Shown: positions 1-64,000 of the stretch, one piece after another
Layout: every line of letters starts with the position of its first letter
Numbering within the stretch: the first letter of the stretch is position 1
DNA from: Hymenobacter jeollabukensis
GTDB taxonomy: Bacteria; Bacteroidota; Bacteroidia; Cytophagales; Hymenobacteraceae
DNA: 64,000 nt
NCBI RefSeq assembly: GCF_005771675.1
Contig: NZ_VAJM01000003.1
Coordinates: forward strand, 310,001-374,000
Direction: 5' to 3'
Translations under genes and position numbers: made by a program
Notes under the pieces: model-generated
What the model was told of the DNA's origin: nothing
Databases searched by the model: none
What the model saw: only the letters and a program-made list of their open reading frames with translations

Positions 1-415
1 GGCTTTCCTGCAGGCGGCACTCGCGCAGCCGGATGGTGACGGGGCGCAGCCCGGCCGCGCGGGGCACGCTCCGGGCCACAAACTCGCGGATGGCCGCCAG
101 ACCGCCGCCCCGCAGATCCACAGCTTCGGCGGGCGGCGGGAGCTGGTCTGGCCGGGCGGGGCGCGGCAGCAGGTAAGCCACGGCCCCGGGCTCGGCCCGC
201 TCATCGAGCACGGCCGCCACGTAGAACTGCGTGGGCGTAATGGCGGCGGGCACCGGCTGCAGCGCCAGCGTGGGTATCGGTGTCGCGGGGCGGCCTTGCC
301 GGCCCAGGCCCGGCAGCGTCGCCAGCAGCCAGGCCAGGGCCACCGACCGGTGGCGGAGCGCCCCGGGCTTGCGCGCGGCTAATTGCAGAAAATGAAGAAT
401 TCGGGAAGCAGACAA
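1..415 (-). CDS. Hypothetical exported protein, partial (C-terminus outside window)
   Basis: Reading the minus strand gives an open frame running off the left edge with strongly GC-biased third positions, which supports coding. A hydrophobic stretch (ALAWLLATLPGLG) near the N-terminus looks like a signal peptide and is followed by a mature part with TPTQFYVAAVLDERA, a proline-rich linker and AIREFVARSVPRAAGLRPV. No domain is recognised; the layout suggests a secreted or periplasmic protein. No ATG is available: TTG at 413-415 is the most plausible start, but the frame stays open further upstream to beyond 540, so the start is uncertain. The 260 bases between this gene and the next divergent gene show nothing clear. 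Confidence 0.5.
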   Translation of the reverse strand, partial: MSASRILHFLQLAARKPGALRHRSVALAWLLATLPGLGRQGRPATPIPTLALQPVPAAITPTQFYVAAVLDERAEPGAVAYLLPRPARPDQLPPPAEAVDLRGGGLAAIREFVARSVPRAAGLRPVTIRLRECRLQES

Positions 416-676
416 CGCGGTGGCGGCTAGGCGGTGTCTGCCTAACGCTGACGCCGCCAGTGCAAGTTCAGCTAAGGCCTCGGACGGCCCTGGTGTGCTG
501 TGGGCGTCGCCGCATTGGCAACGTTCCCGATAACGATTGCGCAAATAAAAGCCCCAAACCCGCCGTGTTCGGGCCCGCGGCGGCAGTAGTATTAGCTTGT
601 ATTTAAGCGTGTCGGCGCCAACGGCGCCGGCGGCCTCCCGGGGCCGCGTCGCGCTTTTTCTTCCGCATTCCTCCCT

Positions 677-2413
677 ATGACCCGACCTTTTACTTTTCTG
701 CGCGGCGCAGCGGCTGCCGCGCTGCTGCTGGCCGCCCCCGCGCTGCACGCCCAGCAGGTGGCCTTTCCCGGGGCCGAGGGCGCCGGCAAGTTTACCACCG
801 GCGGCCGGGGCAAGGCTGCGGCGCCGACCACGGTGTTTGAAGTAACCTCGCTGTCCGACGCTACCGGTGCCTCCACCACGCCCGGCACGCTGCGCTACGC
901 CCTGACGCAGACGGCCACCGCGCGCACCATCGTGTTCCGGGTGTGCGGCACCATCCACCTCACGTCGCGGCTGAGCATTAACAAGGCCAACACCACCATT
1001 GCCGGCCAGACGGCCCCCGGCGAGGGTATCTGCATTGCCGACTACCCGGTGAGCATCAGCGCCAACAACCTCGTCATCCGCTTCCTGCGCATCCGTCTCG
1101 GCGACCGGTTTCAGAAAATCGTCGATGCCAACGGCAACCCCGTCAACGGCTCGGGCGACGGCGACGCGCTCAGCGGCACCGGCTACAAAAACATCGTGGT
1201 GGACCACTGCACCATGAGCTGGTCCAACGACGAGGCCTTTACCGTGTACAGCGGCGACTCGACCACCCTGCAGTGGAACCTGATCAGCGAGCCGCTGAAC
1301 TACTCCTACCACTTCGAAACCGGCGACACCGACTACGAGCGGCACGGCTACGGCGGCATATGGGGCGGGCAGCACGCCTCGTTTCACCACAACCTCTTTG
1401 CCCACTGCCTGAGCCGCACCCCGCGCTTCAACGGCAGCCGCTACGTGAACATCAACGGCTGGGAAAACTGCGACTTCCGCAACAACGTGCTCTACAACTG
1501 GGGCTCCAACAACGTGTACGGCGGCGAAGGCGCCAACTACAACGTGGTGGGCAACTACTACAAGTTCGGCCCGAACACCAGCAACAGCGCCAAGTTCCGC
1601 ATCCTAAACCCCTACAAGCAAACCAGCACGCCCACGCTGCCCTACGGTAAGTACTACTTCACCGGCAACTACGTGGACGGCAGCTCCAGCGTGACCAACC
1701 GCAACTGGCTGGGCGCGCTGATGAACGGCGGGAGCGTGGCCGACACCGCCACGGCCCGCGTGACCACGCCCTTCCCGCTGATTCCGATTCCGGCCGAAAC
1801 GGCGCAGCAGGCCTACGCGGCGGTGCTGCAAAACGTGGGCTGCGTGCTGCCCGCCCGCGACACCCTCGACCAGCGCATCATCAACAACGTCCTCAACCGC
1901 ACCGGGCGCATCATCGACGTGCAGGGCGGCTACCCCCACGGCACGCCCTACTCCGTGTCGCAGACGGCCTGGCCCAGCCTGACCTGCGGCGCCGCCCCCG
2001 CCGACACCGACCACGACGGCATGCCCGACGCCTGGGAAGTGCAGAACGGGCTGAACCCCAACAACGCCGCCGACCGCCAGAACCTGGCCGCCAACGGCTA
2101 CACCAACCTGGAAAACTACCTCAACGGCCTCGTAGCCACCGTCACCAGCAGCAAAGCCCGGCAGGAAACGACCACGCTGCTGCAGGCCTACCCCAACCCC
2201 GCCACCGAGCAGCTGACCCTGCAGCACCCGCTGGCCGGCCGCGCCGCCCAAGTGACGGTGTACGGCTTCAACGGGCAGGTGGTGGCCCGCTACGCCGCCG
2301 CCGCCGGCCGCACCGAAACGCGCCTGCCCCTGGCCGGCCTGCCCGCCGGCAACTACCTGCTGCTCTTCGCCGACGAGCAGCTGCACCTGACGACGAAAAT
2401 CGTGAAGCGCTAA
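677..2413 (+). CDS. Secreted pectate lyase-like protein (PL1-type) with T9SS sorting domain
   Basis: Likely cleaves pectate or a related polyuronate outside the cell. The 578-aa protein has a signal peptide (residues 1-25, ending ALHAQ) and a right-handed beta-helix lyase domain (about 27-400) with the FPGAEGAG opening and IVVDHCTMSWSNDE ladder typical of bacterial polysaccharide lyase family 1. A calcium-binding-type loop, DTDHDGMPDAWE, lies near 443-455. The C-terminus (about 505-578) is a T9SS type A sorting domain with the AYPNPA opening and terminal KIVKR, so the protein is expected to be exported by the Por system and released or anchored at the surface. It stands alone with its own terminator. 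Substrate specificity is inferred from family only. Confidence 0.85.
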   Translation: MTRPFTFLRGAAAAALLLAAPALHAQQVAFPGAEGAGKFTTGGRGKAAAPTTVFEVTSLSDATGASTTPGTLRYALTQTATARTIVFRVCGTIHLTSRLSINKANTTIAGQTAPGEGICIADYPVSISANNLVIRFLRIRLGDRFQKIVDANGNPVNGSGDGDALSGTGYKNIVVDHCTMSWSNDEAFTVYSGDSTTLQWNLISEPLNYSYHFETGDTDYERHGYGGIWGGQHASFHHNLFAHCLSRTPRFNGSRYVNINGWENCDFRNNVLYNWGSNNVYGGEGANYNVVGNYYKFGPNTSNSAKFRILNPYKQTSTPTLPYGKYYFTGNYVDGSSSVTNRNWLGALMNGGSVADTATARVTTPFPLIPIPAETAQQAYAAVLQNVGCVLPARDTLDQRIINNVLNRTGRIIDVQGGYPHGTPYSVSQTAWPSLTCGAAPADTDHDGMPDAWEVQNGLNPNNAADRQNLAANGYTNLENYLNGLVATVTSSKARQETTTLLQAYPNPATEQLTLQHPLAGRAAQVTVYGFNGQVVARYAAAAGRTETRLPLAGLPAGNYLLLFADEQLHLTTKIVKR

Positions 2414-2434
2414 ATCGGGCCGTCAAAACGTCAA

Positions 2435-2466
2435 CGCCCCGCCGGAACGGCCGTTCCGGCGGGGCG
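2435..2466 (+). terminator. Perfect 32-nt palindrome downstream of the lyase gene
   Basis: The sequence CGCCCCGCCGGAACGG and its exact reverse complement abut with no loop, followed by TGTTTCT. It starts 22 nt after the lyase stop codon and lies between convergent genes, so it can act in both directions. Confidence 0.7.
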
Positions 2467-2523
2467 TGTTTCTGAGCAAGACTGATCCGAGCGGCTGACG
2501 GCGCGCTTGGGCCAATGCTGATG

Positions 2524-2952
2524 CTACTTGGCGCGCTGACTGGTCAGCCAGGTTTCGGCATCGGCGCGGTGCGGGAAGCGCCGGAACTCGACGGTGGTGG
2601 GCGCACTGGAAACCACACCCTGGGTGGAGAGGCGGTGCACCGGGTCCTGGCCCTCCACGATGGCGCAATGGCGGAAGCCCGCCTGCCGGATGGCCCGCGG
2701 AATCCAGTCGCCGGTGAGCCACTGCTGGGCCGCCGTCGAGAGGGGTTGCCGCTGGCCGTGCACCGAGAGGATCCGGCCCGAGCCGGTGCTTTGCAGCAGC
2801 TTCAGCGCCTGCTCGTAAAATGCCTGCAATTCGCCCAGCTCGATGCGGCTGGAGCGCCAGGCCAGCTCCACGTAGCCGGCCGAGTGAAAAATGACACTGC
2901 CGGCCGCATTGCGAAAAAAGACGGTTTCCCGGTCGGGTAACAGTGGGGACAT
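2524..2952 (-). CDS. Small STAS/SEC14-like hypothetical protein
   Basis: A 142-aa soluble protein without signal peptide or membrane segment. The ATG at 2950-2952 (MSPLLPD) is chosen; the frame is open further upstream without coding character. Its plan (VFFRNAAG start, GELQAFYEQAL helix, hydrophobic strand RILSVHGQRQPL, W-I-P-R-A-I-R near the middle, VEFRRFPHRADAETWL at the end) matches that of the 134-aa protein at 16023-16427 segment by segment. The arrangement of an aromatic strand, a helix and the closing F-x-D/R-x-x-A-x-x-W-L resembles the STAS/SEC14-like small proteins common in Hymenobacteraceae. Function unknown; no partner gene is adjacent. Confidence 0.65.
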   Translation of the reverse strand: MSPLLPDRETVFFRNAAGSVIFHSAGYVELAWRSSRIELGELQAFYEQALKLLQSTGSGRILSVHGQRQPLSTAAQQWLTGDWIPRAIRQAGFRHCAIVEGQDPVHRLSTQGVVSSAPTTVEFRRFPHRADAETWLTSQRAK

Positions 2953-3232
2953 CCGGTGGTGGGCAAAAAGGCGCGCGGCACCCAGGCACCGGCGGCAAGA
3001 CAGACGAAATAAGTAGCCCCGCGTAGTCGTGTCCGGCACTGTGCCCGCCAGGATAGAGGCGGGCCGGCGGTAGTCAGCGGGGCCGAATGGGTGTAAAATT
3101 ACGAAGCCGGCGCCACATCCCGAAGCGGCCCGGCGGCAGTGAACCAGGCAATCCGGCCCACTTCCCGGGCGCAGCCGCGGTCCAGCCCGGCTGCAGTCCG
3201 CTGATTACCGGATGGATAGGGGAGCTAAAAAG

Positions 3233-3265
3233 TAATGCACAGGGTGTGGAAAACTTTGTGCATAA
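3233..3265. promoter_or_regulatory. Cluster of three DnaA-box-like nonamers
   Basis: Within 33 bases of the 328-base gene-free gap 2953-3280 there are TAATGCACA (3233-3241, one mismatch to TTATNCACA), TGTGGAAAA (3245-3253, reverse complement TTTTCCACA, fitting the relaxed TTWTNCACA) and TGTGCATAA (3257-3265, reverse complement TTATGCACA, a perfect box). They are spaced by 3 bases each. The rest of the gap shows no gene or terminator. DnaA binding is inferred from the motif only; dnaA, dnaN or an AT-rich unwinding element are not seen here. Confidence 0.4.
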
Positions 3266-3280
3266 CTCAGTTGCTGGCAG

Positions 3281-3814
3281 TTACGCCGGCCGCTGCCGCT
3301 CCATGTGCAGCCAGCGCACCTGGTTGTGCGTCACCTCGCGGGCCAGCCGGAAACCGGCCTTTTCATAAGTCCGCACGGCGCGGGTGTTGGAGGCCGCCGG
3401 TACGATGGTGCACACTTCCACGCCCAGCTGCGCGAAGAGGTAGTCCATCAGGGTGGTCAGCGCGTCGGTGCCGTAGCCGCGGCTGGTGTCGGTGCTGCTG
3501 GCAATCCAGATGTCCAGCTCGGTGGAGTTATCCAGCGGATCGACGCCATCGTAATTGACCTGCCCGATCAGCCGCCCGTCGGCCAGGATGCCGAACGACT
3601 GGCCCTGCGCCGGGTCGGAGGCGTCGAAGTAGTGGGGCTGGTAGTCGCTGAACAGCTGCTCCCAGGTGGGCAGGCCGCTGTTGTCGGCCGTGTTGAAGAT
3701 GAACGGGGTAGCATCGGAGCGCACGGCCCACTGGTAAAACAGGTCTTTGTCGGCGGGCGTGAGCGGGCGCAGGGTCACGCGGGCGCCCTGCAGCAACGGG
3801 GGCAAACTAGTCAT
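3281..3814 (-). CDS. GNAT family N-acetyltransferase (RimJ/RimL-like)
   Basis: Predicted cytosolic acetyl-CoA-dependent N-acetyltransferase of 177 aa. It opens with the RimJ/RimL-type ARVTLRPLTPADKDLFYQW, has the acceptor-side strand STELDIWI, the acetyl-CoA loop around TSRGYGTDALTTLMDYLF (R-G-x-G-T), and the closing ASNTRAVRTYEKAGF motif B. The ATG at 3812-3814 (MTSLPPLLQG) is preferred over the longer frame from 3931 because family proteins start immediately before the RVTLRPL strand. The substrate cannot be told from sequence; members acetylate ribosomal-protein N-termini, antibiotics or small amines. It converges on no operon partner. Confidence 0.85.
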   Translation of the reverse strand: MTSLPPLLQGARVTLRPLTPADKDLFYQWAVRSDATPFIFNTADNSGLPTWEQLFSDYQPHYFDASDPAQGQSFGILADGRLIGQVNYDGVDPLDNSTELDIWIASSTDTSRGYGTDALTTLMDYLFAQLGVEVCTIVPAASNTRAVRTYEKAGFRLAREVTHNQVRWLHMERQRPA

Positions 3815-4011
3815 GCACGAAAGCGGAGAGGAGCGGAGGTCTGCGTAAGATACGGCACGGCGCGGCGCTTTGCGGCAAAATCTGGCCATTCGCTGCCAAA
3901 CGGGAAACGGCGGGCCGCCTGGGCGCGGCACCCGAATCTGCGGGCAGACGGCCCCAGCCGGAGCATCCGCGCCGATTTCAGCTTACTTTAGGTTTGATTC
4001 CCGCTCCCGCC

Positions 4012-5448
4012 ATGCCCACGCCCGCCCCCGCTGCCGAAGCCCCTGACCTTGCCGCCCTGCTGCCCCGGCTGCGCGCCCGCAGCGAAGCCCTGCGCCGCGA
4101 ATCCGTGGCCGAACGGGCCGGCCGCCTGCAGCGCCTGCACCAGTGGATAGGCCAGAACCGCGCGGCCGTGCAGCAGGCCCTGCACCAGGATTTCGGCAAG
4201 CCCGCCACCGAAACCGACGTCACCGAGCTCTACGCCACCCAGGCCGAAATTCGCCACGCCATTCGGCACCTGAAACGCTGGATGGCGCCCAAGCGGGTAA
4301 GTACGCCGCTAGCCCTGCTCGGCACCACCTCGTGGGTGCAGTACGAGCCCAAGGGCGTGGCCCTGATCATGGCGCCCTGGAACTACCCGTTTTACCTGGC
4401 CGTGGGCCCGCTGGCCTCGGCCCTGGCCGCCGGCAACTGCTGCGTGCTCAAGCCCTCCGAGCTGACGCCGGCCGTATCGGCCCTGCTGGCCCGCATGGCG
4501 CGGGAGGTGTTCGATCCGGCCGAAGTCGTGGTGGTGGAAGGCGGCAAGGACGCGGCCACCGCCCTGCTGGCCCAGCCCTTCGACCACATCTTCTTCACCG
4601 GCTCGCCGCAGGTGGGCAAGGTGGTGATGCGCGCCGCCGCCGAGCACCTGGCCAGCGTCACGCTGGAGCTGGGCGGCAAGAGCCCGGCCATCGTCGATGC
4701 CTCGGCCGACCTGCGCGACGCGGCCGAGAAGCTGGTGTGGGGCAAGTGCGTGAATGCCGGCCAGACCTGCGTGGCCCCCGATTACCTGTTGGTGCACGAA
4801 AGCGTACAGGCCCCGCTGATCGAGGAAATCCGCGGGGTGCTGCGCCGCTTCTACGACGCCGAGGGCGCGGGCGTGGCCGCTTCCGCCTCGTTTGCGCGCA
4901 TCGTCAACGGCCAGCACTTCCAGCGCCTCGCGGGCCTGCTCGAAGACGCCCAGCGGCGCGGCGCCACCGTGGCCCTGGGCGGCGGCGTCGACCAGAGCCA
5001 GTGCTTTATCGAGCCCACCGTGCTCACCGACGTGGCCCCCGACAGTGGCGTGCTGCAGGAGGAAATCTTCGGGCCGCTGCTGCCGGTGGTGCCCTTCCGC
5101 ACGCTCATGGAAGCCGCCGACTTCGTCAACGCCCGGCCCCGGCCGCTGGCGCTGTACGTGTTTGCCCGCAGCCCGGAGGCGCAGCGCTACGTGCTCGGGC
5201 GCGTGCCCGCCGGCGGGGCCTGCCTGAACGACACCATCATTCACCTGGGCCACCTGGAGCTGCCCTTCGGCGGGGCCGGCAACAGCGGCATCGGGCGGGC
5301 GCATGGGCACTACGGCTTCCTGGCCTTCTCCAACGAAAAAGCCGTGCTGCGTCAGCGCGTCGGCCAAACCGGCATCAAGCTCTTCTACCCGCCCTACACG
5401 CCCAAGGTGCAGCGCGTGGTGGATCTGCTGCTGAAATATCTGGGGTGA
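4012..5448 (+). CDS. NAD(P)-dependent aldehyde dehydrogenase (class 3-like)
   Basis: Oxidises aldehydes to carboxylates in the cytosol. The 478-aa protein has the class 3 (fatty/aromatic aldehyde) signature: APWNYPFYLAVGPLASALAAGN substrate/cofactor entry, the catalytic glutamate in LELGGKSP, the catalytic cysteine in NAGQTCVAPDY, and EEIFGPLLPV. The C-terminal LPFGGAGNSGIGRAHG is typical of membrane-associated or fatty-aldehyde dehydrogenases. ATG 4012 is used rather than the in-frame TTG at 3994, since TTACTTTAGGTTTG immediately upstream looks like a promoter -7 region. It may work with the long-chain-alcohol-oxidase-type GMC protein at 7607, which would supply fatty aldehydes; that link is an inference. 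Confidence 0.9.
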   Translation: MPTPAPAAEAPDLAALLPRLRARSEALRRESVAERAGRLQRLHQWIGQNRAAVQQALHQDFGKPATETDVTELYATQAEIRHAIRHLKRWMAPKRVSTPLALLGTTSWVQYEPKGVALIMAPWNYPFYLAVGPLASALAAGNCCVLKPSELTPAVSALLARMAREVFDPAEVVVVEGGKDAATALLAQPFDHIFFTGSPQVGKVVMRAAAEHLASVTLELGGKSPAIVDASADLRDAAEKLVWGKCVNAGQTCVAPDYLLVHESVQAPLIEEIRGVLRRFYDAEGAGVAASASFARIVNGQHFQRLAGLLEDAQRRGATVALGGGVDQSQCFIEPTVLTDVAPDSGVLQEEIFGPLLPVVPFRTLMEAADFVNARPRPLALYVFARSPEAQRYVLGRVPAGGACLNDTIIHLGHLELPFGGAGNSGIGRAHGHYGFLAFSNEKAVLRQRVGQTGIKLFYPPYTPKVQRVVDLLLKYLG

Positions 5449-5552
5449 AATGCCAAGCCCCGACGAAGCCGGAGCGGCTTACGGGGCAAGGTTCCGTGGG
5501 GCTTATCAAACGAGGTTAATCCGGCTCAGTGGTGCCGGGGACCGTTGCCGGA

Positions 5553-7310
5553 TCATGGTTGCGTAGCGGGAGCCGGCGACGGAGCAACCGGCGTTGCGGC
5601 CGGCTCCGTCGGCTTCTGTTCTGCCGGCGTGGGCTCGGCGGGTGCCGGGGCTGGCTCGGTCGGTGCCGGCATGGGCTCGGCGGGTGCCGATTGGGGGGCG
5701 GGTTCGGCGGGCTTGGTTTCCGCCGGAGCAGGCGCGGTGTCAGTTGGCGTGGCCGCCGGAGCGGGCATCACGGCCGGGGTAGTGGCCGGAGCAGGCGCAA
5801 CTACTGGAGACGCTGGAATTGCCGGTCGGGCCGGAACCGGTACTGGCTTGCGGGTCCCTTTCTTTGGCTTGTAGCGGGCGTTGCCGATGTTCAGCAGCGA
5901 AAACTGCATGTAAACGCTGGCCCCGTACGGATCGGCGCTGGCAAACAGGGACGAGAGGTCGTTGGAGCCAATCAGCAGCGGCCCCATGCGCAGCGACATG
6001 CCGGTGGCCACGGTGCGGTAGTTGTTCAGCAGCGCCACCGAGGGGGCAATTTCCAGCCACTTGGTTTCCAGGCGCGGCGACACCGTGGCCGTGGAAAACG
6101 TGCGCATGCCCACCGCGTAGCGCCCGGTCATGCCCTGATTGATGGCCGCATTCACGTACAGCTTGCCGGCCAGGCGGTAGTCCACGTCGAGGTGCAGGGC
6201 CGTGGGCAGCTTGGCTTTCAGGACGGTGGTGCGCGGGTAGCGCACGGTGCGCAGCACGCGGTTCATGCGTTCGTCGAGATTGTCGAGGTCGATGCCCTCG
6301 ACGTCGGCTTCGCTTACTTTCAGGTTGGTGGCTTGGATGCGGGCGTAGTTCATCGCCTGGGCGTAGCGCACCGAGCCCATATCCGTCAGGGCTGCCGCCA
6401 GGCGCAGGCGGTACTTGTTGCGCGAGTGGTCCACCCGGTTGCGCCCCTTCTTGTCCACGTAGTTGTACTGCTCGGTCTGGGGGCGCAGCTCGTACACCAC
6501 CCCCACATCCAGGCCCCAGCCCGCGCCGTTGCCGTTGCCCGGCTTCAGCCAGCGCAGCGCCTGCCCGGCGTCGAAATTGTCGAAGGCATCGAGGTTGGAG
6601 TAGCCGAAAGCCGCGTCCAAGCGCTTGAGGTGCAGGGTGGAGTCGCCGGTGCTGGCCGTGCGGGCCACCACTTCGTAGTCCAGCGCCTTCGACTGCAGGT
6701 AGGCCGAGGCAATGCCGCTCACGCGCCGCACCGTGGCGCCGGCCTTGAGGAAGTGGCGGCCCTGATCGAGCACCACCCGCCCGTAGCCCACGTTCCACTC
6801 GGCAATGGCGTTCAGGTTCAGGTTGAGGGTCTGGTTGCGCACGTCGGCGCGCTGCTCGAAGCCATCCACGGCGTTGCGGATAAACTCTGGCGAGGCCGCA
6901 TTGACCTGAATGCTGGTGCGCACGCGGCTGCTCACGGCCACGGTGTTGCGCGCGTTCAGGCGCAGCAGCAGCCCGGGGCCCCGCAGCGTCAGGCCGACCC
7001 CGCCCAGGCGCGCGTCGTTGCCCGGGCGCGGCGTCAGGTACCGCTGGCTCAGGTCCAGGTCGTTGGCGCCGGGGGAGCGGAGCGTCCAGGGCCCCACGTA
7101 GCGGTAGGCGTTGTTGGTGGCGTGCACATCGAAGCCGATGAGCTGCAGCTGGCACGAGAGGCGGTTGTCGGCGAGGGTGCCGGGGTTCCAGCTCATGCCC
7201 TCCAGGCCCGCGTAGTTGCCGTGCGCGGGGCTAAAGGTGGTCTGGGCTACGACGGTACTGGGCAACACGCCCAGGGCCGCCGCGCAAAGGCGGGTAAAAA
7301 GTTGTTTCAT
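5553..7310 (-). CDS. DUF5723-type outer-membrane beta-barrel protein with Pro/Ala-rich tail
   Basis: A 585-aa exported protein: signal peptide to about residue 22 (STVVAQ), then repeated amphipathic beta-strands to about 480 (for example FSPAHGNYAGLEGMSWNPG, the usual opening of DUF5723 proteins, and KLYVNAAINQG). The last ~105 residues are low complexity, rich in P, A, T and E with repeats of PAPAE/PAPTE, and are likely disordered on the cell surface or periplasmic side. DUF5723 proteins of Bacteroidota are predicted porin-like barrels of unknown substrate. It is convergent with the aldehyde dehydrogenase; a weak AAGCCCC/GGGGCTT inverted repeat (5455-5504) may end both transcripts. Confidence 0.75.
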   Translation of the reverse strand: MKQLFTRLCAAALGVLPSTVVAQTTFSPAHGNYAGLEGMSWNPGTLADNRLSCQLQLIGFDVHATNNAYRYVGPWTLRSPGANDLDLSQRYLTPRPGNDARLGGVGLTLRGPGLLLRLNARNTVAVSSRVRTSIQVNAASPEFIRNAVDGFEQRADVRNQTLNLNLNAIAEWNVGYGRVVLDQGRHFLKAGATVRRVSGIASAYLQSKALDYEVVARTASTGDSTLHLKRLDAAFGYSNLDAFDNFDAGQALRWLKPGNGNGAGWGLDVGVVYELRPQTEQYNYVDKKGRNRVDHSRNKYRLRLAAALTDMGSVRYAQAMNYARIQATNLKVSEADVEGIDLDNLDERMNRVLRTVRYPRTTVLKAKLPTALHLDVDYRLAGKLYVNAAINQGMTGRYAVGMRTFSTATVSPRLETKWLEIAPSVALLNNYRTVATGMSLRMGPLLIGSNDLSSLFASADPYGASVYMQFSLLNIGNARYKPKKGTRKPVPVPARPAIPASPVVAPAPATTPAVMPAPAATPTDTAPAPAETKPAEPAPQSAPAEPMPAPTEPAPAPAEPTPAEQKPTEPAATPVAPSPAPATQP

Positions 7311-7411
7311 GCAGACTGGTGCAATAGGAGGGTAGCAGGACGGAGAAGTTCAAGCCAACTGAGTAGAGTGAAATAGTTGCACTCAGCCTGTATTTCAGTT
7401 GGATTAAAAAG

Positions 7412-7442
7412 CAAAAATACCCTGTTCAGCCAGGGCCTACAA
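7412..7442 (-). promoter_or_regulatory. Bacteroidota-type promoter of the DUF5723 gene
   Basis: On the minus strand TTG (7440-7442), a 20-nt spacer and TATTTTTG (7412-7419) match the TTG-N19-TAnnTTTG consensus with one extra spacer base, about 100 nt ahead of the start at 7310. Confidence 0.5.
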
Positions 7443-7606
7443 TACCCGGAAGCAGGTATTTAGCGCGCTTATCTCATCGAGTCAGCTCGTCTGATTCGGC
7501 AGAAAAGTAGTCGGCATGCCGAGCTTATCGGCCCGAATGCGTACCTTTTCTAACCGATGCCCGCGGGCGGTTCGCGCCACCCGTTTCCGCCCAGCCCACC
7601 CGCCGC

Positions 7607-9676
7607 ATGAAGCTTACTCCCGCCCGCCAGCACCTGCTGCTCGCCCTTGCCGATACGTTCATCCCAAGCTTGCCCGCCGAAACCGCGGCTACCGCGTTCT
7701 GGCAGCGTTCCGGCGCCGAGGGCGTGCGGCTGGAGCTGCTCACGGCCGCCCTCGAAGCCCAGCCGGAGGCCCTGCAGCAGCAGTTCGCGCAGCTGCTGGC
7801 CCTGCTCGACAGCCCGCTGCTGGGTTTGAGCTGGGGCGGCCCGCCGCGCCGCTTCGTGGCCCTGAACGCGGCGCAGCGCGAGAAGCTGCTGCAGCGCTGG
7901 TCGCGCAGCCCGCTGCCGCCGCTGCGTCAGGGCTTTCAGGCCCTGCGCAAGCTGCTCACCTTCCTGTTCTACGCCGACTCCACGCCCGCCGCGCCCAACC
8001 CCGCCTGGACCCCTATCGGCTACCCCGGGCCGCTGGCGGGTTCGGAACCCCTGGCCGATACCCCGCGCCCGCTGCCCACGCTCCGCCCCGCGCAGGATGT
8101 GCACTACAGCTGCGAGGTGCTGGTCATCGGCAGCGGGGCCGGCGGGGGCGTGGTGGCCGGTGAGCTGGCCGCCGCGGGCCACCACGTGCTGGTGCTCGAA
8201 AAAGGCCCCTACTGCCACGGCTGCGACTTCACGCAGCGCGAGGCCGACATGATCGGGCAGCTCTACGACGCGCGCGGCACCCTAGGCACCACCGACGGCG
8301 GCGTGACCCTGCTGGCCGGCTCCTGCCTGGGCGGCGGCACCACCGTCAACTGGGCCGGGTCCTTCCGCACGCCTGATTACGTGCTGCGGGAATGGGCCCA
8401 GGAGCACGACGCGCCCCATTTCACCCAGGCCTCGTTTCAGGCCAGCCTCGACGCGGTGACGCGGGCCCTGCACGTCAACACCGACTATGCGCGCCACAAC
8501 GGCCAGAACCAGGCCCTGCTCGACGGCTCGGCCCGCCTGGGCCAGCCCACCCGGCTGATTCCGCGCAACGAGCTGGGGCTGGATGACTCCGACCGGCACT
8601 TCCGCGGCCTTGGTTTCAGTACCTTCGGCGACCAGTACGGCGTGAAGCAGGGCACGCTGAACACCTACCTGAAAACCGCCGCCGAACACGGGGCCGACCT
8701 GCTGCCCAACACCCAGGTAACGCGCCTGACCCAGCAGGCCGGCCGCGTCACCGGGGCCGAGGCCTGGCATACCACCGCCGACGGCCGCCGCGTGCGCGTG
8801 ACGGTGCAGGCCAAGCGCGTGGTGGTGGCCGGCGGGGCCATTCAGACGCCCGCGCTGCTGCTGCGCAGCGGCCTGCGCCACCCGCACCTGGGCCAGCACC
8901 TGCACCTGCACCCCACGGTGGCCGTCACGGGCATTTATCCGGAGCTGATCGAGCCCTGGTACGGCCCGAGCATGTCGGTAGTGAATGACTCCTGCACCCG
9001 CCTCGACGGCTCCAACTTCGGTGCCAAAATCGAGACGCCGCCCGCTCACCTCGGGCTGATGGCCATGACCCTACCCTGGACTTCCGGCACCGCGCACAAG
9101 CGCCTGATGCTGCAGGCCGCTCACCTGGGCTCGTTCATCGTGCTGACGCGCGACCGGGACGGGGGCCGCGTGCGCGTCGACGGGCAGGGGCAGCCGCTGA
9201 TCAGCTACCGCCTCAGCCGCTTCGACCGCCACAGCATGCTCGCCGCGGTGCGCGCCGCTGCCGAAATCCACGCCGCGGCCGGGGCCCACACCGTGCTGCT
9301 GCCCCACGGCACGCTGCCCACGCTGCAGGTGCAGCAGGGCCGTATTCAGAACCCGGCGGTGCTCGACGGCCTGCCCGGCCTCGACTGGTCGCCCAACCGC
9401 TTCGGCCTCTACAGCGCCCACCAGATGAGCACCTGCCGCATGGGCGGCCGCCGCGCCGACCACCCCACCAGCCCCAGCGGCGAAGCCTATGAGCTGCGCG
9501 GCCTCTACGTAGCCGACGGCTCGGCCTTCCCGGCCTGCAGCGGCGTGAATCCCATGCTCACCATCATGGCCCTGGCCCACCACACCGCTCAGCACCTGAA
9601 AATTGACCTGGCCGCCGACCGCGGCAGCTACACGCCGCCGTTGCTGGCGCAGGACGTTTTGGAGCACCGGCGGTAG
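7607..9676 (+). CDS. GMC-family oxidoreductase, long-chain-alcohol-oxidase type
   Basis: FAD-dependent oxidation of an alcohol, probably long-chain, to the aldehyde. The 689-aa protein starts with a ~140-residue helical region (LLLALADTFIPSLP, then NPAWTPIGYPGP) characteristic of long-chain-alcohol oxidases (FAO) rather than of short GMC enzymes. The FAD-binding dinucleotide fold follows near residue 167 (VLVIGSGAGGGVVAGELA), then the GMC block AGSCLGGGTTVNWAGS and the C-terminal catalytic region with SAHQMSTCRMGG and ADGSAFPACSGVNPML. The catalytic His/Asn pair lies in that C-terminal part. No membrane anchor is obvious. It is 90 nt upstream of a second flavoprotein gene in the same direction and may share its transcript. 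Confidence 0.85.
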   Translation: MKLTPARQHLLLALADTFIPSLPAETAATAFWQRSGAEGVRLELLTAALEAQPEALQQQFAQLLALLDSPLLGLSWGGPPRRFVALNAAQREKLLQRWSRSPLPPLRQGFQALRKLLTFLFYADSTPAAPNPAWTPIGYPGPLAGSEPLADTPRPLPTLRPAQDVHYSCEVLVIGSGAGGGVVAGELAAAGHHVLVLEKGPYCHGCDFTQREADMIGQLYDARGTLGTTDGGVTLLAGSCLGGGTTVNWAGSFRTPDYVLREWAQEHDAPHFTQASFQASLDAVTRALHVNTDYARHNGQNQALLDGSARLGQPTRLIPRNELGLDDSDRHFRGLGFSTFGDQYGVKQGTLNTYLKTAAEHGADLLPNTQVTRLTQQAGRVTGAEAWHTTADGRRVRVTVQAKRVVVAGGAIQTPALLLRSGLRHPHLGQHLHLHPTVAVTGIYPELIEPWYGPSMSVVNDSCTRLDGSNFGAKIETPPAHLGLMAMTLPWTSGTAHKRLMLQAAHLGSFIVLTRDRDGGRVRVDGQGQPLISYRLSRFDRHSMLAAVRAAAEIHAAAGAHTVLLPHGTLPTLQVQQGRIQNPAVLDGLPGLDWSPNRFGLYSAHQMSTCRMGGRRADHPTSPSGEAYELRGLYVADGSAFPACSGVNPMLTIMALAHHTAQHLKIDLAADRGSYTPPLLAQDVLEHRR

Positions 9677-9766
9677 CGCCGCGCGGCCACCCGCGCGCGT
9701 CAAGGCGCCGCCAAGCCCCCGGCCATCGGTTTTTCGCCGTTCCTTTGCGGCTGAATCTGCCGCCTC

Positions 9767-10855
9767 ATGCCCCTGACCACCGCCCCTGCCCAGCCCGATT
9801 ACCGCACCGATACGCTCGTCATCGGCGCGGGGCAAGCCGGGCTGGCCGCCGCCTACTACCTGCAGCGGGCGGGCGTGGCCTGCATCCTGATCGATGCGGC
9901 GGCGGCGGTGGGGCAGCAGTGGGCCACGCGCTACGATTCGCTGCGGCTGTTTTCGCCGGCCTGGGCCAGCGGCCTGCCGGGGCTGCCCTGGCCCGGCCCG
10001 CGTCTGCGCTACCCCACCAAGGACGAAGCCGCCGCCTACCTGCGCCACTACGCCGCGCATTTCGACTTCGCCATTCACCTGAACCAGGCCGTGGCGCACC
10101 TCGGCCGCCCCGCCGGGGCTGACTTCGAAGCCCGCACCGCCGCCGGCACCCGCTACCTAGCCCGACGCGTGATTGTCTGCACCGGTGGCTACGCGGCGCC
10201 TCGCGTACCCGCCTGGGCCGCCGAGTTGCTGCCTAGCGTGGTGCAGGTGCACAGCAGCGCCTACCGCCGCCCCGTCCAGCTGCCCGCTTCCGGGCCGGTG
10301 GCCGTGGTGGGCAGCGGCAATTCGGCCCTGCAGATTGCCTCCGATCTGGCCACCACCGGCCGGCCGGTCTACGTGGCCTTCGATGAGCGCACCGGGGCCA
10401 TGCCCAACAATACCCTGATGTGGGCCACACTCGAAACCACGGGCCTGATGCGCGCCTCGCGCCACGGCCTGCTGGGCGGTTGGATGCAGCGCCAGCCCGA
10501 GCCCGTGGTGGCCGGCGACTTGCGCCGGCTGCGCCGCTTCCCCAACGCCCACTTTATCGGCCGGGCCCGGGGCGCCGATGGGGCCGGCCTGCGCGGCGCC
10601 ACGGGCACCACGCCCGCGCTGGCGGCCCTGGTGTGGGCCACCGGCTTTCGGCCCGATTACGCCTGGATCGAACTGCCGACCTTTGATGCCGACGGGCAGC
10701 CGCGGCACCACCGGGGCCTGAGCGTGGTGCCGGGGCTGGCCTTCCTCGGGTTACCCTGGCTCGACAGCCGCAGCTCGGCCCTGATGGGCGGTGCCGGCCG
10801 CGACGCTCACCGCGTGGTAACCGGCCTTTTGGGAGCCAAAACTACAATCGTCTGA
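9767..10855 (+). CDS. FAD-dependent oxidoreductase, FMO/CzcO-like
   Basis: Predicted NAD(P)H-dependent flavoprotein of 362 aa. The FAD fold TLVIGAGQAGLAAAYYLQ is near the N-terminus, QQWATRYDSLRLFSP follows (typical of the CzcO/YpaJ flavoprotein monooxygenase group), and a second nucleotide-binding motif VAVVGSGNSALQIASDLA lies near 180. ALVWATGFRPDY is the ATG motif of this family. Members act as flavin-containing monooxygenases or as accessory reductases in metal export; the substrate here is unknown. Co-directional with the GMC gene. A hairpin followed by seven Ts ends 70 nt later. Confidence 0.8.
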   Translation: MPLTTAPAQPDYRTDTLVIGAGQAGLAAAYYLQRAGVACILIDAAAAVGQQWATRYDSLRLFSPAWASGLPGLPWPGPRLRYPTKDEAAAYLRHYAAHFDFAIHLNQAVAHLGRPAGADFEARTAAGTRYLARRVIVCTGGYAAPRVPAWAAELLPSVVQVHSSAYRRPVQLPASGPVAVVGSGNSALQIASDLATTGRPVYVAFDERTGAMPNNTLMWATLETTGLMRASRHGLLGGWMQRQPEPVVAGDLRRLRRFPNAHFIGRARGADGAGLRGATGTTPALAALVWATGFRPDYAWIELPTFDADGQPRHHRGLSVVPGLAFLGLPWLDSRSSALMGGAGRDAHRVVTGLLGAKTTIV

Positions 10856-10888
10856 AAAAAACGAAACTAGTCGTAGCCTAGTCGAGTT

Positions 10889-10926
10889 AAAGTGAGTACT
10901 TTGGCCTATAGGCTTTCACTTTTTTT
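10889..10926 (+). terminator. Hairpin with T-run, containing a -7-like box
   Basis: AAAGTGA (10889-10895) pairs with TCACTTT (10916-10922), followed by a T-run to 10926, so it can terminate transcripts from the flavoprotein gene. The loop contains TACTTTG (10897-10903), a -7-like promoter element 34 nt ahead of the 34-aa ORF, so terminator and promoter overlap. Confidence 0.5.
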
Positions 10927-10936
10927 GCACTCTTTC

Positions 10937-11041
10937 ATGACGCTGAATTCGCTCGCCGAACAACTGGCCGCGCTGCTGAACCGCCTTCTGGGTGGCCGCA
11001 AACCTCAGCTCCAGCCGGTCCCGGTTCGCGCTGGTCGCTAA
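10937..11041 (+). CDS. 34-aa small ORF
   Basis: ATG at 10937 opens a 34-residue frame beginning MTLNSLAEQLAALLNRLL and ending in a basic, proline-containing tail (GGRKPQ...RAGR). The first half is an amphipathic leucine-rich helix. It has a -7-like box just upstream and a strong terminator 26 nt after the stop, which is the layout of an independent short transcript. No homologue is recognised; it could also be the incidental reading frame of a small RNA. Confidence 0.4.
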   Translation: MTLNSLAEQLAALLNRLLGGRKPQLQPVPVRAGR

Positions 11042-11066
11042 CCCCGGACTTCCTGTTCGCATCGTC

Positions 11067-11099
11067 AGCCCCGCCGGTTCGCCCGCGGGGCTTTTTTTG
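11067..11099 (+). terminator. Intrinsic terminator after the 34-aa ORF
   Basis: AGCCCCG pairs with CGGGGCT (11086-11092) and is followed by seven Ts. Confidence 0.8.
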
Positions 11100-11132
11100 T
11101 CGGCCTCATCCGCCTCGGGCTCCCCAAACGCA

Positions 11133-11168
11133 GCGCGGGCGGCCTCCCCGAAGAGAAGCCGCCCGCGC
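11133..11168 (-). terminator. GC-rich hairpin downstream of the small T9SS gene
   Basis: GCGCGGGCGGC and GCCGCCCGCGC form an 11-bp stem around a 14-nt loop, 22 nt beyond the stop of the minus-strand gene at 11191. Confidence 0.55.
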
Positions 11169-11190
11169 GGTCGGTAGCACTAAAGCAGGG

Positions 11191-11568
11191 TTAGCGAATC
11201 ACCAGCTTGCGCATCACGCTGTTGTTGTCCGCGTCGATTTTGATGTAGTACAGGCCGCTGGCAAAACGCCCCAGGTCGAGGGTGCGGGTGAAGCGGTTGT
11301 CCAGCTCGGTGATGGTTTCACGGTACACTACGGTGCCAATGACGTTCAGCACGCGCAGCTCGGTCTTGCGGCCTTCGAAGCCGGTAACGGAAATGTGCAC
11401 CACGCCCGAGCTGGGGTTGGGGTACACCACGATGTTTTTCTCGTCGGAGGAAGTTGCGCGGGGCGCGCTCTGGCGCACGGCGGGCGCGGCCGTTACGGGT
11501 AAACTGCTTTGCAGGCAGCACAGGCTAAAAGCAGTTACCAGAAAACCGTATAGTAGCTGTTTGGACAT
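11191..11568 (-). CDS. Small secreted protein consisting mainly of a T9SS sorting domain
   Basis: 125 aa from the ATG at 11566-11568. Signal peptide to about residue 28 (SLPVTAAPA), a short linker, then a complete T9SS type A sorting domain from about residue 48: VVYPNPSSG, LRVLNVIGTVVY, and the closing GLYYIKIDADNNSVMRKLVIR-type end. There is almost no passenger, so it is either a minimal secreted peptide or a bare surface module. The start is placed at MSKQLLYG because the longer frame upstream has no coding character. Divergent from the flavoprotein gene at 11765 across an AT-rich 196-base gap that must hold both promoters. Confidence 0.75.
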   Translation of the reverse strand: MSKQLLYGFLVTAFSLCCLQSSLPVTAAPAVRQSAPRATSSDEKNIVVYPNPSSGVVHISVTGFEGRKTELRVLNVIGTVVYRETITELDNRFTRTLDLGRFASGLYYIKIDADNNSVMRKLVIR

Positions 11569-11764
11569 AAGGAAGCCTAAGGTGTTGAGGCGTCGGAAGT
11601 GGGAAAGGAGCTGACGGACGCCGCGTCGGAACACAAAACGTCCACAAAAGTAACGGCTTATTCTGAAATAAGTTATCAAAATATAGGGCTTGTCTGGTAG
11701 CTTTCCGACAATCGCACAATAATTCCGGCCGAACCGGCGTTTTTTTCCGCTTAATCCCTGCTGT

Positions 11765-12907
11765 TTGTTGACTTCCGCTGCCGAGGCCAATTGTGATATT
11801 CTAATTATTGGCGGCGGGCTGGCCGGCCTCACGGCCGCCCTCGACCTGGCGGCGCGCGGCTGGGCCGTGACTTTGGTAGAGAAGCGGCACTATCCCTTCC
11901 ACCGCGTCTGCGGCGAGTACGTCTCGAACGAGGTGCTGCCCTACCTGCGCCGCCTCGGCGCCGACCCGGCGCCGTTGCAGCCCGCCCGTATCACGCGCTT
12001 CCTCATGTCGGCCCCTGGCGGCCGCACGCTCAGCGCCCCGCTCGACCTCGGCGGCTTCGGCGTGAGCCGCTACGCGCTCGATGAGTTTTTGCATCAGCGG
12101 GCCCTGGTGCGGGGCGTACAGTTCCGGCTTGGCGCCACCGCGGCCGACGTGCGGTTCGACGCCGCGGCCGGCCTTTTCGGCGTGACGCTGGCGGGTGGCG
12201 AGGCGCTGACGGCCCGCGTGGTGCTGGGCGCCTACGGCAAGCGCGCCACCCTGGACCGGCAGCTCGACCGCGCCTTTTTCCGGCAACGCTCGCCCTACGT
12301 GGGCATCAAGTACCACCTGCGGCTGGATTTTCCGCCGGACCTGATTGCCCTGCACAACTTCGCCGACGGCTACGCGGGCCTCTCGGCGGTGGAAGACGGG
12401 CGCTACTGCTTCTGCTACCTCACTACCCGTGAGCAGCTGCGCCGGCACGGCAGCATTCCGGCGCTGGAAAGCGAAGTGCTGGCCCGGAATCCGCATCTGC
12501 GCGCGGTGCTCACGGAAGCCGAGCGGCTGTACGAGGCCCCGGAAGTCATCAACGAAATTTCCTTCGCCCCGAAAACCTGCGTGGAGCAGCACGTGCTCAT
12601 GTGCGGCGACGCGGCCGGCCTCATCACCCCGCTCTGCGGCAACGGCATGGCCATGGCCATGCACGGCGCCGCCCTGGCCGCCCGCCACACCGATGCCTTC
12701 CTGCGCGGTGAGCTGACGCGCCTGGCCCTGGAAGCGGCCTACACCCGCGACTGGCACCAGCACTTTGCCGGCCGGCTGCGCGTGGGGCGCTGGGTGCAGG
12801 GCCTGTTCGGCGGCCCGCGCCTGACCGACGCGGTGGTGGGCACGCTGCGCTACGCCCCGGCGGTGGTGCAGGCCCTCATGCGGCAGACGCACGGGGCGGC
12901 ATTTTAG
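11765..12907 (+). CDS. FAD-dependent oxidoreductase of the geranylgeranyl-reductase/hydroxylase group
   Basis: Flavoprotein of about 380 aa, probably tailoring the product of the adjacent type III PKS. It has the FAD fold CDILIIGGGLAGLTAALDLA at the very N-terminus, ending EKRHYPFHRVCGEYVS (the geranylgeranyl-reductase-type signature), and the second FAD motif MCGDAAGLITPLCGNGMAMAMH near residue 280. No ATG precedes the fold; the start is TTG at 11765 or 11768. Flavin hydroxylases paired with a type III PKS and a methyltransferase are known from the Streptomyces srsABC phenolic-lipid operon, where the flavoprotein hydroxylates the resorcinol ring. The same role here is an inference; reduction of an acyl chain is the alternative. 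Confidence 0.8.
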   Translation: MLTSAAEANCDILIIGGGLAGLTAALDLAARGWAVTLVEKRHYPFHRVCGEYVSNEVLPYLRRLGADPAPLQPARITRFLMSAPGGRTLSAPLDLGGFGVSRYALDEFLHQRALVRGVQFRLGATAADVRFDAAAGLFGVTLAGGEALTARVVLGAYGKRATLDRQLDRAFFRQRSPYVGIKYHLRLDFPPDLIALHNFADGYAGLSAVEDGRYCFCYLTTREQLRRHGSIPALESEVLARNPHLRAVLTEAERLYEAPEVINEISFAPKTCVEQHVLMCGDAAGLITPLCGNGMAMAMHGAALAARHTDAFLRGELTRLALEAAYTRDWHQHFAGRLRVGRWVQGLFGGPRLTDAVVGTLRYAPAVVQALMRQTHGAAF

Positions 12908-12916
12908 GGCCATGAA

Positions 12917-13008
12917 CAATTGGTAATGAGCAATGAGCAAGCAACGCTGCCTGGTCAGACCGGCAGGCACCCCATCATTGTTCACGGTTCATTGTTCATT
13001 GCCAATTG
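12917..13008. repeat. Palindromic intergenic element between flavoprotein and PKS genes
   Basis: A 92-bp element with terminal inverted repeats: CAATTGGTAATGAGCAATGA at the left and the reverse complement of CAATTGGCAATGAACAATGA at the right (2 mismatches in 20). It contains no ORF and has the size and form of a small non-autonomous repeat. It lies inside a co-directional gene pair. Confidence 0.6.
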
Positions 13009-13030
13009 ACTTTGCGTATACTGCCCTTGC

Positions 13031-14146
13031 ATGACCACCAGCTACCTCAGCGCCATCGGCACGGCAACGCCGGCGCACCGGCTTTCCCAGCCGCAGATTG
13101 CCGAATTCATGGCCCGCGCCCATGGTATGGACGAAGCGGGCACGCGCAAGCTGCGGGCCATCTACCGGATGTCGGGCATCGGCTACCGCCACACGGTGCT
13201 GCCGGATTACGGCCGCGAGGAGGGCGACTATACTTTCTTCCCGAACACGGCCGACCTGGAGCCCTTTCCCACCGTGGGGGCGCGCATGCGGGTGTACCGC
13301 CGCGAGGCCCTGCCCCTGGCCGCCGAAGCCGCGCTGGACTGCCTGCGCCAGGCCCCCGAAATTGATCCGCTGACCATCACCCACCTCGTGTCGGTGAGCT
13401 GCACGGGCATGTACGCGCCGGGCCTCGACATCGAGCTGGTGCAGCACTTGGGCCTGCGCCCCGACGTGCAGCGCACCTGCGTAAACTTCATGGGCTGCTA
13501 CGCGGCTTTCAACGCGCTGAAGCTGGCCGACGCCTTCTGCCGCGCCAACCCGCGCGCCCGGGTGCTGGTGGTGTGCACCGAGCTGTGCACCCTGCACTTT
13601 CAGAAGCGCACCGAGGAAGACCACCTCGTGGCCAACGCCCTGTTTGGCGACGGAGCCTCGGCGGCGCTGGTGCTGGGGCAGCCCGCCGCCGGCCGGCCCA
13701 ACCTGGAGCTGGCCGCCTTCCATTGCGGCCTGGAGCCCGACGGGCAGGCCGACATGGCCTGGCACGTCAACGACTTCGGCTTCGAGATGACCCTTTCGAG
13801 CTACGTGCCGCGGCTGGTGAAGCAGGGCATCCGCAAGCTCACCGAGGGCCTGCTGCGCCACCTGCCCGTGCGCCTGCCCGACGTGCGCCACTTCGCCATT
13901 CATCCCGGCGGGCGGCGCATCCTGGAGGCCATCGAGCAGGAGCTGGGCCTCACCCCGGCCGACAACCGCCACGCCTACAAAGTGCTGCACGAAGTCGGCA
14001 ACCTGTCCTCGGCCACGGTGCTCTTCGTGCTGCGCGAGCTGCAGCAGCACCTGCTAGTGGCCGACGACGGCGCCCCGGTGCTCAGCTTCGCCTTCGGCCC
14101 CGGCCTGACGCTGGAAGCCATGCTGCTGCGGGTGGCGTATGTGTAG
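13031..14146 (+). CDS. Type III polyketide synthase (chalcone-synthase family)
   Basis: Homodimeric ketosynthase that extends an acyl-CoA starter with malonyl-CoA and cyclises it, usually to an alkylresorcinol or alkylpyrone. All three catalytic residues are visible: Cys156 in NFMGCYAAFNA, His291 in FAIHPGGRRI and Asn324 in EVGNLSSAT. The protein has 371 aa, the normal length. The ATG at 13031 directly precedes TSYLSAIGTATPAHRLSQPQ. It lies between a flavoprotein and a methyltransferase gene, all in one direction, which is the composition of known phenolic-lipid operons (srsABC; bpsAB). TGACTTTG 20 nt upstream resembles a -7 box, so it may also have its own promoter. Confidence 0.92.
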   Translation: MTTSYLSAIGTATPAHRLSQPQIAEFMARAHGMDEAGTRKLRAIYRMSGIGYRHTVLPDYGREEGDYTFFPNTADLEPFPTVGARMRVYRREALPLAAEAALDCLRQAPEIDPLTITHLVSVSCTGMYAPGLDIELVQHLGLRPDVQRTCVNFMGCYAAFNALKLADAFCRANPRARVLVVCTELCTLHFQKRTEEDHLVANALFGDGASAALVLGQPAAGRPNLELAAFHCGLEPDGQADMAWHVNDFGFEMTLSSYVPRLVKQGIRKLTEGLLRHLPVRLPDVRHFAIHPGGRRILEAIEQELGLTPADNRHAYKVLHEVGNLSSATVLFVLRELQQHLLVADDGAPVLSFAFGPGLTLEAMLLRVAYV

Positions 14147-14299
14147 GGTAGGAGTTAAAGAGGGTAGGAGTTCGGGAGTTGACAGGGCCGCGTTTCACGT
14201 ACCTTTTAGGTTGTCGGCTGGAATATGCAAAGCTTGACTCCCCACTGCCTTCGCCCATCACTCATACCCTCCTAAACGCATACCCGCATACCCTGGACA

Positions 14300-15031
14300 A
14301 TGCCCGATTTCACCCGGCGCTCCGACCAAGCGGAGCTGATGGACGACCTGACGCTGGCCTCCGAAGCGCTGCGGCAGAACCTCGACGAGCTGGAAATCAT
14401 CAACACCCGGCTGGGCGGCTACGCGGTGGTGACCGATGCGCTGGCGCGGCTGACCCGGCCGCGCCCGGCGCGGCCCCTGCAGATTGTGGACGTGGGCAGC
14501 GGTGGCGGCGACACCCTGCGTCACCTGGCGCGCTGGGCCCGGCGCCGGCAGCTGCCCGTCGAGCTGGTGGGCGTCGATGCCAACGCGTTCATGGTCGAGT
14601 ACGCCGCTACGCGCAGCGCGGACTTTGCCGAAATCAGCTTCGCGCAGCAGGACATCTTCGCCGCTGACTTTGCCCGGCGCCGGCCCGATATTATCACCAG
14701 CAGCCTGTTTTGCCACCATTTCAGCGACGAGCAGCTGGTGCGGATGCTGCGGCAGTGGCAGGCGCAGGCCCGGGTGGCCGTCGTGGTGAACGACCTGCAC
14801 CGGCACCCGCTGGCCTACCACAGCATCCGCTGGCTCACACGGCTGCTGGGCGGCTCTTACCTGGTGCAGCACGACGCGCCGCTGTCGGTGCTGCGCGCCT
14901 TCCGCCGGCAGGACTGGCAGCGGCTGCTGGCCCAGGCCGGCATCGGGCAGTACGAGCTGCGCTGGCGCTGGGCCTTCCGCTGGCAGCTGGTGCTGCCCGC
15001 CGCTTCGGCCGATGTCGCTTCAGGGCTGTAA
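14300..15031 (+). CDS. SAM-dependent methyltransferase of the PKS cluster
   Basis: 243-aa class I methyltransferase. The SAM-binding motif I is IVDVGSGGGDTLRHLARW (about residues 63-80), followed by the acidic strand end VELVGVDAN and motif ITSSLFCHHF. The C-terminal region (RWLTRLLGGSYLVQHDAPLSVLRAF) matches methyltransferases that sit next to type III PKS genes, such as BpsB/SrsB-type O-methyltransferases of alkylpyrones and alkylresorcinols. It is 153 nt downstream of the PKS; that spacer carries a degenerate GGGTAGGAGT/ACCCTCCTA repeat and a possible TACCTTTT -7 box. Methylation of the polyketide product is inferred from context. Confidence 0.82.
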   Translation: MPDFTRRSDQAELMDDLTLASEALRQNLDELEIINTRLGGYAVVTDALARLTRPRPARPLQIVDVGSGGGDTLRHLARWARRRQLPVELVGVDANAFMVEYAATRSADFAEISFAQQDIFAADFARRRPDIITSSLFCHHFSDEQLVRMLRQWQAQARVAVVVNDLHRHPLAYHSIRWLTRLLGGSYLVQHDAPLSVLRAFRRQDWQRLLAQAGIGQYELRWRWAFRWQLVLPAASADVASGL

Positions 15032-15049
15032 TCAGACGGCAGCCCTGCG

Positions 15050-16003
15050 TCAGCCCCAGAGCTCCGCGGCCACGCGGAAGGTATTGGCGTGCGCCTCCAC
15101 GATGTCGGCCACGCGCTCGGAATAGCCGCCGCCCATGCACACCACCACCGGCAGCCGGTGGCGGTGGCACAGCTCCAGCACCAGCCGGTCGCGCTGGCGG
15201 CAGCCTTCGCGGGTGAGGCCCAGATGCCCCAGCTTGTCGGTGGCCAGCACGTCGACGCCGGCGAGGTAAAACACGAATTCGGGCTGCTCCGCGTCGAGGA
15301 GGCGCGGGAGCGTATCGGCCAGCAGGCGCAGGTACGTGGCGTCGTCGGTGCCGTCGGGCAGGGGCAGGTCCAGGTCCGACTGCTCCTTGCGGGCCGGGTA
15401 GTTGCGCCCGCCGTGCATCGAGAAGGTGAAGACCCGTGGCTCGTGGCGAAACAGCGCGGCCGTGCCGTTGCCCTGGTGCACGTCGAGGTCGACGATGAGT
15501 ACCTTGCCGATGCCTTCGTGACGCAGCAGATAGTTGGCCGCCACGGCCTGGTCGTTGAGCAGGCAAAACCCTTCGCCGCGGTCGAAAAAGGCGTGGTGGG
15601 TGCCGCCGGCCACGTTCAGGGCCACGCCGGTGTGCCGGGCCAGCCGGGCGCACTGCACCGTGCCGCCCAGAATTGCCACTTCGCGCTCCACCAGTTCGGC
15701 CGACCATGGAAAGCCTGTGGCGCGCTCTTCCTGGCGCGTGAGCTGGCCGTGGCAGAGGCGGTGGTAGTAGCCGGCCTCGTGGGTTTCGAGGATGTACTTT
15801 TCCGGCAGCGGGGTAGGGGCAAAGAGGCTTTCCTCGGGCAGGGTGCCCTCGCGCACCAGTTGCTCGGGCAGCAGCTCGTACTTGAGCATGGGAAAGCGGT
15901 GGCCAGCCGGCAGCGGGTGGGCGTAGAGCGGGGCCCAGGCCACGGGCAGCGGGTGGGGCGAAACGGCGGGCAGGGGAAGCGTCACAAGGAGCAACAACCG
16001 CAA
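15050..16003 (-). CDS. Histone deacetylase-superfamily protein (class II/AcuC-like)
   Basis: Zinc-dependent deacetylase acting on acetyl-lysine, acetylpolyamine or a similar amide in the cytosol. Diagnostic motifs are AGGTHHAFFDRGEGFCLLND (tandem active-site histidines), VLIVDLDVHQGNGTA (zinc ligands Asp and His), FTFSMHGGRNYP and VCMGGGYS. Length (about 317 aa) is normal. No ATG occurs before the conserved WAPLYAHPLPAGHRFPM opening; TTG 16003 is given, with GTG 15985 as an alternative. It starts 20 nt after the stop of the STAS/SEC14-like gene and is probably cotranscribed with it. It is convergent with the methyltransferase, separated by 18 nt. Confidence 0.85.
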   Translation of the reverse strand: MRLLLLVTLPLPAVSPHPLPVAWAPLYAHPLPAGHRFPMLKYELLPEQLVREGTLPEESLFAPTPLPEKYILETHEAGYYHRLCHGQLTRQEERATGFPWSAELVEREVAILGGTVQCARLARHTGVALNVAGGTHHAFFDRGEGFCLLNDQAVAANYLLRHEGIGKVLIVDLDVHQGNGTAALFRHEPRVFTFSMHGGRNYPARKEQSDLDLPLPDGTDDATYLRLLADTLPRLLDAEQPEFVFYLAGVDVLATDKLGHLGLTREGCRQRDRLVLELCHRHRLPVVVCMGGGYSERVADIVEAHANTFRVAAELWG

Positions 16004-16022
16004 AACCGCGGCCGGGGTTGCG

Positions 16023-16427
16023 TTACGTGGGCCGCGTCAGCAGCCATTGCACGGCCGCAGGCTCGTCGTCGAAGTAACGGTAGGTCAGGTTCAGCTCGCG
16101 GCCCTGGGTGGTGACGGTGGCCGTGGCTAGGCGGGCAAACACGTCGTGGGCCTGCAGCACGGCCCCGTAGCGGTAGCCGCCTTCGGCCACGGCCGCGGGC
16201 ATCCACTGCTGCGTCATGTGGCGCTGCTCGGAGGCTGAGAAGGGCTGCATCAGGCGCTGATCCACCAGCAGGCGGCCATCGGCGCGGCGGGCCAGCAGGC
16301 GCGTGACGTGGCCCAACAGGGCGCGCAGCTCATCCTCGCTGCGCTGGCCGGCGGAGTAAGTCAGACGGGCAAAGCCGGCCGGATCATCACTGATGCGGCC
16401 GGCTCGGTTTTCAAAGTAAAGACGCAA
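16023..16427 (-). CDS. Second STAS/SEC14-like hypothetical protein
   Basis: 134-aa soluble protein starting at TTG 16425-16427 (RLYFENRAG); no in-frame ATG is available. It corresponds to the protein at 2524-2952 in length, in its aromatic opening (YFENRAG versus FFRNAAG), in a central LLVDQRLMQPFSASEQRHM strand-helix unit matching ILSVHGQRQPLSTAAQQWL, and in the closing YFDDEPAAVQWL. The plan is like that of Hymenobacteraceae STAS/SEC14-like proteins. Function is unknown; the immediately following HDAC-family gene suggests cotranscription but not a shared pathway. Confidence 0.65.
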   Translation of the reverse strand: MRLYFENRAGRISDDPAGFARLTYSAGQRSEDELRALLGHVTRLLARRADGRLLVDQRLMQPFSASEQRHMTQQWMPAAVAEGGYRYGAVLQAHDVFARLATATVTTQGRELNLTYRYFDDEPAAVQWLLTRPT

Positions 16428-16504
16428 GGAAAGGCAGGCGGTAAAGAACCGTAAGCATAACCAGCAACGGCCCGAATGGTTATTCGGGCGTTTGGGTAGC
16501 CGGC

Positions 16505-16777
16505 TTAGTTGGAGACCGGCAGCGCGGCCCGCAACTCCTGATCAGCCACGGTACAGAAATACTCACGGGCCATGAGCAGGTCGGCTTCGGCCACGCAGTG
16601 CGCGTGGGCGGGCGACTGGCTGCGCGCCGCGCAGCCACATTCGCAGATGGTAAGCAGGGTGGCCGAGGTGAGGGCCTCGGGCGTCAGGTAGGGCCGAAGC
16701 TCCTGGACATAGTTCTGTACCCACCGGGTATAGTGGTACAAGCCCACGGCGGACCGCAGGTCATAAGGCGTTAGCAT
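16505..16777 (-). CDS. Small cysteine-rich hypothetical protein
   Basis: 90 aa without signal peptide or membrane segment. A cluster of cysteines and histidines, ICECGCAARSQSPAHAHC, followed by a further Cys near residue 75, could bind a metal ion. The start MLTPYDLRSAVG is the only ATG consistent with the frame. A hairpin GCCCGAAT-GG-T-ATTCGGGC (16470-16489) follows at a short distance. No family is recognised. Confidence 0.5.
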   Translation of the reverse strand: MLTPYDLRSAVGLYHYTRWVQNYVQELRPYLTPEALTSATLLTICECGCAARSQSPAHAHCVAEADLLMAREYFCTVADQELRAALPVSN

Positions 16778-17077
16778 GCAGGCAATAGGTGTGTGAGGAG
16801 GGCGAGGTGTACCGAAGTACCCCGCAATATAAATCCTTAGTATGATATCATATATAATTCAGGGGGAGCCAGATAGGATTATAGCTTAAAAAAGGCCGCC
16901 GTAGCAGGCCGCTCACTTCCTTGCCGCGCGACAAAAACCTGCCGGCGAAACCGTTCATAACCGGCTGTAAAATAGCCCCGGGCTTTCTTTTTGGAGCAGG
17001 TCTGGCAGTCGGCCGGGCATGGCGTTTACATCCCCCAAATGATTCATCGGCCAGCAGGCTTAGCTACCGGGGCGCTG
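16778..17077. other. Gene-free interval
   Basis: 300 bases between two minus-strand genes. The left part is AT-rich (TGATATCATATATAATTC near 16840-16858) and probably holds the promoter of the cysteine-rich gene. The right part has normal GC but no convincing ORF or hairpin. Confidence 0.4.
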
Positions 17078-17500
17078 CTAACGGGCCAGGTGAATAACGA
17101 TGCGGTTGTAGCCAGCCCCTGCGGAGTAGCTATACTCCAGCAACAGCTCGGATTGGGTCAGCGTCTTGATGAGCAGATCAAGCTTGCTGCCGATACCACC
17201 AGCTGCGTATTGGCTATGGATGATGGTTTGCTCGCGCGTGTAGGTGTAGAGGTAGGGCCGGCTGCCTACGGTTACCGTGTAATCAGACGGCGTAAACAAA
17301 TACGTGGTGGGCTCAACGGGCGGAGCCGAAGGGCTGTGCACCAACACCACGCCATCAGCATTAAAAAAAGTGGTTTCAGTGTACTGCACCGTCCAGGTGC
17401 CTTCCAGCTGGGGCGTAGGCTCGGGTTCTTTCTTCTTGGTGCAGGCCGTGGCTGCCAGAATCAGCAGGCTAAACAGGAGCGAGCGTAGGAACAAGGGCAT
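17078..17500 (-). CDS. Lipocalin-like lipoprotein, hypothetical
   Basis: 140 aa from the ATG at 17498-17500. The N-terminus MPLFLRSLLFSLLILAATAC is a lipoprotein signal with lipobox LAATAC, followed by the charged KKKEPEP linker. The mature part opens with LEGTWTVQYTET, the usual start of small lipocalin-like barrels in Bacteroidota lipoproteins, and continues as short beta-strands (TYLFTPSDYTVTVG, YLYTYTREQTIIH). It is expected in the outer membrane. Ligand unknown. The longer upstream frame is rejected because it runs towards the tRNA terminator and lacks coding bias. Confidence 0.65.
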   Translation of the reverse strand: MPLFLRSLLFSLLILAATACTKKKEPEPTPQLEGTWTVQYTETTFFNADGVVLVHSPSAPPVEPTTYLFTPSDYTVTVGSRPYLYTYTREQTIIHSQYAAGGIGSKLDLLIKTLTQSELLLEYSYSAGAGYNRIVIHLAR

Positions 17501-17681
17501 CGGAAATGGATAAGGTAGTTGTACAAGTATGGAGCAGGGCAAGATAGAAGATGGGCGCCCATTTACGGAGTTGTAGCTGCTGCCACGCATAGTTGGACTG
17601 CCCCGAATAGCCTTGATATCAACGGCCTGGGCAGCTTCTGTCGGCTCAGACCCAGTGGCGTCGGCGCCGGTAAAAATCAAA

Positions 17682-17712
17682 AATCCCCGCTCCTAGTATG
17701 GAAGCGGGGATT
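17682..17712 (-). terminator. Terminator of tRNA-Val
   Basis: AATCCCCGCT and AGCGGGGATT form a stem; on the minus strand it is followed by TTTTGATTTTTA. Confidence 0.8.
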
Positions 17713-17715
17713 CTG

Positions 17716-17790
17716 TGAAGCGTACTGGACTCGAACCAGTGACCTCCACCGTGTCAGGGTGGCGCTCTGAACCAACTGAGCTAACGCTCC
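17716..17790 (-). tRNA. tRNA-Val (GAC anticodon)
   Basis: On the minus strand the acceptor strands GGAGCGT and ACGCTTC pair (one G-U), the D arm is GCTCAGTTGGTTCAGAGC, the anticodon stem CCACC/GGTGG encloses loop CTGACAC giving anticodon GAC, and the T arm holds GGTTCGAGTCC. The discriminator is A and CCA is not encoded. The intrinsic terminator lies a few bases downstream. Confidence 0.95.
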
Positions 17791-17986
17791 GGACGGGGTA
17801 TTGCCCGAAGCCACAAACTTAACTTGGTAAGATAATGCGTTGCAAGCTTCTCGTCAAGAAAATTTTTCAAAACCGGGCGAGAGGGCGTAACCCGGGGCCG
17901 CCGGGCTTAGTATAGAACCCTGCTAATGCGGCTGTAACCTCCTCAGGCAAATCAGCGCCGTAGCCTAACCCTCAAGCCTTTTCGTC

Positions 17987-18688
17987 ATGAAAAAAATTGC
18001 ACTCATCTTGTCGCTGTGCGCCCTGTGCGGCGGCAGCGCCTTCGCCCAGCGCGGCGTCGAAGGCATCCGCAAATCGTCGGACTACCAGACCACGCCGGAC
18101 TCGCGCAACAACGGCTTTGGCCTGAAGGGCGGCTGGAACGCCTCGACCATTCGCGGCACCGAAAAGAACAACTACACCGATTTGTCGGCCCGCAATAACT
18201 TCCACGCCGGGGCCTACGCGCAGTTCGGCTTTTCGCCCCAGACCTCGTTGCAGGTAGAGGCGCTGTACAGCCGCCAGGGCTACAAAGCCGGTTCGCAGTA
18301 CCGCACCACCAGCGCGGGCGCCCCGAACACGGCCAAGTACGAAACCCAACTCGACTACGTGCAGGTGCCGGTGATGTTTGTCTACAACTTCGTCGACAAC
18401 GTGAGCTTCCACGTGGGGCCGCAGGTGTCGCTGCTGGTCAACGCCAAGGAGAACAAGAACTCGGTGAACCTGGCCGACCGCAACTACAACTCGCTGGACT
18501 ACGGCGCCGTGGGTGGCATTGAGGCCCGCGTGGGGCCGGCCCGCATCGGGGGGCGCTACGTGCTGAGCCTGGGCGACATCTACAACGACCCGAAGATGGA
18601 AAACGGCGTGATGACGCCCGACAGCCGCATCGACAACATCAAAAACAGCGTGGTGCAGGTGTACGTGGGCTTCGGCTTCTCGCAATAG
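17987..18688 (+). CDS. Outer-membrane beta-barrel protein (PorT-like family)
   Basis: 233 aa with a clear signal peptide (MKKIALILSLCALCGGSAFAQ). The mature part has the FGLKGGWNAST opening and alternating strands (AYAQFGFSPQTSLQVEALYS, VQVPVMFVYNFVD, FHVGPQVSLLVNA, PARIGGRYVLSLGDIYND, VVQVYVGFGFSQ) of the small 8-10-stranded porin-like barrels abundant in Bacteroidota (outer membrane protein beta-barrel domain). The final aromatic residue region fits a Bam-recognised C-terminus. Role in the outer membrane unknown; some relatives are PorT-like T9SS components, but there is no specific evidence for that here. Monocistronic with its own terminator. Confidence 0.8.
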   Translation: MKKIALILSLCALCGGSAFAQRGVEGIRKSSDYQTTPDSRNNGFGLKGGWNASTIRGTEKNNYTDLSARNNFHAGAYAQFGFSPQTSLQVEALYSRQGYKAGSQYRTTSAGAPNTAKYETQLDYVQVPVMFVYNFVDNVSFHVGPQVSLLVNAKENKNSVNLADRNYNSLDYGAVGGIEARVGPARIGGRYVLSLGDIYNDPKMENGVMTPDSRIDNIKNSVVQVYVGFGFSQ

Positions 18689-18721
18689 CCCCACCCGCTG
18701 ATTCATATTGCTGAATTTTAG

Positions 18722-18750
18722 GAAGCCAGCCCGGCCACCGGGCTGGCTTC
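18722..18750 (+). terminator. Intrinsic terminator of the barrel gene
   Basis: GAAGCCAGCCCGG pairs with CCGGGCTGGCTTC around a CCA loop, followed by TTTG. Confidence 0.8.
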
Positions 18751-18804
18751 TTTGCGTGTAGTCCTTACTTTGGCGGCAGCCGTTCCGCTTTACTACCCTT
18801 CGCC

Positions 18805-19314
18805 ATGCCCGCTTCCGTCAGTGTGGCCCTCGATGCGCTAAACCAGCAACGTGAGCTATTAACCCAGCAGGGCATGGGCCTGCTGGGGGCCTGGGCCCTG
18901 CTAAACCTGCTGCTGAGCGGCTGGCTGGTGGCCCGCACCGGCCGGCGCACCGTGCGGCACCATTTCCACCTGATGAACGTGGCCTGGGGCGCCGTCAACG
19001 CCACCATTGCTACCTGGGGCATCATTCAAGCGCGGCCGCTGCGTGCGGCGGGCCGCACGCTGGCGGCTAGCCTGGAGGCGCAGTTCGGGCTGGAAAAGCT
19101 GCTGCTGCTCAACGTGGGCCTCGATGTGGCTTACGTCACCGCCGGGGCCTGGCTGCTGGCGCGGGCGGCGCGGGCCGGGGAGCAGCGCCCCGAGCGGCTG
19201 CGGGGCTTCGGGCAGGCGGTGCTGCTGCAGGGCGGGTTTCTGCTGGCCTTCGATGCGGGGCTGTACGGGCTGATTCACCGTTTCGCGGCGGCGCTGCTGG
19301 CGCTGGTGCCGTGA
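18805..19314 (+). CDS. Integral membrane protein, DUF6992-like
   Basis: 169 aa with four predicted membrane helices (GLLGAWALLNLLLSGWLVA, AWGAVNATIATWGIIQA, LLLLNVGLDVAYVTAGAWLLA, AVLLQGGFLLAFDAGLYGLIH). The HFHLMNVAWGAVNATIA motif is characteristic of a small Bacteroidota membrane family that I recall as DUF6992. Function unknown. TTACTTTGG at 18765-18773, 32 nt upstream of the ATG, is a likely -7 box. Confidence 0.7.
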   Translation: MPASVSVALDALNQQRELLTQQGMGLLGAWALLNLLLSGWLVARTGRRTVRHHFHLMNVAWGAVNATIATWGIIQARPLRAAGRTLAASLEAQFGLEKLLLLNVGLDVAYVTAGAWLLARAARAGEQRPERLRGFGQAVLLQGGFLLAFDAGLYGLIHRFAAALLALVP

Positions 19315-19347
19315 AGGGCGTCGGCCACATCAGGCGGGCCTAAACAA

Positions 19348-19381
19348 CAACCGCCCGGCCGCGTGAACGGTCGGGCGGTTG
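19348..19381. terminator. Bidirectional terminator
   Basis: CAACCGCCCG and CGGGCGGTTG enclose a short loop between the convergent genes ending at 19314 and 19409. Confidence 0.75.
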
Positions 19382-19408
19382 CCTTAAAGAGTGAGGCGCT
19401 TGGGGCAA

Positions 19409-19963
19409 TTACTTGCCGCCAATCTTCTCAATTAATGTTTGGTTAAACGCAGGCAGGTCGCCAGGGTTGCGGCTGGTCACCAGATTTCCGTCGACAACCA
19501 CTTCTGAGTCTTGCCATTGGCCCCCGGCGTTTTTGATGTCGGTTTTCAGGCTGGCCCAGCTGGTGACATTCTTGCCGCGCAGCACGTCGGCTTCCACCAG
19601 CAGCCAGGGGCCGTGGCAGATGGCGCCCACCACTTTGCCGGCGCGCACGAAATCGGCGGCGAACTGCACGGCCTTGGGCTCGGTGCGCAGGATGTCGGGG
19701 TTCATCTGCCCGCCGGGCAGCACCAGCGCGTCGTAGTCGGCGGGCTTGGCCTCGTCCAGCGTTTTATCGACGCTGACTTTGTCGCCCCAGTCCTTCTGGT
19801 CCCAGCCCTTGATGGAACCGCTCTTGAGCGACACGATGTCGACCTCGGCGCCGGCATCCTTGAGGGCCTTGACGGGTTTTTCCAGCTCCGATTGCTCGAA
19901 GCCGTCGGTGGCCAGTACGGCTATGTGTTTGCCCTTCAGCGGGTCGTTACCGAAAATACTCAT
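19409..19963 (-). CDS. DJ-1/PfpI family protein (type 1 glutamine amidotransferase-like, YhbO-like)
   Basis: 184-aa cytosolic protein. The nucleophile elbow AICHGPWLL carries the catalytic Cys-His pair, the acidic residue is expected in EQSELEKPVKAL, and TSRNPGDLPAF is the C-terminal signature of the PfpI/YhbO group. Members have been described as intracellular proteases, chaperones or deglycases protecting against glyoxal adducts; the exact activity is debated. The start codon at 19961-19963 is preceded by a run of ten guanines (19980-19989 on the plus strand) in the leader, which could make expression slip-prone. Probably monocistronic. Confidence 0.9.
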   Translation of the reverse strand: MSIFGNDPLKGKHIAVLATDGFEQSELEKPVKALKDAGAEVDIVSLKSGSIKGWDQKDWGDKVSVDKTLDEAKPADYDALVLPGGQMNPDILRTEPKAVQFAADFVRAGKVVGAICHGPWLLVEADVLRGKNVTSWASLKTDIKNAGGQWQDSEVVVDGNLVTSRNPGDLPAFNQTLIEKIGGK

Positions 19964-20000
19964 GGCAGTCAGGTGTTTTGGGGGGGGGGATAGAAACGAA

Positions 20001-20033
20001 AACCGGAACCGCCCGCAGGGGCTGGTTCCGGTT
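20001..20033 (-). terminator. Terminator downstream of the thioesterase gene
   Basis: AACCGGAACC pairs with GGTTCCGGTT; on the minus strand it is followed by TTCG and lies 54 nt past the stop at 20087. Confidence 0.6.
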
Positions 20034-20086
20034 CTGGCTTAACGGCAAATACCGCGGCGGGGTTGTTCAGGGCGGGGCGGCTGGGC

Positions 20087-20620
20087 CTATTCGTCGAGCT
20101 GGCCGGCAGCTTTGCGCTGCTGCTTGAAGTGGCGGCGCAGCTCCTGCACGCGCTCATCGAAGCCGTCGGGGTCGTAGCTGATTTCTTCCTCGTCGAGCTG
20201 GTCGAGCAGGTCCATGAGCGCGTCGGTGTGCTCGGTGCGCTTGCCGCTGGTCAGGCTCACGTAGGCCATTTCCGACCACAGCAGGGCCTTCAGGCGCAGG
20301 CCGTCGGCGTCGAGCATCTGCATTTCCACCACCAGGCGCGAGTTGTCGAAGTGAATCAGCTGGGTGCGGATGAGCACCTGCTCGGCGTGGTTGGCGGGTT
20401 TGAGGTAGCTCAGGTGGTGCTTGGTAATTACCCAGGCGGCCTGCTGCTCGCGGGCCAGCTGGCCCAGGTTGAGGGCGTAGTGGCGCAGCACGTGCTCCTC
20501 GCGGGCGTTGAGGAAGTAATCGAGGTAGCGGGCGTTGTTGAGGTGGCCCAGCTGGTCGCAGTCCTGGAAATAGATGCGGTGACGCGACTCGGGGGTGCGC
20601 ACCAGGGCAGGCGTGGTCAT
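20087..20620 (-). CDS. Acyl-CoA thioesterase, hot-dog fold (4HBT)
   Basis: 177 aa from the ATG at 20618-20620. The hot-dog signature FQDCDQLGHLNNARYLDYF (Asp-x6-His-x2-Asn, catalytic Asp17-type residue and N-terminal helix start) is near residues 18-36, followed by TKHHLSYLKPA and strands RTQLIHFDNSRLVVEMQML. The last ~40 residues are acidic then basic (QLDEEEISYDPDGFDE), as in FadM/YbgC-like enzymes of Bacteroidota. Expected to hydrolyse acyl-CoAs in the cytosol. Not in an evident operon with the neighbouring secreted protein gene (88-nt gap). Confidence 0.85.
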   Translation of the reverse strand: MTTPALVRTPESRHRIYFQDCDQLGHLNNARYLDYFLNAREEHVLRHYALNLGQLAREQQAAWVITKHHLSYLKPANHAEQVLIRTQLIHFDNSRLVVEMQMLDADGLRLKALLWSEMAYVSLTSGKRTEHTDALMDLLDQLDEEEISYDPDGFDERVQELRRHFKQQRKAAGQLDE

Positions 20621-20707
20621 AGGCGGCGGGAATGGATGCGGCCGCAAGGTACGCGAATGGCCCCGGGCAGGGCCCTCGGCCGGGCGGCGCGGGCGGTGGC
20701 GTCGGGG

Positions 20708-21247
20708 TTACCCTTTCTGGCCGGTGCACTGGCGCTGCACCGCGCGCAGGCGGCGCACCACCTCGGCTACTTCGGTTTCGCTGGTGGTGTAGAGCGGCAG
20801 GGTGATGGAGTCGATGCCCGACTTGCTGCCGCCCTTGGCCGCCGGGCGGCGCAGCAGCTTCAGGTCGTAATGGGCCGGGTCTTTGGCTTCGGCTTTCACC
20901 AGCGAGTAGCTCACCGCCCCGATTTCGCTCCATTCCAGGCCCAGGTTCAGCTCAAATTCCACCTTGTCGTTGGATTTGGCCGCCCAGCTGCTGCCGTTCT
21001 TGCTGTTGCTCACCGAAATGTTGAGCGCGCCGGGGTTGTCGCCCGAGCGGTACTTGCGTACGGTCTGGCGCACGCCGCAGTCGGCCAACGACACCAGCAC
21101 TTCGGCCGGCTCCTCCGGCTTGGGGTCGACCATGAGGCGGTTGAGCTGCTTGGTCAGGGATTGTACTTCGGCGGCCGGGGCCTGGGCGGCGGCACTGCCA
21201 GCGGCCAGCAACACGAGGACGAGCGGGGCAAGAAGCGGTTTGAACAT
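20708..21247 (-). CDS. Exported hypothetical protein
   Basis: 179 aa from the ATG at 21245-21247. Signal peptide MFKPLLAPLVLVLLAAGSAAAQ, then a mixed alpha/beta part with SVSNSKNGSSWAAKSNDKVEF and EVAEVVRRLRAVQRQC. The mature part has two cysteines (ADCGVRQT and the C-terminal QRQCTG) that could form a disulphide. No family recognised. The longer frame to 21295 is rejected because the signal peptide begins at the internal ATG. Confidence 0.6.
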   Translation of the reverse strand: MFKPLLAPLVLVLLAAGSAAAQAPAAEVQSLTKQLNRLMVDPKPEEPAEVLVSLADCGVRQTVRKYRSGDNPGALNISVSNSKNGSSWAAKSNDKVEFELNLGLEWSEIGAVSYSLVKAEAKDPAHYDLKLLRRPAAKGGSKSGIDSITLPLYTTSETEVAEVVRRLRAVQRQCTGQKG

Positions 21248-21384
21248 AGCGGTGAGCAGAGCCGTGCGGGTGGTACCGAGGCGGCGGCCTGGCACGAACA
21301 GGCGGCAACCACGGCGTCAGATGCCGCTGGCCCCGCGGGCGTTGCCTGGCGGCTCCCTGATATTTTTTCTGCTCCTGGCGCCGC

Positions 21385-22497
21385 TCAGACGGGCAAGGCA
21401 AATACGTCGGCCAGCACGTCGTCGGAGTCGGGGCGGCGGTCGGTGGTCGGCGCGTCGTACACCACCAGCACGTGCTCGTCATCGAGCTTGGTCAGGCCCT
21501 CGGCGCGGTCGTGGCCGGGCTGGTGGGGCACATCGAGCAGCCAAGCGCACTGCTGAATGGTGTGCCCGGTGTGCGGGCGCAGCGCGTCGGCCCAGCGGTA
21601 CACGGCAATGCGGCCGTCGAGGTCCATGGTCGGGCCGGCCAGCAGGTAGAGGTGGTGGTCGACGGTGTGCAGCTCGCGCAGGCCCATACCGTCCAGGTCG
21701 AGGAGGTGCTTGTGGTAGCGCTTGCCGCTGCCCGGCAGCTCGGCCAAGCGCAGGTGGCCGTCGGGCTTGTCTTCGGCGGGCTGCGGCAGCAACTCCAGCA
21801 CCACGGCCCAGCCGCGCAGCACCGGTCCGCGCAGCCCCACGAAAACGCGGCCATCGGGCGCGGCGGCAATGCCTTCAATGTCGAAGCCGTTGTCCTTGCC
21901 GGGCAGCGCAATAAACCGCTCCAGGTGGTCATCCTTTGCCAGCAGGTCCATCAGCTCGTTGCCCTCGGCGTGCATGGGCAGGCGGGCGGCTTGCGGCTTG
22001 GTGCCCTGCGGTGAAATGCCCGCTCGCGTCAGCACGTAGTCGCCGGTAGCGGCATCGGGCAGCAGCGGAATGCGGGCCAGCAGGTAGCGGTTGGGTACCG
22101 GCTCCACCTTTTTCAGCTGCTTCACCTGTTCGCGCTGCCCGGCATCGTCCAGCGGCGGCTGACCGGGCTTGGGCAGCTTGGGCTGCTCCCGCTTGCGGCC
22201 GTGCGAGCCGATGACCCAGAGGTAGTCACCGGCCCAGGCCAGCCCTTCGATATCGATTTCCTCGTCGGGGCCGCCCGGCAGATCGAGCAGCGGGTGCAGC
22301 GGGAAGCGCTGATGCTGGCCAAACGAGCCGTCGGGCTGCAGCCGCAGGCGTTCGAGGGAAGTGTGCTCGTCGCCGGCCACCCACAGGTTGGGGCCCGTGC
22401 GCATCACCGCCGACAAACTGTCGCGCACATGCTTGCCTTTGGCGTTGTGGCTGAGCTGCGGGTCGAAATGCAGGGTGCGGGTAGACGTGCGAGGCAT
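21385..22497 (-). CDS. DUF3616 domain-containing protein
   Basis: 370 aa, cytosolic by the lack of a signal peptide. It opens with SLSAVMRTGPNLWVAGDEHTSLERLRL, has DIEGLAWAGDYLWVIGSHGRKRE and EGIAAAPDGRVFVGLRGPVL, the repeated beta-propeller-like blades of DUF3616 proteins. Function unknown; the blade motifs resemble phytase/lactonase-like propellers. It begins 12 nt after the stop of the upstream lipoprotein gene, suggesting cotranscription. Confidence 0.75.
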   Translation of the reverse strand: MPRTSTRTLHFDPQLSHNAKGKHVRDSLSAVMRTGPNLWVAGDEHTSLERLRLQPDGSFGQHQRFPLHPLLDLPGGPDEEIDIEGLAWAGDYLWVIGSHGRKREQPKLPKPGQPPLDDAGQREQVKQLKKVEPVPNRYLLARIPLLPDAATGDYVLTRAGISPQGTKPQAARLPMHAEGNELMDLLAKDDHLERFIALPGKDNGFDIEGIAAAPDGRVFVGLRGPVLRGWAVVLELLPQPAEDKPDGHLRLAELPGSGKRYHKHLLDLDGMGLRELHTVDHHLYLLAGPTMDLDGRIAVYRWADALRPHTGHTIQQCAWLLDVPHQPGHDRAEGLTKLDDEHVLVVYDAPTTDRRPDSDDVLADVFALPV

Positions 22498-22509
22498 GAA
22501 TAGATGGCG

Positions 22510-22938
22510 TTAGTTGCCGGCCCGCTGTTCGCGCAGCTTCTGCTGAATCTGGGGCTTGCGCTGCTGGTAGAGCTGGTACTGGGCTGGCGTCATGATCTGC
22601 TTGAGCTGGCCTTCGGAAGTGGTATTGATGCGGCGCAGGGCGCTGCCCAGGGCGGCCTTGTCGGTGCCGTACTTGGCCTGCGCGGCGTTGACCTGCTCCA
22701 CGGTGGCGGCCAGCACCTGACGGATGCGCTGGGTCTGGTCGTCGCGCAGCTTCAGCTCGTCGGCCATAACGGACGCTAGGTCGCGCACGTTTTCGCGGCG
22801 GATTTCCTCGGCGGAGTGGGTTTCGGCGGCGGTGCTGGTGGCCGCGGCTTCGCGCTGGGCGCGGCGGTGGCGGGCGCAGCTGGTGGCCAGGGTAACTATC
22901 AGCAGCAGAGACAGAAGCCAGAATCGGGGGCGCAACAT
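22510..22938 (-). CDS. Lipoprotein with LTXXQ/Spy-like helical region
   Basis: 142 aa from the ATG at 22936-22938: lipoprotein signal MLRPRFWLLSLLLIVTLATSC with lipobox LATSC. The mature part is mostly helical and charged: LASVMADELKLRDDQTQRIRQVLAATVEQVNAAQAKYG, then LKQIMTPAQYQLYQQRKPQI. The repeated L-x-x-x-Q pattern and MTPAQYQLY are like the Spy/CpxP (LTXXQ) group of periplasmic proteins, so a chaperone or stress-sensing role is possible. Operon head with DUF3616 (12-nt spacing). Confidence 0.65.
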   Translation of the reverse strand: MLRPRFWLLSLLLIVTLATSCARHRRAQREAAATSTAAETHSAEEIRRENVRDLASVMADELKLRDDQTQRIRQVLAATVEQVNAAQAKYGTDKAALGSALRRINTTSEGQLKQIMTPAQYQLYQQRKPQIQQKLREQRAGN

Positions 22939-23009
22939 AACGGAGCAGAGAGAAGGGGGTTCGGGCGTGCATACGCGAAATCGGTTGGCGGGTGGCGCCG
23001 GAGGCGGGG

Positions 23010-26000
23010 TTAGTCGGCCAGGTACTCCTGGCTGAGCTGCGTCATTATCCGTTCCAGGGCCGCGCATAACTGCTCCGTCAGCTCGGCCAGCCGCTCCGGG
23101 GCCGGGCCGCCGGGCTGGGCGGCGGCTTCCAGCTCGCGCAGCGCGGGCAGCAGGTCGTCCAGGCCCAGGCCGCCCACCGAGCTTTTCAGGAAATGCGCCT
23201 TATCGGCCAGGGCCGGCCAGCGGCGCTCGGCCAGGAGTTGGCGCATTTGCTCGAGCACGGGCGGCGTGGTGCGCACAAACAGCCCGATCATGTGGCGCAG
23301 AAAGCCCGGGTCGGCGGCGGCGAGGCGGCGCAGCGGGGCCAGGTCGAGCGGGAGTGGGGCGGCCGGCTCGGCCAGCACCACCGAGGCTGGCACGGCCGGT
23401 GCTGGCGCGGCGGCCGGGGCCAGCAGGTGCTGCAGCGTGGTGAGCAGCTTGTTTTCCTGGAAGGGCTTGGAAATATAGCCCACGAAGCCCGCCTGTCGGC
23501 AGCGGGCCGCCTCGCCGGGCAGGGCGTGGGCGGTGAGGGCCACGACGGGCGTGTGGGCGCGCTGCGGATCGGGGTGGGCCTGCATCTGGCGGGCGGCCGT
23601 CACGCCGTCCATGCCCGGCATCTGAATGTCCATCAGCACCACGTCGTAGCGCTGCTGCTCGAACAGCTCCAGCGCCTGCAGGCCGTTGACGGCGGTATCG
23701 ACGGTGGCGCCCCAGCCGCGCAGCAGGGTGGCGGCCAGTAGCTGGTTGACGGGGTTGTCCTCGGCCAGCAGCACCCGGGTGCCGGGCGGCAGGCCGGTGG
23801 CCGCAGCAGCGTAAGGAGCGCCGGGCTCCTGCACTTCAGCCGTGGCTTCCTGGGCCGGCGGCAGGGGCAGCTCTACGTGGAAGGTGCTGCCCTGGCCCGG
23901 GGCGCTTTCGGCCCAGAGGTGGCCGCCCAGCAGCTCGGCCAGCCCGCGGCTGATGCTCAGGCCCAGTCCCGAGCCGCCAAACTCGCGCGCGGTGCTGGCC
24001 GAAGCCTGCGTGAAGGGCTCAAACATGCTGGCCAGCTGGTGCGGAGCAATGCCGATGCCCGTATCCTGCACCGCGAGGTGGAAAGTCACGGCCGCCTGCC
24101 CCTCGGCCACCCAGTGCCCGCTGAGCGTGACCTGGCCCTGGGCGGTAAACTTGATGGCGTTGCCGAGCAAATTCAGCAGAATCTGGCGCAGGCGGTGCGG
24201 GTCGCCGAGCACCAGCACCGGCTCGGGGGCCTCGGGCAGCTCCAGCAACAGCCGGATGTGCTTTTCGGTGGCGCGCAGCCGCAGGCTGTCGAGCGTATCG
24301 CGCAGCAGGGCGTAGAGGTCGAAGGAAATGTACTCCAGGCGCAGCTTGCCCGCCCCCAGCTGCGCCGCCGACAGCACGTCGTTGATGACCACCAGCAGGT
24401 GGTCGGCCGACTGCCGGATCAGGGTCAGGTAGTGGGCCTGGGTGTCGTCGAGGGTGCTTTTGGCCAGCAGGCCGGCCATGCCCAGAATGCCGTTGAGCGG
24501 GGTGCGCACCTCGTGGCTCATGTTGGCCAGGAATTCCTGCTTCACGCGGGCGTTTTCCTCGGCCGCTTCCTTGGCCGTGCGCAGGGCCTGCTGCACCCGC
24601 TTCAGCTCGGTGATGTTGCTGTCGACGCCGAGCACCAGCACTTTGCCGTCGCCCTGCACGAAGGGGCGCTTGATGCTGTGGAAGCAGAGCACGTCGCCGT
24701 CGGCGCGCACGAAGGTTTCCTCCACGGCCAGCTGCGCGCCGGTCTGGATTACCTCCCGGTCCTGGGCGCGGTAGCGGACCACGGTGGCCGGGTCCTGGTG
24801 CAGGGCTTCGATGGTGCGGCCGATGAGGTCTTCCACCGTCAGACCGAACAGGTCAGCCGTGGCCTGGTTGGCCAGCACGTAGCGGCCCCGGCTGTCCTTG
24901 AGGTACACCAGGTGCGGCACCGAGTCGATAACCTGCCGCACCAGGCGGCTTTGCTCGGCCGTGCGGGCCCGGGCGCGCTGCCGCTCGGCTTCGTCTTGCT
25001 TCTGCTGGGTCACGTCCTCGCCCGAGCCGATGATTTCCAGGGGGCGGCCGTCGGCGTCGCGGGCAAACACGCTCTCGCGCACCCGCAGCCAGTACACCGA
25101 GCCGTCGCGGTGGCGCAGGCGGTATTCGGTGGTGAGCAGCACGCCGTCGGGGGCCTGCCGCAGGGCCTGGTGGTGGGCCTGCACCACCGGCAGGTCTTCG
25201 GGCACGATCAGGTGGCCGAACATGCCGGAACCCATGGCCTGTAGGTCGCTTTCGGAGTAATCCAGCAGGCTGAACACCTGTTGGTTGCAGTAGATGTTGC
25301 GGCCCTCCGGCAGGTTGTAAAGGTAGATGATGTTGGGCACCGTGTCGGCCACACGCGCCAGGAAGTGGCGGCTGCGGGCCAGCTCCTCGGTGGCGCGGTG
25401 GCGCTCGGTCACGTCTTCGGCCGAGCCCACCACCTGCCGCACCCGGCCCATGTCGCCGCGGTCGAATACCGTAATCTTGATCATCAGCCAGCGCCAGCTG
25501 CCGTCGCGGTGCTGCAGCCGGATTTCGGCTTCGAGCAGGCCCCCGTCGGCCAGCGTGGAGTACTGGCTGAAGGTGTTGATGAGCGCGCGTATGTCGTCGG
25601 GGTGCACGAGCGTGCGCATGGCGCCGGGCGCGAAACGCTGCAGCTCGGTGGGTGCGTAGCCAAGCACCATTTCCGCCTGGTCGTTGCAGTAGAGCAGGCG
25701 GCGCTGCAGCACATCGTACAGGAACACCAGCGTGGGGAGCGTGTCGTTGATGCGGGCCAGCAGGTGCTGGCTGCGGCGCAATTCAGCCTCGGCCCGGCGC
25801 CGCACGCTGATGTCGGTCAGGTACACGTTGGCCCCGCCTTGGGCCGGCAGCGGCACCACCGTCCAGATGTAGAAATGCCCGTCGAGCGGGTACTCCGTGG
25901 TACGGGGGCGCTGCTCGGCCACGGCTTCGGCAATGTGGCGGCGCAGAAAAGCGGCGGTTTCGAAGTTGGCCGGGTCGGCCAGGGCCGTGCGCACTGGGCC

Positions 26001-26630
26001 GGCTGCCGCGTTGGCGTAGCGCAGCTCGCCCTGCAGGTCAGCCGTCAGAATGGGGTTCGGGCTCTGCTCCGACAGCTCCGACAGCTGCTGAATGCGCCGC
26101 TGGGCGTGGTGCTGCCGGGTCACGTCCTCGTAGTTCCACAGGTGCAGCGCCACCGCCGGGCCGTGGTGGAGCGGCAGGTAGTGGCCCTGCACCACGCGCC
26201 CGTCGCGCAGGTCGAAGGTGGGCTGCCCGGCCTGGGCCGGGTCGGCAATGGCGCGGTCGACCCAGGCCGCGAAGGCTGCCGCATCGACGGGCGGATTGGT
26301 GGCGCGGGCCAGCACCGCGGCGGTGTGCTGCCCCGGCAGGGCGGCGGGGGCGTCGGGCAGGCCCAGCAGGTCGCACAGCAGCTGGTTGGCCAGGGCTACC
26401 TGCCGGGTGGGCGTTTCGGCCAGCACGGCGGTGGGCAGCGTCTGCAGCAGCAGGCTGAGCTGGGCCGCCGTGGCGGTGCGCTGCTGCTCGGCCTGCTGCT
26501 GCAGGGCTGCCAGCTGGGCCTGGGCTTCGGCCAGCTGCTGCTCGGCCTGCTGGCGGGCGTAGCGGTCCTGGGCCCAGCGGCGGACGCGGACCAGCTGTTG
26601 GCGGTGAAGGCGGGCAGACTCAGGACGCAT
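23010..26630 (-). CDS. Multi-PAS hybrid sensor histidine kinase with receiver and HPt domains
   Basis: 1206-aa cytosolic phosphorelay kinase. Order: N-terminal coiled coil (about 20-70), five or six PAS/PAC domains (about 75-690; e.g. LPTLVFLYDVLQRRLLYCND, VPNIIYLYNLPEGRNIYCNQ, VPHLVYLKDSRGRYVLANQA), HisKA with His706 in NMSHEVRTPLNG, HATPase (N box LLNLLGNAIKFT, G boxes DTGIGIAPHQ and GGSGLGLSI), a receiver with phospho-acceptor Asp1001 in VLMDIQMPGMDG, and a C-terminal HPt with His1146 in DKAHFLKSSVGGLG. No membrane segment or signal peptide, so it senses internal signals. The gene is 37 nt after the NtrC-type regulator, making an operon; HPt output to that regulator's receiver is likely. 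Confidence 0.93.
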   Translation of the reverse strand: MRPESARLHRQQLVRVRRWAQDRYARQQAEQQLAEAQAQLAALQQQAEQQRTATAAQLSLLLQTLPTAVLAETPTRQVALANQLLCDLLGLPDAPAALPGQHTAAVLARATNPPVDAAAFAAWVDRAIADPAQAGQPTFDLRDGRVVQGHYLPLHHGPAVALHLWNYEDVTRQHHAQRRIQQLSELSEQSPNPILTADLQGELRYANAAAGPVRTALADPANFETAAFLRRHIAEAVAEQRPRTTEYPLDGHFYIWTVVPLPAQGGANVYLTDISVRRRAEAELRRSQHLLARINDTLPTLVFLYDVLQRRLLYCNDQAEMVLGYAPTELQRFAPGAMRTLVHPDDIRALINTFSQYSTLADGGLLEAEIRLQHRDGSWRWLMIKITVFDRGDMGRVRQVVGSAEDVTERHRATEELARSRHFLARVADTVPNIIYLYNLPEGRNIYCNQQVFSLLDYSESDLQAMGSGMFGHLIVPEDLPVVQAHHQALRQAPDGVLLTTEYRLRHRDGSVYWLRVRESVFARDADGRPLEIIGSGEDVTQQKQDEAERQRARARTAEQSRLVRQVIDSVPHLVYLKDSRGRYVLANQATADLFGLTVEDLIGRTIEALHQDPATVVRYRAQDREVIQTGAQLAVEETFVRADGDVLCFHSIKRPFVQGDGKVLVLGVDSNITELKRVQQALRTAKEAAEENARVKQEFLANMSHEVRTPLNGILGMAGLLAKSTLDDTQAHYLTLIRQSADHLLVVINDVLSAAQLGAGKLRLEYISFDLYALLRDTLDSLRLRATEKHIRLLLELPEAPEPVLVLGDPHRLRQILLNLLGNAIKFTAQGQVTLSGHWVAEGQAAVTFHLAVQDTGIGIAPHQLASMFEPFTQASASTAREFGGSGLGLSISRGLAELLGGHLWAESAPGQGSTFHVELPLPPAQEATAEVQEPGAPYAAAATGLPPGTRVLLAEDNPVNQLLAATLLRGWGATVDTAVNGLQALELFEQQRYDVVLMDIQMPGMDGVTAARQMQAHPDPQRAHTPVVALTAHALPGEAARCRQAGFVGYISKPFQENKLLTTLQHLLAPAAAPAPAVPASVVLAEPAAPLPLDLAPLRRLAAADPGFLRHMIGLFVRTTPPVLEQMRQLLAERRWPALADKAHFLKSSVGGLGLDDLLPALRELEAAAQPGGPAPERLAELTEQLCAALERIMTQLSQEYLAD

Positions 26631-26667
26631 AGGCAGGGCGCGGATAAGGGCGCGGCGCCGCCGTGGT

Positions 26668-28029
26668 TCAGCGCACCCGCACCTCGTGATTCTGAATCAT
26701 ACGGTAAATGGTGGACTTGCCGATCTTCAGCACGTGGGCCACGTGCAAAATATTGCCGTTGTGCGCGTCGAGGTGGCGCTGCACAATGCCCGCCACCTGC
26801 TCACGCAACGACTCCTGGCCGTTGGCTTCGGCCTCGGGATGCAGGGTGTTGCGCAAGGAAAGGTCCTTGGGCGTAATCGTGTCGCCCTCGGCCAGCACGG
26901 CGGCCAGCTCCACCACGGCCTTCAGCTCGCGCACGTTGCCGGGGAAGGTGTACTGCAGCAATTTCTGGCGGGCCGCCTCCGAGAAGTGCAGCAGCGGCAT
27001 GGAGTTTTGCAGGCAGAACTCGCGCAGAAAGGTTTCGGCCAGCAGCAGCAGGTCGCCGCCCCGCTCGCGCAGCGGCGGCAGCACGATGGGCAGGCCCAGC
27101 AGGCGGTAGTACAGGTCCTGGCGGAAGCGGCCTTCCTTCACCTCCTCGCCCAGGTCGCGGTGGGTGGCCACCATCAGGCGCGCGTCGAAGGGCACGGGCT
27201 TGGCGCCGCCCACGCGCATCAGCTCCCGCTCCTGCAGCACGCGCAGCAGCTTGGCTTGCAAGTTCAGGTCCAGCTCGGCAATTTCGTCGAGAAACAGGGT
27301 GCCGCCGTGGGCCTGCTCGAAGTAGCCCACGCGCCGGCTCACGGCCCCGGTGAAGGCGCCCTTTTCGTGCCCAAACAGCTCCGACTCGATCAGGTCGCGC
27401 GGCACGGCGGCCACGTTGACGGCCACGAACGGCTGGTCGCGTCGCGGCGACTGGTAATGAATGGCCTTGGCGGCCAGCTCCTTGCCGGTGCCCGTTTCGC
27501 CGCTCAACGACACGGTGATGCTGGTGCGGGCGGCCTTCTCGATCAGGGCCAGCAGCTCCTTGATCTTGGGGCTGGTGCCCACGATGGAGCGGGCCGGGTC
27601 GAATTTCTGCCCTACCTGCTGGCGCAGCTGGGCGTTTTCGCGGCGCAAGGCCAGCTGCTCGCCTACTTTCTGGGCGCTGAACCACAGCCGCTCGGCCGTG
27701 TCGGCTTCCTTCACGAAGTAGTCGTAGGCGCCCTTCTTGAGCATCTCGATGGCCGTGCTCACGTCTTCCTGGGCCGAAATGACGATGATCGGCACCTCCG
27801 GCAGCCGCTCACGCAGCTGGACCATGATCTGCTCGCCGGAGGCATCGGGCAGCGAGTAGTCAAGCGTAATCAGGTCCGGCGTCTCACTGGCTAGGTGCTT
27901 GAGGCATTCCTGCCCCGAAGCAAACTGCCGAACCGTGTAATCCGGGTTCTGCGTCAGTTTATAAGCCAGCAATTCGCTGTACCAGGCGTTGTCTTCAATA
28001 ATGAAAACGGTGAGGGAGGGCGAAGGCAT
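26668..28029 (-). CDS. NtrC-family sigma-54-dependent response regulator
   Basis: 453-aa transcription activator. Receiver at 1-120 with acidic pocket IIEDN and phospho-acceptor Asp57 (LITLDYSL); AAA+ domain at about 145-380 with Walker A SGETGTGKE (176-184), the sigma-54 contact loop GAFTGA (224-229) and Walker B GGTLFLDEI (242-250); Fis-type helix-turn-helix at the C-terminus (VAHVLKIGKSTIYRMIQNHEV). All residues needed for phosphorylation, ATP hydrolysis and sigma-54 contact are present. Upstream lie two perfect dyads that could be its own binding sites. Candidate targets in this window are the paired sigma-54-like promoters at 57.9 and 62.7 kb, though a regulator beyond the window's right edge is as likely. 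Confidence 0.93.
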   Translation of the reverse strand: MPSPSLTVFIIEDNAWYSELLAYKLTQNPDYTVRQFASGQECLKHLASETPDLITLDYSLPDASGEQIMVQLRERLPEVPIIVISAQEDVSTAIEMLKKGAYDYFVKEADTAERLWFSAQKVGEQLALRRENAQLRQQVGQKFDPARSIVGTSPKIKELLALIEKAARTSITVSLSGETGTGKELAAKAIHYQSPRRDQPFVAVNVAAVPRDLIESELFGHEKGAFTGAVSRRVGYFEQAHGGTLFLDEIAELDLNLQAKLLRVLQERELMRVGGAKPVPFDARLMVATHRDLGEEVKEGRFRQDLYYRLLGLPIVLPPLRERGGDLLLLAETFLREFCLQNSMPLLHFSEAARQKLLQYTFPGNVRELKAVVELAAVLAEGDTITPKDLSLRNTLHPEAEANGQESLREQVAGIVQRHLDAHNGNILHVAHVLKIGKSTIYRMIQNHEVRVR

Positions 28030-28180
28030 GTGTGGGGGGAGTCGCCCCGCCGCTTAGCCAAGAGCCAAGCCGCGGGCATGAGAATCGGTGATTCCCGGTG
28101 AGTTTGTTTTCGAACGTTGCAATAGGGACAAAAGGGCGCGTGCCGCTAGTATAGGTCATTCTGGGCAGGCTGCCAACTAT

Positions 28181-28214
28181 TCCCAAAATGGGACTACTAT
28201 TCCAGTGCCTGGAA
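28181..28214. promoter_or_regulatory. Two tandem perfect dyads between divergent genes
   Basis: TCCCA-AAA-TGGGA (28181-28193) and TTCCAG-TGC-CTGGAA (28200-28214) have centres 20 bp apart, two helical turns, so they face the same side of the DNA. Both fit a loose ATTCC-N-rich dyad ending GGA. They are about 150 bp upstream of the NtrC-type gene and 135 bp upstream of the T9SS gene, positions typical of regulator or enhancer sites. The 319-base gap 28030-28348 is AT-rich on its right side; otherwise nothing else is seen. Confidence 0.5.
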
Positions 28215-28348
28215 AATATTAGTTTGCTTATATAATCGTAATATCTTGATAATCAAAGGGTAGTTGTTGGTAACATCCTGGCGGCCATAGAATTGCCAAT
28301 TGCGCTACATGCCGAACAAAACCCGTCGGCTGATACACCTGCGCAATT

Positions 28349-30514
28349 ATGAAACATCTTGTCTCACTGCTGACTAACGCGGCCAATTACCTGTTGCTGG
28401 GAGTGGCAACCGGGCTGGCCGGCCCGGCCTTTGAAGCGGCCGCGCAAACGCCTCCAGACCCGTATTATTCCAAATTTGCGACGCCCACCGCACCTGATCA
28501 ATATAGCGTACAGCGCAACGGTGTGCTGTGCGTGGGCTGCGGCGTGGCCAACCCCGACCGCGCCGCCGACAACACGCTCACCAATTACGCCACGGTGCAG
28601 CAAAGCGTGGGCGCCGGCAACCGGGCCGCCGTGCGGCTGAGCCTGAACGGCGCGGCCCCGGCCCTGTACCGCGTGGGCGTGGTGGTGAGCAATGGCACTA
28701 CCCTCAACGCCAGCGCGCTGGGCGCCATCGTGCTGCGGACTTACCGCAACGGAGCGCTGCAGGACACGCGGCTGGCCAGCGCCGCGGGCGTGACGGCCAC
28801 CACCCTGGCCGACGGCCGCACCCAGCTGGACTTTATCAGCCAGTACGCCGTGGACCAGCTGGAAGTGGAAGCTACCATCGTGCTCAACGTGCTCAACACC
28901 CTGGACGTGTACTACGCCTACGCCGTGCCGGCCAACGTGGTGACCACCGCCACCGGCTACCTCTCGCGCTTGACGGCCGCCTCGGCCAGCGACTACGTGG
29001 CCACGGCCTCGGGCGGCCTCGCGTGCCTGAACTCCGGCGTGATTAACCCGCTCAACGCCGTCACGCCCTCGCTCACCGACAACGCCACCCTGCACGTGAC
29101 GGGCGTCGGCTGCAAGACGGCGCTGCAGGTGAAGCTGGAGGGCAGTGCCCCGGCGGGCTACCAGGCTGGCTTCGTGATTGGCAGCAGCAGCCTGCTGGAC
29201 CTAAATGTGCTCAGCAGCCTCAAGGTCAAGACTTACAAGGACGGCGTGCTGCAGGAAACAGGTTCGGCCGCCAACCTGCTCGACCTGAAGCTGCTGCCCG
29301 ATGGCAAATACCAGGTGAGCTTCCGTGCCGGCCAGCCCTTCGACCACGTGGAGCTGGAAAAAACCGGCGTGCTGGGCCTGCTCGACGACCTGCAGGTGTA
29401 CTACGGCTTTGGCATCGAGCCCCGGGCGTTTGCGGACCAGGAGCCCATTCTGTCGGACTTCGCGGCGGGCCAGACCAGCGGCAACTACCAGACCGGCGGC
29501 AACTGCCCCAGCTGCATCAGCAACCCGGAGCGGGCGGCCGACGCTTCGCTGAGCAACTACGCGCAGATCAACTTCCCGACCGTTAGCCTGGGCGGCTCGC
29601 AACGCCTGCGCCTGCGCGTGAACGGCGACGCCAACGCGGGCAACCGCGCCGGCGTGGCCATGAGCTTCAACAACGGCCTGCTGAGCACCAGCCTGCTGAG
29701 CAACGTGACGCTGCGCACCTACGCCGCCGACGGGACTTTCCTGGAAAGTGCCAGCGGCAGCAGCCTGCTGAGCACCGGCCTGTTGGGCGGCAATGCCCAG
29801 GAAATCGGCTTCATGACCACCCAGGACTTCGAGTGGGTGGAAGTGGAAATCAACAACGGCATCGGGCTGGGCAGCAACGCGCAGATTTACTACGCCTTCG
29901 CCGACGACCCGGTGCAGGGCTTCCCGAGCTCCATCACGCCGCCCACGGTGCTGCCGGTGGAGCTGCGCGCCTTCCAGGCCAAAGCGGCCGGCTCGGCCGT
30001 GGAGCTGAGCTGGGAAACGGCAATGGAGAAAAACAGCCGCTACTTTGCCGTGGAGCGCGCCACCGTGGCCGACGGCCGCTTCGCGGAAATCGGCCGGGTG
30101 CCGGCCGCCGGCAACAGCACCTCTCTGCGCCGCTACGCCACCCGCGACGCCGAAGCCGCCCGCCTCGCCGCCGGTACGCTGTACTACCGCCTGCGCCAGG
30201 TCGATACCGACGGCACGGCCAGCTACTCCGACGTGCAGGCCGTGCGCTGGCAGCCCAAGGCCGACGTGGCCCTGACGCTGTACCCCAACCCCGCCTCCGA
30301 CGCCGCCAGCGTGCAGCTGAGCACCGGCCTGCCCGCCGAAGGCAGCGTGCTGTATCTCTACACCACTCGCGGCCAGCTGGTGCGCCGCCAGGCGCTGACG
30401 CCGAAATCGGCCAGCCTCGCGCTGAAAGGCCTGCCCGCCGGGCTGTACCAGGTAGTGCTGCTCAATGCCCAAGGCCAGCGCGTAGCCAACGAGCGGCTGA
30501 GCGTGGTGCATTAA
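28349..30514 (+). CDS. Secreted three-repeat protein with T9SS sorting domain
   Basis: 721-aa exported protein: signal peptide to about residue 33 (AFEAAAQ), then three repeats of about 165-175 residues, marked by CVGCGVANPDRAADNTLTNYA, by the degenerate CLNSGVINPLNAVTPSLTDNA and by CPSCISNPERAADASLSNYA. Each continues with a beta-rich part containing (N/K)(V/L)(R/K)TY and ending in a Y-Y-(A/G)-F/Y strand, suggesting jelly-roll-like modules. After a VLPVELRAFQAK linker comes a fibronectin-like segment (VELSWETAMEKNSRYFAVERA, YYRLRQVDTDGTASYSDV) and a C-terminal T9SS type A sorting domain (TLYPNPASD). Ligand unknown. Followed by a very strong terminator. Confidence 0.8.
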   Translation: MKHLVSLLTNAANYLLLGVATGLAGPAFEAAAQTPPDPYYSKFATPTAPDQYSVQRNGVLCVGCGVANPDRAADNTLTNYATVQQSVGAGNRAAVRLSLNGAAPALYRVGVVVSNGTTLNASALGAIVLRTYRNGALQDTRLASAAGVTATTLADGRTQLDFISQYAVDQLEVEATIVLNVLNTLDVYYAYAVPANVVTTATGYLSRLTAASASDYVATASGGLACLNSGVINPLNAVTPSLTDNATLHVTGVGCKTALQVKLEGSAPAGYQAGFVIGSSSLLDLNVLSSLKVKTYKDGVLQETGSAANLLDLKLLPDGKYQVSFRAGQPFDHVELEKTGVLGLLDDLQVYYGFGIEPRAFADQEPILSDFAAGQTSGNYQTGGNCPSCISNPERAADASLSNYAQINFPTVSLGGSQRLRLRVNGDANAGNRAGVAMSFNNGLLSTSLLSNVTLRTYAADGTFLESASGSSLLSTGLLGGNAQEIGFMTTQDFEWVEVEINNGIGLGSNAQIYYAFADDPVQGFPSSITPPTVLPVELRAFQAKAAGSAVELSWETAMEKNSRYFAVERATVADGRFAEIGRVPAAGNSTSLRRYATRDAEAARLAAGTLYYRLRQVDTDGTASYSDVQAVRWQPKADVALTLYPNPASDAASVQLSTGLPAEGSVLYLYTTRGQLVRRQALTPKSASLALKGLPAGLYQVVLLNAQGQRVANERLSVVH

Positions 30515-30526
30515 GAATCCGTCTGA

Positions 30527-30582
30527 CACGCAAAGCACGTCGGCCCGGCTTCACCAGAAGCCGGGCCGACGTGCTTTGCGTG
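30527..30582 (+). terminator. Long perfect hairpin after the repeat protein gene
   Basis: A 25-bp perfect stem (CACGCAAAGCACGTCGGCCC and on, with its exact complement) around a 6-nt loop, 13 nt after the stop codon. Longer than a usual terminator; may also protect the 3' end of the message. Confidence 0.75.
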
Positions 30583-31060
30583 CTTATAGGGGATTATCAG
30601 AACTAAGAATGGCAACCGGCGTGGATAACGCGTAAGGATCAGGCAGTAGAACTAATGAGTAATGGGTGTGTCCGGGAAGCTTTCGAGTAGAGGTTGTTCG
30701 CGTTGGCTGCGTGGCAATTGCCAGGGTGGATTGGGTGGTACTGATAAAGCTGCCTGCTCTGATGGGAGCAGGCAGCAAGTCCCGAACGATTGAAAACACA
30801 GCATAATCAGACCAAGGAAAACAGGTAATAACTCTTTCGCTACGGAAGGAAACCAGTAGACTTATTTCCGCAACGGAATGATGTGGTGCAAACACTAGGC
30901 CAAAAGGTTCCATTTTTAGTTAAAATAATTTCAATTGTATTCTTAGAAGAAGCTACATTGCGTCATAGTATGGTAACAGCTCCGTAACCCGGGCTTAACC
31001 TCCTGACGCGGAGCGGTTGCCAATTTTGCTCCTCTCTTTCTCCCCCAAACACCTATTTTC
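30583..31060. other. AT-richer gene-free interval
   Basis: 478 bases with lower GC than the surroundings. The minus-strand frame 30584-30913 has no third-position bias or recognisable domain and is not called. TGCGTCATAGTATGGTAAC near 30958-30976 may be part of the promoter of the downstream nuclease gene. No terminator or tRNA is seen. Confidence 0.4.
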
Positions 31061-31948
31061 ATGAAAGCAACGCTTACCCGCGTTGGTACCCTGCTCGTGC
31101 TGGGTGCCCTGGTCATTTCCTGCGCCAAGCAGGACCTGGTTCAGCCCAAGGCCGACGACCTGCAGGCCAACAGTCAGGAAGCCGATGCCACGCGCGACAG
31201 CAACCTCGCCATGGGCAACCCCAGCGGCGCCGTCGCCAGCACGTCGTACTCGACGAACTACCTGATGTCGAAGTCGCAGTACACCATGTCGTACCACCGC
31301 GACTACGGCAAGCCCAACTGGGTGTCGTGGCACCTGAGCTCGGCTTGGCTGGGCTCGACGGCGCGCCAGGACAACTTCGCCGCCGATGCCACCCTGCCCT
31401 CGGGCTGGTACCGCGCGGGCAGCACCAGCTACAGCGGCTCGGGCTTCGACCGCGGCCACAACTGCCCCTCGGCCGACCGCACCGGCTCGGTAGCCGATAA
31501 CTCGGCCACCTTCCTGATGACCAACATGATGCCCCAGGCGCCCACCAACAACCAGCAAACCTGGGCCAACCTGGAAAACTACGCCCGCACGCTCGTCGGC
31601 CAGGGCTACGAGCTGTACATCATCTGCGGCTCCTACGGCCAGGGCGGCACTGGCACCAACGGTTACGCCACCACCATCGACGCGGGCCGCATCCGGGTGC
31701 CCGCCCGCACCTGGAAGGTTATCGTCGTGCTGCCCGAGGGCTCCTCCGACGCCAGCCGTGTAACCACCAGCACCCGCGTCATTGCGGTGGACATGCCCAA
31801 CTCCAACTCCATCAGCACCAGCTGGGGCTCGTACCGCACCACGGTCGACGCCATCGAGTCGGCCACCGGCTACAACATCCTCTCCAGCGTCTCGTCGACG
31901 GTGCAGAGTACCATCGAGGCGCGCGTCGACAGCGGCCCAACGAGCTGA
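31061..31948 (+). CDS. DNA/RNA non-specific endonuclease, lipoprotein (NUC1 family)
   Basis: 295 aa. The N-terminus is a lipoprotein signal (VLGALVISC followed by AKQD), so the enzyme is tethered to the outer membrane or periplasmic side. The catalytic beta-beta-alpha metal motif is present as FDRGHNCPSADRTG (active-site His in D-R-G-H), with the metal-ligand asparagine in FLMTNMMPQAPTNNQQTW, followed by WANLENYAR, as in Serratia-type nucleases. Expected to degrade extracellular or periplasmic DNA and RNA for phosphate and nucleotides or for defence. Monocistronic with its own terminator. Confidence 0.9.
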   Translation: MKATLTRVGTLLVLGALVISCAKQDLVQPKADDLQANSQEADATRDSNLAMGNPSGAVASTSYSTNYLMSKSQYTMSYHRDYGKPNWVSWHLSSAWLGSTARQDNFAADATLPSGWYRAGSTSYSGSGFDRGHNCPSADRTGSVADNSATFLMTNMMPQAPTNNQQTWANLENYARTLVGQGYELYIICGSYGQGGTGTNGYATTIDAGRIRVPARTWKVIVVLPEGSSDASRVTTSTRVIAVDMPNSNSISTSWGSYRTTVDAIESATGYNILSSVSSTVQSTIEARVDSGPTS

Positions 31949-31968
31949 GTCAGCCACAGTCACAGCTA

Positions 31969-32003
31969 AAAAAAGGCGGCCCACAGCGTGGGTCGCCTTT
32001 TTT
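31969..32003 (+). terminator. Intrinsic terminator of the nuclease gene
   Basis: AAAGGCGGCCCA pairs with TGGGTCGCCTTT (one bulge), followed by a T-run. Confidence 0.8.
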
Positions 32004-32445
32004 ATGAACGTTTATGTGAGCGGTAGTGGGCGGTAAACGAACAGCTGCTCCGGCCAGTATGCGGTGCTGAAAAGTGGGCGCAATTGCTGTTGCTGCCCCG
32101 GCGGCTGGGACGGCCTGGGCTGGCGGTTTTACAAAACCGTGCCAGGCTGCCGGGGCAAACAGGTTCATTCACGCGGGAGCAAGATTATGAATGTGTTACG
32201 CTTGTGGCCGGGCCGTGGCTGCGGCCCTGGGGTTGCTTAATTTTGGGGAGGTGAGTGAGTGAGAAACCACCCGTGCTAACGTCGTCAGAAGGCTACTCCG
32301 TGGGGTAGCCTTTTGTATTCGGGCCCAGTCTGAAAAGTCAGGTGGCCGGGCGTTTTGGTTTGGGGGCGCCGCGCCGCCGCCGCTATTTGGCAGCAGATAA
32401 CAATATGATAATCCGGTCATAACGCCGGGCTAACTGCTGCTGCCG
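32004..32445 (+). other. Gene-free interval with an orphan terminator
   Basis: 442 bases with no supported gene. A terminator-like hairpin AAGGCTAC-TCCGTGG-GTAGCCTT (32289-32312) followed by TTGT stands 134 nt ahead of the acyltransferase gene with no gene upstream to serve. It may end a short RNA, or act as an attenuator in the acyltransferase leader. A 17-codon frame from ATG 32187 (MNVLRLWPGR...) precedes it; evidence for translation is absent. Confidence 0.4.
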
Positions 32446-34254
32446 ATGTTTGAGCAACTCCCCACCGCCGCCGTTCCCGGGCCCCTGGCCCTGCTCGATA
32501 TGCTCACTGCCGACCTTCCTCTGCCCGCCGGATTTGGGGGCCGCTCGCGCGCTGCGCTGCGGCCCGTGCTGCAGCGTTTCACCCACCTGCGCGAGCTGCA
32601 GCGCCTCTACGAGCAGGCCGCCGAGCTGACGGGCCTGGAGTTCGTGGCCGCCATTCTGCAGCGCCTGCAGATTACGGTGGAGTACGACGCGGCCGAACTG
32701 CGCCGCGTGCCCGCCGCCGGCGCCTTCCTTGCCGTGGCCAACCACCCCAGCGGCATGCTCGACGGGCTGGTGCTGCTGCACGTGCTGGGCCAGGCCCGCC
32801 CCGAGCTGCGCACCGTGGCCAACGAACTGCTGGCCCCGCTGCTGCCCCAGCTGCACCAGCAGTTCGTGCTGGTACGCCCCGACGCCGAGGATGCCCCGCG
32901 CAACGTCCCGGGCCTGCGCCGCCTGCTGCAGTTCCTCCACAACGACGTGCCGCTGTTACTCTTCCCGGCCGGCGAAGTAGCCCACCGCCACGCCCCGTTC
33001 GGGCCCGTCGAGGAATCGGCCTGGCACCCCACGGCGGGGCGGCTCATGCGGGCGGCGCGGCTGCCGGTGCTGCCGGTGTGGGTGAGCGGGCACAACAGCC
33101 GCTCGTTCGACTGGCTGGGGCTGGTGCACCCGCTGCTGCGCACGGCCCGCCTGCCCGCCGAGCTGCTCAACAAGCGCGGCCACACCGTGCAGGTGCGCAT
33201 CGGGCAGGCGGTGAGCCCGCAGGAGCTGCACCAGCAGCCCGCTGACGCGCAGATGCCCTACCTGCGGGCCCGGGTGCACGCGCTGGCCCCGGCCACGCTC
33301 AGCCGCTCGGCCGCCCTGCTGGCGCCGCTGAAGCAGGCCACCAATGCGCCCGCGGACGTGGTGGCCGAAACCCACCCCGCGCTCATCGAAGCCGATTTGG
33401 CCGCACTGCGCCCGGCGCGGCGTCTGGTACAGAGCCGGCAGTGGGAAGTGTACGTGGCCAGGAAAAAGGAAATTCCGAACGTGCTGCGCGAAATCGGACG
33501 GCTGCGGGAGCTGACTTTCCGCCGCGAAGGGGAGGGCACCCTGCAGGCCATCGACCTGGATAAGCACGATGACTACTACCGCCACCTGTTCGTGTACGAC
33601 CGGGCAGCGCGCAAGCTGGTGGCCGCCTACCGCATCGGGCCGGGGCGGGCCATCCTGCGCCAGCACGGGCGGCGCGGGTTTTACCTGGATTCGCTGTTTC
33701 GGCTGCGGCGGGGGCTGAAGCCGCTGCTACGCCAGTCGCTGGAGCTGGGCCGCTCCTTCGTGCGCGAGGAGTACCAACGCCAGCCCATGCCGCTGGCCCT
33801 GCTCTGGAAGGGCATTGCCGCCTACCTCAGCCAGCACCCCGAGTACCGCTACCTCATCGGGCCGGTGAGCATCAGCAACCGCTTTACGCCCGCTTCCAAG
33901 GGCGCCATGGTTGACTTCATCCGCCGTCACTGTTTCGACGCGGAGCTGGCCGCGCACGTGCGCCCGCGCAAGCAGTTCCGCTACCGCCCGCTGGATGCGG
34001 CCGAGCGCCCCGGCGTGCTGCAAACCGGTGTCGACAGCATCGACGCGCTGGGGCGCCTGGTAGCCAGCATCGAGCCGCGCGGCCTGGGCATCCCGACGCT
34101 GCTGCGCCAGTACGTGCGGCTGAACGCCCGCTTCATCGGCTTCAACGTGGACCCGGCCTTCAGCAACTCCCTCGACGGCTTCATCGTGCTCGACGCGGCC
34201 GAGCTGCCCGAGCGGGCGCACCGCCTGCTGGAGCGCCTGCCGGCGCAGGGGTGA
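32446..34254 (+). CDS. OlsF-like bifunctional acyltransferase (PlsC + GNAT-type N-acyltransferase)
   Basis: Probably makes an aminoacyl (ornithine- or glycine-type) lipid. The 602-aa protein joins two acyltransferases. Residues about 80-290 are PlsC-like: AVANHPSGMLDGLVLLH (catalytic His/Asp), LLLFPAGEVAHRH and PVLPVWVSGHNS. Residues about 330-590 are OlsB/hemolysin-like N-acyltransferase: REIGRLRELTFRREGEGT, YYRHLFVYDRAARKLVAAYRIG and LIGPVSISNRFTPASKGAM. This O-acyltransferase-then-N-acyltransferase order is that of OlsF of Serratia and Flavobacterium, which performs both steps of ornithine-lipid synthesis. The amino-acid substrate cannot be read from sequence. Membrane-peripheral, cytoplasmic face. 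Confidence 0.85.
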   Translation: MFEQLPTAAVPGPLALLDMLTADLPLPAGFGGRSRAALRPVLQRFTHLRELQRLYEQAAELTGLEFVAAILQRLQITVEYDAAELRRVPAAGAFLAVANHPSGMLDGLVLLHVLGQARPELRTVANELLAPLLPQLHQQFVLVRPDAEDAPRNVPGLRRLLQFLHNDVPLLLFPAGEVAHRHAPFGPVEESAWHPTAGRLMRAARLPVLPVWVSGHNSRSFDWLGLVHPLLRTARLPAELLNKRGHTVQVRIGQAVSPQELHQQPADAQMPYLRARVHALAPATLSRSAALLAPLKQATNAPADVVAETHPALIEADLAALRPARRLVQSRQWEVYVARKKEIPNVLREIGRLRELTFRREGEGTLQAIDLDKHDDYYRHLFVYDRAARKLVAAYRIGPGRAILRQHGRRGFYLDSLFRLRRGLKPLLRQSLELGRSFVREEYQRQPMPLALLWKGIAAYLSQHPEYRYLIGPVSISNRFTPASKGAMVDFIRRHCFDAELAAHVRPRKQFRYRPLDAAERPGVLQTGVDSIDALGRLVASIEPRGLGIPTLLRQYVRLNARFIGFNVDPAFSNSLDGFIVLDAAELPERAHRLLERLPAQG

Positions 34255-34322
34255 GGTATCTGCGTTTTTCGTTGTTCGTTTTGCGGCTCGGGCTTCATCT
34301 TAAGCCGAAAAACAGATCTGTC

Positions 34323-34369
34323 CCAAGCAAAACGGCCCCGAGCACGCGCTCGGGGCCGTTTTTGCTTGG
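34323..34369. terminator. Bidirectional terminator
   Basis: CCAAGCAAAACGGCCCCGAG pairs with its near-complement CTCGGGGCCGTTTTTGCTTGG between the convergent genes ending at 34254 and 34381; a run of Ts is present in both directions. Confidence 0.85.
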
Positions 34370-34380
34370 GGCAGATCCGC

Positions 34381-34959
34381 TTAGTTGCCGGCGCTTTCGG
34401 TGGCGGGCAGGCCCACGCTGCCGTCTTCGGCGGTCGGAATCTGGTTCATGTACGAGCGGAAGCTCATGGCAATTTCGCTGGCAATGGCATTGGCCTGGGC
34501 CCGCACGCGCCGGTCGTTCTTGGTCTTGTCGTTGTTCTTCTCGGCGCGCAGCAGCGAGAGGTAGGCGTCGAGGCTGACCAGCTGGCCCGGCTGCTGCGGA
34601 TCGGGAATGACCTTGAGGTTATTCACGCTGTAGGTGTAGCCCTGGTCGGTGGCCTTAAAGTTGAAATCGAAGCGGGCGGTGCGCTCCAGGTTCTGGCCTT
34701 TGTTGTCGACGGGCTTCAGCTTGATGGTGCCCTGCACGCTCACGGTGCCGGCGGCCGCGTCCGATACGAAGTTGGTTTTGGGGCCGTAGGCGAAATGGTG
34801 GTCGGCCCAGTCGGCGGCGCGGGCGTGCAGGGTGGGCTGGCCGTAGTTTTCGGCGGGCACGCGTTCGGTGTATTCCAACGGGGCGTCGTCGGTTTGCGCG
34901 GCGGCCGGGAAGGCCAGCAGCGCGAAAAGCATTCCGAGCAGGGGTAAGATTCGCTTCAT
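34381..34959 (-). CDS. Exported protein with DUF4468-like domain
   Basis: 192 aa from the ATG at 34957-34959 (MKRILPLLG). Signal peptide to about residue 21 (FPAAAQ). The region LHARAADWADHHFAYGPKTNF, VSVQGTIKLKP and ARFDFNFKATDQGYTYSVNNLKV fits the DUF4468 TBP-like fold found in exported Bacteroidota proteins. The C-terminal helix ANAIASEIAMSFRSYM is also common in that family. Function unknown. Convergent with the acyltransferase gene. Confidence 0.65.
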   Translation of the reverse strand: MKRILPLLGMLFALLAFPAAAQTDDAPLEYTERVPAENYGQPTLHARAADWADHHFAYGPKTNFVSDAAAGTVSVQGTIKLKPVDNKGQNLERTARFDFNFKATDQGYTYSVNNLKVIPDPQQPGQLVSLDAYLSLLRAEKNNDKTKNDRRVRAQANAIASEIAMSFRSYMNQIPTAEDGSVGLPATESAGN

Positions 34960-35355
34960 AGTGCAGCAGAAAGGCAATGGTGAAGGCTTGGAAATGTGCT
35001 GTGCAAAACTCGGGCGTAACTGTGGCGGCCGGGTTACGGTTCTGTTAGCAAAACATGACCGAATACGCGGGGCGCAATGGTTATTACCGCGAATTTGAAT
35101 GAAAGTTAATCATCGATTTTGGATTATTTCTATCATTGCGCATTTTCAACAAACTATCCATTTCCATCGGGGATTAGTAAAAAATGCAATCCTTTGTGGC
35201 TTTGGTTTGCTGAGATATTACTAGGGAAATAGTTGTAAATTATTGGTTAGCAAAGCAATGTATCTGGGCCTGCACGCGCGGTGCCCGCTTTTTGATAATA
35301 GAAGAGCGAAGCGCAGGTAACATTTCCGTAACACACAAAATATTCTCCGTCCTGC

Positions 35356-35385
35356 TTGTGGTGTATCAGAACTTGGATACTTTTG
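35356..35385 (+). promoter_or_regulatory. Consensus Bacteroidota promoter
   Basis: TTG (35356-35358), exactly 19 nt, then TACTTTTG (35378-35385), a perfect TTG-N19-TAnnTTTG promoter; expected start of transcription near 35392. It ends a ~400-base AT-rich gene-free stretch (34978-35355) in which nothing else is recognised. Confidence 0.8.
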
Positions 35386-35391
35386 CGACGT

Positions 35392-35541
35392 GCTTCTCCA
35401 CAATCAACATCAGATGAAGCGTAGAACCGTCGCTCCGTCGGTTCTGCAACGGGGTCGAAACCCGTTTCCTGCCGTTGATTTCGTTTCGTCTTCCCGTCTT
35501 TTCTTCGTTGGCCGCCCGGTTGTTACCGGAGCGGTTTTTTT
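35392..35541 (+). ncRNA. Candidate structured small RNA or leader
   Basis: About 150 nt between the consensus promoter and an intrinsic terminator. Hairpin 1: AGAACCG (35423-35429) with CGGTTCT (35439-35445). Hairpin 2: AACGGG (35448-35453) with CCCGTT (35461-35466). Then a pyrimidine-rich single-stranded stretch, then terminator hairpin CCG-CCGG/CCGG-CGG (35512-35534) with seven Ts. An ATG at 35414 opens a frame but it reads through the terminator, so a coding role is unlikely. Could be a free small RNA or a regulated leader for the 42-aa ORF. Not recognised as 6S, tmRNA, RNase P or SRP RNA. Confidence 0.5.
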
Positions 35542-35621
35542 GTGTCCGCTTAGCTTGGATGCAGGGGACAACGGCTGGCTTCGCTAACATCTCACATCCT
35601 CATAAGCCCATTTCTCCAGTA

Positions 35622-35750
35622 ATGGAACAACCCCTGGCACCCGCCACAGCTCAGAACTACAATCGGACCGTGACGCCCGAGCGCATGGCCGTGGTGAAAG
35701 TATGGGATGCCATGCTGCGCGGTGCCCGTCAGTATGTAGAGGCCCGCTAG
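35622..35750 (+). CDS. 42-aa small ORF
   Basis: ATG 35622 to TAG 35750 encodes MEQPLAPATAQNYNRTVTPE followed by a helical half, RMAVVKVWDAMLRGARQYVEAR. It has its own terminator 15 nt downstream and lies 80 nt beyond the small-RNA candidate's terminator, so it may be expressed by readthrough of that element. The helix is amphipathic and basic. No homologue recognised; coding is inferred from the layout. Confidence 0.45.
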   Translation: MEQPLAPATAQNYNRTVTPERMAVVKVWDAMLRGARQYVEAR

Positions 35751-35765
35751 GCATTGCGCCTTTGC

Positions 35766-35799
35766 AAGGCCCGGTTGTTCTGCCGGGCCTTTTGTTTTT
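35766..35799 (+). terminator. Intrinsic terminator after the 42-aa ORF
   Basis: AAGGCCCGG pairs with CCGGGCCTT, followed by TTGTTTTT. Confidence 0.85.
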
Positions 35800-36129
35800 A
35801 CAACACTGGCGCCGGTTACGCAACTCCATGCCGTAGCCGGCGCCAGCCGGTCAAATTTTCTTGCTTTTCCCGGTTGGCCTGAAACGCAGCGCCGGCGGAG
35901 AAAAGAACCCAACAGCAGTGAGTATGACGGCAGTGAGTTCCGTTCTGCGAGGCCAGCCGAGGCATCTGTGCCGACTAAGTCGGGCAAATTCGGTGAGCAC
36001 AAAGGTGTCCGCGGAAGCGGTGCAGGTGCTTCGGCCAGCTTCGCAGGACGCGCTACGGCCCGCTCGTTGCTCCCAGGGTTCTTTCCTTTGCGCAGGCTAA
36101 CCGCCCGAACCAGATAGCCCCAACGCACT
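35800..36129. other. Gene-free interval upstream of the pyrimidine genes
   Basis: 330 bases. GCGCCGGTTACG...CGTAGCCGGCGCC (35810-35845) is an imperfect hairpin. The minus-strand frame over this region lacks a recognisable domain and coding bias. The promoter of pyrD should lie near 36060-36110 but no clear -7 box is visible. Confidence 0.35.
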
Positions 36130-37008
36130 ATGCAACTCGGACCTTCCCTTACGCTGCAGAACCCCGTGTGCCTGGCCGCCGCCCCCTGGCAGCTGCCCGA
36201 CGGCCTCGGCTACGAGCACCTTGGTGCCATTTTTACCAAGACCGTCATCATGGAGCCGCGCCCCGGCAGCCGGGGCGAAGGCATCATCAAAGTAGCCGAT
36301 GCCTCGCTGCTGAACACCACTGACCGCCGCACCGACGGCGCCGAGCAGCTGGTGCAGGAACATCTGCCGCAGCTGCGGCGCCACCACGTGCCCGTGCTGG
36401 TGAGCATCACCGCCCCCGGCATCCCCGGATTCCGCAAAATCGCCCGCTACCTGGCCCGCGAAGCCGCGGGTCAGATTGCCGGGGTGGAAGTGTACATCAG
36501 CAGCGCCAGCACCGAAAAAGGCTTCGAGCTGACCCCGCGCTTCGTGCGCGAGGCCGTGGAAGCCGTGCGCAACGAGCTGGGCCCTGACCTGGCCCTCATT
36601 GTGAAGCTGCCGCCCTGGCCCGACCACGTCCGCGCCCTCGGCCTGGCCGCCCAGCAGGGCGGCGCCACCGCCCTGGCCGCTTCCAACACCCTGAAAGCCC
36701 TGCACCTGCCCGAAGCCGGGGACCCGATTCTGGGCGGCCTTTCGGGCGAGGCGCTGCGGCCCATTGCCCTGCGCTGCGTGTACGAGCTGGCCCACGACGA
36801 GCAGATCAAGCTGCCCGTCATCGGCACCGGCGGCATCTTCACCGCCCAGCACGTGCGCGACTACCTGCGCTGCGGCGCCGCGGCCGTGCAGGTGGCCACC
36901 GGCGAATGGCTGGAGCCCGGCCTCTCCGGTCGTTTGGCCACAGAGTGGAGCGAAACCGCATCCGAACCTGAAACCGCCGATAACTCAGCCGCCACATGGA
37001 ACAGCTAA
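36130..37008 (+). CDS. pyrD: Divergent dihydroorotate dehydrogenase (class 1-like)
   Basis: Predicted FMN-dependent oxidation of dihydroorotate to orotate. The TIM-barrel of 292 aa has the FMN-phosphate half well conserved (ALAASNTLK, GGLSGEALRPIALRCV, LPVIGTGGIFTAQHVRDYL, GAAAVQVAT). However the active-site loop normally reading N-x-S-C-P-N is here VEVYISSASTEKGFE: the Asn, Cys and Pro-Asn are missing and only serines are available as the catalytic base. The gene overlaps pyrF by 13 nt and precedes pyrE, which supports a pyrimidine role. It could be a functional serine-type variant or a related barrel enzyme. No pyrK-like partner is seen. Confidence 0.7.
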   Translation: MQLGPSLTLQNPVCLAAAPWQLPDGLGYEHLGAIFTKTVIMEPRPGSRGEGIIKVADASLLNTTDRRTDGAEQLVQEHLPQLRRHHVPVLVSITAPGIPGFRKIARYLAREAAGQIAGVEVYISSASTEKGFELTPRFVREAVEAVRNELGPDLALIVKLPPWPDHVRALGLAAQQGGATALAASNTLKALHLPEAGDPILGGLSGEALRPIALRCVYELAHDEQIKLPVIGTGGIFTAQHVRDYLRCGAAAVQVATGEWLEPGLSGRLATEWSETASEPETADNSAATWNS

Positions 37009-37766
37009 CCCGCCGCGCCCAGACGGCCAATTCCCTGCTCTGCGTGGGCCTTGACCCGGTTGGGGACAACGTGGAGTCTCGCCTACAACAGGTGGTCGAA
37101 GAAACGGCTGAGTATGCCGCCGGCTTCAAGCCCAACCTGGCCTTTTTCCTGGCCCGCCCCGATGGCGTGGCCCTGCTGCAGCGCCTGCGCCAGTGGATTC
37201 CCCAGGGCGTGCCGATGATTCTCGACGGCAAATTCGGCGACATTGCCAACACCGCCGAGCGGTACGCCGCCTTTGCCTACGACGTCATCGGGGCTGACGG
37301 CGTGACGGTGAATCCATACATGGGCGAAGACGCTATTCTGCCCTTCGCCCGGCCCGGCAAGGCCGTGTTCGTGCTGGCCAAAACGTCGAACAAGCCCGTG
37401 CACTCCTGGCAGGATCAGGAGCTGGTGAAGGGCGGCACCGTCAGCGACTTTTCGGCCGACGTGGTGCAGACCCTGACCCACGAGTACCCCGGCCTCGGCC
37501 TGGTGGTGGGCGCCACGAATCCGGCCGCCCTCGGCCGCCTGCGCCAGCGCTGCCCCGAGCTGTGGTTTCTGGTGCCCGGCGTGGGCGCCCAGGGCGGCGA
37601 CCTGGCCGCCACCGTGCAGGCCGGCTGCCGCGCCTCCGACGGCCTCGGCGTGCTCATCAATACTTCCCGTGCCCTGTGGCAGGCCGCCGAGCCCGGCGCC
37701 GCTGCCCGAGAACTTACTTCCCAAATCAATGCCCTACGCGCCGAGCGACTTTCAGCAACACTTTGA
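36996..37766 (+). CDS. pyrF: Orotidine 5'-phosphate decarboxylase (type 2)
   Basis: Decarboxylates OMP to UMP, the last step of pyrimidine biosynthesis. The 256-aa protein carries the type 2 signatures LCVGLDPVGDN at the N-terminus, FKPNLAFF, and the catalytic DGKFGDI (Asp-Lys-Asp tetrad) near residue 72, with VTVNPYMGEDAI and LVVGATNPA further on. Length is normal for the type 2 group. Its start overlaps the end of pyrD by 13 nt and its end overlaps pyrE by 38 nt, so the three are translationally coupled in one operon. Confidence 0.95.
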   Translation: MEQLTRRAQTANSLLCVGLDPVGDNVESRLQQVVEETAEYAAGFKPNLAFFLARPDGVALLQRLRQWIPQGVPMILDGKFGDIANTAERYAAFAYDVIGADGVTVNPYMGEDAILPFARPGKAVFVLAKTSNKPVHSWQDQELVKGGTVSDFSADVVQTLTHEYPGLGLVVGATNPAALGRLRQRCPELWFLVPGVGAQGGDLAATVQAGCRASDGLGVLINTSRALWQAAEPGAAARELTSQINALRAERLSATL

Positions 37767-38346
37767 GCAGCAGCTCCGCGGCGAAGATGCCCTGCTGAGC
37801 GGCCACTTCCGCCTTTCCTCCGGCCTGCACTCCGATACCTACGTGCAGTGCGCCCGTTTCCTGCGCCGCCCCGATCTGGCCGCGCCGGCCCTCTCGGTGC
37901 TGGCCGACCTCATCCGCGAAGCCGGTCTGCAGCCCGACGTAGTCGTCGGCCCGGCCATGGGCGGCGTGGTGGTGAGCTACGAGCTGGCCCGGCAGCTGGC
38001 CGTGCCCGGCATCTTCACCGAGCGCGACGCCGACACCAAGATGACCCTGCGCCGCGGCTTCACTTTGGAGCCCGGCCAGAAGGTTATCATCGCCGAAGAC
38101 GTGGTGACGACCGGAAAATCGACGATGGAGGTGGCGGTGGTGCTGCGCGCCATGGGCGTGGAGGTGCTGGGCGTGGCCTGCCTGATCGACCGGACGGGCG
38201 GGCAGCACGGACTGGATTTCCCGCTGTTTGCGCTGCTGCCGGTGCAGGCCGCCACGTATCAGCCCGAAAATTGCCCGCTGTGCGCCAAGGGTATTCCGGC
38301 CGTCAAGCCCGGTAGCCGGCCCGATGCGGTGCCGGCCGTTGGGTAA
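37729..38346 (+). CDS. pyrE: Orotate phosphoribosyltransferase
   Basis: Joins orotate to PRPP to give OMP. 205 aa from ATG 37729 (MPYAPSDFQQHF); the family opening FQQHFEQQ-LLSGHFRLSSGLHSDTYVQ is complete, and the PRPP-binding loop is VIIAEDVVTTGKSTMEVA. A C-terminal CPLCAKG pair of cysteines is common in this branch. The start overlaps pyrF by 38 nt. The TTG-N21-TACCTTTG promoter of the purine genes overlaps its stop codon, so pyrimidine and purine runs are distinct transcription units. Confidence 0.95.
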   Translation: MPYAPSDFQQHFEQQLRGEDALLSGHFRLSSGLHSDTYVQCARFLRRPDLAAPALSVLADLIREAGLQPDVVVGPAMGGVVVSYELARQLAVPGIFTERDADTKMTLRRGFTLEPGQKVIIAEDVVTTGKSTMEVAVVLRAMGVEVLGVACLIDRTGGQHGLDFPLFALLPVQAATYQPENCPLCAKGIPAVKPGSRPDAVPAVG

Positions 38347-38370
38347 GGTCGGCCGGAGTCGTTACCTTTG
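38339..38370 (+). promoter_or_regulatory. Promoter of the purine gene run
   Basis: TTG (38339-38341), 21 nt, TACCTTTG (38363-38370). Start of transcription would be near 38377, leaving a leader of about 550 nt before purL. Confidence 0.6.
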
Positions 38371-38376
38371 CATCTC

Positions 38377-38924
38377 CTTCGCTACTCTGTGCAACGAAGT
38401 CTCTCTCATACCAACCCCCCGCTGACCCGAACGACGCTGCTGGCCGACTTCGACAGCATGTGGCGCGGCAGCGCGCTCTTCAGCGTAGCCGCGGGGCATC
38501 GGCTCGACGTGTTGCGGGGTGAGGTGGAGGAGCGAATAGCCGAGCGCCAGACGCAGCGCCTTGCTGCTTCAGTACCGCCGCACAGCGAATCGTCTGCCAG
38601 TATTTCCGACTTACGAAAGCAGCTGCGAAAACCCGTAGCTGCGCCGTTCGGAAACCACCTGGAAAACAACTGCGAAGTTTTTTCTGCTGATTCTGACCGG
38701 AGCCCGGCTCCGCAACCTCGTGTAAGCCGCCTCGTGGCCCGTTCGTCGGGCGCGGGGCGGCTTACCGCGTTTTGGGAGGTAGCGCGAATCGAAGAGCGGC
38801 GCAAGCTGCGTTTCACTTCGCGTTTCCCGGAACGTCCCTCATTCGGGCGGTATTCACCCAACTGCCAATTGTTCAGGAGTCCATCGTTCAACGATACGCG
38901 AACGGAACGTTCGCGCTACATGCT
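38377..38924 (+). other. Long untranslated leader of purL with strong hairpin
   Basis: 548 bases with normal GC content but no third-position bias in any frame and no recognised domain, so I do not call a gene. It contains a 10-bp stem GTAAGCCGCC/GGCGGCTTAC (38722-38765) with an inner GCCCG/CGGGC hairpin, and a smaller GCAGCTGCGAAAACCCGTAGCTGC hairpin (38629-38652). No T-run follows the large stem. Could be a regulated leader, a degenerate gene or a structured RNA; no known purine-responsive riboswitch motif is recognised. Confidence 0.45.
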
Positions 38925-41900
38925 TTGAGTAACACCGCCTCCCATACCATCCAACTGATTCCGCGCCCCGGCCAGCACGACGGCGAAGGCGCCCGCGTGG
39001 CCGAAGCCGCCCGGCGGCACCTGCACCTGCTCACCGGCGCGGTACAAACCAGCGCCGTGTACACCGTGCGCTACCCGCTGACGGCCGAACAGCTCGAAAG
39101 CTTCGCCGCCCGGTGCCTGCAGGACCCGCTGCTCAACGACGCCGCGCTGGACCAGTGGGCCGTGGCCCCGGCGTTCAAGAGCTACATCCTCGTGGCGAAA
39201 GGCCCCGGCGTGACCGACGACGAAGGCACCTCGGCTCAGAACGCCCTGCAGGACTTCCTCGGGCTGGACCTGGACATTCGCACCCAGCACATCTTCAGCA
39301 AGCGCCTGTACCTGCTGGAAAACGAGCTGCCGGAAGTAGACCTGCGCCACCTGGCCGAAGAGCTGCTGGGTAACAAGCTCATCAACCGCTTCGTGGTGGG
39401 CCACACCGCCCAGGGCATCCGCGACTTCACGCCCCAGCCCGGCGGCGGCGCCGACTCGACCACGCACACCATCCGCCTGGAAAACCTGACGGATGCCGAG
39501 CTGCTGCAACTCTCGAAGGAGAACGTGTACGCGCTGAACCTGGAGGAAATGCAGGCCATCCGGGACTACTACTACTCGAAGGAGACGCAGATCAGCCGCG
39601 CCGAGGCGGGCCTGACGCCCGACCCGACGGACTGCGAGCTGGAAATCCTGGCCCAGACCTGGTCGGAGCACTGCAAGCACAAGGAATTCGCGGCCGTCAT
39701 CCGCTACCGCAACGCCGTCACGGGCGAGGAAAAGGAAGTCGACGGGCTGTTCAAGACCTATATCAAAGGCGCCACGTCGGAAGTGGACCGGCTGCTGCGC
39801 GCCAACGGCAACGACTGGCTGATCAAGGTGTTTTCGGACAACGCCGGCGCGGTGCGGATTAACAAGGATTCGTTGTTCGTCTGGAAGGTCGAAACTCACA
39901 ACTCGCCCTCGGCCATCGACCCCTACGGCGGAGCCATTACCGGCATCCTGGGCAACAACCGCGACCCGCTGGCTACCGGCATCGGCGGCGCGCGGCTGCT
40001 CTTTAATACCAATGTGCTCTGCTTCGGCCCGCCGAACTGGGCCGGGCCGCTGCTGACGGGGCAGCTGCACCCGCGCCGGGTATTCGAAGGCGTGCGCAAG
40101 GGCATCGAGGACGGTGGCAACAAGTCGGGCGTGCCGACGGTGAACGGCGCCATCGTGTTCGATGAGCGCTACCGCGGCAAGCCGCTGGTATATTGCGGCA
40201 CCGGCGCGGTGCTGCCCATGCAGCTCGACGGCAAGGACGCCTGGGAGAAAATCATCGACGCCGGCGACCGGATCATCATGGCCGGCGGCCGGGTGGGCAA
40301 GGACGGCATCCACGGCGCCACCTTCAGCAGCATCGAGCTGGACGAAGCCGCGCCGGCCACGGCCGTGCAGATTGGTTCGCCCATCACGCAGAAGCTGGCC
40401 ATGGATTTCCTGCTGCTGGCCACGCGCCGGGGGCTGATCAAGTGCAGCACCGACAACGGCGCGGGCGGCCTGTCCTCGTCGGTGGGCGAGCTGGCTGGCA
40501 TTAGCAATGGCGCCACGGTGGAGCTGGAACGCGTGCCGCTGAAGTACCCCGGTCTGCGCCCCTGGGAGATTTTCCTGTCGGAGTCGCAGGAGCGGTTTAC
40601 GCTGGTGGTGGAGCCCGCGAAGCTGGCCGAGCTGCACGCGCTGGCCGCCGAAATGGAAGTGGAGCTGTCGGACATCGGCCACTTCACCGACAACGGCCGC
40701 CTCGACGTGACCTTCGACGGGCAGCCGGTGGCGTCGCTGGCCCTGGAATTCCTGCACGAGGGCGTGCCGCGCAAGGTGCTCGACGCCGAGTGGCAGCTGC
40801 CGACCCTGCACGAGCCCAAGCTGCCCGCTTCGCTCGACGCCACGGACCTGCTGCTGAAGCTGCTCGGGGCGCTGAACATCTGCTCCCGCGAGGCCGTGAT
40901 TCGGCAGTACGACCACGAGGTGAAGGGCCGCACCGTTGTTAAGCCCCTGATGGGCCGCACCGGCCAAGCCCCGCAGGACGCGGCCGTGGTGCAGTTCAAC
41001 TTCGAGTCGTGGGAAGGCGTAGCCGTCAGCAACGGCATCCTGCCCCGCTACGGCGACATTGACCCCTACCAGATGTCGGCCGGCGCCTTTGATGAGGCCG
41101 TGCGGCAGATTATTTCGGTGGGCGGCAAGCTGCCCAACCTGACGCCCGGCGACGGGATTTTCTGGTCGGTGAACGACAACTTCTGCGTGCCCGACTCGGT
41201 GTACGACCCCGTCACCAACCCCGACGGCAAGCAGAAGCTGGCGGCCCTGGTGCAGCTCTGCGAGGCCCTGCGCGACATGTGCGTGGCGTACCACATCCCG
41301 CTGACCTCGGGCAAGGACTCGATGAAAAACGACTTCAAGGCCGACGGGCAGAAGATTTCGGTGCCGCCCACGGTGCTCTACTCCATGACCGCCCTGATGC
41401 CCGACGTGCGCCGCGCCGTCACCTCCGACTTCAAGGCCCCCGGCGACGTGGTGTACCTGCTCGGCGACACCTACGACGAGCTGGGCGGCTCGGAGCTGTA
41501 CCACCTCTTCGGCGAGCTGGGCCAGCACGTGCCCCACGTACGTCCCGAAGAAGCCAAGGACCTGTACCAGAAAGTAGGGGAGGCCCACGAGCAGAACCTG
41601 ATCCTGTCCTGCCACGACCTCTCCGACGGCGGCCTGGCCGTAGCCGTGGCCGAAAGCCTGTTCGGCGACGACCAGCTGGGCGCCGAGCTGACCCTGGCCG
41701 GCGAGCTGCCGACCCTGACGGAGCTGTTCTCGGAAAGCCACTCGCGCTTCGTGGCCACCGTGGCCCCGGAGGACGTGGTAGCCTTTGAGGCGCTGATGAA
41801 CGGCCGCGCCACCCGCCTGGGCATCGTAACTGATGGTGGCCGTTTGGTGATTCGTCACCAGGAGAAAGTGGTGGTGGACGCCGCCACGACTGAGCTGCGC

Positions 41901-41966
41901 GAAGCCTGGTCGAACGGCCCGGTAAACCGCGTAATGGCCGGCGAAGAACTAACCCTGCAAGCTTAG
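38925..41966 (+). CDS. purL: Phosphoribosylformylglycinamidine synthase, synthetase subunit (long form without GATase domain)
   Basis: ATP-dependent conversion of FGAR to FGAM, fourth step of purine synthesis, using ammonia from PurQ. 1013 aa from TTG 38925, as no ATG precedes the family opening HTIQLIPRPGQH. A PurS-like N-terminal domain (about 1-170) and linker lead to two AIR-synthase-like repeats: QTWSEHCKHKEFAAVIRY, NKSGVPTVNGAIVFDERYRG, GGRVGKDGIHGATFSS, and later GKDSMKNDF and HDLSDGGLAVAVAESLF. The usual C-terminal glutaminase of ~1300-aa enzymes is absent and is supplied by the next gene, purQ, 12 nt away. Known forms are ~740 or ~1300 aa, so this intermediate split is notable. Confidence 0.93.
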   Translation: MSNTASHTIQLIPRPGQHDGEGARVAEAARRHLHLLTGAVQTSAVYTVRYPLTAEQLESFAARCLQDPLLNDAALDQWAVAPAFKSYILVAKGPGVTDDEGTSAQNALQDFLGLDLDIRTQHIFSKRLYLLENELPEVDLRHLAEELLGNKLINRFVVGHTAQGIRDFTPQPGGGADSTTHTIRLENLTDAELLQLSKENVYALNLEEMQAIRDYYYSKETQISRAEAGLTPDPTDCELEILAQTWSEHCKHKEFAAVIRYRNAVTGEEKEVDGLFKTYIKGATSEVDRLLRANGNDWLIKVFSDNAGAVRINKDSLFVWKVETHNSPSAIDPYGGAITGILGNNRDPLATGIGGARLLFNTNVLCFGPPNWAGPLLTGQLHPRRVFEGVRKGIEDGGNKSGVPTVNGAIVFDERYRGKPLVYCGTGAVLPMQLDGKDAWEKIIDAGDRIIMAGGRVGKDGIHGATFSSIELDEAAPATAVQIGSPITQKLAMDFLLLATRRGLIKCSTDNGAGGLSSSVGELAGISNGATVELERVPLKYPGLRPWEIFLSESQERFTLVVEPAKLAELHALAAEMEVELSDIGHFTDNGRLDVTFDGQPVASLALEFLHEGVPRKVLDAEWQLPTLHEPKLPASLDATDLLLKLLGALNICSREAVIRQYDHEVKGRTVVKPLMGRTGQAPQDAAVVQFNFESWEGVAVSNGILPRYGDIDPYQMSAGAFDEAVRQIISVGGKLPNLTPGDGIFWSVNDNFCVPDSVYDPVTNPDGKQKLAALVQLCEALRDMCVAYHIPLTSGKDSMKNDFKADGQKISVPPTVLYSMTALMPDVRRAVTSDFKAPGDVVYLLGDTYDELGGSELYHLFGELGQHVPHVRPEEAKDLYQKVGEAHEQNLILSCHDLSDGGLAVAVAESLFGDDQLGAELTLAGELPTLTELFSESHSRFVATVAPEDVVAFEALMNGRATRLGIVTDGGRLVIRHQEKVVVDAATTELREAWSNGPVNRVMAGEELTLQA

Positions 41967-41970
41967 GAGG
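41965..41970 (+). promoter_or_regulatory. Shine-Dalgarno AGGAGG of purQ
   Basis: AGGAGG lies 8 nt ahead of ATG 41979 and overlaps the purL stop codon. Such a strong site is unusual in this window and fixes the purQ start (not GTG 41970). Confidence 0.75.
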
Positions 41971-41978
41971 TGGAGACG

Positions 41979-42911
41979 ATGAGCAATCAAGCAGAAAACC
42001 TGACGACGCAGATGGTTTCGGGCCAAGAACCAAAAACCAATAACGAAAAACCAGTCCACGCCCTGGTCCTGACCGGCTTCGGCATCAACTGCGAAGAGGA
42101 GCTGGCCGCCGCTTACCGGCTGGCGGGCGGCGTGGCTACCATCGTGCACTTTAATGAAGTGCTCAGCGGGCAGACCAGCATCCACGACTACGACGTGCTC
42201 AACTTCCCCGGGGGCTTCTCCTTCGGCGACGATTTGGGCTCGGGCGTGGTCATGGCCAACAAGGTGCGCTTCCGCAAGCTGCCCTCGGGCCGCACGCTGC
42301 TGGAGGAAATCGGTGCCTTCATCCAGGCCGGCGGCTACGTGGTGGGCATCTGCAACGGCTTCCAGATGCTGGTGAAAATGGGTCTGCTGCCCGATTTCGC
42401 CGGCCAGCAGGAGCGCGAAGTGACGCTGACCCACAACGCCTCGGGCCGCTATGAGGACCGGTGGGTACGCCTGGCGGTGAACCCCAACAACCGTTCCCCC
42501 TTCCTGAAAGGTCTGACCTCGCTGGAAGTGCCCGTGCGCCACGGCGAAGGCCGCCTGGTCATCCGCGACGAGGCCATCCGCAGCCGCATCCTGGCCGAAG
42601 GGCTGAACTGCCTGACCTACTGCGACAGCACCGGCTGCGAAACCGCCGAGTACCCGCTGAACCCCAACGGCGCCGAGCTGAACTGCGCCGGCCTCACCGA
42701 CACCACCGGCCACGTCTTCGGCCTGATGCCGCACCCTGAGGCCTTCCTCTCGCTCTACAACCACCCCGACTGGGCCCGGCGCAAGCGCCTCGACCCCGCC
42801 GCGTCGGAGGAAGGCGACGGGCTGAAGCTGTTCCGCAACATCGTGGAGCACATCCGCCAGACGCGCGCCACGCAGCCCACCGAAGCTGCTGCCAACCAAG
42901 TTTCTCTCTAG
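41979..42911 (+). CDS. purQ: Phosphoribosylformylglycinamidine synthase, glutaminase subunit
   Basis: Class I glutamine amidotransferase supplying ammonia to PurL. 310 aa from ATG 41979. After a ~25-residue extension (MSNQAENLTTQM...), the fold begins HALVLTGFGINCEEEL; NFPGGFSFGDDLGSG is the PurQ oxyanion-side motif; the nucleophile is in VVGICNGFQML and the catalytic His-Glu in GLMPHPEAFLS. Longer than free-standing bacterial PurQ (~225 aa) and resembling the C-terminal domain of the large PurL, which supports fission of a once-fused gene. Confidence 0.93.
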   Translation: MSNQAENLTTQMVSGQEPKTNNEKPVHALVLTGFGINCEEELAAAYRLAGGVATIVHFNEVLSGQTSIHDYDVLNFPGGFSFGDDLGSGVVMANKVRFRKLPSGRTLLEEIGAFIQAGGYVVGICNGFQMLVKMGLLPDFAGQQEREVTLTHNASGRYEDRWVRLAVNPNNRSPFLKGLTSLEVPVRHGEGRLVIRDEAIRSRILAEGLNCLTYCDSTGCETAEYPLNPNGAELNCAGLTDTTGHVFGLMPHPEAFLSLYNHPDWARRKRLDPAASEEGDGLKLFRNIVEHIRQTRATQPTEAAANQVSL

Positions 42912-42929
42912 CCGCCCCCGACGCTTCGC

Positions 42930-43877
42930 ATGAACACGCTCCCGCAATTCAACACGCCCCAGCTGGAACTGCTGCACCGCGGCAAAGTCCGCGACTCGTA
43001 CCGTGTGCCCTCGGGCGAGCGGCTCATCGTCGTGACGGACCGCCTCTCGGCCTTCGACTCGGTGCTGGAAACCGCCATTCCCTACAAAGGCGCCGTGCTC
43101 AACGGCCTGGCCGATTTCTGGTTCGAGAAGACCCGCGACATCGTGCCCAACCACGTTATCCGCGTGGTCGACCCGAACGCCATGCTGGTGAAAGAGGCCG
43201 AGCCGATTCGGGTGGAAATGGTGGTGCGCGGCTACCTCACCGGCTCCATGCTGCGCGGCTACCTCCAGGGCCAGCGCACCTTTTCGGGCGTCTCGGTGCC
43301 CGACGGGCTGACCAAGCACCAGCGCTTCCCCGAGCCCCTCGTGACGCCGACTACCAAGGAGGAATCCGACCGCGAAATCACGCCGGAAAACCTCGTTTCC
43401 GAAGGCTGGGTGTCGGCCGAGCTGTACGAGCGGATGCGCGTCGTGGCGCTGCAGCTGTTCAACTTCGCTTCGGCGTGGATGGCCGAGCGCGGCATCATCC
43501 TGGTCGACACCAAGTATGAGTTCGGCCTGCTGAACGGGGAGCTGATTCTCATCGACGAAATCCACACGCCGGACTCCTCGCGCTTCTGGGACGCGGCCGA
43601 CTACGCCGCCAACCCCGAAGGCGCCGCCCAGATGGATAAGGAGTACATCCGCCAGTGGTTGATTGCCCACAAAGTCGACGGCAAGTACCCCACGGCCCTC
43701 ACGCCGGAAGTAACCGCCGAAGCGGCTCGCCGCTACCTCGACATCTACCAGCGCATCACCGGCCAGCCCCTGGCCGGCGCCGCCGATGCCGACGTGAACG
43801 TGCCCGCCCGCCTGGTGCAGAACCTGGTGAAGGAAGGCTTCATGCAGGACGCGCCGGTGGAGCAGCTGAACGGATGA
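42930..43877 (+). CDS. purC: SAICAR synthase
   Basis: Ligates aspartate to CAIR (phosphoribosylaminoimidazole-succinocarboxamide synthase). 315 aa, the longer eukaryote-like form common in Bacteroidota. Conserved blocks: LLHRGKVRDSYRV, RLSAFDSVLETAIPYKG, VVRGYLTGSMLRGY, ILVDTKYEFGL and LIDEIHTPDSSRFW. It starts 18 nt after purQ and overlaps the next gene by four bases (ATGA), so it belongs to the same polycistronic message. Confidence 0.95.
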   Translation: MNTLPQFNTPQLELLHRGKVRDSYRVPSGERLIVVTDRLSAFDSVLETAIPYKGAVLNGLADFWFEKTRDIVPNHVIRVVDPNAMLVKEAEPIRVEMVVRGYLTGSMLRGYLQGQRTFSGVSVPDGLTKHQRFPEPLVTPTTKEESDREITPENLVSEGWVSAELYERMRVVALQLFNFASAWMAERGIILVDTKYEFGLLNGELILIDEIHTPDSSRFWDAADYAANPEGAAQMDKEYIRQWLIAHKVDGKYPTALTPEVTAEAARRYLDIYQRITGQPLAGAADADVNVPARLVQNLVKEGFMQDAPVEQLNG

Positions 43878-44236
43878 ATCTGGAAGCGGTAGGCCAGCAA
43901 TACGCGCTCAACGACGGTGAAATTCGCGCCGTCGAGCTGAGCTTGCGCTATGGTGAGCCTACTGCTTCTAAAGGTTCTGTACAGCTGCGAGTACGCAAGC
44001 AAGTTGCGCCGAACAAGTACGAAAGCTGTCTGCTGACACTGGAGCTGAGCGGCGTGACGAAGGTGCTGCTAGATGAAGATTTTACCGCCGGCGTCTACTA
44101 CTCGGACATCGTTTTGACGAAGCTTGAAAACGGTCTGTACTACCTTTCACTTGACCCATTCGGCAACTCTGGCAAGCCGCACGAACAAGACAATCTGATT
44201 CTGGTAGCCCAAAGCCTGATCATTCACGAAGCATGA
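43874..44236 (+). CDS. Small hypothetical protein within the purine run
   Basis: 120 aa, starting in the ATGA overlap with purC and ending in another ATGA overlap with the GNAT gene, so it is translationally coupled on both sides. Beta-rich composition (AVELSLRYGE, SVQLRVRKQ, CLLTLELSGVTKVLL, LYYLSLDPFGN) without signal peptide. AT content is slightly higher than in its neighbours and codon use is less biased, suggesting a later arrival. No family recognised; context alone does not show a purine role. Confidence 0.65.
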   Translation: MNLEAVGQQYALNDGEIRAVELSLRYGEPTASKGSVQLRVRKQVAPNKYESCLLTLELSGVTKVLLDEDFTAGVYYSDIVLTKLENGLYYLSLDPFGNSGKPHEQDNLILVAQSLIIHEA

Positions 44237-44712
44237 CCTGCCCGCTGCACTTAGTCGCCTCGCACCCCGCCGCTCCGCAGGCCCGGCCGCTGCTCGATGA
44301 GCTGTCGGCCCAGCTTGGCGCGCGTTTCGGCGGCGACGGGCGCGACTCGTTTCAGGACTGGGCCGACGACGCGCGGCATATCTTTCTGCTGGCGCAGCGC
44401 GGCGACGAAATCGTAGGCTGCGGGGCCGTACGGCCGATTACTGATTCGGTAGGGGAGGTGAAACGCATGTACGCCAGGCACCCCGGTCAGGGCATCGGCC
44501 GGGCGGTGCTGGCCGGGCTGGAGGCTTCGGCGCAGGCGGTTGGCTACGCTGAGCTGTGGCTGGAAACCCGGGTGGCCAACGCCGAAGCCTGCCATTTCTA
44601 CCAGCAGCAGGGCTACCAGCGCATCGACAACTACGGCCGCTACGTCGGCCGCGACAATGCCGCCTGCTTCGGCAAGCAACTTGGCCCGGTGCCGGCCACT
44701 TTTCCCAACTAG
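44233..44712 (+). CDS. GNAT family N-acetyltransferase
   Basis: 159-aa acetyl-CoA-dependent acetyltransferase. Motif A is MYARHPGQGIGRAVLAGLE (Q-G-I-G-R, acetyl-CoA pyrophosphate loop), preceded by EIVGCGAVRP and followed by ELWLETRVANAEACHFYQQQGYQRI (motif B). Overlaps the preceding gene by four bases. Substrate unknown. It lies 13 nt before purD, so it is transcribed with purine genes. Confidence 0.85.
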   Translation: MTCPLHLVASHPAAPQARPLLDELSAQLGARFGGDGRDSFQDWADDARHIFLLAQRGDEIVGCGAVRPITDSVGEVKRMYARHPGQGIGRAVLAGLEASAQAVGYAELWLETRVANAEACHFYQQQGYQRIDNYGRYVGRDNAACFGKQLGPVPATFPN

Positions 44713-44725
44713 CACCCTTCGACCC

Positions 44726-46024
44726 TTGGCAACTCCCACTACCAATATCGTCCTTCTCGGCAGCGGCGCCCGCGAACATGCCCTGGCCTGGAAAATGACC
44801 CAGGACGGCGCCCGCGTACACGTGCTGCCCGGCGGCGCCGGCATCCCCGGCTCGGTACCCGCCGTCAGCGCCACCGACTTTCCGGCCATCCAGCAGTTCT
44901 GCGAGCAGCAGCAGGTGAAGCTCATCGTGGTGGGCCCCGAAGCCCCGCTAGCCGCTGGCGTGGCCGACTACTTCGAGGGTTCCGACATCCGCGTGTTCGG
45001 GCCGCGCAAAGCCGCTGCCGTGCTGGAAAGCTCCAAGGTGTGGTCGAAGGACTTCATGCGCCGCCACGGCGTGGCCACTGGCCGGGCCTGGACGTTCCGC
45101 TCCGACCAGCTGGACCAGGCCCGCGCCGCCGCCGCCGAACTGCAGGGCCACGCCGTGCTGAAATACGACGGCCTGGCCGCCGGCAAGGGCGTGTGGGTGT
45201 GTTCGTCGGAAGCCGAGTTTGAAACGGCCCTGACGGAAATGCAAACCCTGGCTCCGGCCGGCCATCAGTGGTACTCCTTCCTGGTCGAAGAAAAGCTCAT
45301 CGGCCCCGAAATCAGCATCATCGGCCTGACCGACGGCAACACCATGCGCCTGCTCAGCCCCTCGCAGGACCATAAGCAGCTGCTGGCCGGCGACCTGGGG
45401 CCCAACACCGGCGGCATGGGCGCCTACTGCCCCGTTCCCTTCGCCGACGACAACGTGCTGGCCCTGGTGCGCGAAGTCATCATCGAGCCGACCTTGCGCG
45501 GGCTGCGCACCGAAGGGCTGCCGTTCATGGGCTTCCTCTACTTCGGCATCATGCTCACGCCCAGCGGCCCGAAGCTGCTGGAATACAACGTGCGCCTCGG
45601 CGACCCGGAAGCCCAGGTACTGCTGGCCTCGCTGAGCAGCAGCCTGGTCGACCTCGTCACCGCCGCCCTCGACGGCCGCCTGGCCGAAGTGGGCCTGCGG
45701 CAGAAACCCGGCTCCTTCGTGGGCGTGGTGCTGGCCTCCGGCGGCTACCCCGCCGCGCAGTTCCCGACGGGCTTTGCCATCGACGGCATCGACGCCGTGA
45801 CGCCCGCCACGCTGGTCTTCCAGGGCGGTACTAAGCGTAACGAGGCCGGTCAGCTGGTGACCAGCGGCGGCCGGGTGCTGACGGTGGTAGCCGGTGGCCC
45901 CGACCTGGAAGTAGCCGTGGAGCGGGCCTACGCCGAAGTCAAAAAGGTGACGTTCCAGGACGCCTACTACCGCCCCGACATCGGCCAGCGCCCCACGCCG
46001 GAGCTGGCCGGTCAAGCCCAGTAA
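44726..46024 (+). CDS. purD: Phosphoribosylamine-glycine ligase
   Basis: ATP-grasp enzyme joining glycine to phosphoribosylamine (GAR synthetase), second step of purine synthesis. 432 aa from TTG 44726; no ATG occurs before the family opening NIVLLGSGAREHALAWKM. ATP-grasp blocks: AVLKYDGLAAGKGVWVC, LVEEKLIGPEISIIGLTDG, GPNTGGMGAYCP and GFLYFGIMLTPSGPKLLEYNVRLGDPEAQV. Its stop overlaps the purN start by one base (TAATG). Confidence 0.94.
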   Translation: MATPTTNIVLLGSGAREHALAWKMTQDGARVHVLPGGAGIPGSVPAVSATDFPAIQQFCEQQQVKLIVVGPEAPLAAGVADYFEGSDIRVFGPRKAAAVLESSKVWSKDFMRRHGVATGRAWTFRSDQLDQARAAAAELQGHAVLKYDGLAAGKGVWVCSSEAEFETALTEMQTLAPAGHQWYSFLVEEKLIGPEISIIGLTDGNTMRLLSPSQDHKQLLAGDLGPNTGGMGAYCPVPFADDNVLALVREVIIEPTLRGLRTEGLPFMGFLYFGIMLTPSGPKLLEYNVRLGDPEAQVLLASLSSSLVDLVTAALDGRLAEVGLRQKPGSFVGVVLASGGYPAAQFPTGFAIDGIDAVTPATLVFQGGTKRNEAGQLVTSGGRVLTVVAGGPDLEVAVERAYAEVKKVTFQDAYYRPDIGQRPTPELAGQAQ

Positions 46025-46746
46025 TGATGACGGAAGCAGCCCAGCGCGAATCATTGAACAATGGAGGAACCACGTCTGCACCGACTGGCTCCCCCTCTCC
46101 TTTTTCGGAGAGGGGGCCGGGGGGTGAGGCGAAACGCCTCGCCATCCTGCTCTCCGGTCGCGGCTCCAACATGCTAGCCCTGGCCCGTGAAGTGCGCGAA
46201 GGCGTGCTGCAAGGCCTGGCCGAAGTAGCCGTGGTGTTCAGCAACATTCCCGAAGCCGCCGGCCTGCACAGCGCCGCCGAGCTGGGCTACGCCACCGCCA
46301 GCATCGACTCGCGGGGCCGGAAGCGCGCCGAGTTTGACGCCGAAGTGGTGACGAAGCTGCAGCAGTTTCAGCCCGATTACGTGGTGCTGGCCGGCTATAT
46401 GCGCATTTTGTCGCCCGCGTTCATCCGGGCGTTTGCGGGCCGGATCATCAACATTCACCCGGCCGACACCCACCAGCACCAGGGTCTGCACGCCTACGAC
46501 TGGGCCTGGGAAAACCGCCTGCCCGAAACGAAAATCACCGTCCACCTCGTTGACGAGGGCCTGGACACTGGCCCCGTGCTGGCCCAGGCCCCCGTCGACC
46601 TGCGCGGCGCCGATTCGCTCCAGGAAGTGGAGCGCCGGGGCCTGGCCGTGGAGCACCGCTTCTACGCCGACACCCTGGCCCGCCTCATCCGGGGCGAACT
46701 GCCCGCCAAAACACCTGCCCCCGCCGCTGCCACTTCCCAAGCGTAG
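46024..46746 (+). CDS. purN: Phosphoribosylglycinamide formyltransferase with repeat-derived N-terminal extension
   Basis: Transfers a formyl group from 10-formyltetrahydrofolate to GAR. The family part begins at RLAILLSGRGSNM, with catalytic Asn/His in IINIHPADTHQHQG and Asp in VHLVDEGLDTGPVL. In front lie about 37 extra residues starting MMTEAAQRESLNN, the second half of which (SPSPFSERGPGGEA) is encoded by a palindromic intergenic repeat at 46090-46140. No start codon exists between the repeat and the conserved part, so the repeat must be translated if the enzyme is made. Start is ATG 46024 (overlapping purD) or 46027. Confidence 0.9.
   Translation: MMTEAAQRESLNNGGTTSAPTGSPSPFSERGPGGEAKRLAILLSGRGSNMLALAREVREGVLQGLAEVAVVFSNIPEAAGLHSAAELGYATASIDSRGRKRAEFDAEVVTKLQQFQPDYVVLAGYMRILSPAFIRAFAGRIINIHPADTHQHQGLHAYDWAWENRLPETKITVHLVDEGLDTGPVLAQAPVDLRGADSLQEVERRGLAVEHRFYADTLARLIRGELPAKTPAPAAATSQA
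46090..46140. repeat. Palindromic repeat inside the purN coding sequence
   Basis: TCCCCCTCTCC-TTTTTC-GGAGAGGGGG (46090-46116), then CCGGGGGGTGAGGC and a second hairpin GAGGC-GAAAC-GCCTC (46126-46140). The first part has the form of the CCCCTCTCC-type interspersed palindromes of Bacteroidota. It is in frame and adds residues to PurN. Confidence 0.7.
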
Positions 46747-46824
46747 CGCCACCGTTTTTCCTCTCAAGCCCCACCCCAGCTTCGTCGGCCTGACAACCGG
46801 CTCACTGACAACTGACAACTCGAT

Positions 46825-48327
46825 ATGTGCGGAATCGTTGGTTTTTTCGGCCCGGATGATGTCGTTGGCGACATCGTCGTCGGCCTTACCGCCCTGCAGC
46901 ACCGTGGGCAGGACGCCGCCGGCATTGCCTCCTTCGACGGCAACTTTCACCTGCACAAGGGCAACGGGCTGATCAACGACGTGTTCAAGCCAAAGCACCT
47001 GAAGAAGCTGAAGGGCAACATCGGCATCGGCCACGCGCGCTACACCACCCAGGGCTCCGGCGACGCCGAGCTGGCCCAGCCCTTCACCACCAGCTACCCC
47101 TTCGGGCTGGCCATGGTGCACAACGGCAACGTCATCAACTTCCGCTCGGCCGCCAAGCGCCTGCACCAGAAGTACCACGTGCTGCCCAAGACCAGCAACG
47201 ACCTGGAGCTGATCATGTACACCTTCGCCTCGGAGCTGCGCCTCAAGAACCTGGACGCGCTGTCGGTGGTGGACATTTTCGACGCCGTTGAGACAACCCA
47301 GGAGCTGGTGAAGGGCGCCTATGCCACCATCACCATTATTGCCGGCCACGGCCTGCTGGCCTTCAACGATCCGCACGGCATCCGCCCCCTGGTCATGGGC
47401 CGCCGCGACACGCCCGACGGGCCGGTTTTCGCCTTCGCTTCGGAGTCGACCTGCTTCGACTACCTGGAGTTCGATCTGGTGGAAAATATCGGCCCCGGTC
47501 AGGCGGTGTTTATCGACAAGGATTTCAAGGTGCACCACAAGAACCCGCAGGCCAAGCCCAAGGCCTTCTGCGTGTTCGAACACATCTACTTCGCCCGCGA
47601 AGACTCCGTCATTCACGGCCGGCTGGTGGCCCGGGAGCGGGTGCGCCTGGGCAAGATGCTGGCCCGCCGCGTGCGCGAAGCCGGCCTGGAGCCGGATATG
47701 GTTATCGACGTGCCTTCGTCGGGCTACTTCGCGGCTTCCGGGCTGGCCGAAGCCATCGGCGTGCCCTACCGCCGCGCGCTGGTCAAGAACAACCACATGG
47801 GCCGCTCGTTTATCGTGAGCAGCCAGGCGGGCCGGGAGGACGTGGTGAAGAAGAAGCTGAACCCCATCCGCGAGTTCGTGGCGGGCAAGAAGATTGCCGT
47901 GGTCGATGACAGCATCGTGCGCGGCACCACCTCGCGGCGCATCGTGCGCATCCTGCGCGAGGCGGGAGCTACGGAGGTGTACTTCATTTCCTCGGCGCCG
48001 CCCATCGTGTCGCCCTGCATCTACGGCATCGACATGGCCATGAGCACCGAGCTGATTGCGGCCAACTACACCGAGGAGGAAATCTGCCGCTACATCGAGG
48101 CCGACAAGGTGATTTACCAGTCGCTGGAAGACCTGCAGACGCTGTTCGGTGAGGACAAAGGCCACGGCGGCAGCTGCTTTGCCTGCTTCTCCGGCAAGTA
48201 CCCGACGGGCGACGTGACCAAGTACCTGCGCCACATTCAGGAGGAGCGCACCAGCCACCGCAAGGAGGAAAAGGACAAATCCGCCACCTCTGTCAGCGCC
48301 AAAGCCCCGGCTCCGACCGAGCACTAA
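46825..48327 (+). CDS. purF: Amidophosphoribosyltransferase
   Basis: First committed step of purine synthesis, PRPP plus glutamine to phosphoribosylamine. 500 aa. The N-terminal Ntn glutaminase nucleophile follows the initiator Met directly (MCGIVGFFG), as needed, with HARYTTQGSGD and HNGNVIN. The C-terminal phosphoribosyltransferase has the PRPP loop VVDDSIVRGTTSRRIV. Iron-sulphur-type cysteines may be in FACFSGKYPTGD. A ~20-residue charged tail (RTSHRKEEKDKSATS...) follows. A MITE-like repeat separates it from purM. Confidence 0.95.
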   Translation: MCGIVGFFGPDDVVGDIVVGLTALQHRGQDAAGIASFDGNFHLHKGNGLINDVFKPKHLKKLKGNIGIGHARYTTQGSGDAELAQPFTTSYPFGLAMVHNGNVINFRSAAKRLHQKYHVLPKTSNDLELIMYTFASELRLKNLDALSVVDIFDAVETTQELVKGAYATITIIAGHGLLAFNDPHGIRPLVMGRRDTPDGPVFAFASESTCFDYLEFDLVENIGPGQAVFIDKDFKVHHKNPQAKPKAFCVFEHIYFAREDSVIHGRLVARERVRLGKMLARRVREAGLEPDMVIDVPSSGYFAASGLAEAIGVPYRRALVKNNHMGRSFIVSSQAGREDVVKKKLNPIREFVAGKKIAVVDDSIVRGTTSRRIVRILREAGATEVYFISSAPPIVSPCIYGIDMAMSTELIAANYTEEEICRYIEADKVIYQSLEDLQTLFGEDKGHGGSCFACFSGKYPTGDVTKYLRHIQEERTSHRKEEKDKSATSVSAKAPAPTEH

Positions 48328-48337
48328 TGCACGACCA

Positions 48338-48579
48338 AACTCCCCTCCTTTTTGAAGGAGGGGACGCGGTGGCTTTAGCCGCCGCTGGGGTGGTTCGGTC
48401 GTTGCTGACGTCAGATAGTAACCTCTGACTCCAGAACGAATCAGCGCCACCCGCAAACCGGAGTTCGGCTTAGCCCAGCATCAACCGTCAACGGCGGTCC
48501 AAACAACGTCAGCAACGACGCAACCACCCCAGCCAAGCCTGCGGCTTGGCGTCCCCTCCTTCAAAAAGGAGGGGAGTTT
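48338..48579. repeat. MITE-like repeat, copy 1 (between purF and purM)
   Basis: 242 bp bounded by 31-bp terminal inverted repeats: AAACTCCCCTCCTTTTTGAA... at the left and its complement at the right. Further inside, CTGGGGTGGTT and GTCGTTGCTGACGT recur in inverted orientation. No ORF. Shares its ends and the internal AACAACGTCAGCAACGACGC with the element at 59309-59546. Form and size fit a non-autonomous miniature element. Confidence 0.8.
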
Positions 48580-48594
48580 CGTTCAACTCCTCGC

Positions 48595-49695
48595 ATGAGC
48601 AACCTCAAAGAAACCGCCGGCTACTCCATCGAAGAAGGCAACGCCGCCTCGCGCAACGCCTACAACTGGGCCAAGAAAACCTTCGGCACCCGCGCCGGCA
48701 AGCCCGGCGAACCGGCCCAGGACCTGGAAGGCGGCTTCTCCAACGAAATCCGCTTCGGCAATGAGCGCCTGGGCATCGGCTCCGACGGTATCGGCACCAA
48801 AATCGAAGTAGCCGAGCGCGTGGACCGCTACGACACGCTGGGCCACGACCTGATTGCCATGGTGGCCGACGATTTGGTGGTGGCCGGCTTCATCCCCACC
48901 AACCTGTCGAACATCATCGACGTGAACACCCTGAACTACGAAGTGGTGGACGAGCTGATGCGCGGCCTGTACGACGCGGCGCAGTTCAGCTCGATTGCCG
49001 TGACGGGCGGCGAAATTGCCGAGCTGGGCAACCGCATCGGCGGCTACCCCGGCGCCCGCATGAACTTCAACTGGTGCTCCACTGCCGTGGGCGTGCTGCA
49101 CCCCAGCCTGGCCCGGCCGCTGAGCGGCGCCAACGTACGCGCCGGGCAGGCCGTGGTGGCGCTTCGCTCCCCGTCGTTCCGCTCCAACGGCTACTCCCTG
49201 GCCCGCCGCGTACTCACCAAAGCCTTCGGTGAGGAGTGGCACAAAGCGCCCTATACCGGCGCCGATGCTGATGTGATGGGTGCCACCTGGGGCGACGTAA
49301 TGCTGGCCCCCTCGCTCATCTTCGCGCCCGGCGTCACGGCCATTCTGGATGCCGGCCTGCCCCTGCACGCGGCCGCGCACATCACCGGCGGCGGCGTGGC
49401 CGATAACTTCAAGCGCGTGCTGAAATCGGGCGTCGGGGCCGAGCTGGACAACCTCTTCGCGCCGCTGCCCGCCATGAGCCTGCTGGCCGAGCTGGGCGGC
49501 ATCAGCCCCGCCGACGCCTACCTGTACTGGAACATGGGCAACGGCATGCTGCTCGTCACCGACGCCGACCAGGCCGAGGCCGTAGCCGCCGAACTGACCG
49601 CCAAGGGCTATGCTGCCCAGGTAGCCGGCCGCATCATCCCGGAGCCGACGATTACGCTGAAAGTGGGCGCGGGCGAGCTGCGCTACGACATCTAA
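48595..49695 (+). CDS. purM: Phosphoribosylformylglycinamidine cyclo-ligase (AIR synthetase)
   Basis: ATP-dependent ring closure of FGAM to AIR, fifth purine step. 366 aa; ATP-binding and dimer blocks FSNEIRFGNERLGIGSDGIGTK, GHDLIAMVADDLVVAG, AVTGGEIAEL and HITGGGVADNFKRVL. A short N-terminal region (MSNLKETAGYSIEEGNAASR) holds the glycine-rich substrate loop's equivalent. Last gene of the purine run, ended by a hairpin. Its final 51 bases recur at 51035-51085. Confidence 0.93.
   Translation: MSNLKETAGYSIEEGNAASRNAYNWAKKTFGTRAGKPGEPAQDLEGGFSNEIRFGNERLGIGSDGIGTKIEVAERVDRYDTLGHDLIAMVADDLVVAGFIPTNLSNIIDVNTLNYEVVDELMRGLYDAAQFSSIAVTGGEIAELGNRIGGYPGARMNFNWCSTAVGVLHPSLARPLSGANVRAGQAVVALRSPSFRSNGYSLARRVLTKAFGEEWHKAPYTGADADVMGATWGDVMLAPSLIFAPGVTAILDAGLPLHAAAHITGGGVADNFKRVLKSGVGAELDNLFAPLPAMSLLAELGGISPADAYLYWNMGNGMLLVTDADQAEAVAAELTAKGYAAQVAGRIIPEPTITLKVGAGELRYDI
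49645..49695 (+). repeat. Direct repeat, copy 1 (native purM 3' end)
   Basis: 51 bases ending in the purM stop codon; matches 51035-51085 at 46 of 51 positions. Confidence 0.85.
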
Positions 49696-49715
49696 TTTTA
49701 GCTTCTTCTGGATGC

Positions 49716-49749
49716 CAAACGCCGTTGACTGCAGAGTCAGCGGCGTTTG
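49716..49749. terminator. Bidirectional terminator after purM
   Basis: CAAACGCCG pairs with CGGCGTTTG; inner TGACT/AGTCA extends the stem. Serves purM and the small minus-strand ORF that ends at 49754. Confidence 0.8.
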
Positions 49750-49753
49750 ACGT

Positions 49754-49873
49754 TCAGGCCAACAGGAAAGCGGCCAGCAGTCCGCCCGCCGCGGCCCAGC
49801 TCCAGAGCAGGTAGTTGGCAAGGCTGCGCTGACGTTCCAGCGACGAGGCAAGGAAGCTTGAACGGTATTTCAT
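49754..49873 (-). CDS. 39-aa single-pass membrane protein
   Basis: ATG at 49871-49873 opens a 39-residue frame: a basic N-terminus (MKYRSSFLASSLERQRSL) followed by one hydrophobic helix (NYLLWSWAAAGGLLAAFLLA) reaching the C-terminus. Codons are GC-rich at the third position. The terminator shared with purM lies directly after the stop. Topology N-in by the positive-inside rule. Small tail-anchored-like proteins of this kind are easily missed; function unknown. Confidence 0.55.
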   Translation of the reverse strand: MKYRSSFLASSLERQRSLANYLLWSWAAAGGLLAAFLLA

Positions 49874-49987
49874 TGATAACGGCAGAAGAACGTTGGTAAG
49901 CGCGACGTTAAACGGTGGATACGCCGTCCACGAGGCGGCACCGATGCGCGCCCAGTCCGTTGCGTTGGATCCGGGCGCGCCCTGGTT

Positions 49988-50521
49988 TTAGTGCAGAATC
50001 AGGGCCGGCTGCGCGGCGGCGGGCGAGCTGCCGATGGGCGCGCCGGGCGGTAGCATCTGCACGCCGTAGTCGCCCAGGGTGCGCACGAATTCGGCAATGG
50101 CTTCCTGGGGCGGCGGGCCCTGGGGCAGCGGCAGGGCCTGGCCCTCGGGCGCCGGGGCGCTGTGGTCCCAGAACCACTGGTCGAGGCCGGCCGGGCTGAT
50201 CCACATCAGCACCTGCGCCGACTCGCTGAGCACCTGGAAAGTGTGGGGTACGTCCTGGGGCAGATACACGTAGTCGCCGGCCCGGGCGTCCACGGTTTGC
50301 TCGCCGATGTGGTAGCGCACGTGGCCGCTCTGGATGAAGTAGGACTCATCTTCGCGGCTGTGGGTGTGCGCGGGCGGCTCGGCGCCGGGCTGCACCTGAA
50401 TCTGCAGCAGCGCGAAGCGGCCCTGGGTCTGGCTGCCGCGGGCCAGGAAGTGGAACACGGCCCCCGGAATGGCGCGGGTATTCTCGGGGCTGGGGCTGGC
50501 GTGAAGCGTGGGGGTGTGCAT
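49988..50521 (-). CDS. Cupin-domain protein (quercetinase-like)
   Basis: 177-aa metal-binding cupin. Conserved cupin motif 1 is PPAHTHSREDESYFIQSGHVRYHIG (two His, one Glu as metal ligands), and motif 2 is DYVYLPQDVPHTFQVLS with the last His. It opens FHFLARGSQTQGRFALLQIQVQPG. Quercetin-2,3-dioxygenase-like cupins are often controlled by a divergent MarR-type regulator sensing aromatic compounds, as found here. A dioxygenase acting on a phenolic substrate is likely but not proven. Confidence 0.8.
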   Translation of the reverse strand: MHTPTLHASPSPENTRAIPGAVFHFLARGSQTQGRFALLQIQVQPGAEPPAHTHSREDESYFIQSGHVRYHIGEQTVDARAGDYVYLPQDVPHTFQVLSESAQVLMWISPAGLDQWFWDHSAPAPEGQALPLPQGPPPQEAIAEFVRTLGDYGVQMLPPGAPIGSSPAAAQPALILH

Positions 50522-50545
50522 GGTGTTGATTTATTTAGTACGTTT

Positions 50546-50586
50546 ACCTGACGATAAAGGTCAGTAAAGCTGACTAAAAAGTCAAG
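50546..50586. promoter_or_regulatory. MarR-type operator region
   Basis: Between the divergent cupin and marR genes, CTGAC-N7-GTCAG (50548-50564) and TGAC-TAAAAA-GTCA (50571-50584) are two short dyads sharing TGAC/GTCA half-sites. Location just ahead of both starts fits autorepression by the MarR protein. Confidence 0.55.
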
Positions 50587-50596
50587 TCACATCATC

Positions 50597-51013
50597 ATGT
50601 CAGACCAAATAAATACCGGCGCCTACCTGCGCGAACTGCTGGACGCGCTGGCCGCCAACCTGCACGCGCAGCTGGCCGCCCACGGGCACCCGGAAATCCG
50701 TCCCTCCCACGGCTGGGTGTTCCAGTACATTGCCGATCAAGGGTCCCGCATCACCGAGCTGGCGGCCCGCGTGGGCATTACCAAGCAGTCGATGAGCGCC
50801 CTGGTGTACCAGCTGGAGGAGTGGGGCTACCTCACCCCGCAGCCCGACCCGGCCGACCGCCGCGCCCAGCTTTACTGCCTGACGGAAAAAGGTGCGGCGC
50901 TGCGGAAGCTGGGCCGCAGCATCAACCAGCAATTCGAGCAGCAGTGGGCCCGCAAGCTCGGCGAGGCCCAGTACCAGCAGTTTCGGGAGTACCTGCGGGT
51001 GCTGGCGCAGTAG
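50597..51013 (+). CDS. MarR family transcriptional regulator
   Basis: 138-aa dimeric winged-helix repressor. The DNA-binding region is ITELAARVGITKQSMSALVYQLEEWGYL (recognition helix KQSMSALVYQL) followed by the wing PDPADRRAQLYCLTEKG. Dimerisation helices lie at both ends. Divergent from the cupin gene over a 75-base operator region, so it probably controls the cupin gene in response to a small aromatic ligand. Confidence 0.9.
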   Translation: MSDQINTGAYLRELLDALAANLHAQLAAHGHPEIRPSHGWVFQYIADQGSRITELAARVGITKQSMSALVYQLEEWGYLTPQPDPADRRAQLYCLTEKGAALRKLGRSINQQFEQQWARKLGEAQYQQFREYLRVLAQ

Positions 51014-51034
51014 CGGGCCGCCGCTTCCCTTGCG

Positions 51035-51085
51035 CCGACGGCTACGCTGAAAGTGGGCGCAGGCGAGCTGCGGTACGACATCTAG
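51035..51085 (+). pseudogene. Duplicated remnant of the purM 3' end
   Basis: Repeats the last 51 bases of purM with five mismatches; read in the purM frame it gives PTATLKVGAGELRYDI and a stop. No start codon or upstream purM sequence is present. The terminator just after it (51107-51145) shares the TGACT/AGTCAGCGG core with the terminator after purM, so the duplicated unit probably included the terminator. Confidence 0.8.
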
Positions 51086-51106
51086 GTGGTGTAAGCACCC
51101 GAAACG

Positions 51107-51145
51107 AAGGGGCCGCTGACTATGCAGTCAGCGGCCCCTTTTGTC
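51107..51145. terminator. Bidirectional terminator
   Basis: AAGGGGCCGCTGAC pairs with GTCAGCGGCCCCTT, followed by TTTG. Lies between the purM remnant and the convergent pncB gene. Confidence 0.85.
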
Positions 51146-51193
51146 TTTGCGATAATAGCAGGGACGCTATTTTGCCTTGCTGTAAGAGCGCCG

Positions 51194-52678
51194 CTAGGCA
51201 GGCCGCTGCGGCCGGTGCTCCAGAATCAGCTGGGTGCGGAAGTCGTGCAGGCCTTTTTCCAGGCCCACCGGGTAAGTGTGCGGGTTCAGGAAGCGGCGGA
51301 TACTCGGGTCGAGGCTGGTAACTTCCTGGCGGGCTTTCTGGCGGCTGTCGGCCAGGGCGGGCAGGTCTGCTACGCGTTTGCCCTGGCGGAACACCGGCTC
51401 CAGCAGCTCCCGAAACTCCGAGGACTGCACCGGGCGGCGGCGGGTGGCATCGAGCGGGTCGACGATGGTGAGCTGCTCGGGCAGGGGCTCGGCGGTGTTG
51501 TAGAGCATGTCGGCCACGGGCTTGCCCTGGTGGTAGAAGCGGCGTACCTGCAGGATACCGGGGATGCTGGTTTTGGCCAGTTGCTCCGAGAGCTTGATGG
51601 TGTAGTCCCAGCCCGAGCCGTCGGCTTTTTTCATGGCGGCCAGCTTGTAGACGCCGCCCAGGGCCGGCTGGTCGTAGGCCGTCACGAGCTTGGTGCCGAT
51701 GCCCCAGGTGTCGATGCGGGCGCCTTCCAGCTTGAGGGCGGTGACGAGCTGCTCGTCCAGGTCGTTGCTGGCCACGATGCGGACTTTGGGGAAGCCGGCC
51801 TCATCGAGCAGCTTACGGGCCTGCACGCTGAGGTAAGTCAGGTCACCCGAATCGAGGCGGATGCCGCCCAGCTCGTGGCCCTGCTCGCGCAGGCGCTGGG
51901 CCACGCGGATGGCGTTGCGCACGCCCTGCAGCGTGTCGTAGGTGTCGACCAGGAACACCGAGTCGTCGGGGAAGGCGGCGGCGTACTTCTCGAAGGCTTC
52001 CTCTTCGCCTTCGAAGGCCATAACCCAGCTGTGGGCGTGGGTGCCCTTCACCGGAATGCCGAACTGCTGCCCGGCCAGCACGTTCGAGGTGCCATCGGCC
52101 CCGCCCAAATAGGCCGCGCGGCTGGCTGAGAGGCCGCCATCGAAACCCTGGGCGCGGCGCAGGCCGAACTCCAGAATCTGGTCGTTCGGGCCCACGGCTT
52201 CGCGGATGCGGGCGGCCTTGGTGGCAATCAGCGTCTGGAAGTTGACCAGCGTGAGCAGGGCCGTTTCCACCAGCTGAGCCTGCAGCAGCGGCCCCTGAAT
52301 GCGCATCAGCGGCTCGTTGCCGAACACCACCGTGCCCTCGGCCACCGCGTCCACGTCGCAGGTGAAGCGCAGCTCGCGCAGGTAATCGAGGAAGCCCGGC
52401 TCGAACATCACGCCGCCCTTGCTGCCGCGCAGGCTGCCCAGGTAGGCAAGGTCGTCCTCCGAGAAGCGCAGGTTTTCCAGCCAATCCACCGCGTAGGCTA
52501 GGCCGGCGGCTACCGCGTAGCCGCCCTGGAACGGCGCCTTGCGGAAGTACAGGTGAAACACGGCTTCGCGGTCCTGCATGCCCTGGCGCCAGTAGCCGTA
52601 GGCCATCGTGAGCTGGTAGAGGTCGGTGAGCAGGGTAAGGGAGGGGCGGTAGAGGGCGGAGAGGGGCTGTGCGGTCAT
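51194..52678 (-). CDS. pncB: Nicotinate phosphoribosyltransferase
   Basis: Converts nicotinate and PRPP to nicotinate mononucleotide in NAD salvage. 494 aa, the long form typical of this enzyme. Blocks: LLTDLYQLTMAYGYWRQG, FHLYFRKAPFQGGYAVAAGL, EFGLRRAQGFDGGLSASRA, GTHAHSWVMAF, GGIRLDSGDLTYLS and TWGIGTKLVTAYDQPALGGVYKL. The autophosphorylated histidine is expected in the HAHSW segment. Monocistronic. Confidence 0.94.
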   Translation of the reverse strand: MTAQPLSALYRPSLTLLTDLYQLTMAYGYWRQGMQDREAVFHLYFRKAPFQGGYAVAAGLAYAVDWLENLRFSEDDLAYLGSLRGSKGGVMFEPGFLDYLRELRFTCDVDAVAEGTVVFGNEPLMRIQGPLLQAQLVETALLTLVNFQTLIATKAARIREAVGPNDQILEFGLRRAQGFDGGLSASRAAYLGGADGTSNVLAGQQFGIPVKGTHAHSWVMAFEGEEEAFEKYAAAFPDDSVFLVDTYDTLQGVRNAIRVAQRLREQGHELGGIRLDSGDLTYLSVQARKLLDEAGFPKVRIVASNDLDEQLVTALKLEGARIDTWGIGTKLVTAYDQPALGGVYKLAAMKKADGSGWDYTIKLSEQLAKTSIPGILQVRRFYHQGKPVADMLYNTAEPLPEQLTIVDPLDATRRRPVQSSEFRELLEPVFRQGKRVADLPALADSRQKARQEVTSLDPSIRRFLNPHTYPVGLEKGLHDFRTQLILEHRPQRPA

Positions 52679-52883
52679 AGCGGCGTTTGGGTCAGCAACC
52701 GCGGAAAGGTACGGGAGTGAGCAGAATTCGGCCGGTTTCGCGGGACCTGAGCCGGGCGAGCCGGCGCCCGCAGCCCCGCGTACCCGGCACGTTGCTCACT
52801 CCGCCTGCGCCCGGATGGTGGTGCCGGCGGGGCGCCGCCAGGCTTCGCCCTGCGCCCCGTGCAACGCTCCGGGCGGCTTCCGC

Positions 52884-52890
52884 TACTTTG
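52884..52890 (+). promoter_or_regulatory. -7 box of the M28 peptidase gene
   Basis: TACTTTG ends 5 nt before ATG 52896, so the transcript would be leaderless or nearly so. Confidence 0.45.
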
Positions 52891-52895
52891 CGCCT

Positions 52896-54293
52896 ATGAA
52901 ACGACTCCTCCTGGGATTAATGCTGGCCAGCGCCGCGCACGCGGCCGTCGGGCAGAAAGCGGCCAAGCCCGCCAAAACCAAGATTGACGCCAAGCTGATC
53001 GAGCGCGTCGAGAAGACCCTGGCCGACGACAAGCTGCGCGGCCGGGCCTTGAACACCGGCGCCCCCGAAGCCGCGCAGTTTCTGGCCGGCGAGTTCCGGC
53101 GCATCGGTTTGCAGCCGATGAACGGGCTGACCTCGTTTCTGCAGGAGTTTCCGGCCTACGAAGTCAAGACCACCGGCGCCACGGCCTCGCTGAACGGCGC
53201 GCCCGTCGCCGCCGACCACCTGCTGGTAACCTCGGGGCAGGAGCAGGTGAGCTGGACGAGCGGGCAAGCCGGGGCCCCGGCGGCGAAGGTATCGGCCGCG
53301 GACCCGGTGACGTGGACGGCCGGTAGCGGCGACGCAGCTCCGAAAGTGCTGGTCCTCGGCGCTCAGGCCGATTTTCGCAAGGAAGTGCTGCCCCTGCTGC
53401 GCGCCCCCAAAGGCAACGTGCTGGTCGTGCTCGATCCGGCCCACGCCCAGTGGTTTCAGCGCCTGGCGGGGCAGTTCAGCCACAGCGCCTTCCGCGCCGA
53501 AAAGCCCGCTCCCTACACCACGGCCCTGATCCTGGCCTCGGGCCCGGTGGCCGACGGCAGCAGCTACCAGCTGACGGCCAGCAGCCGCATCCGCGAAATG
53601 AAAATTGCCAACGTGGTGGGCGTGCTGCCCGGCCGCGACAAGGCCAAAGCCGCCGAGCAGGTGGTCTTTTCGGCCCACTACGACCACATCGGCATCCTGC
53701 CCCCGGTGGCCGGCGACTCCATTGCCAACGGCGCCGACGACGACGCCTCCGGCACTGCGGCGGTGGTAGCCCTGGCCCAGCACTTCAAGAAAACCAAGCA
53801 GAACGCCCGCACGCTCATCTTCGTGGCCTTCACGGCCGAGGAAATCGGCGGCTTCGGCTCCCAGTACTTCAGCAAGCAGCTCGACGCGGCCAAGGTCACG
53901 GCTATGTTCAACATCGAGATGATCGGCAAGGTGTCGAAGTTCGGCCCCGGCTCGGCCTTTATCACCGGCTTCGACAAGTCCGACTTCGGCCCGATTCTGC
54001 AGCGCAACCTGCAGGGCAGCACGTTCAAGTTCGAGCCCGACCCCTACCCCGAGCAGCAACTGTTCTACCGTTCCGACAACGCCACCCTGGCCCGCCTGGG
54101 CGTGCCCGCCCACAGCATCAGCACCGACCAGATTCCGACCGACAAGCTCTACCACTCCGTCGACGACGAGGTGGAAACGCTGGACCTGAAGAACATGACC
54201 ACGGTTATCGAGGCCATTGCCGTCAGTGCCCGGGGCATCGTGGCCGGCACCGATACGCCCACGCGCATCACGGACGCGGGGCAGCGGAAGTAG
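52896..54293 (+). CDS. Exported M28-family zinc aminopeptidase
   Basis: 465 aa from ATG 52896 with a signal peptide (LLGLMLASAAHAAVGQ). The M28 di-zinc site is visible: FSAHYDHIGI (first His, Asp), GADDDASGTAAVVALAQ (bridging Asp), FTAEEIGGFGSQYF (catalytic Glu plus ligand) and a C-terminal His in the NATLARLGVPAHSIST region. An intervening PA-like segment precedes the peptidase part. Expected periplasmic or secreted, releasing N-terminal residues from peptides. The ORF can be extended to 52815 but the signal peptide fixes the start. Confidence 0.9.
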   Translation: MKRLLLGLMLASAAHAAVGQKAAKPAKTKIDAKLIERVEKTLADDKLRGRALNTGAPEAAQFLAGEFRRIGLQPMNGLTSFLQEFPAYEVKTTGATASLNGAPVAADHLLVTSGQEQVSWTSGQAGAPAAKVSAADPVTWTAGSGDAAPKVLVLGAQADFRKEVLPLLRAPKGNVLVVLDPAHAQWFQRLAGQFSHSAFRAEKPAPYTTALILASGPVADGSSYQLTASSRIREMKIANVVGVLPGRDKAKAAEQVVFSAHYDHIGILPPVAGDSIANGADDDASGTAAVVALAQHFKKTKQNARTLIFVAFTAEEIGGFGSQYFSKQLDAAKVTAMFNIEMIGKVSKFGPGSAFITGFDKSDFGPILQRNLQGSTFKFEPDPYPEQQLFYRSDNATLARLGVPAHSISTDQIPTDKLYHSVDDEVETLDLKNMTTVIEAIAVSARGIVAGTDTPTRITDAGQRK

Positions 54294-54350
54294 GGAGCGG
54301 CTGGAGGCTGGCGGAAGTCTTAGCCGCTTGCGGCGAGACTTCCAGCCACG

Positions 54351-54426
54351 AAAACGGGAGCAAGTCTCTGACTTGCGCGGAACCGCACCGTGCGGCCGAC
54401 GCAAGTCAGAGACTTGCTCCCGTTTT
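54351..54426. repeat. Perfect 27-bp inverted repeat
   Basis: AAAACGGGAGCAAGTCTCTG and on (54351-54377) and its exact complement (54400-54426) flank a 22-nt loop, itself GC-rich and hairpin-prone (CCGCAC...GTGCGG). Followed by TTTTT, so it may double as a terminator for the peptidase gene; the arm sequence looks like an interspersed palindrome. Confidence 0.7.
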
Positions 54427-54488
54427 TTGGCCTGCAGTCATCGGGGCTGAAGCCCCTGAAGACTGCGGCCAGCGCGCTGGCTGCGCTT

Positions 54489-54695
54489 TTATCGTTCTGC
54501 CTTTAGTGTCTGCTCGATGTCGGCGGCGGCCTGCTGGCACCAGCTTAGCAGCGCGGCCGGGTCGGAGCCGGTGGTTTCCACCGTGCGGCCGGCCGCGTCG
54601 ACCAGCCGGGCGCGGTAGACGTTGTTGGATACTTCATCCAGAAACCAGCGCCAGCCGGGGCGGGCTACCTGGCCATTTTGCGGAACGGGCGCCAT
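54489..54695 (-). CDS. Small hypothetical protein of the DUF4132 operon
   Basis: 68 aa starting MAPVPQNGQVARPGWRWFLD, with YRARLVDAAGRTVETTG and a helical end. Its start is 2 nt after the DUF4132 stop, so it is cotranscribed. WGR-like flavour (R-x-W-x-x-D...YRARLVDAAGR) is weak and the protein is shorter than a WGR domain. Function unknown. Confidence 0.55.
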   Translation of the reverse strand: MAPVPQNGQVARPGWRWFLDEVSNNVYRARLVDAAGRTVETTGSDPAALLSWCQQAAADIEQTLKAER

Positions 54696-54697
54696 AA

Positions 54698-57367
54698 TTA
54701 GCTATTAATCTGCCGGGTGATGGTTTCGTCGGTGATTTTATCGTCGTCGGCCAGCAGCAGGGCTTTGCTGAGGATGATGCTCAGGATGGCGTCGCCCTCG
54801 AAGGGGAGGAACACGTCGGTGCCGGCCGTTTGCTTGGGGCTGCGGTCGGGCACGATGCAGAGGTACTGGTCGTTGGGCTCCATCAGGATGTTGCCCGAGC
54901 CCATATGAATCTTGTAGGTGCGCAGCTTGCCCCGCACGACCAGAAACTTGTCCTGCACCTCGCTCACTTTGCCGATTTTCAGCCGCGGTACCAGGCGCTG
55001 CAGGGCCAGCTTACGGTTTTTGGCCACTTCGCTCAGCTCGCCGAACGAGTAGCTTTCCCAGTAGTTGCGATACTGCACCAGCCCGCCGCCGTCGCGCCAG
55101 AGCGGGTCGTTGCCGACAGAGGCCACGCCCACGAACAAATCCACGTCGCGCATGACTTCGGAGAAGACCAGTGGCGGAATGTCGGTCAGCGGCAGCGGCT
55201 CCTCGCCCTGCAGGCGGGTGAAGCGCAGCTGGTCGGTGCTGACGTAGTGCCAGATGCCGGTGTCGTTCCAGGCCCCGTCGGCGTTGACTTCGCTCACCCA
55301 GAACTCGGCCCGCAAATCGTGCGCCGGCAGGCTCAGCTGCGCCGCGTCCGACTCGTAGCCCTTGTCGTAAGCGCCCATGAGGCTGTAGCGCCAGCCGCGC
55401 AGCTTGGCCAGGGAGTTGAACTGGTGCTGCTTCAGCACGTGGGCGGCCATGCGGTTGGAGTAGGTGCGGGTGCGCTCCTCCGGCGGGGTGAGCAGGTACA
55501 CCTCCCGGAACGCCTGCTTCAAGGGCTGCCGCAGCTCCCGGCGCTCCAGCAGCCCGCGCCAGGCCAGCACCTCGCCGGTGGGGGCCAGCACCGGATGCCA
55601 GAGCTGCACCTGGGCCTCGTCGGCGGGCGTGGCTACGGGCCGCTCCTGCGCGTCGTGCCAGGCGCCGTCGAGCCAGAGGGCGTCCTGGTGCGTGTCGTCG
55701 GCGTGGTAGAAGCGCCAGATCAGCCGCTCGGCCAGCTGGCTGACGAGGCCGTGTTCGAGGTAGTACTGGCGGAACCAGCGGTAGGGCATCCGGCGGCCTT
55801 CCACGAAGCTGCGGTCGAGCCGGTCGCGCTGGGTGGTGTAGGTCTGCTGGGCCTGGGTGTGGTCGGCTTTCAGCTCCTTCAGCTCCTCGGCGTGGCTTTG
55901 TTTCAGCGCCGCCGGGGCCGATTTCAGCGCCTTGTCGCCCTTGTGCCAGCTCACTTCGGCCTTGCCGTCGGTGAGCTGCAAGACCACGTGGTAGTCGCCG
56001 TAGTCGTAGTCGGCGCGGCCGTGGGTCAGCCCCGCCGTGGGCACGGCCATGTCCTCGATTTCGGCCGACGTGACGCCCAGCTTCTCCGCGCCCTTCTCGA
56101 TGTAGCGGCCGATCAGCTCCTGGGTATTGGCCTGCCGCACTTTGGGGCGCAGGCGCGAAAGTTGGGCCACGCCCGGCAATCCGCCCTGCGAGAGGGCCAG
56201 CAGGCAGGCATTGCCCAGCCCTACGGCCAGCGGACCGCGGCCCGGAATCTTGCGGTAGCACTTCTCGGTGAGGGCGGCCAGGTGCAGCAGCACGGCCGTG
56301 TCGGCCAGCGGCCCGAGCGTCCAGGCCAGGGCCTTGCCCACGTTCAGGCTGGGCTCCTGCAGAAAGTCCCACGACGAGTAGGTGTAGGTGCTGGCGTCGT
56401 TGTAGGTGTGGGTGTGCTGCCGCTCCTCCACCGGCAGGGCGGCCAGCAGCTGCAGCCACTGGTCGGCCTGCCGGCGCACCGCCTCGGGGCCGATGGCCGT
56501 GACGGCCGCGTCGACCTCCTTCATATACTTGGCCGAGGGCTGGCCGCCGCTGGCTTTCTGCCAGATTTGCAGCAGCTGCAGCCAGGGCAGAGTGCGGGCA
56601 TCGTCGGGAGCCAGACCGTCCACGAATTCGTTGAGCGCCTGACCCAGCGCGTCGCCGTCGGGAAAGCGCACGGTGGGCAGGGCGTTGTCACCTTCAGCGC
56701 CCAGCAGCTCCTGCAGCTTCACCCGGATCTTGACGGCCTGCCCGCTGCCGTAGCCGCTGGTCTGGTCTTCGGTAGCGGCCAGCACCTGGCTCAGGTAGGC
56801 GGTCAGCTGCTCGTCGGGGCCGTGCTTTTTCAGGTGCTTTTCCAGCTGGTTCAGTGTCAGCAGCACCGGCATGGTGCGCAGGGCGTCGCCGACGTCGCCC
56901 GGCTTCCTGAATTCCAGGCCGTAGAGCTGCAGCAGGCGCTGCCAGGCGGCGGGGCTCAGCTCCAGCGTGGAGCGCAGCAGCTGTTGCAGCAGGCCTTCGA
57001 GCAGGTAGCGGATCTGGTAATCCACCTGGCCGTAGTTGTCGCGGCAGAAGCGGATGGCCTCGGCGGCGGCCAGCGCCAGGCGGCCCTTGTAGGCGGCGTC
57101 CTGGTCCCGAATGCCCTGGGCGTAGGCCGGCACGTCGAGCAGCTTCATGTTGTAGTAGCTCATGCCGCGCTCCTCGATGTCGGTGAGCAGCTGGCTGAGC
57201 ACGGGCTTCATTTCCCGGGCTTCGGGGCTGCCGCCGTTCAGGGCTTTTTCAAACTCGCGGGCTTTCTTCTGGGTAGCGGGCATAGGGGAGGGGTTGGGAG
57301 AAACATCGGCAAACAGCCGGGCTGCGGCGTCCTGCGCGCGTTGCCAGAGTTCAGTCCAGGCGCTCAT
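54698..57367 (-). CDS. DUF4132 domain-containing protein
   Basis: 889-aa soluble protein. The C-terminal ~400 residues contain the DUF4132 signature: RQPLKQAFREVYLLTPPEERTRTYSNRMAAHVLKQHQF, LPAHDLRAEFWVSEVN, LPLTDIPPLVFSEVMRDVDLFVGVASVGNDP and YRNYWESYSFGELSEVAKNRKLAL. The N-terminal part is helical with tetratricopeptide-like character. DUF4132 proteins (MolR-related) are often found with WGR-domain and MoxR/VWA genes; their biochemical role is not established. Middle gene of a tight three-gene operon. Confidence 0.85.
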   Translation of the reverse strand: MSAWTELWQRAQDAAARLFADVSPNPSPMPATQKKAREFEKALNGGSPEAREMKPVLSQLLTDIEERGMSYYNMKLLDVPAYAQGIRDQDAAYKGRLALAAAEAIRFCRDNYGQVDYQIRYLLEGLLQQLLRSTLELSPAAWQRLLQLYGLEFRKPGDVGDALRTMPVLLTLNQLEKHLKKHGPDEQLTAYLSQVLAATEDQTSGYGSGQAVKIRVKLQELLGAEGDNALPTVRFPDGDALGQALNEFVDGLAPDDARTLPWLQLLQIWQKASGGQPSAKYMKEVDAAVTAIGPEAVRRQADQWLQLLAALPVEERQHTHTYNDASTYTYSSWDFLQEPSLNVGKALAWTLGPLADTAVLLHLAALTEKCYRKIPGRGPLAVGLGNACLLALSQGGLPGVAQLSRLRPKVRQANTQELIGRYIEKGAEKLGVTSAEIEDMAVPTAGLTHGRADYDYGDYHVVLQLTDGKAEVSWHKGDKALKSAPAALKQSHAEELKELKADHTQAQQTYTTQRDRLDRSFVEGRRMPYRWFRQYYLEHGLVSQLAERLIWRFYHADDTHQDALWLDGAWHDAQERPVATPADEAQVQLWHPVLAPTGEVLAWRGLLERRELRQPLKQAFREVYLLTPPEERTRTYSNRMAAHVLKQHQFNSLAKLRGWRYSLMGAYDKGYESDAAQLSLPAHDLRAEFWVSEVNADGAWNDTGIWHYVSTDQLRFTRLQGEEPLPLTDIPPLVFSEVMRDVDLFVGVASVGNDPLWRDGGGLVQYRNYWESYSFGELSEVAKNRKLALQRLVPRLKIGKVSEVQDKFLVVRGKLRTYKIHMGSGNILMEPNDQYLCIVPDRSPKQTAGTDVFLPFEGDAILSIILSKALLLADDDKITDETITRQINS

Positions 57368-57378
57368 CGACCAATCAA

Positions 57379-57774
57379 TCAGCCGCCGACCAGCGGGGTG
57401 AGCTTCACGAACGAGGCCGTGGCGCCGGCGCCCAGCCAGATCGGCTCGTCGAGGCTTTCCACCTGCCGGTCGTTGACGAGGATAAAGTAGCCGTTCTGCT
57501 GAAAGGCCTCCAGCGCCCGGTACAGCTGCTTTTCGGCGTCGATGAGGTGGTGCTTTTTCAGCCGGTAGCCGTTGAGCACCCGCTCCGAATCGGTGGGCTG
57601 CACCAGGCCCGAGAAGACGTCGTCGTTGCGCTGGTTGTAGGCCGCTACTTCCTGGCGCACGCGCTGCTCGATCAGCTCGCGCACGGTGATGGTTTCCTGG
57701 GCCAGCTCCAGCGCCAGGCGGTGCAGGACGGCGCCGGTGGCCGTTTCGTCCTGAATCAGCAAGGTGTTTGTCAT
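57379..57774 (-). CDS. Hypothetical protein, first gene of the DUF4132 operon
   Basis: 131 aa, starting MTNTLLIQDETATG. A helical region (VLHRLALELAQETITVRELIEQRVRQEVAAYNQ) is followed by KKHHLIDAEKQLYRALEAFQQNGYFILVNDRQVESLDEPIWL, which has the shape of a small beta-grasp or ligand fold. No family assigned. It ends 11 nt before the DUF4132 start, so the two are cotranscribed and may function together. Confidence 0.65.
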   Translation of the reverse strand: MTNTLLIQDETATGAVLHRLALELAQETITVRELIEQRVRQEVAAYNQRNDDVFSGLVQPTDSERVLNGYRLKKHHLIDAEKQLYRALEAFQQNGYFILVNDRQVESLDEPIWLGAGATASFVKLTPLVGG

Positions 57775-57875
57775 GGCTTGTTTGCTAAATTATTTAGCTT
57801 TTTGCTAATGTACGACGTTTGGCCGAAACCGAAGCACTCAGCCGCTGCTATTTAGCCTTGACGAGCTGAGCCGTT

Positions 57876-57911
57876 GTTCGGTTCTGCCGCCGGCCACCGG
57901 CAGAACCGAAC
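57876..57911. terminator. Hairpin upstream of the efflux promoter
   Basis: GTTCGGTTCTGCCG and CGGCAGAACCGAAC form a 14-bp stem around CCGGCCAC. It lies between the divergent DUF4132 operon and the hlyD promoter; no T-run follows, so its role is unclear (insulator or repeat). Confidence 0.4.
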
Positions 57912-58060
57912 ACAGTGTCCGGAAGCGGACAGAATTTGCCACGTCGCCAGCGCAATTGTTAATTGTTAATTACTCATTATTAATGACTTAAGAGTTTGGC
58001 ATTGGGCTTGGCTACTATCCAGCAGAACCGACCCCAATCCGAACGAAAATGGACAGAGCC
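57906..58060 (+). promoter_or_regulatory. Sigma-54-like promoter with upstream dyad, copy A (hlyD)
   Basis: Perfect dyad TGTCCG-GAAG-CGGACA (57916-57931), an AT-rich spacer, then TTGGCATTGGGCTTGGCT (57996-58013), matching TGGCAC-N5-TTGCW except T for C at the first element and G for C at the -12 pair. A conserved block TCCGAACGAAAATGGACA lies at 58038-58055 across the start codon. Dyad to -24 element is 81 bp. Every one of these elements recurs with equal spacing at 62671-62825. The predicted transcript would start near 58023. Confidence 0.6.
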
Positions 58061-59293
58061 ATATCCTCCGCCACCCAGGCCCGCCGCCGCCGCCAGCGCT
58101 GGCTCGGGGCCACGGCCGTGCTGCTGCTGCTGGCCGGCGCGCTGTGGGCCTTTCGCGGCGCGCTCAAGCCCAGCATCAGCCAGAACGAGCTGCTGACGGC
58201 CCCGGTGGAAACCGGCGACGTGGAAGCCTCGCTCACGGCCACCGGCCTCATCATCCCGGCCCACGAAGCGGTGGTGACCAGCCCCATCCAGTCGACCATC
58301 CGGCGGGTGCTGCTGACGGCCGGCGCGCGGGTGCAGCCGGGCCAGACCATCGTGGAGCTCGACAAGGAGCTGACCAGCACGGCCCTGGGCAAGCTGCAGG
58401 ACGAGCAGCTGCAGAACCAAAACAAAAGCTCGGTGCTGCAGCTCTCGCTGGAGCGCAGCCTGAACGATTTGGAGTCGCAGGAGCAGGTGCAGCAGGAGAA
58501 GGTGCGCAGCCTGCAGTCGGGCCTGCGCGACGAGCAGCACCTGCTCCGCATCGGTTCGGGCACCCCGGAGGCGGTGCGTCAGGCCGAGCTGAACCTGAAG
58601 ATTGCCGAACTGGAGCTGCAGCGCGTGCGCCGGCAGATCCGCAACCAGCGCCAGTCGAACCAGGCCGATGAGCGCGGCCTGGGCTACACCATGCAGATTC
58701 AGCAGCGCAGCATCCAGGAGCTGGCCGGCAAGCTGCGCCAGGCCAACATCAGCGCCGACCAGGCCGGGGTGCTCACCTGGGTCAACGAGGACATCGGCTC
58801 GACGGTGAGCCAGGGCCAGGTCATTGCCCGCGTGGCCGATCTGTCGTCGTTCCGGGTGCGCGGCACCATTGCCGATACCTACGCCGACTCCCTGCACCTG
58901 GGCGACCCGGTGGTGGTGCGCCTGAACGGCACCGACCTGCGCGGCACCATCAGCTCCATCAGCCCGGCGGTGGAGAAGAACGTGGTGACTTTCTACGCCC
59001 AGCTCGACGACCACCACCACCCGGCCTTGCGCGCCAACCTGCGCGCCGACGTGTTCGTGGTGACGCGGGCCCACCACCAGGTGCTGCGCCTCAAGAACGG
59101 CCCCTTCTTCCAGGGCGGGCGCGAGCAGGTGGTGTTCGTGGTGCAGGACGGCCAGGCCCTGCGCCGCACCGTGCGCCTGGGCGATTCCAACTTCGACTAC
59201 GTGCAGGTCATCAGCGGCCTGCGCGCCGGGGAGCAGGTCGTCATCAGCGACACGAAAAACTACGAAGAAGCCCCCGCGCTGACGATTAAGTAG
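58049..59293 (+). CDS. HlyD/MacA-family periplasmic adaptor of the efflux pump
   Basis: 414 aa linking an inner-membrane ABC pump to TolC. An N-terminal membrane helix (WLGATAVLLLLAGALWAF) is followed by the barrel-sandwich hybrid (QSTIRRVLLTAGARVQPGQTIVELD), a ~110-residue coiled-coil hairpin (about 115-235), the second half of the lipoyl-like part (AGVLTWVNEDIGSTVSQGQVIARVADLS), a beta-barrel and a C-terminal membrane-proximal domain. The MacA-type order of domains is complete. Transcribed from the copy A promoter. Confidence 0.88.
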   Translation: MDRAISSATQARRRRQRWLGATAVLLLLAGALWAFRGALKPSISQNELLTAPVETGDVEASLTATGLIIPAHEAVVTSPIQSTIRRVLLTAGARVQPGQTIVELDKELTSTALGKLQDEQLQNQNKSSVLQLSLERSLNDLESQEQVQQEKVRSLQSGLRDEQHLLRIGSGTPEAVRQAELNLKIAELELQRVRRQIRNQRQSNQADERGLGYTMQIQQRSIQELAGKLRQANISADQAGVLTWVNEDIGSTVSQGQVIARVADLSSFRVRGTIADTYADSLHLGDPVVVRLNGTDLRGTISSISPAVEKNVVTFYAQLDDHHHPALRANLRADVFVVTRAHHQVLRLKNGPFFQGGREQVVFVVQDGQALRRTVRLGDSNFDYVQVISGLRAGEQVVISDTKNYEEAPALTIK

Positions 59294-59308
59294 CGCGAAA
59301 GAACGACC

Positions 59309-59546
59309 AGCTCCCCTCCTCAGATGAGGAGGGGACGCCAAGCCGCCAGGCTTGGCTGGGGTGGTTGACGGGCGTCCGCGCCGTCAGAGGGTAACCCCGC
59401 CTCCAGTCGGATCAGCGCCTTCTGCCTCAACCAAGCCCGCCGAAATCAGCACGGTTGCCGATGGTCTAAACAACGTCAGCAACGACGCAACCATCCCCGC
59501 TTCGGCTGACGCCGAAGCATCCCCTCCTCAGCTGAGGAGGGGAGTT
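59309..59546. repeat. MITE-like repeat, copy 2 (between hlyD and tolC)
   Basis: About 238 bp with ends AGCTCCCCTCCTCAGATGAG and the complement of GCTGAGGAGGGGAGTT, plus internal CTTGGCTGGGGTGGTTG and AACAACGTCAGCAACGACGC shared with the element at 48338. No ORF. Inserted in the efflux operon. Confidence 0.75.
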
Positions 59547-59632
59547 TTCCGCCACACTGCTCCCGCGCCGCCTCACTGCCTGCTCCACCGATGCTCGTAA
59601 CTGCCCAACGCTCCGCCCTGCCTTTCTGCGCT

Positions 59633-61168
59633 ATGAAAACCCTTTCGTTTTACCTGGATGTGCTGCGCCTCTGGCTGCTGATGGTGAGCATCGTGGCCCT
59701 GCTGCTGCTGATTTTTGCTCCGAAGGTGCTGCTGGCCCAGGAGCGGCCCGCCGACCGCCGCGCGCCCCAGGCCGCCCTGACTTTGCCGCAGGTCATCGAC
59801 CTGACGCTGGTGCAGTCGGCGGTGGCCAAGCAGGCGCACACCAACCGCGAAACCAGCCTCTGGCAGTACCGCTCGTTCCGGGCCGACTACAAGCCGCTGC
59901 TGGCCATCGACGGGGTGCTGCCCAACTACTCGCGCACCATTCTGGCCGTGCAGCAACCCGACGGCACCACCAACTTCCGTTACGTGCGCATCAACACCTC
60001 GAACGTGGGCGCCACCGTCACGCAGGGCATCGGGCTGACGGGCGGCAAGGTCACGGTGGGCAGCACCCTGCAGCGCTTCGACAGCTTCGAAGGGGCCGGG
60101 CAGCGGCTCTACAACAGCAACCCGGTGGCCATCGGCCTGAGCCAGCCCCTGGGCGGGTTCAACCAGCTGAGCTGGAACAAGCGCATCGAGCCGCTGCGCT
60201 ACCAGGAAAGCCAGCGCCAGTACGTGGAGGAGCGCGAAACCATTGCCCGCCGCGTCACGGAGCTGTATTTCGACGTGCTGCTGCAACAGGTGAATGCCCA
60301 GGTGGCCCGCCAGAACCTGCGCGCCAGCGAAGAGCTGCTGCGCACCGGCCGCGAAAAAAGCAAACTGGGCCGCCTCTCCGAAAACGACCTGCTGCTGCTG
60401 GAGCTGAACATGCTCAACGCCCGCCAGGCCGAAATGCAGGCCAGCGTGGATGCCCAGAACGCGGCCCTGCAGCTCAAGGGCTACACCGGCCTCACCATCG
60501 ACCCCACGGCCGCGCTGGACGTGCCCGGCGCCGCCCCGCTGCTGAGCGTGACGCCCGCGGCGGCCCTGCAGCAGGCCCGGCAGTACCGCCGCGAGGGGCT
60601 GATGTTTCAGCGCCGCCTGCTGGAAGCCGACCGCAACGTGGCCCAGGCCAAGGGCACCACGGGCTTCCAGGCCAACCTGACGGCCTCCTTCGGCCTGACC
60701 AGCAGCGCCGAGCAGTTCGCGGGCTCCTACGTCAACCCCGCCGACCAGCAGCAGGTGCGCCTGGGCTTCGCCGTGCCCATCGTGGACTGGGGCAAGACCC
60801 GCGCGGCCGTGAAAACCGCCGAGCTGGCCCGGCAGCAGGCCCGCGTGACGGTGGAGCAGGAGCAGCTGACCTTCGAGCAGTCGGTGCTGAGCCAGGCCGG
60901 GCAGCTGGACGCGCTGAACCAGCAGCTGCAGCTGGCCGCCCGCGCCGACTCCCTCTCGCAGCGCCGCTACGACATTGCCCAGGCCACCTACAAAGTCGGC
61001 CGCATCACCCTCAACGACCTCAACATTGCCCAGGGCGAAAAGGACCGCGCCAAGCGCGGCTACGTGGCCGCCCTGCGCGCCTGCTGGGTGGCCTACTACC
61101 AACTGCGCACCCTCACGCTCTACGACTTCGAGCACCAGCAGCCGCTGCTGACGGCGCAGACGGAGTAG
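59633..61168 (+). CDS. TolC-family outer-membrane efflux protein
   Basis: 511 aa from ATG 59633. The N-terminal hydrophobic segment (LWLLMVSIVALLLLIFAPKVLLAQ) acts as a signal. Two OEP repeats follow, with long helices (QESQRQYVEERETIARRVTELYFDVLLQ; QQARVTVEQEQLTFEQSVLSQAGQLDAL) and short beta-strands (PVAIGLSQPLGGFNQ; RLGFAVPIVDWGKTRAAV). It forms the trimeric outer-membrane channel of the pump with the HlyD protein. Confidence 0.88.
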   Translation: MKTLSFYLDVLRLWLLMVSIVALLLLIFAPKVLLAQERPADRRAPQAALTLPQVIDLTLVQSAVAKQAHTNRETSLWQYRSFRADYKPLLAIDGVLPNYSRTILAVQQPDGTTNFRYVRINTSNVGATVTQGIGLTGGKVTVGSTLQRFDSFEGAGQRLYNSNPVAIGLSQPLGGFNQLSWNKRIEPLRYQESQRQYVEERETIARRVTELYFDVLLQQVNAQVARQNLRASEELLRTGREKSKLGRLSENDLLLLELNMLNARQAEMQASVDAQNAALQLKGYTGLTIDPTAALDVPGAAPLLSVTPAAALQQARQYRREGLMFQRRLLEADRNVAQAKGTTGFQANLTASFGLTSSAEQFAGSYVNPADQQQVRLGFAVPIVDWGKTRAAVKTAELARQQARVTVEQEQLTFEQSVLSQAGQLDALNQQLQLAARADSLSQRRYDIAQATYKVGRITLNDLNIAQGEKDRAKRGYVAALRACWVAYYQLRTLTLYDFEHQQPLLTAQTE

Positions 61169-61431
61169 GTACAGCCAAGTCGTTTTTTAGCCATTTGCCA
61201 GGGCCCAGAGTCGTGTATCGGCTTTGGGCCTTGGTGCTTACTGCCAAAGCCAGACAGCCGGATTTCTGACGCCGTAATGCTGAGTTAATTATATTTAAAA
61301 TATAAATAGTTGTACTAAATTTATTTCAACTATCTTCATTTCACTTCCGAGTGAGCTTGGTCCGGTGCTGCTAGCGACCGGAGCCCCCTGTTGCCTGCGT
61401 GCGTAGACCAACCCGTGTTTTCCCTCCAATC

Positions 61432-62541
61432 ATGCGTAAGATTAGCCTCGTCTGCCTGACGGTGGCCGCCCTGTGGGTAGCCGGCTGCCAGAAAACCGAC
61501 CTCACCCCCCAACCAGCACCTACCGCAACCCTGAGCGCCGACGTGGCCACGTGCACGCCCGACGTCATTTCCTTCGACAACGTGGCGGCGGGCACCCGGC
61601 CCACCTCCATCAACAGCACCGGCGGCGTGGCGGTGGGCGTCGAAAGCCAGAATCCGCACTACGCCTTCGACCGCGAAGCCATTGTGTTCCGCAGCAGCCC
61701 CACGGTGTCGTCGTTGGAAGACACGGACCTGGGCAGCCCCAACAGTGCGTTTGGGGGCGTGGGCATCGGTTTCGGTGGCGGCCCAGGGCCCTTCCAGAAT
61801 ACCACGGCCTTGGGCAACATCCTGGTGCTGCATAACTTTTTCAGCTACGACGCGAACGTGGAGCCCAACGACGACGACTTTAACGAGTTTGAGACGCCCG
61901 GCACTATTGGCTTCAATTTCAGCAGCCCGGTCACGGCCACCTCGATTACCGTCATCGACGTGGAATACGCCTACAACAGCGAGCATGAATACGGCTACGT
62001 GAAGCTGTACGCCAGCAAAGGCGGTGCCCAGCTCGGCGGGCAGTACAACTTCAGCGACGCCGGCCCCAACGGGGTGGAAGTGGTAAGCCTGGGCAACACG
62101 CCGGGCGTCAGATACATCGAAGTAACCATCGGCGGCTCCATGGGCCTCGACAACCTGCGCTTCTGCCGGCCCGCTCCCCCGACTAGTCATTGCACGCTCA
62201 CCCAGGGCTACTGGAAAAACCACGACTGGCCGGTGCAGGCGCTGACCTTGGGCGGCACCACGTACACCCGCACCCAACTGCTGGCCGTGCTGAACACGCC
62301 GGTGCGCGGCAACGGGCTGGTGGCGCTGGCCTACCAGCTGATTGCCGCCAAGCTGAACCTGGCGAATGGCAGCGACGGCAGCGTGATTAGCGCCGACCTG
62401 GCCGCCGCCGATGCCATGTTTGTGGGCAAGAATATGGCCGCCAGTCCGCTGCCCAGCGTGCCGACCGCCCAAACCAGCACCCTGAGCGGCCGCCTCGACG
62501 ACTACAACAACGGCGTCATCGGGCCGGGCCACTGCAACTAA
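61432..62541 (+). CDS. Lipoprotein with choice-of-anchor-like and TQGYWKNH segments
   Basis: 369 aa from ATG 61432. Lipoprotein signal with lipobox VAGC (residues 16-19). A beta-sandwich of about 230 residues (ISFDNVAAGTRPTS, GIGFGGGPGPFQNTTALGN, GFNFSSPVTATSITVIDVEYAY, VEVTIGGS-like end) resembles choice-of-anchor domains, followed by a C-terminal ~125-residue part starting CTLTQGYWKNHDWP, a motif seen in extracellular proteins of Bacteroidota and Actinobacteria. It lies between the efflux genes, has an AT-rich promoter region of its own and ends in a terminator. Role in the pump is not evident. Confidence 0.7.
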   Translation: MRKISLVCLTVAALWVAGCQKTDLTPQPAPTATLSADVATCTPDVISFDNVAAGTRPTSINSTGGVAVGVESQNPHYAFDREAIVFRSSPTVSSLEDTDLGSPNSAFGGVGIGFGGGPGPFQNTTALGNILVLHNFFSYDANVEPNDDDFNEFETPGTIGFNFSSPVTATSITVIDVEYAYNSEHEYGYVKLYASKGGAQLGGQYNFSDAGPNGVEVVSLGNTPGVRYIEVTIGGSMGLDNLRFCRPAPPTSHCTLTQGYWKNHDWPVQALTLGGTTYTRTQLLAVLNTPVRGNGLVALAYQLIAAKLNLANGSDGSVISADLAAADAMFVGKNMAASPLPSVPTAQTSTLSGRLDDYNNGVIGPGHCN

Positions 62542-62580
62542 GCCGCGACGACGACACCGCGCACTACTTCTGACATGCTG

Positions 62581-62611
62581 AAAAGGCCGGGCGCGCAGTC
62601 CGGCCTTTTTT
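62581..62611 (+). terminator. Intrinsic terminator of the lipoprotein gene
   Basis: AAAAGGCCGG pairs with CCGGCCTTTT, followed by TT. Confidence 0.85.
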
Positions 62612-62670
62612 GTGGCCCTGCCCGGCCGGACGGAGCGGGGGTGCGGATGCGGTCAAGGGGCGTGGCATTT

Positions 62671-62825
62671 CCGAACACCGTGTCCGATTATGGACAATAT
62701 TTTAGACTGAACAAGTAGTTTATTGCGTATTAAAATACTGATTATTAGTATTTTATATAAATGGCACGCCGCTTGGCTACCTATACCCGGCCCGGTGCCC
62801 GATCCGCACGAAACCGGACAGCGCC
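62671..62825 (+). promoter_or_regulatory. Sigma-54-like promoter with upstream dyad, copy B (ABC transporter)
   Basis: CCGAACACCGTGTCCG (62671-62686) equals copy A at 15 of 16 bases; dyad TGTCCG-ATTA-TGGACA (62681-62696); AT-rich spacer; -24/-12 element TGGCACGCCGCTTGGC (62762-62777), which keeps the TGGCACG of the sigma-54 consensus; conserved block TCCGCACGAAACCGGACA (62803-62820). Distances dyad to -24 (81) and -24 to block (41) are the same as in copy A. It rules out ATG 62761 as the gene start. Confidence 0.65.
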
Positions 62826-62871
62826 GCCCTTATCCGAAACCCCTTTCTCAGCCCAAACTCCCCCAAGCCCT

Positions 62872-63603
<732 letters not shown>

Positions 63604-63613
63604 GCCCGCCAGC

Positions 63614-63727
63614 CCGTCATGTCGAGCGAAGTCGAGACATCTCGCCGGATAGTAATCTGCTCGTTGAGCGGGCAAGTTGCTATCGGACGTCAGCACGCGA
63701 GATGTCTCGACAGGCTCGACATGACGG
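63614..63727. repeat. Palindromic element between ATPase and permease genes
   Basis: 114 bp with ~31-bp inverted arms: CCGTCATGTCGAGCGAAGTC... and the complement of CCGTCATGTCGAGCCTGTCG...; both end in GAGACATCTCGC. Interior unique. Typical of small interspersed palindromes in Bacteroidota. Confidence 0.75.
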
Positions 63728-63766
63728 CCTCCCAAGCTTCCCCGCCCTCCCAAGTCCCCAAGCCCC

Positions 63767-64000
63767 ATGTTATTAAGCTATCTGAAACTCGCCTGGAAGG
63801 TGCTCCTGCGCCGCAAGTTCTTCACCTTCATCAGCCTCTTCGGCATCAGCTTCACCCTGATGGTGCTGCTGGTGGTGGTGGCCTTCTTCGACAACTCCTT
63901 CGGCGCGCACTACCCCGAGTCGCGCATCGACCGGCTCACCTTTGCCCAGTTCCTGCACGTCAAATTCAAGGACGGGGGCAACATGAACACGCCGCCCAGC
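63767..64000 (+). CDS. ABC transporter permease, partial (FtsX/MacB type)
   Basis: Runs off the right edge after 78 codons. Begins MLLSYLKLAWKVLLRRKFFT, then membrane helix ISLFGISFTLMVLLVVVAFF and the start of a periplasmic domain (GAHYPESRID). This is the typical N-terminus of a MacB-type permease that forms the pump with the preceding ATPase. Confidence 0.85.
   Translation, partial: MLLSYLKLAWKVLLRRKFFTFISLFGISFTLMVLLVVVAFFDNSFGAHYPESRIDRLTFAQFLHVKFKDGGNMNTPPS

Follow-up and report, generated by a model that had tools for sequence, protein, structure and literature searches.

Why should two halves of an efflux gene cluster in Hymenobacter jeollabukensis each be preceded by the same set of sequence elements, and what might these elements do? 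The two sets, P1 upstream of hlyD and P2 upstream of an ABC ATPase gene, lie in the window, that is, the whole 64,000-nucleotide stretch of DNA analysed, and their elements are equal and in equal register, as the preliminary description had claimed. The favoured reading, to which we give a probability of roughly 0.85, is that P1 and P2 act as paired sigma-54 promoters for a single dedicated efflux regulon, driven by an NtrC-type regulator. Their dependence on RpoN is a prediction from sequence.

The proposed enhancer in each set is a main dyad, TGTCCG-N4-CGGACA at 57916..57931 in P1 (an exact match; this and all other window coordinates are on the + strand) and TGTCCG-N4-TGGACA at 62681..62696 in P2 (from the genome and family pattern searches). 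A sigma-54-type core follows at 57997..58014 in P1 (TGGCAT, -24, at 57997; TTGGCTA at 58008, the -12 base being G) and at 62762..62779 in P2 (TGGCAC, -24, at 62762; TTGGCTA at 62773). In both, 81 bases separate the start of the dyad from the -24 element, and TGGCA is followed after N5 by the TTG of the -12 element, as in sigma-54 promoters. Judging by the -12 position in P1, transcription would be expected to start at 58023, and in P2 probably at 62788. A second, more degenerate dyad lies at 57897..57912 (right half CGAACA, from a logo of 49 family sites) and at 62662..62677 (logo and alignment). The outer CCGAACAC of the preliminary inventory was correctly placed but is better taken as the right half of this second dyad, which precedes the main dyad by 19 bp; CGAACA is kept at -9 to -4 in the logo. 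Centred at about -99.5 and -118.5 relative to the inferred start, these are tandem dyads within the 80-150 bp or so upstream that is typical of NtrC-type enhancers, whose dyads are often in tandem. The element first described as TCCG-N8-9-GGACA likewise keeps its position but is better taken as an imperfect dyad with the N4 geometry of the main dyad. By the logo it occupies 58040..58055 in P1, where it holds the hlyD ATG (58049), and it lies at 62805..62820 in P2, in the leader ahead of the ATPase start. Within the AT-rich spacer, an IHF-like block at 57978..57990 fits a relaxed pattern but not a strict one, and P2 has its counterpart by the relaxed pattern at 62743..62755. The elements are conserved above dissimilar spacers, as had been proposed: P1 and P2 share 11 of 16 letters in the main dyad, 14 of 18 in the core and 13 of 16 in the downstream element, as against just 30 of 65 in the spacer.

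The genes that follow encode all the parts of a tripartite exporter. P1 precedes hlyD, for a periplasmic adaptor of 414 aa (58049..59293; PF13437, 7.5e-15), and a gene for a TolC-like outer membrane factor of 525 aa (59591..61168; PF02321, 6.4e-37). Between tolC and P2, the ORF list holds a 380-aa frame (61399..62541) with no match in Pfam or NCBIfam at E values up to 0.001. P2 precedes the gene for a 243-aa ATPase of the MacB/LolD type (62872..63603; PF00005, 2e-36), whose likely start is the ATG at 62872; a longer frame from 62761 opens within P2. The first MacB/FtsX permease gene (63767..64000; PF12704, PF02687) continues beyond the window (positions 3768-5021 of locus L003) and is followed by a second permease, an NtrC-type regulator and a kinase (L003, 5182-9548). 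The regulator (L003, 6669-8057), in the same cluster as the kinase and just outside the window, combines a receiver (PF00072), an AAA+ domain (PF00158) with the loop GAFTDA, and a Fis-type HTH (PF02954). The genome has a single rpoN match (4.2e-56). Adaptor, MacB-type ATPase and permease are shared with MacAB-TolC and with the darobactin exporter DarBCD (NCBIfam). However, all NCBIfam scores fall under the curated cut-offs, these are not MacA/MacB equivalogs, and here the ATPase has a gene of its own, as does each of two half-size permeases. No Rfam match was found in 54000-64000 of the window.

The genome, of 6.18 Mb, has exact matches to the dyad in two places, P1 and P2 only (a third row of the search is P1 on the opposite strand), and the exact TGGCAY-N5-TTGGCTAC is likewise confined to P1 and P2. 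In the window alone, however, dyads with two mismatches number 10 against a shuffle mean of 9.97, which is no excess, and the two cores with two mismatches against a mean of 0.75 are not striking. The window alone would not prove the element sets; it is the relatives that do so. Absence of the paired elements from relatives had been named as grounds for rejecting them. They are kept before the same genes: the dyad with the -24/-12 pattern gave 102 rows in 79 of 204 Hymenobacteraceae genomes and none in the reversed control, the search being for the exact pattern, which has no match in 125 of the 204, nor in two of the eight genomes that represent the own genus. The spacing from dyad to promoter is identical in 78 of 80 rows from the own genus and the genus Hymenobacter, where 50-80 was permitted, and letters 22-49 of the spacer have a mean identity between sites of 30%. 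Behind the sites of 41 loci (L034-L074) lie hlyD (17) or the ATPase gene (22), that is, one or the other in 39, with neither in two, and all 12 further loci of the genus Hymenobacter have one of these genes. No cluster homologue lies behind the sites of L034 and L044 or behind those of the two loci covered from genus g5. In a scan of named genomes, which includes chance hits, a homologue lies just downstream of 81 of 124 distinct sites among the matches listed (66 of 108 with Hymenobacter excluded); the background at random positions in the same loci is 18%. A looser form of the elements, with the same genes behind it, also occurs in other phyla among the matches listed for these genomes. A recognised activator is present in 47 loci; the helix form xGx[ST]RxxLYR occurs in 45 of these and an Asp-containing loop, as in GAFTDA, in 46. 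This co-occurrence and the common HTH helix form make the cluster activator a candidate for the dyad-binding protein.

NtrC-activated sigma-54 promoters such as those of glnA and nifH have dyads near -100, in some cases a bend site between these and the promoter, and TGGCA at -24 with N5 to TTG. The proposal that both pump halves have this layout is well sustained, with the dyad near -100, an NtrC-type regulator and kinase in the cluster, and one rpoN. P1 and P2 share with the glnA and nifH type the dyads near -100, TGGCA at -24 and the N5 spacing to TTG, but differ in having G and not C at -12, a fixed spacing, and a further dyad, near +25, that covers the start codon. The IHF-like block, the imperfect dyad near +25 holding the hlyD start codon and the G at -12 are, as read from the DNA, new details. 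We envisage that the kinase phosphorylates the regulator, dimers of which would occupy both dyads of the tandem, near -119 and -100, and then oligomerise. A bend at the IHF-like block may help the regulator to touch sigma-54 polymerase poised at -24/-12, and ATP use would lead to DNA melting, so that hlyD-tolC and ATPase-permease-permease(-regulator-kinase) would be turned on together.

Related observations in the literature fit parts of this picture. In the Bacteroidota member Flavobacterium psychrophilum, sigma-54 (SM4) promoters with mapped starts have -24/-12 elements, as do P1 and P2, and lon is a target, but the sections of that paper drawn on here contain no efflux operon or such dyad (PMC9723704). 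A class-level analysis of sigma-54 regulons predicts MacB/FtsX-type ABC permeases (COG0577) as targets, enriched in Bacteroidia among others, with the consensus TGGCACN5-7TTGCT; in the portion considered, it links the COG0577 genes to no named activator or operator and to no -12 variant (PMC12316311). Variant GAFTDA activators of Desulfovibrio vulgaris, in which Asp in the sigma-54-contact loop was judged to keep activity, have the Asp loop of the cluster regulator, but the targets differ and the relevant passages have no such operator (PMC4641369). The motif of the NtrC-family regulator XibR, as given in the excerpt used, differs from this operator (PMC5130282). Among the matches listed in the open-licence PMC literature, none describes this operator or the -12 variant; in one paper that contains TGTCCG, the letters belong to primers. 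On our reading, a widespread type of MacB pump gains an operator, a candidate activator and a set of targets, described in such a way that further targets can be predicted in new genomes. Neither TGTCC-N6-GGACA nor TGGCAY-N5-TTG occurs at the paralogous pump on contig C15, and therefore another operator may serve it.

The role of the downstream dyad is less sure. It may be a low-affinity site for the same regulator, at which abundant regulator would limit or tune expression. Its GGACA is found at its register in all 49 logo sites, with an ATG inside the element in 21, and ATGGAC also begins several HlyD genes of distant taxa, so that it might be merely a conserved HlyD start (Met-Asp-Arg), copied or coincidental in P2. 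This is unlikely, as GGACA keeps the same register in 28 of the 28 sites lacking the ATG, and in L034-L074 the recognised gene behind such sites is the ATPase gene, starting an estimated 79-137 bases past TTGG. The consensus for an IHF site is WATCAANNNNTTR. At the spacer register of the 49 sites, the strict consensus is present in four and the relaxed pattern in 28, against 0 to 2 in shuffled spacers.

GC at -13/-12 is absent from P1 and P2, both of which have GG. The suggestion that this may be a clade-specific form of sigma-54 promoter needs correction: GG is not simply the form that such promoters take in the clade. Among 104 family promoters of the regulon, the -12 base is G in 98 and C in none, whereas for lon, with 30 promoters from the same family, it is A in 24, C in four and T in two. 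Because lon promoters carry A, C or T but never G, the -12 G is, on present evidence, a mark of the efflux regulon and not of the clade's sigma-54; and because lon, a sigma-54 target in Flavobacterium, lacks C in 26 of 30, C at -12 seems not to be defining in the clade. This casts doubt on what textbooks treat as constant in sigma-54 promoters, and it suggests a reason why the regulon in Hymenobacter and its kin would escape searches with a consensus that ends in TTGC. A canonical GC shifted by one base (TGGCAY-N6-TGGC), with nothing unusual about it, would account for the C after TTGG in 44 of the 49 family sites, but among 42 sites of other taxa TTGG is followed by C in 26, by A in 12, by G in three and by T in one. 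The shifted GC is therefore missing from 16 of these, and lon promoters, mostly TTGA, retain N5; we regard a shift as decidedly improbable.

A regulon mark at -12 invites a wider proposal, which we make tentatively and at rather short of even odds: that in this Bacteroidota branch sigma-54 has no need for the -12 C, the base being a selected mark of the regulon (G for efflux, A for lon), and that the downstream dyad, lying over the start codon of hlyD, completes a two-sided, activator-and-brake sigma-54 switch, the operator of which is conserved across Bacteroidota, Proteobacteria and Acidobacteria. The GAFTDA loop is not tied to the -12 base, since Asp loops accompany TTGC and TTGG promoters alike. 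In 31 RpoN sequences, a single one being taken from each genome even where there are two or three, STISRVSNSK or similar tends to go with C (Bacteroidales) and STVSRVANSK with G (most other Bacteroidota). The link has exceptions: two Chitinophaga genomes whose promoters carry C share their helix with one that carries G, the helix of an Acidobacterium with G is Proteobacteria-like, and neither Dyadobacter nor a Kapabacterium follows the trend. The trend, as it appears in these sequences, cannot be parted from ancestry. Searches of 100 family genomes each for TTGGCAC-N5-TTGG and -TTGC gave five against four and three against three in the reversed control for the own genome, the remaining rows being judged alike by look and not summed; therefore there is no sign of a broad regulon with GG or GC. 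A recurrent TTGGCAC[AC]GGTTTTGC in these searches was discarded, since by eye it reads as a piece of the coding frame upstream in each of five loci examined (L284, L285, L302, L308 and L310).

The missing C, together with three sigma-70-like matches in a consensus scan, two of them in P2, could be taken to mean that the dyads are operators of another regulator and that the cores serve a primary or ECF sigma factor. This seems very improbable: TGGCAY-N5-TTG stands at a constant distance from the dyad, a sigma-54 activator is encoded in the cluster, and TAnnTTTG, the primary-sigma box reported for Flavobacterium in the part of that study used (PMC9723704), is not apparent to the eye in either P1 or P2.

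It is scarcely credible that the main dyad and a T-rich stretch terminate the upstream gene instead of enhancing transcription, for although P2 is called terminator-like (a 6-pair stem, 4-base loop and T stretch, one of seven such calls in the region against 4.5 in shuffles) and T is conserved at positions 19-21, the distance from dyad to -24 element is fixed, copies of the same geometry lie upstream and downstream of the main dyad, Pontibacter sites among the matches listed have no T stretch right behind the dyad, and in Runella a single dyad serves a pair of divergent promoters.

The control regions in front of hlyD (P1) and of the ABC ATPase gene (P2) carry the same elements in the same register, each at the coordinates assigned to it in the preliminary description. 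Across the 6.18 Mb host genome, the exact dyad TGTCCG-N4-YGGACA, the proposed enhancer, and the exact core TGGCAY-N5-TTGGCTAC each occur at two places, namely P1 and P2. Within the window alone, a dyad with two mismatches is no more frequent than chance, so that the proof rests on relatives. The dyad, 60-90 bases, the -24 element, N5 and TTGS are present in six of eight genomes of the host's own genus. With 50-80 bases, the same pattern gives 102 rows and its reversed control none; the paired elements, as had been anticipated for relatives, are kept by 79 of the 204 genomes examined from the family Hymenobacteraceae, with hlyD or the ATPase behind most sites inspected. The own genus and genus g4 (Hymenobacter) account for 80 of these rows, 78 with a total length of 96 and two with 97. 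Among 41 loci (L034-L074), hlyD lies 37 bases behind the site in 17, the distance to the ATPase is estimated at 79-137 bases in 22, and neither gene is found behind the site in L034 and L044. Twenty further loci comprise 12 of g4, all with hlyD or ATPase, and eight of two other genera of the family (g5 and g6), six of them with a permease or ATPase; both g5 loci have no recognised gene behind the site. A stricter pattern occurs in 12 of 395 sampled genomes of the phylum.

P1 is followed by hlyD (58049-59293) and a tolC-like gene. Behind P2 come the ATPase gene (62872-63603), genes for two MacB/FtsX permeases, one for a response regulator that combines receiver, sigma-54 interaction and Fis-type HTH domains, and one for a histidine kinase, the last genes lying outside the window in the DNA that continues it (L003). 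An ORF of 380 aa between tolC and P2 (61399-62541) had no matches in Pfam/NCBIfam searches. The conserved architecture, the conserved targets and the activator-kinase pair encoded in the cluster are the basis for a mechanism in which the phosphorylated activator would sit on tandem dyads, an IHF/HU-like bend would loop the DNA, and sigma-54 polymerase would be opened at P1 and P2, giving a joint rise of adaptor, outer membrane factor and motor. Positive feedback on the pump regulon is likely, since the regulator and kinase genes lie behind P2 on the same strand. The proposed mechanism resembles NtrC-type activation. A 2025 analysis, at class level, predicted sigma-54 control of MacB-type permeases (PMC12316311); no published description of the dyad operator or the -12 variant was found among the open-licence PMC papers that the searches listed.

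A sequence logo built from 49 distinct sites of the family, P1 and P2 included, was numbered from the first T of the dyad. The main dyad (0-15) is followed by T (19-21), TAA (50-52), TGA (58-60), A (66), TT (72-73), TGGCAY (81) and TTGG (92). Mean identity between sites is 55% over 50-74 against 30% over 22-49, so the IHF-like block is conserved above its surroundings, with the reservation that A and T are commoner there. A relaxed IHF-like pattern falls at position 62 in 28/49 sites (0 to 2 in 200 shuffled sets), and the strict pattern in 4/49. CGAACA at -9 to -4 represents the right half of a further, degenerate dyad, displaced upstream by 19 bp. This reading is supported by Pontibacter-type loci (L081, L129, L135, L364, L366), where two full dyads occur at several sites with an offset of 21 bp and spacings of 52/53 and 73/74.

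An imperfect downstream dyad ends in GGACA at positions 135-139 in all 49 sites; sites entered the set if GGACA lay anywhere in a stretch of about 35 bases, its exact place playing no part in the choice. At P1 this operator (58040-58055, aaaATGGACAg) encloses the hlyD start codon. ATG lies within the downstream dyad in 21 of the 49 sites and is absent there in 28; because all 28 of the latter keep GGACA in place, the site seems to be conserved as DNA, beyond its Met-Asp codons. We would guess that this +25 dyad acts as a late brake. Several HlyD genes from distant taxa likewise start ATGGAC.

A canonical sigma-54 promoter has GC at -12, a feature that P1 and P2 lack. When A, C or T was allowed at -12, seven family rows were found, each with A or T, so all 102 rows of the dyad and core pattern carry G. 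With tandem duplicates removed, 98 promoters of the family have G, four T, two A and none C; a recognised pump gene lies behind only one (L348) of the six non-G promoters. The lon promoters of 30 family loci (L313-L342) provide an independent set, with TGGCAY-N5-TTG at a similar place and A in 24, C in four, T in two and G in none; one locus has an additional, poorer AGGCAT match with TTGG. In Flavobacterium psychrophilum, lon is described as belonging to the sigma-54 targets, and its start has been mapped (PMC9723704). The proposal that GG may be a clade-specific form therefore needs correction: the clade appears to tolerate bases other than C, G going with the efflux regulon, and the lon set suggests that GC is not a defining feature in this clade. 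Across phyla, with a pattern admitting C or G only, taxa classed by name and chance hits included, the matches listed have C in 13/13 Bacteroidales, 35/36 Proteobacteria and 11/14 from other phyla, and G in 53/58 other Bacteroidota and 2/3 unresolved Bacteroidota. The base is explained neither by the loop of the activator nor by the sequence of RpoN. The recurrent TTGGCAC[AC]GGTTTTGC of many family genomes was rejected as a promoter; in the five loci inspected (L284, L285, L302, L308 and L310) it reads as part of the coding frame upstream, and it can mislead pattern searches for sigma-54 promoters.

Scanning of named genomes yielded at least 119 loci with at least 124 distinct sites, chance hits included. 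Among the matches listed, a cluster homolog lies just downstream of 81/124 sites (66/108 excluding Hymenobacter), compared with 18% for positions drawn at random from those loci. An activator was recognised in 47 loci among these matches, with the loop Asp in 46 and the helix form xGx[ST]RxxLYR in 45; the form was not seen in the reading frame found at L092 and L181. Of the host's eight clear activators, only L202 matches the cluster activator in loop and helix form, the C-terminus of L196 lying outside the comparison. The association of activator form with sites is one of co-occurrence rather than of binding. The window encodes a further response regulator with a sigma-54 interaction domain and GAFTGA loop (26668-28029, minus strand; L201). 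A second pump cluster on another contig of the host (L370, C15:1-16000) has a kinase and a regulator 43% identical to that of the main cluster, with loop GAFTDA; neither the dyad nor the core pattern was found there, and it is possibly an insulated paralog. In Runella and a similar genome (L107, L163, L170, L215), one dyad lies between two divergent sigma-54-type promoters, 54 bases one way and 74 the other, with a response regulator gene on the 74-base side in the three Runella loci.
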